Below are positions 1 to 32,396 of a stretch of 32,396 nucleotides of DNA, in pieces. Within the stretch, counting starts at the first letter, position 1. Every line of letters begins with the position of its first letter. Below the pieces are notes generated by a model. The model saw nothing but the letters and a program-made list of their open reading frames with translations, made no database searches and was not told where the DNA came from. The stretch comes from an uncultured archaeon (lineage in GTDB: Archaea > EX4484-52 > LFW-46): the NCBI GenBank assembly GCA_902384675.1, contig CABMCT010000014.1:1-32396 (forward strand), read 5' to 3'. A program made the position numbers and the translations under genes.

Positions 1-372
1 AAATTCATCCAGAGTCTTTCCCCATTCTTTCTTGAAATACGCGACATGAAGCGGTACGCCGAGCTTTTTGCACAGCGCTTTGGCATGCTTCTCTGTCCGG
101 TAGCCTTTGATGCCTTCGTTTATAAGAATTGCCGACAGTTTGATGTTCCTGCGCTCCTTAAGTATCGAATGAAGAATATAGAGCAGCGCGCAAGAGTCCT
201 TTCCGCCCGAAAGCCCCACTGTAATGTGCTTTTTTCTGTCGATTAATTTGTTCTCGCGGATTGTGCGCTTGACAATCCGTTCGAATGAGCGGATGAAATG
301 CCTTCTGCACAAAGCGCGGCCTTCGTAGCGGCGGAAAATTACGGCGGGTTTTGAACAGTAGGAACAGTGCAT
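1..372 (-). CDS. tRNA 2-thiolation protein, TtuA/Ncs6 (CTU1) family, partial
   Basis: The gene starts at 372 and runs off the window start, leaving 124 N-terminal residues. A zinc-finger pattern C3-x2-C6 ... C22-x2-H25 is followed by the PP-loop SGGKDS (residues 55-60), the ATP pyrophosphatase signature. Zn finger plus PP-loop is the architecture of TtuA/Ncs6/CTU1, which adenylate a tRNA uridine and replace its oxygen with sulfur. Whether the target is U54 or wobble U34 cannot be told from this part. The second half, with the catalytic and Fe-S cysteines, lies outside the window. On the minus strand a TATA-like ATTTAATA (393-400) lies about 25 nt upstream with no Shine-Dalgarno, so the mRNA is probably leaderless. 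That box overlaps the stop codon of the upstream gene. Confidence 0.88.
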   Translation of the reverse strand, partial: MHCSYCSKPAVIFRRYEGRALCRRHFIRSFERIVKRTIRENKLIDRKKHITVGLSGGKDSCALLYILHSILKERRNIKLSAILINEGIKGYRTEKHAKALCKKLGVPLHVAYFKKEWGKTLDEF

Positions 373-394
373 AAAATACGTTTCGCGCGGAGTA

Positions 395-874
395 TTAAAT
401 AGTTGAATTTACTTCAGAAAGCAATACTCGCCACTCTTCGGGTGAAAGGAATATCTTGCAGTCCTCTTTTCCGTAGTCTCCGGGACCTTTTTTTCTTTCG
501 ATGAAAACCCCTCCGTCAGGGCTGTGATGTATGCTTGTTTTTTCGTCAGGCTTAAAATACCCGTCATCAGGTAAACTAAGAATAGCATTGACATAATTTA
601 TGATTGGTGCTAAAAGCCCCGAATCGTTCCCAGTGCCGCTTTTCTCTTCTTTCTTTTTGCGCCATTTTTCAAAGTAGCATATGTAGGTTAGAGGCATATT
701 CTGCGCATAATCCCAACGAAAGTCTTGCGGAACACCATATCGGTGTCTGGAAGGTATTAGCTGCATACCGAAAAAAAGTTTTTTTTCGCCGCTGTTCATC
801 GTTATTATGTCAGCTTTGTTAGGGTCATATACAAACGGACCACATTTGGCATTGAGCATATGATTTGTTGCCAT
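395..874 (-). CDS. hypothetical protein, 159 aa
   Basis: I do not recognise this protein. It is soluble, with no signal peptide or membrane segment, and is rich in charged residues (a KWRKKKEEK stretch near the middle). It ends in a segment reading FLSPEEWRVLLSEV that looks like a terminal amphipathic helix. The start at 874 gives M-A-T-N-H; a second Met at residue 6 (859) lies a better distance (about 27 nt) from the TATA-like TTTAAAAATC at about 883-892, so the shorter leaderless start is possible. Its stop codon overlaps the promoter of the downstream thiolase gene. Confidence that this is a real gene rests on length, uninterrupted frame and spacing. Confidence 0.6.
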   Translation of the reverse strand: MATNHMLNAKCGPFVYDPNKADIITMNSGEKKLFFGMQLIPSRHRYGVPQDFRWDYAQNMPLTYICYFEKWRKKKEEKSGTGNDSGLLAPIINYVNAILSLPDDGYFKPDEKTSIHHSPDGGVFIERKKGPGDYGKEDCKIFLSPEEWRVLLSEVNSTI

Positions 875-957
875 AGAAGATTTTTAAATGATTCTGACAG
901 GCCATTTTCGCAAGAAGTGCCGATTTCTTTGGTTTGGATACCGTAATACTTAGGTAT

Positions 958-1311
958 TTATATAATTGCTATCTTATGTCCGATTTCTATCTTTCCTTTC
1001 TCAATCGCCCCCTCCGGCAATTCAATCAGTATATCAGCATCGCGCTTGGGCGCAAGGTAGGGCGTGAACGGCATAACGCTTTTGTACAAATCAACCACTG
1101 TGCCATTGCGCAAGTACACCACATCTATAGGGAAAAAGACAAAGAACATATGTATTGCCGCAGAACTCCTGGATGCCCTTCCGAAATCAAATACAAGCGC
1201 GTAATCCACCTTTTCTCGAAACATCAGGCCGCGAAGTTTGCTAAATATAGTTTTTGCAAAAACAACTTTTTCACAAATGATTTTTTTAGTCGTCCGGTTG
1301 ATAAGCTTCAT
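958..1311 (-). CDS. DUF192 family protein
   Basis: The 117-residue protein covers a whole DUF192 domain. Recognisable segments are KLRGLMFRE near residues 26-34, ALVFDFG, a central HMFFVFFPIDVVYL (the family's M-x-FP-IDV-F core), and the final ELPEGAIEKGKIEIGHKI (the family's L-E-x-G-x2-x5-x-I-G-D/H-x-I end). The family is a small beta-barrel of unknown biochemical function; bacterial members are often secreted, but no signal peptide is seen here. A Shine-Dalgarno AAGGGAGAT (1314-1322) precedes ATG 1311. The gene follows the YvcK/CofD-like gene by 19 nt on the same strand, so the two are probably co-transcribed. Confidence 0.85.
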   Translation of the reverse strand: MKLINRTTKKIICEKVVFAKTIFSKLRGLMFREKVDYALVFDFGRASRSSAAIHMFFVFFPIDVVYLRNGTVVDLYKSVMPFTPYLAPKRDADILIELPEGAIEKGKIEIGHKIAII

Positions 1312-1330
1312 CTATCTCCCTTCCATTGTG

Positions 1331-2290
1331 CTAAAGAATTGAATAAATCAATTTTCCCAATTTTTCCGCGTCATGGATAATTTCCCCGCTTTCCGGCAGG
1401 AGGTCAGATCCTATAAATTTTTTCTTATCCAAACCGTTGTCTATATTTAGCGGCTCAAGTGCAAGCGGATGCTCTTTCTTATGCTTTGCTATTCTTTCTT
1501 TTGAAGGAATTTTATTGTTATAAATCACAAAATCCAGGGCGCATCCAAGGCATTTTTCTGTTTCTTTGACAAAATCCATAACCGAAAAATTATCAGTTTC
1601 GCCGTGTTTTGTCATCAGGTTGCATACAAGAATTTTTTTCGCCTTTGTCTTTTGCATTGCTTCTTTTGCTCCTTCAGGAATAATGCATGGAATCAGGGAA
1701 GTATACAAATCCCCCGGGCCTATAATAATCGCGTCTGCTTTCTGTATTGCCTCAAGCACAGGCGGGTAAGCAGAAGCTTTTGGCTCCAGATAAATGCTTT
1801 TGATTTTCATGCATTTTCTTCGCTTTTCCGGAACATCGATTTTATCTTCGCCGATAACGGTTTTTCCGTTTTGGAGCTCTGCGCAAAGATGAGCATTATC
1901 AATAGTTGCCGGCAGCACTTTTCCTTTCACTTCCATGAATTCGTGCAATATTTCAAGCACTTTCTTGTAATCCTTTAGGCTAGTTTGGAGGCCTGCGATA
2001 AAGATATTGGCAAAGGTGTGCCCTTTGTTCCCGTTGCCAAAACTTTCATGCCCGAACCTGAAATTCCACAATTCTTTTTTCCACTTGGGTGCTTCTGATA
2101 ATGCTAAAATATGCCGTCGGATATCTCCCGGGGGCAGTATGCCAAAATCCTGTCTTAATTGCCCTGTCGAGCCGCCATTGTCTACCATAGTAGCAACAGA
2201 AGCGATGTTGACAGGATATTTTTTCAGCGGCATAAGGACTGCCCTTGGCATCGCGTTCCCGCCGCCAAAACAGACAATGTTTTTTGACAT
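1331..2290 (-). CDS. YvcK/CofD-like family protein
   Basis: At 319 aa this matches the CofD/YvcK (UPF0052) family. The N-terminus has a GGGNAMPRAVL loop (family consensus GGGTGL-x-LL), then ATMVDNGGSTGQLR and FGILPPGDIRRHILAL, which are the family's D-GGSSGRLR and LPPGDIRNCL motifs. A later segment reads IIIGPGDLYTSLIPC, again typical. CofD makes the 2-phospholactate unit of F420, while YvcK-type proteins bind nucleotide sugars and influence carbon and envelope metabolism in bacteria. The DNGGSTGQLRQDFGILPPGD block favours the YvcK branch, so I do not assign F420 synthesis. Shine-Dalgarno GGTGGG (2294-2299) lies 3 nt before ATG 2290. Its TATA-like GAATATAAG (2315-2323) forms one edge of double-hairpin element A. 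Confidence 0.85.
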   Translation of the reverse strand: MSKNIVCFGGGNAMPRAVLMPLKKYPVNIASVATMVDNGGSTGQLRQDFGILPPGDIRRHILALSEAPKWKKELWNFRFGHESFGNGNKGHTFANIFIAGLQTSLKDYKKVLEILHEFMEVKGKVLPATIDNAHLCAELQNGKTVIGEDKIDVPEKRRKCMKIKSIYLEPKASAYPPVLEAIQKADAIIIGPGDLYTSLIPCIIPEGAKEAMQKTKAKKILVCNLMTKHGETDNFSVMDFVKETEKCLGCALDFVIYNNKIPSKERIAKHKKEHPLALEPLNIDNGLDKKKFIGSDLLPESGEIIHDAEKLGKLIYSIL

Positions 2291-2317
2291 ATACCCACCA
2301 TTCCATTTTAAGGCTTA

Positions 2318-2416
2318 TATTCAATTGCGCACTTTTTTAATATGATATTTGCAATTGAATAGATTGCGAATTTAAGCACACATAAGATATTTATCAAACC
2401 TCCTTAAATTCGCAAT
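2318..2416 (-). repeat. Double-hairpin element, copy A
   Basis: Two adjacent perfect inverted repeats: an 11-bp stem 2318-2328/2351-2361 and a 14-bp stem 2363-2376/2403-2416 with a 26-nt loop. The loop itself holds a small GATA..TATC mini-hairpin. Copy B (5993-6095) has the same layout with compensating base changes in both stems. The stop codon of the upstream HAD gene (2394-2396) falls inside the second loop. The minus-strand 3' edge supplies the TATA-like sequence of the downstream YvcK-like gene. Confidence 0.75.
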
Positions 2417-3110
2417 ATATCACTTTCGCTAATGCAGACCCAAGTTCGGAAAGCGATTTTATCGTAAAATCTGCTGCTTTATCGGTATTATTCTCTGAAA
2501 TAAGAACCGTTTTTATTCCGAGCTTTTTTGCAGGTGTGATGTCGCGCTCAATAGAATCGCCTGCAACAACCGCCTCTTGCGGCGGAATTTTCAGTTTATC
2601 CAGCGCGATTTTAAAGTAATTTTCGCTTGGCTTCAGTTCCCCCGCGGTTTCGCAGCTTACAATGAATTTGAAGTATTTCCTCCACTTCCCGAAAACACGA
2701 TTCAGTTTCATTTCAAGGAACGGCTCGCATTCATCGCTTGCAATTGCAAGAGTGTACTTTTTTTGAAGCGCAGCAATAGTTTTTTTGGCGTCTTTTTCAT
2801 ATTCCAAGTCAGTAAGAACCTGTTTTCTGAAAATATCCAGCGCGTTTTTTATGGCTTTTTCTGATATGCCTTTTCCAACGCCGAACTGCGAAATAACTAT
2901 CCTGAGGCTGTATTCGCGGCTTCTTTTTTCTGTGCTTTGCGCGTCTTTGGAGTTAAGGATTTCTTTGACGCAATTCTTCCACGCGCGCTCAAAAGCCTCT
3001 CTATTGATTCCTGTTTCTTTAGAAATATAATCAAACATCTTCGCATACGCGTTCTTGGTCACGACCTTGTAAAGCGTGTGGTCTGCATCGAAGATAATGG
3101 CTTTGAGCAT
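2394..3110 (-). CDS. HAD-superfamily hydrolase
   Basis: The 238-aa protein shows all four HAD motifs: I, IIFDADHTLY with the nucleophile and acid/base aspartates D8 and D10; II, LAIASDE; III, the lysine in GELKPSENYF; IV, VVAGDSIERDITPAKKLGI (G-D-x4-D). The helical cap between motifs I and II is about 90 residues, like the phosphoglycolate phosphatase/YjjG-type group. Substrate is not evident. A TATA-like CTATTAAAAC on the minus strand (about 3131-3140) lies about 25 nt before the start codon, consistent with a leaderless mRNA. The last codons, including the stop, are written by hairpin element A, so the C-terminus may have been altered by insertion of that element. Confidence 0.88.
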   Translation of the reverse strand: MLKAIIFDADHTLYKVVTKNAYAKMFDYISKETGINREAFERAWKNCVKEILNSKDAQSTEKRSREYSLRIVISQFGVGKGISEKAIKNALDIFRKQVLTDLEYEKDAKKTIAALQKKYTLAIASDECEPFLEMKLNRVFGKWRKYFKFIVSCETAGELKPSENYFKIALDKLKIPPQEAVVAGDSIERDITPAKKLGIKTVLISENNTDKAADFTIKSLSELGSALAKVIYCEFKEV

Positions 3111-3159
3111 AGTATATTTTGGGTTTTGGGTTTTAATAGCCTTTAAAGATTACAGATAC

Positions 3160-3570
3160 TCAGCCGCTAATGCGGTATTTTATTCTAATTGGGCTTTCGC
3201 CGACTTCGCATTTCCTACCTATTTTTTTGAATTTGTCCTGAAGAAGCGCCCTGTAGCCGATCACCAGAAAATCCTCTTCGCAAATCTGTTCATAATCGTA
3301 ACTATCGCATAAAGAAATACTCCGATTAAAATCCTGAGAACTTTTAGAGCTTATTTTTATCACATTAGTGTGCATTAACTCTCCAAATCTGCTTCTGCCA
3401 TGGTATTTATCTTTTTCAATTTCGGTTATGCCGCTTAAATATACCGGAGTTTTATAAGATGTCCATGGCTCTTTTTCAATATAAATTACATCTTTTCCAT
3501 TTTCCTTTGCATCCAAAAGCTCTTGTTCAATTTCGTCAATTTGGCTTCCTTCAAACTTTATAATTTTCAT
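3160..3570 (-). CDS. hypothetical protein, 136 aa
   Basis: Unrecognised soluble protein. I chose ATG 3570 rather than an upstream in-frame start at 3609 because a Shine-Dalgarno GGTGAT (3575-3580) sits 4 nt before it and the upstream extension is hydrophobic and unconvincing. The N-terminal 40 residues (IEQELLDAKENGKDVIYIE) predict helix-strand. Three Cys residues occur in the C-terminal half (near SLCDSYDYEQICEED and RKCEVGE), without a clear metal motif. It lies between the HAD gene and the divergent Lrp gene. No function is inferred. Confidence 0.6.
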   Translation of the reverse strand: MKIIKFEGSQIDEIEQELLDAKENGKDVIYIEKEPWTSYKTPVYLSGITEIEKDKYHGRSRFGELMHTNVIKISSKSSQDFNRSISLCDSYDYEQICEEDFLVIGYRALLQDKFKKIGRKCEVGESPIRIKYRISG

Positions 3571-3666
3571 TTTTATCACCACATAATAGATACTACTTAT
3601 CAGTTGCATTTATTATAGACTGACATATATTTACCTTTTTCCTCATTTTTGCCTTAAAAAAAGAAC

Positions 3667-3677
3667 AAATATATAAA
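3667..3677 (+). promoter_or_regulatory. TATA box of the Lrp-family gene
   Basis: The sequence AAATATATAAA is centred about 27 nt upstream of ATG 3700. That is the archaeal TATA-to-start spacing, so transcription should begin at or next to the start codon (leaderless). Confidence 0.6.
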
Positions 3678-3699
3678 TTCCATTTAATAAAATTAGTTT

Positions 3700-4194
3700 A
3701 TGTTATTCGATAGCTTCAATAAACCTAAAAAAATAAGCCAAATAGACGCGCTTGACAGGAAAATCCTGAATCTTCTTTCCGATAACAGCAGGCGCAAACT
3801 TATCGATATTGCGCGCGAACTCGGCCTTTCCATACCCTCGACAAAGGCAAGAATCGGCCGCCTGGTGGACGAGAAGATAATCACCAGATTCACAATCCAT
3901 GCAGATACCGAAAAAACAGGAATGCCGATAGGCGTCCATGTCCGGGTAAAGCTGAATAAAATCACAGAGGCGCGGCAGAACGAGTTTATCGCCCACCTTA
4001 AGAAAAACAAAAACGTAATTGATATTTTCTCCATTATCGGCCAATACGACCTCCTGCTTGTGGTTATTGCAGAAAGCTCAACAGAAATAAACAAAATACT
4101 CTTTAAAATACGCCATGATTTTACTGATATAATTTCTGACTGGGAAACGAATTACATAATGGAAATATACAAGCTGGAAGAATATAGTTATTAG
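3700..4194 (+). CDS. Lrp/AsnC family transcriptional regulator
   Basis: The 164-aa protein opens with ISQIDALDRKILNLLSDNSR and a helix-turn-helix around residues 30-62 (DIARELGLSIPSTKARIGRL), the N-terminal DNA-binding domain of Lrp/AsnC. The following region has the beta-alpha-beta-beta-alpha-beta layout of the RAM effector-binding domain (VHVRVKLNK ... VIDIFSIIGQYDLLLVVIAES, matching the family's V-x2-x4-G-x-YD-L-L). Such proteins form octamers or dimers and control amino-acid or energy metabolism genes in archaea. The target is not evident. It is transcribed alone and convergent with the thermosome gene, from which it is separated by a hairpin terminator. Confidence 0.9.
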   Translation: MLFDSFNKPKKISQIDALDRKILNLLSDNSRRKLIDIARELGLSIPSTKARIGRLVDEKIITRFTIHADTEKTGMPIGVHVRVKLNKITEARQNEFIAHLKKNKNVIDIFSIIGQYDLLLVVIAESSTEINKILFKIRHDFTDIISDWETNYIMEIYKLEEYSY

Positions 4195-4212
4195 AAATTA
4201 GAAAAACAAAAA

Positions 4213-4233
4213 CCTCCGGCTCTTCACCGGAGG
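4213..4233 (-). terminator. Intrinsic-type terminator of the thermosome gene
   Basis: A 7-bp GC-rich stem CCTCCGG/CCGGAGG with a 7-nt loop is followed on the minus strand by TTTTTGTTTTT. It lies 14 nt beyond the thermosome stop codon. A bacterial-style hairpin plus U-tract is less usual in archaea, where T-runs alone suffice. It may also end Lrp transcription on the other strand, although there the downstream sequence is not T-rich. Confidence 0.6.
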
Positions 4234-4246
4234 CCTAAATCGTTCT

Positions 4247-5896
4247 CTAGTATTCCCCGCCCATGCCACCCATACCGGGCATTCCTTCAGGCATTCCGCC
4301 GCCCTTTGACAGCTTTGAGGCCGAGATGACATCGTCTATTCGCAATATCATTTCTGCAGCCTCTGATGCGGATTTTATCGCCTGCGTCTTGATTTTGAGC
4401 GGCTCTATGACATTGATGGCCTTCATGTCGCTGATTGTGTTTTTCATCACATCAACGCCTGCAGTTATTATGCCTTTCTCATGCCTTGCGCGCAATTCGA
4501 CCAGAATGTCAATCGGGTCCAGTCCCGCGTTTTCTGCAAGCGTTCGCGGTATCACTTCAAGCGCATTTGCGAATGCATTGACCGCCAATTGCTCCCTGCC
4601 GCCGACCTGGTCAGCGTATCTTCGAAGCTCTTTTGCAACCTCTGCTTCAGGAGCCCCGCCGCCTGCGACCATGAATCCGACTTCAAGGCCTGCTGCAACG
4701 CATTTTACTGCATCGTCCATTGCGCGATAAATTTCCTCGACCACGTGCTCGGTTCCTCCGCGCACAAGTATTGAAACTGCTTTTGGTTCCTTGCATTCCC
4801 GCACAAACGTCATTGCCTCCCCGCCGACTTTTGTTTCCTCAACAAGGCCTGCGTATCCTAAATCTGATTTCTCGAGGTCGTCAAGGCTTGTTACGATTCT
4901 TGCGCCGGTTGCTCTTGCAAGCGCGTCAATGTCTGATTTTTTCACTCGCCTTGCTGCGAAGATTCCCTTCTTTGAAAGGAAGTGCTGTGCCATGTCGTCA
5001 ATGCCTTTCTGGCAGAACAGGACATTTGCGCCTGATGCAGCGATTTTCTCGACCATTGTTTTGAGCATTTTTTCCTCTGATTCGACGAACGCCTGTAATT
5101 GCGAAGGGTCTGTAATCCTTATCTGCGCGTCTGTTTCTGTTTCCTTGATTTCAAGGGCAGCATCGATAAGCGCGATTTTTGCGTCCTTGACCCTTGAAGC
5201 CATTCCGGAGTGCACGCGCTCTTTGTCGACAATAATTCCCTTGATAAGCTCTGTCTCATCAGTGCTGCCTCCTGCTTTCTTTTCCATTTTCAGGTTGTCA
5301 AGGTTGATGATGACTTTGTTTCCGTTTTTTTCCGCAATTGCGACAACGCCGTCAACAGCGATTTTCGCCAGGTGCTCGCCTGCTGATTCCGCGCTTTTTC
5401 CTGTCATTGAAGTTATAGCGAGGTTTTTAAGAACTTCCTTGTCGTTTAACGTAAGAGGCATTGCGATTTTCTTGAGTATTTCAAGCGACTTGTTTTTTGC
5501 AAGCTTGTATCCTGCCGCGATTATTGTCGGGTGGACGTTCTGGTCAAGAAGTGCTTCGGATTCCTTGAGAAGCGCGCCTGCCAAAATTACTGCAGTTGTT
5601 GTCCCGTCGCCGACTTCCTTGTTCTGGGTTTTTGCGACCTCGACCACCATTTTCGCTGCGGGATGCTCGATTTCCATTTCTTCGAGGATTGTGACGCCGT
5701 CGTTTGTTATTACAACGTCGCCGATTGAGTCTGTCAGCATCTTGTCCATGCCTTTGGGCCCCAGAGTCGAGCGGACAGCATCTGCCACTGCGCGCGCTGC
5801 TGCTATGTTCTGTCTCTGCGCAGTGCGCCTGTTGTCCTTAAACGCCCCCTCGGGCAGTATGAAAATCGGTTGTCCTTGACCTGTTTGATTTGCCAT
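4247..5896 (-). CDS. Thermosome subunit (group II chaperonin)
   Basis: The 549-aa protein is full length for the family. It has the group II signatures [10 protein letters not shown] (residues 45-54), the nucleotide-binding GDGTTT (96-101), [11 protein letters not shown], and [12 protein letters not shown] in the C-terminal equatorial domain, and it ends in a Gly/Met-rich tail ([12 protein letters not shown]) that points into the folding chamber. It assembles into a double eight- or nine-membered ring that folds cytosolic proteins using ATP, with a built-in lid in place of GroES. Only one subunit gene is present here. Shine-Dalgarno AAAGGTG (5903-5909) is 6 nt before the start. A TATA-like TTTTTTAAAG near 5970 implies a leader of a few tens of nt. 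The terminator follows at once. Confidence 0.97.
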
Positions 5897-5992
5897 ATTT
5901 TACACCTTTATAGAATAAACGCTTAATAGAACTCAAAGAACGTTATCCAGTAGACAGATAAGTGGGTATTAATCTTTAAAAAACTTACTTTA

Positions 5993-6095
5993 TATTCAAC
6001 CGCACATATTTTTATGAAATTCTATATTGCGGTCGAATAGATAGTGAATTTAAGCACTATAAAAAAGATACATATCAAAAGTTCTTAAATTCACT
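5993..6095 (-). repeat. Double-hairpin element, copy B
   Basis: Stems are 5993-6004/6028-6039 (12 bp, with one G-U wobble only if read as minus-strand RNA) and 6043-6054/6084-6095 (12 bp perfect, 29-nt loop). It shares with copy A the blocks GAATAGAT, GAATTTAAGCAC, AGATA..TATCAAA and CTTAAATTC. The stop codon of the upstream gene (6091-6093) lies within the outer arm of the second stem. Confidence 0.75.
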
Positions 6096-6999
6096 TTACT
6101 TCAATCCATTCATTCGGGAGGCTTCCTAAAGACGTATGCGTAATCGCATCTATCAACTCCTTTTTAACAGAATATCCTGCCGGTAATTCGCCCGGGGTAC
6201 GTTTTTCAGGAGGCACTTTTACTATTAATTCGTACATTTCCAATATTTCCCTGCAGCGATCAATTTTCGTTAATTTTTCAGAAGCAGCATCTACAAGCTT
6301 GGAATATGCTTCAACTTCGCTGCCATCGGCATATAAACCCATAAATTTTTCTAATTGTTCTTTGGATAAACCCGGCTCTTCTTGTTTTAGCGTCAGGGTC
6401 CATCGGCCGTGGTATATGCCGTTGAGTATTTCCTTTGCTATGCGGACTCCTTCTTCAGCGTCTTGTTTTTGTTCTGTGTACTCCGTTTTTGAGGAGTCAT
6501 CCAAATCTGCGCTTTCAATTACCAGTATTGCATTTTTTATTCTCGATCGTGGAGAAAGGCCCTTTTGTATACGGGCTTTTTCGACCATAGCATGAGTATA
6601 TGATTCCGACTTGCTCCCCTCCCTCTGCATTTGCATGGCATTAATAATTTCACCTGTAATGTCTTTTTCTACAGGAGCCTTTTTTTTAATTTGACCGTAA
6701 AGAGCTGCTTTAGGTACATTAGGCAAATCGATTAAAGTATATCCGCTCGGTATAACCTCCGTCCCAAACTCGATCTTTTTTTCTAAGAATGGAATCGCGC
6801 TGTAAGGTATACTGCTAAAACGTGAAGCGTACACATCCAACACTTTACCTTCATTATGTGCTTCAACGATGACCTCTTCGGGAATATGATACTTTTCAGA
6901 GAACGTTCTGTCTCTGACAAATCTTCCATTGCGAAAAGTGGCCTTTTTTTCATTCAAAATGCGATAAAATTCCTTCTGCGCTTCAACAATGTCTCTCAT
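6091..6999 (-). CDS. hypothetical protein, 302 aa
   Basis: I do not recognise this protein. It is soluble, highly charged and mostly helical. The N-terminal 100 residues contain short hydrophobic strands (YSAIPFLEKKIEFG; SGYTLIDLP), and the C-terminal 130 residues look like a helical bundle (YSKLVDAASEKLTKIDRCREI). There is one Cys and no transmembrane segment. Shine-Dalgarno AAGGTGTT (7002-7008) supports ATG 6999. The final codon and stop overlap hairpin element B, which separates it from the thermosome gene. No link to chaperonin function is inferred beyond position. Confidence 0.65.
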   Translation of the reverse strand: MRDIVEAQKEFYRILNEKKATFRNGRFVRDRTFSEKYHIPEEVIVEAHNEGKVLDVYASRFSSIPYSAIPFLEKKIEFGTEVIPSGYTLIDLPNVPKAALYGQIKKKAPVEKDITGEIINAMQMQREGSKSESYTHAMVEKARIQKGLSPRSRIKNAILVIESADLDDSSKTEYTEQKQDAEEGVRIAKEILNGIYHGRWTLTLKQEEPGLSKEQLEKFMGLYADGSEVEAYSKLVDAASEKLTKIDRCREILEMYELIVKVPPEKRTPGELPAGYSVKKELIDAITHTSLGSLPNEWIEVK

Positions 7000-7090
7000 A
7001 ACACCTTAAATCTTATTCGTATGCAATCTTTATAAGCTTTTAGTGATTTAACTACGATTAAGTTATGATAGTGTGCTGAGATAGCCGGTC

Positions 7091-7100
7091 TATAGTTAAA
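7091..7100 (+). promoter_or_regulatory. TATA-like box of rfcL
   Basis: TATAGTTAAA lies about 28 nt upstream of ATG 7124, and there is no Shine-Dalgarno, so a leaderless transcript is expected. Confidence 0.45.
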
Positions 7101-7123
7101 TATCCATTCCCCCAAACTATCTT

Positions 7124-8323
7124 ATGCTCACCGAAAAATACCGCCCCAAAACCCTCAAGGAGTTTGCAGGCAATGGCACTGCGATAACTGAAATTCTTGC
7201 ATGGGTGAAGAACTGGAAAAATGAGCCCAAAAAAATCCTTCTCATTCACGGAAAGCCCGGGGTCGGCAAAACCACATTGATAGAATTAATTGCAAAAGAG
7301 CTGAATTATCATCTTCTTGCGACAAACGCATCCGATATGCGTTCTGCAAAGGCGCTGCATGAGGGATTCGGCCATGCGCTGGAGCAGCAATCGCTTTTTT
7401 TCCGCGGAAAACTTGTTTTGTTCGACGAGGTCGACGGGCTTTCATCAGGCGACCGCGGCGGGGCAGGCGAGATTCTTAAAATCGCAAAGACCTCCAAATT
7501 CCCGATAATTCTTGTTGCAAACGACATCTACGAAAGAAAGCTTGATTCCCTTAAAAAAGCAGGCAAGGTGGTTGCGTTCCATAGCATCTATCCCGCAACA
7601 ATCGAGAAGCGGCTAAAAGAAATCTGCGCTGCAGAAGGCGTTACCTGTGACGAAAAAATATTCAAATCAATTTCTGCGTCTGCAGGCGGGGACCTGAAAG
7701 CGGCAATAAACGACCTTGAAGTTATCCTGAAAGGAAGGACTGCAGTTCTTTACGACGACTCGAAAATTCTGACATACCGCGACGCAGAAAGGTCTGTGCA
7801 GGACGCGCTTAAAATAATATTCAAGACAATGTCAGCGGATGTTGCAAGCGACTCGATGCGGGATGTGGAGAAGCCGGTGGACGAGATGATACAATGGGTT
7901 CGCGAAAATATACCTGTTGAATACGAGCGGGCAGATGATGTGGCGCGGGCATATAATGCGCTATCAAGGGCGAATGTTTTCATGGGCCGTATTGTGCGCC
8001 AGCAGTACTGGGATTACATGAGCTATGCAGGACAGCTTGCAAGCGTCGGCGTGGCCATGGCAAAAAAAGAGAAATATTCAAAATTCGTGCTTTACCGCTT
8101 TCCAGGCCGTATTGCAATGATGGGCAGGAGCAAGATTGAAAGAGCAGAGCGAGAGCGCTTTGCGGCAAAACTGGGAGAGCACCTGCATTGCGGAAGGCGG
8201 GCTGCGCGCGAATACCTGCCTTTGCTTAAAGTTCTCCAGAATAAGATGCCGCAGGATTACGAGGCGTTTATTACAGAAATTGGAGTTCATGAAACCGGTG
8301 ACGAATCAGAAGAAGACTTATAA
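7124..8323 (+). CDS. rfcL: Replication factor C large subunit
   Basis: The 399-aa AAA+ ATPase begins LTEKYRPKTLKEFAGN, the RFC-box II start. It has Walker A GKPGVGKTT (43-51), Walker B LVLFDEVDG (97-105), sensor 1 PIILVANDIY, and SAGGDLKAAINDLE, the sensor 2 region typical of the archaeal large subunit. The C-terminal collar domain runs from about 230. It opens the PCNA sliding clamp and loads it on primed DNA with four small subunits, whose gene is not in this window. It is shorter than many RfcL proteins (often about 480 aa). I do not see a clear PCNA-interacting QxxLxxFF box at its acidic end (ETGDESEEDL). The gene is convergent with the KGG cluster. Confidence 0.95.
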   Translation: MLTEKYRPKTLKEFAGNGTAITEILAWVKNWKNEPKKILLIHGKPGVGKTTLIELIAKELNYHLLATNASDMRSAKALHEGFGHALEQQSLFFRGKLVLFDEVDGLSSGDRGGAGEILKIAKTSKFPIILVANDIYERKLDSLKKAGKVVAFHSIYPATIEKRLKEICAAEGVTCDEKIFKSISASAGGDLKAAINDLEVILKGRTAVLYDDSKILTYRDAERSVQDALKIIFKTMSADVASDSMRDVEKPVDEMIQWVRENIPVEYERADDVARAYNALSRANVFMGRIVRQQYWDYMSYAGQLASVGVAMAKKEKYSKFVLYRFPGRIAMMGRSKIERAERERFAAKLGEHLHCGRRAAREYLPLLKVLQNKMPQDYEAFITEIGVHETGDESEEDL

Positions 8324-8343
8324 TAAAATCAGAACCTTTCATT

Positions 8344-8378
8344 CCGTTCAGAGCCGTTAAAGCCCGTTCATCCGTTCA
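8344..8378. repeat. Short imperfect tandem repeat of CCGTTCA
   Basis: Four near-copies of CCGTT(C/A)A occur in about 35 bp just after rfcL, spaced about 8-10 bp apart. It lies in a stretch (8324-8522) with no convincing gene. CCGGTTCT also occurs twice nearby, at 8395 and 8416. Confidence 0.4.
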
Positions 8379-8522
8379 AGGATTCCATTAATTGCCGGTT
8401 CTACGCTTCCAAATCCCGGTTCTTTTTCTTTTCTTCATCTTCATGACTTTGGTGGCTTATTGCTCTTCCGGCTCTCTCGTCATCAAATTGCGGCTTGCTC
8501 GGAGATGTTGTGCGTTCTGCCT

Positions 8523-8594
8523 TCAAATTTCTTCCTCTTTTCCAGGCTCCTCTTCATTCGGCCTGTCCTGTTGACATTTTTCCGGGTCTCGCAT
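8523..8594 (-). CDS. small acidic ORF, 23 aa, possibly a decayed KGG-family gene
   Basis: A 23-codon ORF starting MRDPEKCQQDRPNEEE is preceded by GAGGTGAT, the same Shine-Dalgarno used by the two KGG genes just upstream. In another frame downstream of its stop a short stretch reads GRTHNISEQAA, which loosely recalls the KTHGREFYHQIG unit. I read it as either a genuine tiny hydrophilic peptide or the frameshifted remnant of a third KGG gene. Product and expression are uncertain. Confidence 0.3.
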   Translation of the reverse strand: MRDPEKCQQDRPNEEEPGKEEEI

Positions 8595-8618
8595 AGTAAT
8601 CACCTCGTTTTATTTTTT

Positions 8619-8795
8619 CTATCGCTGCTCAGCCCGTCTCCCGCCGCCTTTCCTGCCGAGTTCGGCGTAGCCTCTTGGGCCTAGCGCTTCTTTCCTTGCC
8701 TCCCCGCCCTTCCTGCCAATTTGGTGGTAGAACTCTCTGCCGTGGGTCTTTGCAGTTGTTTCTCCTCCTTTCCTGCCCGCTTCCTCGACAGTCAT
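8619..8795 (-). CDS. KGG-motif (GsiB/YciG-like) stress protein, 58 aa
   Basis: The 58-aa hydrophilic protein has three Gly-Arg-Lys-Gly-Gly units: EEAGRKGGETTAKTHGREF, then HQIGRKGGEARKEALG, then AELGRKGGGRR. This is the KGG repeat of bacterial general stress proteins such as GsiB and YciG, small hydrophilin-like proteins linked to desiccation and general stress; their biochemical role is unknown. Its ATG (8795) overlaps, in ATGA, the stop of a 10-codon reading frame that begins at 8824 with a strong AGGTGAT Shine-Dalgarno. Either a leader peptide couples translation, or the upstream Met is the true N-terminus and a 1-nt shift occurs in the purine-rich run. The gene would be missed by a 60-residue ORF cutoff. 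Confidence 0.75.
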   Translation of the reverse strand: MTVEEAGRKGGETTAKTHGREFYHQIGRKGGEARKEALGPRGYAELGRKGGGRRAEQR

Positions 8796-8847
8796 TTTCT
8801 TTTCTTCTTTTCCGGTTCGTCCATATTAATCACCTGTGTTTGCAGTT

Positions 8848-8976
8848 TTACCGTCTTCCTGCCTTTTTTCCGCCTTTACGGCCTATTTCCTGGTAAAATT
8901 CACGGCCATGTGTTCTTGCGGTTGCCTCCCCGCCTTTACGGCCTGCTTCTGATTTCTTCATGTTTTTTCGTGGCAT
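8848..8976 (-). CDS. KGG-motif (GsiB-like) stress protein, 42 aa
   Basis: The 42-aa basic, hydrophilic protein contains SEAGRKGGEATARTHGREF followed by YQEIGRKGGKKAGRR. This is close to the repeat unit of Bacillus GsiB (G-x-KGGEAT-x2-x-H-x-x-EFYQEIG-x-KGG). I chose ATG 8976 over an in-frame start at 9231 because GAGGTGA (8981-8987) lies 4 nt before it and the longer version extends through the divergent promoter with unrelated sequence. It heads a cluster of two or three tiny ORFs, each with its own GGTGA signal. The palindromic TATA-like element at 9014-9022 could drive it and the divergent RCK gene. Function beyond a likely stress role is unknown. Confidence 0.85.
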   Translation of the reverse strand: MPRKNMKKSEAGRKGGEATARTHGREFYQEIGRKGGKKAGRR

Positions 8977-9013
8977 AAATTCACCTCTTTCATACTCCCG
9001 TTCAAAATCCCTG

Positions 9014-9022
9014 TATTTAAAT
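9014..9022. promoter_or_regulatory. Palindromic TATA-like element, divergent promoter
   Basis: TATTTAAAT reads nearly the same on both strands. It lies about 38 nt upstream of the KGG start (8976) and about 60 nt upstream of the chosen RCK-protein start (9078). It overlaps an alternative ATG at 9021, which argues against that start. Confidence 0.4.
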
Positions 9023-9077
9023 GTTTTTGACATCGACAGGACCACGTCGTTCATCGCCGAGAGCTCCGCTAGCCAAA

Positions 9078-10088
9078 ATGGATGCCGGCCAATCCAGGCA
9101 GAGCAAGAATCAGGTGCCGGGAAGATTAAAGGAATTCCTGGATTCGCTATATATACTTTCCCCCACCAAATACTATGATATGTCATCCAAGGCAATGGCA
9201 TCAAATACCCCCCTGATTTACTCGCTTCCAAGAAAAGTCAAGATCCTTGTCACTCTCTTGTTCTTTGTGCTGGTTTACAGTATTGTAGGCCATGTCCTGA
9301 TTTTTAAGATGAGCATACTAGACGCATTTGTCGAAACCGTAAGCACGCTTGCGCTGCACTATACCGTGGCTTCGACAGCCATAGGCGAAGCATTCCAGGT
9401 TTCTGTTGTCCTTTTCGGGGTCATAGCGCTCTGGTGGACTGTATGGACGACTTTTGATTTGATAGTCGAGGGAAAATTCAGGGAATATTTTTCGGAGGTG
9501 AAAGTAATGTCTGATATAAGCAAATTGAATTGCCACTACATTATCTGTGGCGCAGGAAGAGTGGGGCTTCATATTGCAAAGCTTCTTGCGCTTGAAAAAA
9601 AGCCGTTTGTTCTCGTGGATATACATGAAGACGATTCCGAGAACGCGAAGAGAAAAGGTTTTCTTGTCGTTAAAGGAGACCCTATCGAGGAAGAGACCCT
9701 TATGAAATGCGGGCTGACGCATGCAAGGGCATTGATAGCGGTGATGTCCGAGACAGAGAAAAATATTCTTGCAACGCTTATCGCAAAGCAGTTCAATCCG
9801 AACATAAAGGTTTATGCAAGGACAGAGAAAGAGGAGCTTATCAACACATTAAAGAAAGTAGGCGCAGACCACGTGATAATGCCAGAGGCCGCAGGGGCAA
9901 TAGACATTTCCAGGGCAATAAGCCGCGACGAGAAAGAATGCGAAGATGAGGAGCGACAGCACAGCAATTCGAGGCAATCGCGATGGAGCGACGATGAGGA
10001 GGAGGAACGAAAGCGCGGGAAAACGCAGGATTCGCGATTGAGCGACGATGCGCGCAATATAAAAGCGAAAATGACGAATAAAGTCTGA
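9078..10088 (+). CDS. Membrane protein with RCK (TrkA-N) domain, channel-like
   Basis: I take the start at 9078 (336 aa) because an in-frame ATG at 9021 lies inside the TATA element. Residues 55-76 form TM1 and 106-128 TM2, with a pore-like stretch 82-103 between them. From 150 a Rossmann RCK/TrkA-N domain follows: IICGAGRVG (155-163), then VLVD with the acidic residue that binds nucleotide ribose (D181), GDPIEEETL, and ALIAVMSETEKN. This is the two-TM plus RCK plan of MthK-type K+ channels, but the TVGYGD filter is absent; the loop reads ALHYTVASTAIGE. The tail from 285 is highly charged and contains two SR(W/L)SDD units encoded by an 18/19-identical direct repeat. Two nt separate it from the acyltransferase gene, so they form an operon. 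Confidence 0.8.
   Translation: MDAGQSRQSKNQVPGRLKEFLDSLYILSPTKYYDMSSKAMASNTPLIYSLPRKVKILVTLLFFVLVYSIVGHVLIFKMSILDAFVETVSTLALHYTVASTAIGEAFQVSVVLFGVIALWWTVWTTFDLIVEGKFREYFSEVKVMSDISKLNCHYIICGAGRVGLHIAKLLALEKKPFVLVDIHEDDSENAKRKGFLVVKGDPIEEETLMKCGLTHARALIAVMSETEKNILATLIAKQFNPNIKVYARTEKEELINTLKKVGADHVIMPEAAGAIDISRAISRDEKECEDEERQHSNSRQSRWSDDEEEERKRGKTQDSRLSDDARNIKAKMTNKV
9978..10050 (+). repeat. Direct repeat inside the RCK-protein tail
   Basis: Two 19-bp copies (TCGCGAT[G/T]GAGCGACGATG) at 9978-9996 and 10032-10050 differ at one position. In frame they encode RWSDD and RLSDD. Confidence 0.6.
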
Positions 10089-10090
10089 TT

Positions 10091-10621
10091 ATGCGACGGC
10101 TTACTTTTTTTCCGACAGAGAAGAACTCCCTCCATTACTGGACGCATTTTAAGAATCCGCTTGTTGTTACGCGGAATTTTATTGTCATAGAGTTCTGCAA
10201 GTATGTCCCGTCGATGGCGGTTCGGCGCGCTTTTCTTCGCCTTATCGGCATTAAAATCGGCAGGGATACGTCGGGTGCGCTCGGTGTGCAGCTTGACATA
10301 TTCTTCCCGGAAAAAATAGAAATCGGGGACAACACAATAATAGGGTATCATTCGACAATTCTATGCCATGAGTTTCTTGTACCTGGTTTGCGGACAGGGC
10401 ATGTGAAAATCGGGAATAATGTTCTTGTCGGCGCAAATTCAACAATCCTGGCAGGGGTGGCGGTTGGAGACAGCGCAACAATTTCTGCAATGAGCCTTGT
10501 AAATAAAGACGTAAAAGCAGGAGATTTTGTAGGCGGGGTGCCTGCGAGGAGGCTTCGCGACAAAAAGCTACAATCCGCGAAGCCAAGCGAGGAGAAAAAA
10601 TTGAAGAGAAATTCTAAATAA
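10091..10621 (+). CDS. Hexapeptide-repeat (left-handed beta-helix) acyltransferase
   Basis: The 176-aa protein has imperfect [LIV]-G-x4 hexapeptides: KIEIGDNTIIGYHSTI, then HVKIGNNVLVGANSTILAGV and AVGDSATISAMSLV, ending VGGVPARRLRD. The last segment (G-x-PAR) is the usual end of NodL/LacA/WbbJ-type O-acetyltransferases. These trimeric enzymes transfer acetyl from acetyl-CoA to sugars or related acceptors. The expected catalytic His is probably in the TILCHEF stretch. The N-terminal 60 residues are an amphipathic or membrane-associated extension. The lysine-rich C-terminus overlaps the 3' end of the convergent UvrA-like gene by 8 nt. Acceptor unknown; neighbours elsewhere (UppS, nucleotidyltransferase) suggest surface glycans. 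Confidence 0.85.
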   Translation: MRRLTFFPTEKNSLHYWTHFKNPLVVTRNFIVIEFCKYVPSMAVRRAFLRLIGIKIGRDTSGALGVQLDIFFPEKIEIGDNTIIGYHSTILCHEFLVPGLRTGHVKIGNNVLVGANSTILAGVAVGDSATISAMSLVNKDVKAGDFVGGVPARRLRDKKLQSAKPSEEKKLKRNSK

Positions 10622-12884
10622 CGGCTCTTTTGCAGTAACTTGTACTGAGATATTGCCCTGTATACGATCTTTTTACTTTTGCCACTTCTTCAGGCGTACC
10701 TTCAGCGATGATTTCGCCTCCTTTATCGCCGCCTTCAGGTCCTAAATCAATTATATAATCCGCGCTTCTTATAACATCCAAATTATGCTCGATAACAAGA
10801 ACAGAATTTCCATTATCAACCAGATTATGTAAAATAGTAAGTAACCGCTCTATATCTGCAAAATGCAAGCCTGATGTCGGTTCGTCCAATACATAGAATC
10901 CTCCTTTTTTATGTAGCTTACTGGCCAGTTTCAGCCTTTGCGACTCGCCGCCAGATAATGTATCAAGCGTTTGCCCAAGGCTCAAATAACCAAGCCCGAC
11001 ATCAATAAGCATTTTTAACTTTGTTCTTAAGTCTGCATGTTCAAAAAAGTTTAATGCTTCTTCTGCAGTCATTTCTAAAATCTCAGAAATGTTCTTTCCT
11101 TTATACAGGTAACTCAATGTCTTTTTAGTATATTTCTTTCCATCGCAAGTTTCGCAAATGGTTTTTACCGGTGCCATGAAATGCATATCAATTTTATTGT
11201 AGCCCAGGCCATCACAGTCAGGGCATGCTCCTTCGCTGTTCGAACTGAATAAGGACTTGCTTACTTTATTTTCTTTGGCAATAATCTCCCTAATTATATC
11301 GAGAGCGCCTGAGTATGTGGCAATGTTTCCGCGCGGGGAAGAACCGATTTGAGCCTGGTCAACAAACACAAGTTTGTCATTATATTTTTTTACAAAAACT
11401 TCATTCACAAGGGTACTTTTCCCAGATCCTGATACGCCGGTTACTGCAGTGAAAACGCCAATCGGGATTTTAACCGAGATATTCTTTAAATTATGAATGG
11501 TCGCATTATTTATCTGGAAGAATCCTTTCGGTTGCCTGCGGGCGGTTCTTGCGTGGATTTTGAGTTTGCCGCTTAAATATTTTCCAGTCAAGGATTCCTT
11601 ACGTTCCATTATCTGTTGTGGTGTTCCGGCAGCAATAATCTGTCCGCCAAACCTGCCGGCACCCGGACCTATCTCTATTATATAATCGGATTTAAGCATT
11701 ACATGCGCGTCATGTTCAGTAACAATCACTGTGTTTTGTCCATCCCTGAGTTTTTTCAATATGTTGATTAAATTATTTGTGTCACGAGGGTGCAGCCCGG
11801 CAGTAGGCTCATCAAGGATATAAATAATCTCGATTAAATCGCTGCCAAGTTCTCTTGCAAGCTTTATTCTCTGGGCTTCACCGCCTGAAAGAGTATCAAC
11901 AGAACGATTCAAAGAAATATAGCCGACACCAACATCGATTAGGGCTTTAAGCAATTGAGACATCCTGGCGGCAATTGGCTTGGCTATCGGATTATCTAAT
12001 TTATTTAATTCTTTTACCAGCTCATCTATGGGCAAATTAGCAAAATCGCCAATCGTTTTGCCATTTATTTTCACGGACAAAGCTTGCTCATTTAGCCTTG
12101 TGCCGCCACAGGCAGCACATGGTTTAGTAACCCAAAATAAAGCCTCATTCTTATGCTTTGCTTTTGATATGCCACGTAAATCTTTTGCACGATTTATCAG
12201 TTGATTTACTATGCCCGTCCAACTGTATGATTGTACGAAACCCTGTGCGCTATTTTTCAATTTTATTTGCGGCGAATATAGCAAGAAATCAAGTTCCTCT
12301 CCTAAAAAGTCCTTTATGGGTTTATCAAAATCAATTCGGCCGGTTGTTTTTAAGATGTTCATATACCTGCTGCCGGGCTTATAAAGCGTGTGCTTAATCG
12401 CGCCTTGATTTAAAGTCTTTTGGAAATCCGCTAGCGAGTTTGGATCTATCGTGACCTCTATGCCCATTCCTTTACATGCTTTGCAGGCTCCAAGCGGATT
12501 GTTGAACGAAAAATGTGCCGCACTAAGTTTGTCTGAGCCGATTCTGGAAAACAATAATCGAAGATAAGTATACAGCTCGGTTGTAGTGCCAACAGTAGAC
12601 CTTTGGTTGCCGGATAGCTGCCTTTGCTCAATCATTATAGTTGAAGAAAGCCCTTTAATCTCGTCAATATTAGGTTCCTCTGTTCTCTGGAGTAATCGTG
12701 CTGCATATGTGTTTAAAGAGTCCAAATACTGCCTTTGCCCTTCTGCATAGATAATATCGGAAGCAATTGTCGATTTGCCGGAGCCTGAAACTCCGACCAA
12801 GCAGGTTATTTTATTTCTTGGAATTTCAACATTTATGTTCTTGAGATTATGTTCCTTTGCGCCGGTGATTTTGATTACATTCAT
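10614..12884 (-). CDS. UvrA-like ABC ATPase, short form
   Basis: The 756-aa protein has two UvrA-type ABC modules. Each has Walker A GVSGSGKST (31-39 and again near 480), an LSGGE-QR signature (332-339 and near 660) and a Walker B ending in LDEPT-GLH. Zinc-module cysteines are visible: C134-x2-C137 and C256-x2-C259 in the first half, CPDC and CETC in the second. Canonical UvrA is about 940 aa; the missing length falls after the first ATPase core, where the UvrB-binding domain should be. It therefore resembles the short UvrA-like paralogues (UvrA2/DrrC type) associated with DNA-binding drug tolerance rather than excision with UvrB. No uvrB or uvrC is in the window. The TATA-like ATTTAAAA upstream of ATG 12884 suggests leaderless expression. 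Confidence 0.93.
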   Translation of the reverse strand: MNVIKITGAKEHNLKNINVEIPRNKITCLVGVSGSGKSTIASDIIYAEGQRQYLDSLNTYAARLLQRTEEPNIDEIKGLSSTIMIEQRQLSGNQRSTVGTTTELYTYLRLLFSRIGSDKLSAAHFSFNNPLGACKACKGMGIEVTIDPNSLADFQKTLNQGAIKHTLYKPGSRYMNILKTTGRIDFDKPIKDFLGEELDFLLYSPQIKLKNSAQGFVQSYSWTGIVNQLINRAKDLRGISKAKHKNEALFWVTKPCAACGGTRLNEQALSVKINGKTIGDFANLPIDELVKELNKLDNPIAKPIAARMSQLLKALIDVGVGYISLNRSVDTLSGGEAQRIKLARELGSDLIEIIYILDEPTAGLHPRDTNNLINILKKLRDGQNTVIVTEHDAHVMLKSDYIIEIGPGAGRFGGQIIAAGTPQQIMERKESLTGKYLSGKLKIHARTARRQPKGFFQINNATIHNLKNISVKIPIGVFTAVTGVSGSGKSTLVNEVFVKKYNDKLVFVDQAQIGSSPRGNIATYSGALDIIREIIAKENKVSKSLFSSNSEGACPDCDGLGYNKIDMHFMAPVKTICETCDGKKYTKKTLSYLYKGKNISEILEMTAEEALNFFEHADLRTKLKMLIDVGLGYLSLGQTLDTLSGGESQRLKLASKLHKKGGFYVLDEPTSGLHFADIERLLTILHNLVDNGNSVLVIEHNLDVIRSADYIIDLGPEGGDKGGEIIAEGTPEEVAKVKRSYTGQYLSTSYCKRAVI

Positions 12885-12944
12885 ATATTTAAATCAAAAT
12901 TTGCATTTTAAATCCTTAATTGCACCTTGCGAAAACCATAAATA

Positions 12945-14192
12945 TCACTTCTCAAAAATCTCAATCACAATCTCATTGTTCCTGCGCGCCGTAATTGTGT
13001 CAAGCGCATAGCACGCCTTCTCCATATTGTCGCACATTTCCCTCGCCTCCTCTTTTTCTGCCCGGTTTGTCTGCAGCATGAAAGAGCTGATTTTTACAGG
13101 AAACAGCTCGACGCGCTTTATTTTCTTATCATCTATTGTTACAATGAATATGAATGACTGGTCATTGCTAAAATAGGTGTATCTGTCTGTTGCATAATCA
13201 TCGATAAAGTCTCCTGCATCGTACATTATCAGCTTGTTCCCGTAAACCTCGATTCCCTGCGGTACGTGATTGCTGTGCCCCCAGTAAATGTCTGCGCCCA
13301 AATCAATTATTTTATGCGCGAAATTGACATAGAATTTTGACGGCTTTGTCCTGAAATGCGGCCCCACATGCGCTGCCACAATGACAATGTCTGAGTTTTT
13401 CTTTGCGTTTTGTATGCTTTTTCTTAAGATTGCTTCGTATCTTTTTGTCAGCCTGAGAGGAACATAAAACACTCCTGGCCTGCCATTTTCTGCAGCAGGA
13501 ACCCCGTGGTCCCTGCTCTGTTTCGGCATTTTCTGTGCCTTTGTTTTTCTGATTGGCAGTATTTTTTCCCACGGCGCGTCTTCCATATGCATTGTCACAG
13601 AAGAAACATCATTGCGCAATAATTTTCCTTCTGCCTCCCATTCAGGCTCGTTGTCTGTAAGCGAAATAATGGCAATTTTAAAAGTCGCAGACGACTTTGA
13701 AAAGCTTGAAATCGCAGGTTTCATGATTGTTGTATCATTCTTCTTTACTATTGCAGGAGCAGAAGCTTCGGATAAATTTCTACCCACACCGGAAAAAGCT
13801 ATATCTGCATCCCTGAGCCTTTTTGTCATGTCCAGCATTGCGTCGGTGTTGTAGTCCAGTGTGTGGTTGTTTGCAAGGGATACGTAATCTATTTTCGCTT
13901 TTCTAAGCACTTTTATTGCAGACGGATGGGCGCGAAAGTGGAATATTTTCTGTTCCGGGGACCATGGCATTCCTTTATCAGAAATCACGCATTCAAGGTT
14001 TGCGAATCTTAAGTCTGCTCTCTTTAGAACATCCAGCGTGCTGCCCCAGACGTATGAGTAATTGTCTAATTTCAAAACTGTGTTGACCAGCCTTCCGAGC
14101 ATCACGTCTCCTATAAATGCAATCTTCAACCCTACGCCACTACGTTGGGTTGGAGAGCCTAGAGCGAACTTTGTTTGCGAAAGGATTTTCAT
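12945..14192 (-). CDS. CapA-family (poly-gamma-glutamate synthesis type) metallophosphoesterase-like protein
   Basis: The 415-aa protein carries the CapA/PgsA motifs: KIAFIGDVMLGR near residue 23, RFANLECVIS, VSLANNHTLDY with the NNH metal-site signature, VAAHVGPHF, and YWGHSNHVPQGIEVY in place of the common GHHPHV. The family has a calcineurin-like phosphoesterase fold and is needed for polyglutamate capsule export in Bacillus, with unknown chemistry in archaea. No signal peptide is seen. Two stretches look inserted: residues 10-21 before the fold begins (GSPTQRSGVG), and a basic loop near 220-245 (KTKAQKMPKQSRDHG). The domain proper could start at about residue 22. It ends about 60 nt upstream of the UvrA-like gene on the same strand. 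Confidence 0.87.
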   Translation of the reverse strand: MKILSQTKFALGSPTQRSGVGLKIAFIGDVMLGRLVNTVLKLDNYSYVWGSTLDVLKRADLRFANLECVISDKGMPWSPEQKIFHFRAHPSAIKVLRKAKIDYVSLANNHTLDYNTDAMLDMTKRLRDADIAFSGVGRNLSEASAPAIVKKNDTTIMKPAISSFSKSSATFKIAIISLTDNEPEWEAEGKLLRNDVSSVTMHMEDAPWEKILPIRKTKAQKMPKQSRDHGVPAAENGRPGVFYVPLRLTKRYEAILRKSIQNAKKNSDIVIVAAHVGPHFRTKPSKFYVNFAHKIIDLGADIYWGHSNHVPQGIEVYGNKLIMYDAGDFIDDYATDRYTYFSNDQSFIFIVTIDDKKIKRVELFPVKISSFMLQTNRAEKEEAREMCDNMEKACYALDTITARRNNEIVIEIFEK

Positions 14193-14316
14193 GTTAGTGG
14201 ATTTGCCGAGGGCGTTATATTAGAAACAGTTGATTTGCATGTGCATTTTCGGCGATAGACTTATATCCGAGAACCGGAATCCCCATTTATTAACCGCCGG
14301 ACACAATTATTATTAT

Positions 14317-14946
14317 ATGCGAAAAACAGAACTCTTTATTATTGCAGTGATATTTCTCTCTTTTATTATTGGAATTTATGTCTATCCTTCGATGCCCGCA
14401 TTAATGGCGTCGCACTGGAACGCGCAGGGCGAGGTTAACGGATATATGCCGAAATTCTGGGGATTGTTTCTTTTGCCTCTCATTTCTGTTGGATTGCTCC
14501 TGCTTTTTGTTGCAATACCGCGCATTGACCCGCTGAAAGAGAACATTGCGAAATTCAGGAAATATTTTGACGGCTTTGTCGCGCTTATTATTCTCTTTTT
14601 GTTTTACATCCACATCCTTTCGCTTTACTGGAATCTTGGCGCGAGATTTAATTTCATTGCTGCAACAGTACCCGCTCTCAGCATCCTGTTTTATTGTGTT
14701 GGCATTCTTCTTGAGCACACAAAAAGAAACTGGTTCATCGGGATAAGAACCCCGTGGACTTTATCAAGCGAACGGGTGTGGGATAATACTCACGCGATTG
14801 GAGGAAAACTGTTCAAGATTGCGGCAATTATCGGGCTTTTCGGGGCTGTTTTCGAGCGCTACGCGATATGGTTTGTTCTCGCACCTGTTGTTTTTGTTGT
14901 GATTTACACGATTGTGTATTCTTATTATGAATGGAAGAAGAAATAA
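14317..14946 (+). CDS. SdpI/DUF1648-family membrane protein
   Basis: The 209-aa integral membrane protein starts at ATG 14317, about 28 nt after a TATA-like CATTTATTA (14283-14291); an upstream in-frame start at 14230 would add 29 non-hydrophobic residues. Residues 1-45 match DUF1648 (one TM, then YPSMPALMASHWNAQGEVNGY; family P-x2-V-x2-HW-N-x-x-G). Further TM segments follow at about 50-70, 85-105, 115-135 and two near the end. The later FIGIRTPWTLSSERVWDNTH is the SdpI signature. Bacillus SdpI is an immunity protein against the SdpC toxin and a signal receptor; the role in archaea is unknown, and no SdpC-like gene is visible. Confidence 0.9.
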   Translation: MRKTELFIIAVIFLSFIIGIYVYPSMPALMASHWNAQGEVNGYMPKFWGLFLLPLISVGLLLLFVAIPRIDPLKENIAKFRKYFDGFVALIILFLFYIHILSLYWNLGARFNFIAATVPALSILFYCVGILLEHTKRNWFIGIRTPWTLSSERVWDNTHAIGGKLFKIAAIIGLFGAVFERYAIWFVLAPVVFVVIYTIVYSYYEWKKK

Positions 14947-15124
14947 TCATTATTTACACTTATCCGCAGGCCACAGTTGGGTGCTTATTAAGGTTTTTTG
15001 GCGAATGAATTGTCTTCTGGTGAATGTGTGTACTGTATTTTTTAGAAAACTGTTCTGAATCATTCTATATAGTAATTACCGTTATGTAGTTATAAAACTA
15101 TGTCTTTATAAATCTTTTCGGATT

Positions 15125-15961
15125 ATGAAGTGTATGCTCAATCAGGAATATTTAACTCTCATGGAATCAGTATCCGGGTTTGCAAAAAAAGCCGGCCTGA
15201 ATACAGACAATTTATATAGCGATACGTATGAACCCAAGCCGTCAGGCCAGGAAAAATGGAATCTCTCGGTTTCATGGAAAACGCTCCTCGGCAATAGCTG
15301 CATACTTTACTCGTCAAAAGATGAACTCAAGCCCGACTTTGACAATCGGCTATACGCCCAGGTAATAACCGACTCAAAAGAGCAAATCAGGGCATACGAA
15401 AAGAAAGCACAAGAAAAAGGAGCCGAGTACTTTAGCAAAAAGGTTGTAGCATTAGCGGGTGTCGAGCCATCTCCGGAATTTCTTGCTTTAAGTACTGTAG
15501 AGCAGGTTGAATATGCTTTGCATGAGGCGTTCCATAATACTTTAAAGACAGTGTCTGAAAAAGAAACGCCGCACCTGCCGTGGGATGATGAAGAAGCTGC
15601 AGCATTGGTTGTCGGGTACATCGGGGCCATACATTTTTTTAAGGGCACCGAATTAGAGGATGCTGCAATAGCTCACTGGCAGAAATACCTGGGCCTGGCC
15701 AGTTCAGTGAACCGGCTTTACAAAGAGCTGGATGAAACTCTGGGATTTGGGTTCAGGGTGGATGAACACAGGCACCAGATGTCACAGGAGAGAATATTGC
15801 AGGAAAGAGACGAGGTATTGGAGAGAGCAAGGCAGGAATTGGGGGACAAATTAGGCGGCCCGATTAACAACGCGTTCTTCGTCTACTGGCATTATTTTTA
15901 CGGAGATATGGAAAAGATGTACGGTAAGGTCAAAGAAATGGAAAATTTGGAGACATTGTAA
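15125..15961 (+). CDS. hypothetical protein with HExxH motif, putative metallopeptidase
   Basis: The 278-aa soluble protein is not in a family I can name. Residues 133-137 read H-E-A-F-H, and acidic residues 156-157 follow in WDDEEAAALVVGYIGA about 20 residues later. That spacing fits a gluzincin (HExxH plus downstream Glu), as in PF10023-type predicted aminopeptidases. The C-terminal 80 residues form long charged helices (RILQERDEVLERARQELGD) and an aromatic FFVYWHYFYGDMEKMYG. No signal peptide is seen. The start is uncertain: ATG 15125 fits TATA GTTATAAAA near 15090, while ATG 15134 fits TATA TTATAAA at 15107-15113. It sits alone between the SdpI-like gene and the toxin-antitoxin pair. Confidence 0.7.
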   Translation: MKCMLNQEYLTLMESVSGFAKKAGLNTDNLYSDTYEPKPSGQEKWNLSVSWKTLLGNSCILYSSKDELKPDFDNRLYAQVITDSKEQIRAYEKKAQEKGAEYFSKKVVALAGVEPSPEFLALSTVEQVEYALHEAFHNTLKTVSEKETPHLPWDDEEAAALVVGYIGAIHFFKGTELEDAAIAHWQKYLGLASSVNRLYKELDETLGFGFRVDEHRHQMSQERILQERDEVLERARQELGDKLGGPINNAFFVYWHYFYGDMEKMYGKVKEMENLETL

Positions 15962-16145
15962 AAAGAATGACAAACTTTGACAGCTGGGAGTGAATAGCTT
16001 ATCTCGCACTTGCGCCACTAGGGGGTTGTGTGGATGCGTTCTATTAAAATATAACTTCCATCTATCGGCAAAGCCAAGCAGGCAGTTATATAAAGAGCCA
16101 TAATTAGTTTAGTGATTGTTGTAATCGCTTTATTGAGTGGGGTCC

Positions 16146-16478
16146 ATGGACAAGGAAGAACTGGAAGAAAAATTAAAGCGTGCAAGCGAAATAAAATTCA
16201 CAAATCATTCTTTGTTTCAGATGAAAGCGCGGCATATTCCAAAGGATACGATTGTCGAATTCGTAAGAAACGAAAGGCCGTTTGATTTCACGATTGAAAA
16301 GGATCCAAGAGGCAAAAAATACACAATCGGATATCGCATAAGCAACAGCCGAGACCAGTACATCACCCTGAAGTTCAAAAACGAAGATATTTATATCATC
16401 ACGGCAATAATATCTAGTAAGAAAGTTATCGATAAAATAAGGAAGAGGTTGGGACGATGGAGAAAAAAGCGTATGTAA
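16146..16478 (+). CDS. DUF4258 protein, probable RelE-like toxin
   Basis: The 110-aa basic protein matches DUF4258: FTNHSLFQMKARHIPKDTI near the start (family H-x3-x-M-x2-R-x-I), then a beta-rich core and an ITLKF ... IYIITAI strand pair. DUF4258 proteins have a RelE/ParE-like fold and are often paired with a DUF2283 partner, as here. I prefer ATG 16146; a GTG nine bases earlier is also in frame. TATA GTTATATAAAG at 16085-16095 gives a short leader. The partner gene begins 22 nt before this gene ends, so the two are translationally coupled. Toxicity is inferred from family and context only. Confidence 0.75.
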   Translation: MDKEELEEKLKRASEIKFTNHSLFQMKARHIPKDTIVEFVRNERPFDFTIEKDPRGKKYTIGYRISNSRDQYITLKFKNEDIYIITAIISSKKVIDKIRKRLGRWRKKRM

Positions 16479-16810
16479 ATTATGATGGTGAAGATGATAT
16501 TTTAAGTATAGTTAAATCAGATTTTATTAATCATAGCGTCAGAATTGCCGACGTTATCCTGGATTTTGATAACGATATGAGGATTGTAGGCGTTGAGCTA
16601 ATCAACGCAACTGAATTTTTTGAAGCATTTGAGTTATCTAAAGATGATTTGAAGAATATTGATAAAGCCAAGTTATCGGTTCATTATTCAGAAGATTGGG
16701 CGATTGTAAAAATAACTATATTCTTGAAGGACAGGATCACCCCAATTGTCAAAGACTTTACCATCCCTTCTTTAGAGGAGCAGAAGCAATTAATTGGTTT
16801 GGAAGCGTAA
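16457..16810 (+). CDS. DUF2283 protein, probable antitoxin partner
   Basis: The 117-aa protein begins VNYDGEDDILSI, and a later block reads IADVILDFDNDMRIVGVELIN, both characteristic of DUF2283 (Y-D-x-EADxLYI ... D-xDxxGxIVGIEIL). Typical DUF2283 proteins are 50-80 aa. This one continues with an extra beta-rich region (LSVHYSEDWAIVKITIFL) that could bind the partner or DNA. It overlaps the DUF4258 gene by 22 nt. The order toxin then antitoxin is the usual one for this pair. Confidence 0.72.
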   Translation: MEKKAYVNYDGEDDILSIVKSDFINHSVRIADVILDFDNDMRIVGVELINATEFFEAFELSKDDLKNIDKAKLSVHYSEDWAIVKITIFLKDRITPIVKDFTIPSLEEQKQLIGLEA

Positions 16811-16828
16811 TGGCTTTTTCTTTGAAGC

Positions 16829-16915
16829 CACTCTCTCCAAACCCTTCGGAGTGTGGGAGATTGATGGGAAATGAGGCGAGGATAAGGCGACGGAGAGGTT
16901 TGTTGGAGAGTTTAT
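16829..16915. repeat. Imperfect inverted repeat beyond the DUF2283 gene
   Basis: CTCTCCAAACC near 16832 is echoed in inverted form by GGTTTGTTGGAGAG ending near 16911. A similar CTCTCCAA-CCC...CG-AGTG string occurs on the minus strand inside the start of the CapA-like gene (about 14128-14160), and GGAGATTGA...GGAGAGG recurs at 18091-18115, on the other side of the HEPN/MNT pair. Confidence 0.35.
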
Positions 16916-16934
16916 CGTTATTCTCGTTGAGAAA

Positions 16935-17414
16935 TTATTTTTTCAAGATTCCGTTTATCGCCTTAAAAAATAAAGATGCATTCTTGAGCGATTCTTCTGC
17001 CGGCCCCATATTTGCCTGAGGCAGCTTTTGATACGTATATTGGCCGCGTTTCTTTTTCTCAAGAGAATAAATGCCGAGCAATTCATCCGCCCTGAGCATC
17101 ATTTTCTTGTATATCATAAGCAGCTGAACGTCAAGCTTTCCGGTTTTGACAAAGAAATCTTCAAACGCCTCAAAGGTTTTCTTATGTATGTCCGGCGGAT
17201 CTGTTTTTATGCCTTCGCTTATAAGGGCGGCCTTGGCAGAGTAAAAGATGCAATAATACGCATGGCTTATGACCGCGCTGTAAAACGTGAAATTGCGCTC
17301 TATTTTGAATTGCTCTTTCTGGAGCTGTTGATTTCGGGAGACTTCCATCAGCATCCCGGCTGCGACAAGCTCGTTTTCAACCCGCTCAAGATACAGTTCT
17401 GCCATAGGGTTCAT
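16935..17414 (-). CDS. HEPN-domain protein, probable toxin of a MNT-HEPN pair
   Basis: The 159-aa all-helical protein shows the HEPN pattern: an N-terminal YLERVENELVAAGMLM helix, then FYSAVISHAYYCIFYSAKAAL, the family's S-x-x-YA-x-F-AA helix, then KTFEAFEDFFVKTG. The canonical RNase R-x4-6-H motif is not obvious; near the C-terminus R-G-Q-Y-T-Y resembles the R-x-x-YxY found in UPF0332-type HEPN proteins. Its ATG overlaps the stop of the MNT gene (17411-17414), so the two are coupled. In such pairs the HEPN protein is an RNase or growth inhibitor, and the MNT protein neutralises it by AMPylation or binding. That role is inferred from family. Confidence 0.82.
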   Translation of the reverse strand: MNPMAELYLERVENELVAAGMLMEVSRNQQLQKEQFKIERNFTFYSAVISHAYYCIFYSAKAALISEGIKTDPPDIHKKTFEAFEDFFVKTGKLDVQLLMIYKKMMLRADELLGIYSLEKKKRGQYTYQKLPQANMGPAEESLKNASLFFKAINGILKK

Positions 17415-18025
17415 TTCTTCGCCGTCCGTATGAGATTATAATATGGTATTAATCCGTAATATGCGATATTTTTCCGGTAAATCTCCTTGCCGACATTTTG
17501 CTGGTCGATTCGGAGCATTTCCAAAAACTCGTTCCGTGTAAAAACGTGATAATCGATATTTATGATTTCCCTTCTTTTTATGGTTTCTATGTAGGGAGCG
17601 ATTTCTTTTTTTGACTGCTCAGATTCTGCGATAACCGCAATGTCGAGGTCGGATTTTGCCGTTGCTTTGCCTTCTGCGAAGCTTCCGAAAACTAAAAGTA
17701 TGAAGAATTCGGAATATTTCGAGATTCTGTCTTGTATTTCTTTGAGTGCGCTTTTCGGGAGCTTTTTGTTTCCGTATATTTCAAGCTCGTTTATCAGATT
17801 CAGGTATGACAATGTCAGGTTGTTGCCAAGATTCAGGGAATACGACGCTACGTCGCCGGTCTTTTGGGTTTTTACGAGATTCTGCCTTTGGAACTCTTTT
17901 AGCGCAATCTGGATAAGGTTGTTCGATTTTTGTCGGCTTTGCGCTTTGATTTGCTTAAATGTAAGGCTTGCGAATATGTCTTTCTTGAAGACCGCAAATA
18001 TCTTTAATTGCTCTTTTGTCAGCAT
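17411..18025 (-). CDS. MNT nucleotidyltransferase with N-terminal winged helix
   Basis: The 204-aa protein has a DNA-binding winged helix in residues 1-65 (LTFKQIKAQSRQKSNNLIQI ... GDVASYSL), then a minimal nucleotidyltransferase domain with GS(114-115)FAEGKATAKSDLDIAV, giving metal ligands D126 and D128. The wHTH-MNT fusion upstream of a HEPN gene is a known archaeal toxin-antitoxin layout; the wHTH suggests autorepression. Shine-Dalgarno GAGGT (18031-18035) precedes ATG 18025. Between it and a minus-strand TATA (18072-18083) lie alternating GGTA/TACC motifs that could be its operator. A regulator role is inferred. Confidence 0.85.
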   Translation of the reverse strand: MLTKEQLKIFAVFKKDIFASLTFKQIKAQSRQKSNNLIQIALKEFQRQNLVKTQKTGDVASYSLNLGNNLTLSYLNLINELEIYGNKKLPKSALKEIQDRISKYSEFFILLVFGSFAEGKATAKSDLDIAVIAESEQSKKEIAPYIETIKRREIINIDYHVFTRNEFLEMLRIDQQNVGKEIYRKNIAYYGLIPYYNLIRTAKK

Positions 18026-18041
18026 AGAATACCTCTTTTTT

Positions 18042-18083
18042 GGTAGTGTATTACCTATTTATTGGTAGGATGAGTATATAAAG
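18042..18083 (-). promoter_or_regulatory. Promoter and likely autoregulatory operator of the MNT-HEPN operon
   Basis: On the minus strand a TATA CTTTATATA (about 18075-18083) is followed by TACC(18064-18067), GGTA(18052-18055) and TACC(18042-18045). These form two overlapping inverted repeats, GGTA-N6-TACC and TACC-N8-GGTA on the plus strand. Their place between TATA and the Shine-Dalgarno fits a repressor site for the wHTH domain. Confidence 0.45.
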
Positions 18084-18131
18084 GACGTTTGGAGATTGAG
18101 GATTCGCGGAGAGGGGTTGGGGCTGCCTGCA

Positions 18132-19256
18132 TTACATCTTCTTCAATAATTCTTTTTCTTCAGACGATAATGGATAATCTGCAAATTCATTCAAGATTAT
18201 TATTTTATTTTTCGACCTTAAGAGGTCTTTATCGCATCCTTTAACAACAATATATCTTTCATCCTCTTTTATGAAAGGTTCTTCATGACCAGAGGTCATT
18301 TCAATCTCAATTACAACTGCACTTAGATTAGTATATTGATTAACATATTCCCTTAGATCCTCTTCAAGATTTGAATAAAGCGGGTCTGTAGAGTATTGAA
18401 TCCAAAGATGTGCATCAAAAATTATCAATATCGCGGGGTTTCCCGTTTCTAATTGAGCAGCTTTTTCTTTTATTGTACCTTTGATTCTATTCAATTCGTT
18501 AAAATCTGGTGTTTTCCATTGCATTATTCGTTTCTCTTTTGGAACTTTATCCGAATTTTCCTTTTTTGTAATATACATATCAATTACATTAGACATGTGG
18601 TGTTCTTCAAACCCACTTTTCTTGGCTTTTTCCAGCATTTCTTCGCATATGTGAAGAATTTGCTCGGCTCTGGGGGTTGACAACGGTTTTAAGATAGTGA
18701 AGTAGAAAACAAAATCGTCAGCTAACGCTCCTTTTGACCATAAGAACCAACTAATTTTTTGGCTATTTTGATAAGAGTTTAGTGGATCATCAGGATTATT
18801 TTTCTTTGTTACTTCCAAGAATATTTTTCTTTCTCCAACATTAACAATTATATCCGAAGTTTTCTGCTTTTTGTGCTGCTTCAGATATTCAAAGGGAACA
18901 CCAAGTTTGAATAAATCGTATCCTACCCAAAATTCATGGTATGCTCCTTCGAAACCTTCATACGTGTTCATAGTAATAATTCTTTTCAAAATCTCGCCAA
19001 AATTTTCTTTTTTCTTTAAAGATTCGATTCCAATTCCTAATTCACTTATTGTTCTTAAGCACCAAGGAGCATGATTATGAAAGATAAATCTTAGGGGGTG
19101 AATTCTATTCTCTTCTTTTTTGAACCAATCTTCTCCAAAAACTTTTCTAAGATGTCCCCAGTTTCTGAGAAGCTCTTGTTTTTCTTCTTCACCTATCTGT
19201 TCTTGTTGTGGGATGAATGATAAAAAATAATCCCAGCTATCAATGTCCTCGACCAT
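18132..19256 (-). CDS. PD-(D/E)XK-like nuclease-fold protein, putative defence effector
   Basis: The 374-aa protein is not assigned to a family. Residues 104-151 read like a restriction-endonuclease core: a helix with E104 (FEGAYHEFWVGYDLFKLG), then KTSDIIVNV with D135, then RKIFLEVTKK with E148 and K151 (E-x-x-K rather than the common E-x-K). A second alpha/beta region contains NPAILIIFDAHLW and LSAVVIEIEM. It is the last gene of a four-gene minus-strand operon. It begins 5 nt after the previous gene's stop, at the third, most diverged copy of the operon junction repeat. Nuclease activity and a defence role are inferred from the motif and neighbours. Confidence 0.6.
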   Translation of the reverse strand: MVEDIDSWDYFLSFIPQQEQIGEEEKQELLRNWGHLRKVFGEDWFKKEENRIHPLRFIFHNHAPWCLRTISELGIGIESLKKKENFGEILKRIITMNTYEGFEGAYHEFWVGYDLFKLGVPFEYLKQHKKQKTSDIIVNVGERKIFLEVTKKNNPDDPLNSYQNSQKISWFLWSKGALADDFVFYFTILKPLSTPRAEQILHICEEMLEKAKKSGFEEHHMSNVIDMYITKKENSDKVPKEKRIMQWKTPDFNELNRIKGTIKEKAAQLETGNPAILIIFDAHLWIQYSTDPLYSNLEEDLREYVNQYTNLSAVVIEIEMTSGHEEPFIKEDERYIVVKGCDKDLLRSKNKIIILNEFADYPLSSEEKELLKKM

Positions 19257-19260
19257 ACAT

Positions 19261-19755
19261 TCATCTCAAACTCTCCAAAATACTTTCTTCTTGATATGTT
19301 AAACCAAGCATATTTCTAACAAAATGTTTTCCTTCATATGACAAAGAAGAGTAATTACTATTTTTAATAAGAGTCTCTTTTAGATATTCTAATTGTTTTA
19401 TTTTGTCAAAATCTATATTTTCTGCCACTTTTCGTGCAGCATTTGCCTCATTTTTTGAGGTATCATCTTCTTCGATTATTATTTCGATGCATCTTATTGA
19501 ATTGCAATTTATTTTTGTTAATTTCCAATCTAAAATTGTATTTAATTTATTCCTAGATTTCAATGCAAACTTAAAATGTGGGCCTTCCAGAGCATCCGTA
19601 TAGTGAAGAAAATAATAGTCATCATTTCCAGCCATCTTTTTTAATTCGGATAAGGTTAAAGATTTTACGTCAATAACTTCTCTAAAGAAATATACGGGAT
19701 TATTTATTTTTGGAAATACTTTAATTATTATCCACACATCTCTACGTATGTTCAT
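19261..19755 (-). CDS. hypothetical protein of the defence operon, 164 aa
   Basis: I do not recognise this protein. Its first half is beta-rich (DVWIIIKVFPKI; YYFLHYTDALEGPHFKFAL; RCIEIIIEED), and the second half is helical (DFDKIKQLEYLKETLI). It ends EESILESLR, echoing the ends of the two preceding genes in the operon. The ATG at 19755 overlaps the stop of the Shedu-like gene as ATGA, directly after a GAGGAGAG ribosome-binding sequence carried by the junction repeat. A small partner or regulator of one of the nucleases is possible; this is inference from position. Confidence 0.55.
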   Translation of the reverse strand: MNIRRDVWIIIKVFPKINNPVYFFREVIDVKSLTLSELKKMAGNDDYYFLHYTDALEGPHFKFALKSRNKLNTILDWKLTKINCNSIRCIEIIIEEDDTSKNEANAARKVAENIDFDKIKQLEYLKETLIKNSNYSSLSYEGKHFVRNMLGLTYQEESILESLR

Positions 19756-19792
19756 TTCAAACTCTCCTCAATAACCCTCTTTTCCTCCTTAG
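19750..19792 (-). repeat. Operon junction repeat, copy 2
   Basis: It carries the end of the Shedu-like gene and the start of the 164-aa gene. It shares an uninterrupted GGTTATTGAGGAGAGTTTGA with copy 1 and has three substitutions in the 5' half (AAGGAGGAAAAGAGG versus GAGGAGGAAAAAAAG). Confidence 0.7.
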
Positions 19793-20957
19793 TTTCGCCT
19801 TCTATATTTTCCAATTTTCCAGATTTTATGAACTCTAATCTTGCCTGTGCTCGCTCATAGAGGTCCTCAAATGTTATTAACTCAATATTATGGAGAAAAT
19901 AATTCATATCCCTCATTTTTCGCTCCAAATCCGCATTTTTATCTTCCCATATCTCTTCTCTTTTGCGCCCAATTATGACAATAGCCTTTGCCCGCATGCT
20001 TTTTTTATTTTCTTCACATAAATAACCTATCGCCTGCGAAATTCCTTGATGGACTTTCGTTGCCAACACTTCTTGGGTAGAGTATATTCTGCTTGTGCGA
20101 TCATTTGGATCTTTAAACTCCACTATCAGAAGGTCATGCGAATCCATTTTTCGAAGCCGGACATCATTTTTTCCATAAATGCCTTCGTTATAGCTCAAAT
20201 ATTCCCAACCAAGAATCCAAAAATTTGGAAAATCTCCTTTTTTACCACTCTCTAAAAGCCATTTTCTAATTGTTTGTTCATTTTCATCCTTCGAAAATAT
20301 CTTAGTTTTGAACTCTTCAAGAGTCTTACTGTATTTTTCTACATTTTCTGCGATTGCTTTTGCTACATTCCCTAACAAGATCGGCACTGGAGTTGCATCT
20401 CCTTTGTTGACGCTGTATCCTTTATTCTGAAGATATTCAATAGTTTTTAGTTCATTTTTCCCCATAATATGTTCGTAATTTTTTCTTACCATTACATCGA
20501 ATAAAGCTTTTTCCTCATCAGACTTTAATCTGAAGAAAAAGAAATTTATTGTGTCTTTATTACTCCATTTTGTAAAAAACTCGTTAAAACGATTGATATT
20601 TATTAGAAGTATCTTAGGGTTATTAGTGGCTCGAAAACTCCAAGAATCGTCTAAATCCTTTGAAAAAACAATGACTGAATCACTAAACTCTTTATCATTT
20701 TTTATAAATTCTGCAAGATATTTTTCGCCCAATACAATGTTTTTATTCTTGTCTTTTTCAAAGTCTGCATCAAAGAACACATATCCGAAGGTATTTATCT
20801 TCGTCCATATCGGCTTCTTACTTATAATTTGTCCAATGTTTTGTGCCTGCTCTTCTAAAGTTTTTTTGGGGTGATATTTACCTCTCTTATTTTGATTGAT
20901 CCATTCAAGTTTAGCAGTATCTAATTTTTCAAATGAATAAAAGAGTTCATCGTTCAT
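19752..20957 (-). CDS. Shedu (SduA/DUF4263)-like nuclease
   Basis: The 401-aa protein has a C-terminal domain resembling Shedu SduA/DUF4263, a PD-(D/E)XK nuclease of single-gene phage and plasmid defence. Visible are D275-LLIVE280-F-K282 followed by the Q-containing helix HQGISQAIGYL (Q308), then AKAIVIIGRKREE and a final NIELITFEDLYERAQARL (family I-x-I-x-TYDEL-x-x-RA). The N-terminal 180 residues are not recognised. The last 14 residues (ETKEEKRVIEESLK) copy the end of the upstream type IIG protein. It overlaps that gene by 11 nt. The operon link of a Shedu-like nuclease to a restriction-methylase is unusual, because Shedu is usually described as standing alone. Confidence 0.75.
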   Translation of the reverse strand: MNDELFYSFEKLDTAKLEWINQNKRGKYHPKKTLEEQAQNIGQIISKKPIWTKINTFGYVFFDADFEKDKNKNIVLGEKYLAEFIKNDKEFSDSVIVFSKDLDDSWSFRATNNPKILLININRFNEFFTKWSNKDTINFFFFRLKSDEEKALFDVMVRKNYEHIMGKNELKTIEYLQNKGYSVNKGDATPVPILLGNVAKAIAENVEKYSKTLEEFKTKIFSKDENEQTIRKWLLESGKKGDFPNFWILGWEYLSYNEGIYGKNDVRLRKMDSHDLLIVEFKDPNDRTSRIYSTQEVLATKVHQGISQAIGYLCEENKKSMRAKAIVIIGRKREEIWEDKNADLERKMRDMNYFLHNIELITFEDLYERAQARLEFIKSGKLENIEGETKEEKRVIEESLK

Positions 20958-23766
20958 TCAAACTCTCCTCAATAACCTTTTTTTCCTCCTCAGTAATCCC
21001 GTACAACTTATACACCAATTCATCAATCTCCATATCCGTCTTCTTAATTTCATCCTCGATTCGTGCGCGCTCGTCTGTCTTTTTGTCGCCGAGGTCAGAT
21101 AGGCGGGAGTTGAAGGAGAGCAGTTTATCGACTAATTGAACGATTGATTGCTGTTCTGCTTTCAAAAGATTCTTTATTGGAAGTTGCCGGAGGTGTGCAG
21201 GCTTTACTTCGTATTCATTGAATTTTTTCTGAAAGTAGAAATCCATTAATGTAGAATTTAGAATTCCTAGACAATACCTTAAAGAATACGTTTTGTCTGT
21301 AATCACAATATTTGAAAGTCTGTTAAGATTGTAAAACTTCTTCATATCTAATGCGCAGATGAGCTTTCTTTTCATACCTCTTCTTGTTCTTTGTACAAGT
21401 ATTTTATCCTCTTCAAATATTTTTTTATCAGGTAATGTTCGTCCTTTGTCGCCATAACTATCTACGACAGCTTTATCATACAATACCCACTCACCAGGCC
21501 ATTTTAATGAGTATCGCGATATATCTCTTCCGCTTAATAGTTTATGATATCGTTCGTCTATTTTTTCATGAGAAACTAGGGCACTTTTTATATATCCTGT
21601 ATTTATTCCGACAGTCACATACGCTATTTTTTCGAGAGGAGTTGAATCCATTTCTATTTTATTCGCTATTTGGCTTATGTCGGGGCTTAAGTTAATATTG
21701 AACATATTGTCTCTTGAATCTACGAACGAATCTTGACAAATCTGATATTTTTCTGAAGGTTGTGATAATGGAACACTTCTTGAACGGCAAATTGAGACCT
21801 TTAGTTTATTTGTGTCTCTTTCTTTCGTCATATTTTTTTGTAATATTAGTATTGTACTTTCTATTGTTACATCTTCAAAAACATTCAATCCTAAATCAAC
21901 AATTTCTTTTATACAGCAATAGTTGAGAATATATTTTCTAAGCTTTTGATACGATTTTGCGGTTAAAAACGTATTTGGGATAATGAATCCGAGATCGCCT
22001 GTTTTGTTTAAGATACTGATTGAGCGTTCAATGAAAAAACGATACATATCAAAATTTCCCTCGGATGTCTCGTATTTCTTGCTATATGCCTCTTTAATTT
22101 CTTCTGTGGGTATTTCTCGATAGCCATACGGCGGATTTCCAATCACAACATTAAATCCTCCGCGCGCCATAATGTCCTTAAATCGTTCATCCCATTTGAA
22201 AGCTAAATCTCCCGCGACCTTTTCATCATCTATTAAGGAATTTCCGACTAAAATATTATTATTCAACATGGGTAATATCTTTTTTGTATTTTTCAGCTTC
22301 GAAATTGTTTCCGCTGTTTCTCCTTCCATGATCTTCAAAAACAAGTTAAGTTGCGCGATTTCAACTGCTTTCTTATCCAAATCCACGCCATGAATGCATG
22401 AAAGTAGAATCGTTGTCTTTTGTGGTAATGTCAGCCGTTTATCATAGGTTTTCAAAGCCACGCTTTTTGTAGCTTTCTCGCCTTTTTTCATTTTCGCCTC
22501 TACTGTTTTGCAAACCTCAAAAAATGCCCTAATTAAAAAGGAACCAGAGCCGCATGCAGGATCCAGAATCTTTGTTTCAAGAATTTCATCAATTGATTTA
22601 TTCTTTATATGCTCGCCAACGCTGTTTTTCACTATATAATCCACGATGTAAGTTGGAGTGTAATAAATTCCCTGCTCTTTTTTATGTGCCCGACCGCCTT
22701 CCAGCTTCGTCTTTTTCTGGTTTTCTTTTACTTTCAGTATGTATGAAAGATATTCTTCGTAAATATTTCCTAAAACATCTCCGCTAATGGCTGCGAAGTT
22801 GTACTCAACTTTTCTGCCTGTTGGTGTATACATTCCCTGAATAACGGATTTTATCACATTATCCTGAATATCAATGTTATCGCACGCTTGTTCTTTGCCT
22901 TCTTCTCCGAACAGGCCGCTGTTGTATTTCTCCATATAATATTCAAATACTTTTTTCAGTTGCCTGTAGGTAACATAGTCGTCGCCTTCGTTGATTTTCC
23001 TTGCTACTTGGTCGAGTTTTCTTTCCTCAATCTCCAAGTCTTCCATTTTTCTGATGAAGATTAATCTATCTATGATTCTTTGTACAACCTCTTCAATTTC
23101 GTAATCCTGATAGTTCTGGTATTTCCTGCGTATTTCATTTGATAGTTTTCCGCGCCATTCTTTCAAATCGATAAACAGCTGCTTGAAAACCTTCTCTTTT
23201 TCCGGCTTTATTCCCATGCCTTTTATGCGCTCTTCAAGAAGGTTGTTTTTGGCAGCCTCTTTTGATAGAAGCCAAAGCTGCTCGAAATTCTCGTTGAATT
23301 TGCTTAAATCTGAGATATCCTCGATGCGGATAATAGATGTATCGTCGTTCTTATCGACAAAATAAACTCTTGTCTGAATAAAGTTGGTCAATACGGCCCA
23401 CGAACATGCAAGGTTGTATGAATACCCGACTGCCTGTTCTCTGAATTCGTCAGAATTAATATTAACCTTCACCGCCTTTGCTTCCACGACAAACTTTGGC
23501 ACGCCATAAAGCCGGAATACATAGTCGGATTTCTTCTTTTTTGATGCTTCGTTGCTGATGCTTTCCTCCATGGTTACTTCGTCAGCGCTTTCCCTGCCCC
23601 TTAAATCCCAGCTAAGAATAATAAATAATTCATCAATTAGTTTTTGCCTTATGTTTTGCTCGGAGCTTTTTTCATAAATATCTTTGTTTCTATTGTAGAA
23701 TTCGATAAGTTTCTTTAATTCTGCTTTAGCCTCCTCCTTCGTAATCATGCGCCCGTCATCAGCCAT
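20947..23766 (-). CDS. Type IIG restriction endonuclease-methyltransferase (Eco57I-like)
   Basis: The 939-aa single-chain enzyme has an N-terminal PD-(D/E)XK nuclease (D81 ... FVVEAK with E95 and K97), a helical linker, and a gamma-class N6-adenine methylase with motif I DPACGSGSF (402-410) and motif IV NPPY (544-547). Its C-terminal target-recognition domain includes LLSGRDISRY and HLRQLPIKN. The ending IDELVYKLYGITEEE is the usual coiled end of this family. It cuts and methylates at one specificity set by the TRD, so it needs no separate HsdS or HsdM. The start may be Met1 (23766) or Met7 (23748). It heads the operon; the final 13 codons contain the junction repeat shared with the next genes. 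Confidence 0.92.
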   Translation of the reverse strand: MADDGRMITKEEAKAELKKLIEFYNRNKDIYEKSSEQNIRQKLIDELFIILSWDLRGRESADEVTMEESISNEASKKKKSDYVFRLYGVPKFVVEAKAVKVNINSDEFREQAVGYSYNLACSWAVLTNFIQTRVYFVDKNDDTSIIRIEDISDLSKFNENFEQLWLLSKEAAKNNLLEERIKGMGIKPEKEKVFKQLFIDLKEWRGKLSNEIRRKYQNYQDYEIEEVVQRIIDRLIFIRKMEDLEIEERKLDQVARKINEGDDYVTYRQLKKVFEYYMEKYNSGLFGEEGKEQACDNIDIQDNVIKSVIQGMYTPTGRKVEYNFAAISGDVLGNIYEEYLSYILKVKENQKKTKLEGGRAHKKEQGIYYTPTYIVDYIVKNSVGEHIKNKSIDEILETKILDPACGSGSFLIRAFFEVCKTVEAKMKKGEKATKSVALKTYDKRLTLPQKTTILLSCIHGVDLDKKAVEIAQLNLFLKIMEGETAETISKLKNTKKILPMLNNNILVGNSLIDDEKVAGDLAFKWDERFKDIMARGGFNVVIGNPPYGYREIPTEEIKEAYSKKYETSEGNFDMYRFFIERSISILNKTGDLGFIIPNTFLTAKSYQKLRKYILNYCCIKEIVDLGLNVFEDVTIESTILILQKNMTKERDTNKLKVSICRSRSVPLSQPSEKYQICQDSFVDSRDNMFNINLSPDISQIANKIEMDSTPLEKIAYVTVGINTGYIKSALVSHEKIDERYHKLLSGRDISRYSLKWPGEWVLYDKAVVDSYGDKGRTLPDKKIFEEDKILVQRTRRGMKRKLICALDMKKFYNLNRLSNIVITDKTYSLRYCLGILNSTLMDFYFQKKFNEYEVKPAHLRQLPIKNLLKAEQQSIVQLVDKLLSFNSRLSDLGDKKTDERARIEDEIKKTDMEIDELVYKLYGITEEEKKVIEESLNER
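20955..20995 (-). repeat. Operon junction repeat, copy 1
   Basis: On the minus strand this is a block of about 40 nt with GGAGGAAAA, GGTTATTGAGGAGAGTTTGA and ATGAAC, holding the end of the type IIG gene plus the RBS and ATG of the Shedu-like gene. Copy 2 at about 19750-19792 matches at all but a few positions. A third, partial copy (GGAGAGTTTGA-ATGAA) is at about 19260-19275. Confidence 0.7.
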
Positions 23767-23831
23767 ACTACATATTTCCGCCTCTCTTCTTCTTAAATCT
23801 TTGTTTTTCGCGTTGCCGATAAGCGATATGT

Positions 23832-24677
23832 TTAGTTTTGCTTGAGCTTCTTGGACTTATTTAATAGCTTTTTGTCGTCAGCCTTTACTCTGCGCTCTAA
23901 TTTCTTGACATCTTCTTCAGGAGGCAGACTTTCCGGTTTGATTCCGCTTTTTGCCAGCAACTTTCGAACGTCGCGGTTGTTTTTGACATGCTCGCCGGTA
24001 ATCGGAAATTCGCCATATAAATCGTCTTTTTTGACGTTGAAATTCGTGATTTCTGTTGCCAAGTCCTTTGCCTTTATGGTTATTGTAGGCAGAAAATCCG
24101 CAAGAGGGCGGCTTTCCGGAATGTCAAGCTTACTTTTCATTTGCAGCGTTGTATTGCCACCAAACAATGCTCGGTCTCCTTTGCTTCGTATTCTTGCAAA
24201 TCCGTCGCTGTCAACACCGCGCTCATAAATTATTTTTGAGAGTTCTGTTTCGGTTGCCACAAGCTTTTCCCTTGCTTGCAACCGTTCCGCAAGCTCTATT
24301 CTTTTTTCTAGAATTTCCTGCTTGCGCGTCTGGATTGCAAAATAGCTTTGCGCGAATGCAATTTGCTCCTTTCTTGAATCGCCATTCTGTGCGATAAGAT
24401 AGCAGGCATATCTTGTGAGCATAATGTCGTCTATTTCTCTTTTAGCTTCCGAGCCGAGATCGACCATTTTGTTGACGTCAACAAAATGGTCTGAAATATT
24501 TTGTCCTGAGTTCTTGCACGCAATTTTTGCCTTTTCAATAACCTGCACGAAGTTTCTCCACTCTGAATAATCCAATAGCCTCTGCAAATCTCGCGCCATC
24601 CAGTATTCGATCTTATTTTGCTCATGGGCAGATTCCTCAAAGTTTTTTAGCAATCGTGCGATAACCTCTTGTTTCAT
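23832..24677 (-). CDS. dinD: DinD-like DNA-damage-inducible protein
   Basis: Starting at ATG 24677 the protein has 281 aa; the open frame extends upstream to 24779, but that extension is unlikely and covers the promoter. The sequence follows E. coli Din[21 protein letters not shown] (Bro-N/ORF6N-like), [52 protein letters not shown], then TIYERG-type and [14 protein letters not shown] later. In E. coli DinD inhibits RecA filaments after DNA damage. In archaea it is sporadic and probably horizontally acquired. A minus-strand TATA TTTATAAATA (24697-24706) sits about 25 nt from the ATG, giving leaderless expression. It is directly upstream of the type IIG operon, same strand, with a 65-nt gap. 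Confidence 0.9.
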
Positions 24678-24739
24678 AGGATTAATTTCAAGCCGAGTAT
24701 TTATAAACAAAACCCGTAGAGGTTGCCGATAGAATGGGT

Positions 24740-24786
24740 TGTCCAGTAAAATCGGACAGCTGAAAAAGGGTGGGTACAAATTGTAC
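24740..24786. repeat. Inverted repeats upstream of the dinD promoter
   Basis: TGTCC (24740-24744) pairs with GGACA (24754-24758), and GTACAAATTGTAC (24774-24786) is a 13-nt palindrome. They lie 35-80 nt upstream of the dinD TATA and may be regulatory sites. In the rest of 24787-24958 I see only the TATA-like ATTTAATTA and the RBS of the next gene. Confidence 0.3.
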
Positions 24787-24958
24787 TCACTTTACGCGCT
24801 CTTCAAAACTTACACGATTTATCCACGTCGCCAGCCGTAGTATTTCGTCTTTTTGACAAGCGCCTTTAAAACGCAGTACAAAACAATTTAATTATGAACA
24901 ACTCAATTGCTCGAATCGGTTTCTGGTCAGCGCTTGCTGCAGTTTCAGAGGTGAAAAA

Positions 24959-25264
24959 ATGAAACCGGCAACAATAACGCAAGCCGCAAAAAGTCCGCAG
25001 AAAAAGGCACCGGCCCCGATGGAGGAGCCCGGCTTTGGATGGAGAGTGGGCATTTCAGTTCTTGTGGTTTTCGGATGGGTTATTTTTCTGGTAGTGTGGC
25101 TCCTTTTCTATGCAGGGAGTTTCAGCGGATACCAGAATTTAGCGGTTATCCTGGTGTCGCTTCTTGTCGGGATAGCAATACTCGTCGCCTCATGGGCATC
25201 ATGGGGAGTAAAATATGGTTACAAATATCGCCATAAATGGAAAGAAGAATGCAATGAAAAATGA
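24959..25264 (+). CDS. small two-TM membrane protein, 101 aa
   Basis: The N-terminal 25 residues are hydrophilic and Pro/Ala/Lys-rich. They are followed by two hydrophobic helices (about 29-52, ISVLVVFGWVIFLVVWLLF; about 60-82, LAVILVSLLVGIAILVASW) and a basic cytoplasmic end (KYRHKWKEECNEK). It resembles many small archaeal membrane proteins of unknown function. Shine-Dalgarno GAGGTGA (24948-24954) is well placed. It is convergent with the small ORF downstream of the LysRS fusion. Confidence 0.7.
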   Translation: MKPATITQAAKSPQKKAPAPMEEPGFGWRVGISVLVVFGWVIFLVVWLLFYAGSFSGYQNLAVILVSLLVGIAILVASWASWGVKYGYKYRHKWKEECNEK

Positions 25265-25268
25265 AATT

Positions 25269-25454
25269 CTACAAGATATACGGCTGACCTCGCTCAATTG
25301 ATTTTATTCTGATTCTTACAATCCTCGTCGACACCGGTTGCATAGGCACATATTCATCATGCTCGATTTCTATATTATCAGGTATCCGCATCTCGCCTTT
25401 TCCTTTTTGAATTAATTTACAATGATAAACTCCCGGCTCTACAGGCATTCTCAT
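25269..25454 (-). CDS. small hypothetical protein, 61 aa
   Basis: A short ORF begins MRMPVEPGVYHCKL just after the LysRS fusion stop (TGA at 25460-25462, ATG at 25454). I chose this start because upstream in-frame codons lie inside the synthetase gene. The product looks like a small beta-rich domain (GVYHCKLIQKGKGEMRIP; RIVRIRIKSI). There is no Shine-Dalgarno, so translation would depend on coupling to the upstream gene. Function unknown. Confidence 0.5.
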   Translation of the reverse strand: MRMPVEPGVYHCKLIQKGKGEMRIPDNIEIEHDEYVPMQPVSTRIVRIRIKSIERGQPYIL

Positions 25455-25459
25455 TTGAA

Positions 25460-27796
25460 TCACACGCTCTTTAGAACCTTCGCAACTCTTTCCTTTCCAA
25501 CCGCAATTATAAACCCGGCAAGCTTCGGCCCTCTTTCCTTTCCGATAATCGCTAAATAGCACGCCTTGTAGAAGTCCTGCGGCGAAACCTTTGTCTCGGC
25601 GATTATGCGCTTGAATTCTTCTGATAGTTCTGTTTCATTTAACTTCTTTTCCAAAACCGAAGCAAGCATTTTCAATGCAGATATTTGCGCAGGCGATAAT
25701 TTCGCTTTAATTTCAGGCGAAACTTTTTCAGCAACCTTTATCTTGACTTCCTCTGGTGCATACTTTTCAATCCAGTTTCTTGCCAGGTTCAGCCTTTGCA
25801 CTATCTCGTTATGAACCTCTTTGTTATAATGGCCTGTTGATTTCAGGCTTTCAATAATATCTGCATCTGTCCTGAAAACCTGCACAAGTTCTGCAGCATA
25901 AGAAAATCTTACCGGAATCGGCTTCTGTATTCCCTTGAGCTGCGACATCTCATAAAGCCTTTTTGCATGCGCTTCTTCCTTCTCATTCCCGGCCTTTTTC
26001 AGCCCGAAATAAATCTGTGCGTGCTCGTCATAATCGTCGTACAAAACAGGCAGTTCCTTCCATGAAAAGCTGCGCGTCTTCATCAGTTTTTTATTATAAA
26101 GGAATCTGAGCAACTGCGGCGTTCCTGCCAGTAACCAATCCCTGGGATAAATCACATTGCCTAAAGACGCGGACATTTTCACTCCATCAATCATCAGATG
26201 CTCATAAAATATCGGCACAGGCATAGGGTATTTCATCACTTTCTCTGCAATCTCGGCATTTATCCAGAACGCGCTGTTCTTTGATTCGTACTCCTTTCCT
26301 GCGCCCTCGGAGCATACATTCCAGCGCACCCATTGCGTTGCCCACTCGCTTTTCCACATCAGCTTGCCGTTTCCTTTCATCGGGTCGTTTACGCCTTCGT
26401 ATCCGCAGCCTTTGGCCGTATATTTCTCAAAGGCGTAATCCTGGCACTTGTAATAAATCTTGCCGTCCTTAAACCCCGTAATCTTGGGCGTGATTATTTT
26501 GCCGCAGTTCTCGCATATCGGCGTCCACGGGCTCCATCCGTCTGCGAGCGGCTTTTCCCTGAACTTATTCTGTATCTCGATTACTTCTTTTGCATGCTCA
26601 AGAATTTGCTTGATGTACGGCTTAAAGTTTCCCTTCTTGTACTCTGCCCTCATCGAGAATTTTTCCAGCTTTTCATTGACAAACTGGTCTATGACTTCGA
26701 AATACTCTGCAACATGATGGTCTGCATAAGATTTGTGGCAGCCGTGCGGGTCAGGAATATCAGTGACCGGGGTCCCGATATAATCGACATAATTCTTCGG
26801 CACGCCTTCAGGCACTTTTCTTAGCGGGTCCATGTCCTCTGCAACCCAGATTATCCGCGCCTTTACGCCCGCATCTTTTAGCGCGCGATAAACTGATTCT
26901 CCTCTAATAGTATCAGACAATCTTCCGATATGCAGAACTCCAGAAAGAGATGCAGATGTCTTGACAACATATTCTTTCGGCGGATTAATGGCATCATCCG
27001 TAAAGTGGAATTTCTTTCTTGTAATTATCTGTTGTGCAATCTGGTCTGCCCAGAATAGCGACTTCTCGCCTTCAGCATCTTTTTTAATCTTCGCAGATTC
27101 TTTTTTTACAGGCTCTGTTTTCTGCACTACTTCAACCTTTGCATTGTCCGCAAGCATCGTCTCGATTTTCTCTTTTCCTGTGCCTGCCTTTTTGCCTTTT
27201 TCAATAATAATTCTGCCAATCTCCTTCGTATTCTTTACAGAAGTCCCGCCGCAGGGCAATTCAATGTCGCCGCATTTCCAATAGCGATAATCCGGATTTT
27301 TTGCATCAGCCCATGTTTTAACATCAACATTCTTTGCGATAAAATCATTCGTTTTTTTCTCGACCAGCTTCAGCTTTTCCATATTCAGCGGCTCTTTGAA
27401 ATTATACGTCGAGCGGTCTTTCTTGTCGTCAACGAGCGCGGCAGGCAATGCAGTGCACCAGTCGCCGAAAACCTCTTTCATAAAATACATGACGATGTGA
27501 GAAACCGAATGAAGCTTCATTGTTTTATATCGCCTCTCCCAGTCGATTTTGCCTTTTACTTTATCTCCTGCTTTGAATGCCGGCTTCTCAAGAACATGAA
27601 TAATTTTTTTCTTGTCTTCGCTTTTAATAGTATCTATTACGCGAACCCCGTTCAGTTCGCCTGTATCCCCAACCTGCCCGCCTCCCTGAGGGAAAAAGCA
27701 CGTCTGGTCAAGAACAACGTTACTTCCGCTAATTTCAACAACCTTTGCCTCAAACTCGGCCTGGTATGGATTCTGGTAAAAGAGCTTTGCCGTCAT
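25460..27796 (-). CDS. AlaX-type editing domain fused to class I lysyl-tRNA synthetase
   Basis: The protein has 778 aa from ATG 27796, which lies about 25 nt from a minus-strand TATA (TTTAAATAA, 27817-27825); the ORF upstream only offers a TTG. Residues 1-210 are an AlaRS/AlaX editing domain: TCFFPQGGGQVGDTG (32-46), H96-x3-H100, and C182-GGT-S186 where the family has CGGTH, so one zinc ligand is missing. A charged linker (205-245) joins a class I LysRS: SGVLHIGR (285-292, HIGH motif), Cys ribbon C428/C431/C451/C464, KMSAS (540-544), then the helical anticodon-binding domain. It would charge tRNA-Lys, and the N-domain might clear mis-charged aminoacyl-tRNA in cis or trans. Class I LysRS alone is about 530 aa, the length of the second half. 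Confidence 0.9.
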   Translation of the reverse strand: MTAKLFYQNPYQAEFEAKVVEISGSNVVLDQTCFFPQGGGQVGDTGELNGVRVIDTIKSEDKKKIIHVLEKPAFKAGDKVKGKIDWERRYKTMKLHSVSHIVMYFMKEVFGDWCTALPAALVDDKKDRSTYNFKEPLNMEKLKLVEKKTNDFIAKNVDVKTWADAKNPDYRYWKCGDIELPCGGTSVKNTKEIGRIIIEKGKKAGTGKEKIETMLADNAKVEVVQKTEPVKKESAKIKKDAEGEKSLFWADQIAQQIITRKKFHFTDDAINPPKEYVVKTSASLSGVLHIGRLSDTIRGESVYRALKDAGVKARIIWVAEDMDPLRKVPEGVPKNYVDYIGTPVTDIPDPHGCHKSYADHHVAEYFEVIDQFVNEKLEKFSMRAEYKKGNFKPYIKQILEHAKEVIEIQNKFREKPLADGWSPWTPICENCGKIITPKITGFKDGKIYYKCQDYAFEKYTAKGCGYEGVNDPMKGNGKLMWKSEWATQWVRWNVCSEGAGKEYESKNSAFWINAEIAEKVMKYPMPVPIFYEHLMIDGVKMSASLGNVIYPRDWLLAGTPQLLRFLYNKKLMKTRSFSWKELPVLYDDYDEHAQIYFGLKKAGNEKEEAHAKRLYEMSQLKGIQKPIPVRFSYAAELVQVFRTDADIIESLKSTGHYNKEVHNEIVQRLNLARNWIEKYAPEEVKIKVAEKVSPEIKAKLSPAQISALKMLASVLEKKLNETELSEEFKRIIAETKVSPQDFYKACYLAIIGKERGPKLAGFIIAVGKERVAKVLKSV

Positions 27797-27870
27797 GCAT
27801 CCCAATTACTGCGCAAATTATTTAAAGCGTTAGCCCATGTCTCTGGTGCTTCATCCATGGAACTCAAGCT

Positions 27871-28743
27871 TTAGTAGTAATACCCGCCGTTGCCGCTATA
27901 TGAATAACCGCCGCCTCCTGTTGTTCCCCCACCGGTTTGTCCGGTAGCATTCCCAGAGACATTACCCGTAACATTTCCAACGCTTATCAAAAGCGCTGCC
28001 CGTGTCACATTGGATGCCGGCCAATAGGAGGTTATGTTGCATGCTCCATTGACAGTAAGCCTCATTATCGTAGAGTTTCCCGTTGCTACCCCGTCAGCTT
28101 CCTGCCCGCATCCCCGAAAATCAAGCGCCCTATAATAGACATTTGCAGGGCGCACATTAAATGTCAGGGTTATCATATCGCTTATATTCGCCGGTATTGA
28201 TGACACAGACACATTGTTCATGTAGAACCCATTGTCATCTGCATCTATTGCGAACGATTTTTGCCCTGTAGTGATATTTGTCACATTTGAGGCTACGTTT
28301 ATTGTTCTTTCATTGGTCCAGTAATTGCTGCCATCCACTATTACATGCGCCCTATAGTAAAGGGTGCCTGCCTGTGTGGGAGTTATGTTTGCAGTAAATG
28401 TATTCGGTATATAGAATGTTCCGCTTGCAAAGTCAGGAGTCAGATATGCATATCCTCCAGGCGGCCCGACATCCTCTCCAAGTGTTCCGGGATGCGGAAC
28501 ATAATCGTAATGGATTGCCGTATGGGAGATTGTCTTGCCTGGTCCTCCTACACTCCATGTTATTGCAAACGGCATTCCGGCAGTTGAGTTTGCCGGCGCA
28601 GAAACTATGCTTATGGTAACGTTTTCCTGTGTCTGGTTCGTAGGAGTGACATTGCCTGTCCGGTTGGCTGGCGGGTATTGAACGCATCCGCTTGCAAAGA
28701 CTATGCCGACCAGCAATATAAGGACATAGTAAATTTTTCTCAT
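27871..28743 (-). CDS. secreted lipoprotein with N-glycosylation sequons
   Basis: The 290-aa protein begins MRKIYYVLILLVGIVFASGC, a signal peptide ending in a lipobox (A-S-G-C), so it is likely lipid-anchored outside the membrane. The mature part is Thr/Asn-rich with many N-x-S/T sequons, and two beta-rich regions: one with FAITWSVGGPGK and HTAIHYDYV, another with MITLTFNVRPANVYYRALDF. It finishes with a Gly/Tyr-rich tail (GGGGYSYSGNGGYYY). The second region may be a cupredoxin-like or Ig-like fold, but copper ligands are not clear. Start ATG 28743 is supported by GAGGTG (28750-28755), 6 nt upstream. It is divergent from the site-2 protease. Confidence 0.8.
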   Translation of the reverse strand: MRKIYYVLILLVGIVFASGCVQYPPANRTGNVTPTNQTQENVTISIVSAPANSTAGMPFAITWSVGGPGKTISHTAIHYDYVPHPGTLGEDVGPPGGYAYLTPDFASGTFYIPNTFTANITPTQAGTLYYRAHVIVDGSNYWTNERTINVASNVTNITTGQKSFAIDADDNGFYMNNVSVSSIPANISDMITLTFNVRPANVYYRALDFRGCGQEADGVATGNSTIMRLTVNGACNITSYWPASNVTRAALLISVGNVTGNVSGNATGQTGGGTTGGGGYSYSGNGGYYY

Positions 28744-28841
28744 ACTAAACACCTCTCGGGGATAATTCAGGAGGGTGCCTTTTAAAGGATTTGGTGCAAA
28801 ACCGGATTGGTAAGGCGTACGTCGAATCCTCTTTCTTTATA

Positions 28842-28853
28842 ACTATATAAAAT
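28842..28853 (+). promoter_or_regulatory. TATA box of the site-2 protease gene
   Basis: CTATATAAAA lies about 25 nt upstream of ATG 28874, with no Shine-Dalgarno; leaderless start expected. Confidence 0.5.
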
Positions 28854-28873
28854 TCCTTCCAAAATAAGAGTCT

Positions 28874-29911
28874 ATGTTCGCAATTCCCGGGCTCTCTGCC
28901 AACTGGACATCTCTAATCATTCTTCTTATCATAATTGGCGCAGTATGGCTCATTGACCGGAAGAATTTCAAGCGCGAAGGCATAGTGTTTTTAAGAAGAA
29001 CAGAAAAGGGCCTTGATTTCATCAACAGGTTTGCAAAAAAGCACCAGAAATCTTTGAGGATTTTCGGGACACTGGGCATAATCCTCTCATTCGGCGCGCT
29101 TGGCGCAGGCTATGTTTTCAGAACAGAGAAAAAGAAGCATGCTGCAGCTAAAACTGTTATAGTCCTTATAATCCTGCTTGCTGCCTCGCTTTCAATTTTC
29201 AAGGCAGCATACGCAATTCCGGGAGCGCTTTTTGGCGCATCGGGCTTTGTTCTCTCGCAATTCGTGGCAGGGATTGTAAGCCTGTTTACTGTTCCGAATG
29301 TCACCCCAAGCGTGCAGTTCGTTCTTCCTGTGCAGGCGCCAGGCGTGTTCTATGTCCCGATTGATTTCTGGCTCATATCGATTTTCGTGCTTCTTGTAGT
29401 GCACGAATTCTCGCATGCGTTTGTTTCCCGCGCAGAAGGCATTAGGGTTAAATCCCTTGGCTACGGCTTTATGGCAGTAATTCCTATCGGGTTTGCCGAG
29501 CCCGACGAGCGCGAGCTTAAGAAAACTTTGTCGATAAAGAAGTCGCGCATTTTTGCAGCCGGCTCTTTTAGCAATATTATTACTGCAATAATTTCCGTCA
29601 TTCTTCTTACAGGAATCGCCTTTTTAACATCCGCCATTTACACAACCGCCGGCGTAACATACAGTACGGCCATTACAGGAACTCCCGCAGATATCTCGTT
29701 GCCGCACAACGGAACAATTATTGAGGTGAACAGCAAAGAAGTAAAGAACGCCAACGAGCTTGCAGACGTAATGAGCGGGGTTTACCCTGGCAGCGAAATA
29801 TCCCTTGTTGTTAACGGGCAGCGTTATGTAATAAAAACGACAGAAGATCCCAAGAACGCATCGCGCGCATTTATCGGGATTTCGGGAATAGAGAACGTTA
29901 TAGTGCAATAA
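28874..29911 (+). CDS. Site-2 protease (M50), N-terminal part, ended by an in-frame TAA
   Basis: The 345-aa membrane protein has several TM helices, the zinc-binding HEFSH (177-181) in a membrane segment, FMAVIPIGFAEPDE, and a PDZ-like domain (about 270-340; ITGTPADISLPHNGTIIEVN). The third metal ligand of M50 proteases, the Asp in an (N)-PxPxLDG motif, is missing because the frame stops with TAA at 29909-29911. The same frame continues downstream and supplies it (next entry). Intact relatives cleave membrane-anchored regulators or remnant signal peptides. The stop may be a real nonsense mutation, a sequencing artefact, or the gene may be read as two chains. Confidence 0.82.
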   Translation: MFAIPGLSANWTSLIILLIIIGAVWLIDRKNFKREGIVFLRRTEKGLDFINRFAKKHQKSLRIFGTLGIILSFGALGAGYVFRTEKKKHAAAKTVIVLIILLAASLSIFKAAYAIPGALFGASGFVLSQFVAGIVSLFTVPNVTPSVQFVLPVQAPGVFYVPIDFWLISIFVLLVVHEFSHAFVSRAEGIRVKSLGYGFMAVIPIGFAEPDERELKKTLSIKKSRIFAAGSFSNIITAIISVILLTGIAFLTSAIYTTAGVTYSTAITGTPADISLPHNGTIIEVNSKEVKNANELADVMSGVYPGSEISLVVNGQRYVIKTTEDPKNASRAFIGISGIENVIVQ

Positions 29912-30193
29912 GAAAGATTTGCCGGATTTGAAGGAGAAGGGCTGTCATCGGTGCTGCTTTACTTGTACTCGCTTTTCAGGTGGCGCAACCTTCTTAACAT
30001 AGGCATCGGGCTGTTCAATCTGCTCCCGCTAAAACCGCTTGACGGAGGTCTTATTTTCGAGGAAATTGCAAAGGAATTTTTCGGGAAGGCGTGGAAGCCT
30101 GTATACACGGTTGTCGCAGTGTCTACCTTGGGACTGATTCTTCTGAACCTTTTCGGGGCCTATTTGGTTAAGGCAATTACCGCAATAATTTAA
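29912..30193 (+). pseudogene. Site-2 protease, C-terminal part, same reading frame after TAA
   Basis: Beyond the TAA the same frame stays open to 30193. It encodes a linker, then FRWRNLLNIGIGLFNLLPLK and PLDGG with the third zinc-ligand Asp (about residue 390 of the combined chain), and a final TM helix. These are the expected missing parts, in the expected order and spacing. A start codon candidate is GTG 29951, but its upstream GGAG is poorly placed. Whether this is expressed separately, read through or dead cannot be decided here. Confidence 0.75.
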
Positions 30194-30202
30194 TTCTAAA
30201 AA

Positions 30203-30227
30203 CTCGTTCATTGTCGATAAAAACGAG
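30203..30227 (-). terminator. Hairpin followed by T-run (minus strand)
   Basis: CTCGTT/AACGAG, a 6-bp stem, is followed on the minus strand by TTTTTAG. It lies about 200 nt beyond the uppS stop codon and could end read-through of uppS. Confidence 0.35.
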
Positions 30228-30287
30228 ACTCTCAAAAAAACTTTAAAAGGGGAGAAAGACCATAGACGGATATAAAGAAAATTCAAT

Positions 30288-30427
30288 CTTGTAGGGAGTT
30301 TAACAAACTGATAGTGTACCAAAAACCTAAACTCCTGCAAGAGGGGAACCGTCTCACAGGCGACTATTGCCTTGCCCATACGCGGCGAAAAGAATTGTTT
30401 CCATACTCTTGCAGGTTTTTATTCTTT
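30288..30427 (+). ncRNA. Candidate structured RNA with alternative stems and a terminator
   Basis: A 14-bp stem 30288-30302/30328-30341 (one G-U pair, one bulge) shares its 3' arm with a second perfect 10-bp stem CCTGCAAGAG/CTCTTGCAGG (30334-30343/30406-30415) that is directly followed by TTTTTATTCTTT. The two cannot form together, as in an antiterminator/terminator pair. TATA-like sites at 30239-30249 and 30269-30280 could start it. No known archaeal RNA family is recognised, and no coding frame is convincing in 30194-30433. Confidence 0.5.
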
Positions 30428-30433
30428 AACCAC

Positions 30434-31147
30434 TTACTTCCCGAATCTTCTTTTTCTTTCCTTGAAGTCATCAATTGCCAAAACAAAGTCGTCTTTTTCG
30501 AATTCGGGCCATATTTTGTCAGAGAAATAGAACTCCGAATAAGCCGATTGCCATAGTAAGAATCCAGAAAGCCTTTTTTCTCCTCCTGTACGTATTATCA
30601 GGTCAGGGTCTGATGCCCCATTCGTGTAAAGGAATTTCCCAAAAGTGCTCTCGTCCAGTTTTTCGATATCAAGCTTACCCTGTTTTGCACTCTTCGCAAT
30701 CCTTTTTACGGCATCGACTATCTCCTCTCTTCCTCCGTAGACAATTGCAAGATTTATAGTAAAGTTCTTGTAATTTTCGGTTGCTTTTGTAAGTTTTCCG
30801 AACGCTTCCTGCACATTTTTGGGAAGCATGTCGGGCCTGCCGATAACATTGAATCTTATTTTATTATCATGCACTTTCTGGAGCCCTGCAACCCTTATAG
30901 CCTCTTTCTCCATTAGTTTGAACAGCATTTCGAGCTCCTGTTTTGGCCTGCTGTTGAAATTCTCATAAGAAAGCGAGTAGAGCGTGGCTGCTTTAATGCC
31001 TGATTCGGCGCACCAGTCAATTACATCCTCTGCCTTTTTCGCACCCCATTCATGCCCTTTCCACGGCTCAAGCATAAGACGGCGGGCAAACCTGCGGTTG
31101 CCGTCCATTATTATGCCGATGTGGTTCAATTCAGGATGTTCATCCAT
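30434..31147 (-). CDS. uppS: Undecaprenyl/polyprenyl diphosphate synthase (cis-prenyltransferase)
   Basis: The 237-aa protein has all the cis-prenyltransferase regions: HIGIIMDGNRRFARR (9-23) with the catalytic Asp and Asn, KAATLYSLSYENFNSRP, LAIVYGGREEIVDA, and DPDLIIRTGGEKRLSGFLLW followed by QSAYSEFYF. It joins isopentenyl diphosphate units with cis double bonds to make the polyprenyl carrier lipid for surface glycans and N-glycosylation, cytosolic face of the membrane. No Shine-Dalgarno is seen. The nearest TATA on its strand (31335-31343) would give a leader of about 165 nt containing the palindrome-rich element at 31241-31319. It is divergent from a sugar nucleotidyltransferase gene. 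Confidence 0.95.
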   Translation of the reverse strand: MDEHPELNHIGIIMDGNRRFARRLMLEPWKGHEWGAKKAEDVIDWCAESGIKAATLYSLSYENFNSRPKQELEMLFKLMEKEAIRVAGLQKVHDNKIRFNVIGRPDMLPKNVQEAFGKLTKATENYKNFTINLAIVYGGREEIVDAVKRIAKSAKQGKLDIEKLDESTFGKFLYTNGASDPDLIIRTGGEKRLSGFLLWQSAYSEFYFSDKIWPEFEKDDFVLAIDDFKERKRRFGK

Positions 31148-31240
31148 AATATAATCACTTTCAACAATCGAAGACTTGGATCCTTTCGCTGTCGCTCTCG
31201 GCTTTCCAACCCAATGCAGTGATGTAGGTTGTAAAAGGCT

Positions 31241-31319
31241 TGAAAATCATGGAAACCGCGGTTTCCAAGCTTTTGGGAACCCATTGTCCCAAAATCTGCT
31301 GTATGCATGAAGATTTTCA
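31241..31319. repeat. Nested inverted repeats (three-stem structure) in the uppS leader region
   Basis: An outer 8-bp helix TGAAAATC/GATTTTCA (31241-31248/31312-31319) encloses a perfect 18-bp palindrome TGGAAACCGCGGTTTCCA (31250-31267) and an 8-bp hairpin TTTTGGGA/TCCCAAAA (31271-31278/31287-31294). The 339-bp gap 31148-31486 otherwise holds only TATA-like boxes and a weak inverted repeat AAGGCA/TGCCTT near 31404-31430. Confidence 0.6.
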
Positions 31320-31453
31320 TGACAGAACAGATAATATTTATAGTTTTATGGTATATATGCTTTTAAATAGCTTGGGTTAGTAAATCGCCGCTTCTGCATA
31401 AAAAAGGCACTTAGGAGATTTATATGCCTTAATAGCTTATTCGTATCATGAAG

Positions 31454-31464
31454 CATATATAGTA
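31454..31464 (+). promoter_or_regulatory. TATA box of the nucleotidyltransferase gene
   Basis: GCATATATAG is centred about 28 nt before ATG 31487, consistent with a leaderless transcript. Confidence 0.5.
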
Positions 31465-31486
31465 AGACACATACAATTGATTATTA

Positions 31487-32396
31487 TGCACGCAATAATT
31501 CTTGCAGCAGGCGAATCCTCGCGATTCTGGCCCTTGAATGAAGGAAATCACAAATCGCTTGTCAAAGTTATGGGAAAATCCCTTCTTTTGCGCACAATCC
31601 AGAGCATTGCAGCGGCAGGGATAAGAGACATTATTATTGTCCAGAACCTGTCGGCGAACCTCCAAAAACGAATAAATTCTCCGGCAGGCGTGTCCTTGAA
31701 ATTCGTATCCCAGCCTGAAGCAAAAGGCATGGGGGATGCGGTTTTGCGCGCAAAACAACACATCAACGATTCTTTTTTTGTAGTTGCCCCGTACCATTTC
31801 AACGCAGGGGATATTATCCGGGAAATCCTCAAAATTCATAAAAAATCAAAAGCACAGGCAGTGGTTGTCGGAAAAAAGACAGATACGCCGGAAATCTATG
31901 GCATCTTTAAGCTAAAGGATGGAAAACCTGCCGGAATTGTTGAAAAACCCGGGAGAAAAGATGCTCCTTCGAATATCCGCGCTGTTGGCGTATACTTTCT
32001 TCCGAAAGACTTCCTGAAATGCTTGGAAAGTGAAAAAGAAGCGCATTATTCTTTTGAAAACGCCCTTGAATCCATGCTGAAAACCATGACCTCCGAGCTT
32101 ATTATTACAGAAGAATACCAGCCCACTCTCAAATACCCGTGGGACCTTTTTTCGATTGAGCGGCAGGCAATGGACGGGTTCTTCTTTAAAGGAAAGGCGG
32201 TACTTTCAAAAGATGCAGTTATTGACAAAACCGCAAAAATCGATGGCAAGGTCTATATTAGCGCAGGCACAAAAATTCTTGAAAATGCAGTGATAAAAGG
32301 CCCCTGCTACATCGGGGAAAACTGTACAATAGGAAACAATGCGCTTCTAAGGGACTATGTTGATGTCGGGAGTAACGTTATCATAGGCGCGAATTC
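31487..32396 (+). CDS. Sugar-1-phosphate nucleotidylyltransferase with beta-helix domain (GlmU-like), partial
   Basis: The 3' end lies beyond the window; 303 codons are present. Residues 1-225 are a nucleotidyltransferase domain starting MHAIILAAGESSRFWPL, with EKPG at IVEKPGRKDAP and a C-terminal hexapeptide beta-helix from about residue 245 (ENAVIKGPCYIGENCTIG). This is the plan of archaeal bifunctional UDP-GlcNAc/dTDP-glucose type enzymes. Two signatures deviate: the usual P-K after the loop reads H-K (NEGNHKSLVKVMG), and the metal-binding VVNGD is replaced by VVAPYHFNAGD. It may prefer another substrate or be regulatory. Divergent uppS and the acyltransferase at 10091 fit surface glycan synthesis. 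Confidence 0.88.

Follow-up and report, generated by a model that had tools for sequence, protein, structure and literature searches.

In the window, a stretch of 32,396 nucleotides from an uncultured archaeon, one gene joins an AlaX editing domain to a complete class I lysyl-tRNA synthetase (LysRS), and among the genomes compared at least four to five lineages couple AlaX with LysRS, in one order or the other, as neighbours, as overlapping genes or as a fusion. Since the pairing recurs, a LysRS-linked role of the AlaX domain is well supported, and the pairing points to a function in the proofreading of lysine tRNA or in tRNA handling that was not described before. Our preferred reading, to which we assign a probability of roughly 0.45, is that the domain performs post-transfer editing of tRNA-Lys in cis and would deacylate via a three-ligand zinc site. 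To our knowledge, LysRS has long been held to be without a dedicated post-transfer editing domain, and lysine coding was thought to be accurate without one. A search of mainly the open literature, which is no proof of absence, found neither an AlaX-LysRS nor an AlaX-PheRS fusion. The fusion gene and its parts are as follows.

25460..27796, minus strand: AlaX-LysRS fusion gene, 778 amino acids, ATG start at 27796; a single open frame with Pfam, NCBIfam and PDB matches on both halves
27146..27796, minus strand: AlaX-M-type editing domain, residues 1-217 (2e1b, E=5e-40; AF2 model; 70% identity to the domain of G025)
27674..27685, minus strand: GGGQ motif, residues 38-41, present here as in 85-90% of 48 relatives
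27497..27511, minus strand: HSVSH, residues 96-100, with the predicted zinc ligands H96 and H100; invariant across all aligned AlaX/AlaRS domains
27239..27253, minus strand: CGGTS, residues 182-186, with C182 kept and the fourth ligand changed from His to Ser186 (His in 98% of 48 relatives; Ala in G025)
27056..27145, minus strand: linker, residues ~218-247, Lys/Glu-rich and without ATG
25796..27055, minus strand: LysRS catalytic part, residues 248-667, of a foreign type (Woesearchaeota/Aenigmatarchaeota/Hydrothermarchaeota)
26921..26932, minus strand: HIGR, the class I HIGH motif, residues 289-292
26165..26179, minus strand: KMSAS, the KMSKS motif, residues 540-544
25463..25795, minus strand: LysRS C-terminal (anticodon-binding) part, residues 668-778, of the resident type

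As the sequence-only reading had proposed, the AlaX domain and the complete class I LysRS share one uninterrupted frame. Read from the window (25460-27796, minus strand), it comprises 778 codons and a stop without internal stops, and PDB and profile matches cover both halves. From the N- to the C-terminus it consists of the AlaX-M-type domain (1-217), the linker (~218-247) and the class I LysRS (248-778), and all five motifs named by that reading (GGGQ, HSVSH, CGGTS, HIGR and KMSAS) were located. In the codon listing, no ATG follows M214 before the LysRS domain begins, which makes separate translation of the LysRS half unlikely. The full-length AF2 model was built with LysRS rows only and was poor in the AlaX part; the AlaX domain was modelled apart. 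In the full-length model pLDDT stays below 50 over residues 177-244, and the linker is probably disordered.

Searched against PDB, residues 1-217 matched two AlaX-M chains, 9iuw (E=4e-38) being close behind 2e1b. Modelled alone, the AlaX part reached a mean pLDDT of 94; its best PDB folds were the AlaX-M structures 9iuw and 2e1b (TM 0.84-0.91), and among solved structures AlaX-M and AlaRS editing domains matched best, which identifies it as an AlaX fold. The NCBIfam model NF040865 (AlaXM) scored 146.5 bits, under its curated cut-off of 300. For conservation, we compared 48 AlaX/AlaRS domains, at least 80% of which agree at 42 positions. The N-terminal fusions of the window and of G025, a genome from another family of the same order, both keep 36 of these 42 positions, including T32, G39, G40, Q41, H96, H100 and C182. 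Thus, three of the four predicted zinc ligands (H96, H100 and C182) are present, and the pocket of T32 and GGGQ is intact. The CxxxH signature is incomplete, C182 being followed by Ser186 in the window and by Ala in G025; the loss of the fourth ligand noticed in the sequence-only reading thereby stands. Two further changes, G119A and D130T, are common to both N-terminal fusions and lie at sites that are otherwise 90-94% conserved in the 48 domains. Every LysRS-partner AlaX examined that is unfused or fused C-terminally retains the fourth His, and two Aenigmatarchaeota LysRS-partner AlaX have Asp in place of the Cys.

Between the fused AlaX domains of the window and G025, dN was 0.19 and dS about 1.6 or more, or saturated, which places the fused domain under purifying selection. 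The conservation of T32, GGQ41, H96, H100 and C182 likewise favours a working or re-specialised site rather than a dead one. For AlaX-M, a water molecule is reported as a further metal ligand (PMC3532385), which makes a three-ligand zinc site in the fused domain plausible by analogy. The idea that C175 (RxWxC) serves as a new fourth ligand was weakened, as C175 also occurs in relatives retaining the His, and W173/C175 was rejected as a LysRS-specific mark, being common to free and PheRS-fused AlaX. The window's genome (G000) encodes a second AlaX-like protein (L096, G000:C32:6500-11500; 2330-2983, minus strand), also found in its congener G001 (L099); lacking GGGQ and having Phe at the fourth ligand position, this protein of the genus is a degenerate AlaX.

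The other half of the protein has the marks of a complete synthetase. Residues 248-775 matched the class I LysRS 1irx in the PDB search (E=1e-69), TIGR00467 (lysS_arch) scored 348 bits against a cut-off of 147.55, and the LysRS part of the full-length model is confident and matches 1irx. The residues that are invariant among 79 LysRS are retained: S285, G286, H289 and G291 around HIGR, and S544 in KMSAS, where K540, M541 and S542 are nearly invariant. The conserved cysteines C428, C431, C451 and C464 are present as well. In the assembly of G000, which is 89% complete, we found neither a second class I LysRS nor a class II LysRS match over the cut-off. The fusion protein is therefore probably the sole LysRS of this organism, and the enzyme is probably essential. 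Before the HIGH motif (window 26880-26970), the window's enzyme has TSASLSG in place of the SGITPSG run, as does a widespread LysRS type in the LysRS alignment; this could reflect a change in the lysine pocket.

The LysRS half proved to be a mosaic. Residues 248-667 share a mean identity of 62% with the Woesearchaeota/Aenigmatarchaeota/Hydrothermarchaeota type and of 33% with the LysRS of G001 (tree support 96/93), whereas the last 111 residues, 668-778, are 78% identical to the G001 LysRS and 35% to the foreign type (75% DNA identity with G001; tree support 100/100). The change point was placed at residue 667, and none of 2000 permutations matched it. G001, of the same genus, has a LysRS without AlaX at the corresponding locus, and two genes upstream of the fusion mark this synteny:

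27871..28752, minus strand: lipoprotein-like gene, 40% identity to the gene adjoining the G001 LysRS
28874..29911, plus strand: M50/S2P-family membrane protease (Pfam Peptidase_M50), 64% identity in G001

The simplest reading of these sequences would be that recombination brought AlaX and a foreign catalytic part into the resident gene, whose anticodon-binding tail was retained. A viral carrier was not found in one scan of viral contigs.

A search of related archaea for this domain order, as proposed in the sequence-only reading, returned the same fusion in G025 and the reverse order, in one frame, in G414, so that the two are not separate genes in every relative. The G025 AlaX is in frame with a LysRS that is 35% identical to that of the window and shares 93% identity with the LysRS of G031, which is unfused; the G025 contig stops inside the LysRS half. 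The DNA of G025 and G031 is 92% identical in the upstream flank and 88% identical from the LysRS start onward, and between these flanks lies AlaX in G025 and an unrelated isomerase-like gene in G031. Because none of the other genomes of G025's family (f7) in our sample that have a readable LysRS N-terminus carries a fusion, it is more likely that AlaX was grafted in place onto the resident LysRS of G025 than that it was lost in the relatives. This appears to be the same kind of event as in the window, with the joint in the linker.

Beyond these two N-terminal fusions, the pairing takes several forms. The LysRS-AlaX fusion of G414 (L214, G414:C11:15500-20500; 2494-5001, minus strand) keeps all four zinc ligands. 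AlaX and LysRS are separate neighbours in G422 and in G024, where 12 nt lie between the stop-to-stop frames. Two Parvarchaeota genomes have AlaX first and then LysRS (gaps of 5 and 17 nt), while one Parvarchaeota and two Aenigmatarchaeota genomes have LysRS first and then AlaX, overlapping or nearly so. In G436, LysRS, a B3/4 domain protein and AlaX form an operon-like run (L206, G436:C29; 1-3220, plus strand), in which the free B3/4 protein is a PheRS-type editing domain and an Orc1/Cdc6-like ATPase gene comes last; L207 and L214 likewise combine LysRS and AlaX with an Orc1-like gene downstream of the pair. In two analyses of the AlaX tree, well-supported branches forced at least four or at least five changes for the LysRS link. 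A LysRS partner was present at 3 of 22 AlaX loci that lie outside Thermococcales and had no part in building the profile. The chance probability of this is 1e-5, or 3e-4 under a looser rule, based on about 2 in 1000 per locus with the gene number per genome assumed.

LysRS is one of several synthetase partners. In four genomes, G005, G104, G414 and G415, archaeal PheRS-beta carries a fused AlaX at its C-terminus, and in G417 the two are adjacent:

L095 (G005:C7:4500-8843), L217 (G104:C4), L215 (G414:C16), L216 (G415:C18) and L209 (G417:C45): PheRS-beta/AlaX loci

These fusions represent at least two independent events, and the PheRS-beta retains its own B3/4 editing domain where scanned. In G434, AlaX lies directly upstream of TyrRS (L208, G434:C51; 199-2154, minus strand). 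An AlaX gene divergent from an ArgRS gene was seen in L182 (G208:C11). As G414 carries both a LysRS and a PheRS-beta fusion, one generic AlaX does not suffice there and neither copy stands in for the other, and this co-occurrence argues for AlaX acting on the tRNA held by its partner synthetase.

AlaX and AlaRS read the G3:U70 pair of tRNA-Ala, which is indeed present in the tRNA-Ala of G000. The tRNA-Lys(CUU) of this genome has G1:C72, G2:U71 and G3:C70. The possibility that tRNA-Lys gained G3:U70 and so became an AlaX substrate was rejected, as G3:C70 was read in the intact tRNA-Lys genes of G000, G001, G003, G014, G061 and G063, and G3:U70 is absent from the tRNA-Lys genes of G062 and G065. 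G2:U71 does not explain the fusion either, since it also occurs in G001, which lacks it. The tRNA-Lys(CUU) gene has an intron of 71 nt in G000 (L116, G000:C12:21513-21657) and of 69 nt in G001.

In the editing reading that we prefer, the protein would be a bifunctional class I LysRS whose C-terminal half charges tRNA-Lys, while the N-terminal AlaX-M-type domain, on its flexible linker, would act on the tRNA bound by the synthetase. Most likely its substrates would be mischarged tRNA-Lys species, from which it would hydrolyse small wrong amino acids, for example Ser, Ala, Gly, Cys or Thr, with a predicted zinc held by H96, H100, C182 and water. Zinc binding, deacylation, tRNA-Lys as the substrate and the amino acids removed are thus all predictions. 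AlaX-type pockets accept small amino acids (PMC3158927). The mischarging precedent cited for tRNA-Lys concerns class II LysRS; the fusion is a class I enzyme, which may mischarge by analogy. The presence of one AlaX subtype on two LysRS as different as those of the window and G025 supports the editing reading, and so do the in-place graft in G025 and the allele replacement at the native lysS locus of the window, the repeated independent coupling in both orders, the separate LysRS and PheRS-beta copies in G414, the 36 conserved positions together with purifying selection, and the probable essentiality of a sole LysRS. Given the water ligand of AlaX-M, a site with three protein ligands need not be fatal. 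On the other hand, the combined loss of the fourth His, G119A and D130T in both N-terminal fusions means that editing activity may be lost, and the acceptor stem of tRNA-Lys, with G3:C70 and G2:U71 rather than G3:U70, also counts against editing. The main rival explanation, which we consider rather unlikely, holds that the AlaX domain has lost editing and become a tRNA-binding appendix, which would raise the affinity for tRNA-Lys or its aminoacylation. It draws on the loss of the fourth ligand in both N-terminal fusions, on the lack of G3:U70 in tRNA-Lys and on Plasmodium falciparum cytosolic TrpRS (Pf-TrpRS), in which an AlaX-like domain in the same N-terminal position and with a linker is needed for tRNA binding (PMC3680381), a precedent that weighs against editing. 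However, the Pf-TrpRS domain lost all four ligands, whereas H96, H100, C182, T32 and GGQ41 are kept in both fusions, and the fourth His is kept by all LysRS partners that are unfused or C-terminally fused.

Alternatively, the domain might still edit Ser- or Gly-tRNA-Ala in trans and merely ride on LysRS, for instance in a synthetase complex. LysRS-LeuRS-ProRS complexes do exist in archaea, LysRS joining LeuRS and ProRS in Methanothermobacter (PMC4394549), and the partners of AlaX vary, as the PheRS-beta fusions and the TyrRS neighbour illustrate. Nevertheless, we consider such a tethered trans editor improbable: the AlaRS of G000 has its own intact editing site (HHCH), which makes a tethered tRNA-Ala editor less likely, G414 keeps two AlaX, one per synthetase, and the sites of the fused domains differ from the Ser/Gly-tRNA-Ala editor consensus. 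We reject the idea that errors in assembling or binning this metagenome-derived genome created the fusion. The assembly is fragmented (76 contigs) and the mosaic break at residue 667 could resemble a chimera, but synteny with G001 holds on either side of the imported segment, so that two misjoins would be needed, one of them in frame. Moreover, the same AlaX-LysRS joint lies between G031-like flanks in G025, and the reverse fusion is found in G414. Of the sequence-only interpretation, the fusion, its domain order and the lost fourth ligand have held up, and the pairing recurs; either of its two functional readings, a changed specificity or a tRNA-binding module, may apply.

We know of no class I LysRS that carries an editing domain. 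The closest likenesses of the two halves are free AlaX-M (P. horikoshii 2e1b and P. furiosus 9iuw) and the class I LysRS of P. horikoshii (1irx). With AlaX-M, the window's domain shares the fold, HxxxH, GGGQ, CGGT and a length of ~217 amino acids; in contrast to it, AlaX-M is free-standing, targets Ser/Gly-tRNA-Ala and has CxxxH intact, while the window's domain is fused to LysRS, has Ser for His, and carries G119A and D130T like its G025 counterpart. With 1irx, the enzyme shares the whole synthetase fold, the HIGH and KMSKS motifs and the four cysteines, but it differs in its N-terminal AlaX, in TSASLSG for SGITPSG and in its mosaic origin. AlaRS also couples an editing domain covalently to a synthetase, but it belongs to class II, its editing is directed at its own tRNA-Ala, and it possesses a C-Ala domain, which the window's protein lacks. 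Pf-TrpRS likewise has an N-terminal AlaX-like domain and a linker on a non-alanyl class I synthetase, and its domain was called a tRNA-binding part (PMC3680381); the synthetase is a different one, and the window's protein is of archaeal origin.

As a tentative wider claim, DPANN LysRS may have repeatedly gained an AlaX editing domain, in fusions or tight operons and in both orders. AlaX would then be a general plug-in proofreading module, also found on PheRS and beside TyrRS, and would pass from genome to genome through in-place replacement at synthetase loci, and the N-terminal LysRS fusions would represent a re-specialised three-ligand zinc site. The recurrent pairing implies that in some archaea either mischarging of tRNA-Lys is serious enough to select a proofreader or an editing domain was turned into a tRNA clamp. 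The mosaic genes show that editing domains can be grafted in place onto essential synthetases, and AlaRS itself may have come together in a similar way.

Downstream of the fusion, at 20947-24680 on the minus strand, the window contains a type IIG restriction-methyltransferase gene (939 amino acids) that adjoins a BRO-N protein gene (PADLOC candidate PDC-S13), and with this pair a gene for an unassigned protein of 401 amino acids (19752-20957). A UvrA-like ABC protein of 756 amino acids, shorter than the usual UvrA, is encoded at 10614-12884 on the minus strand.
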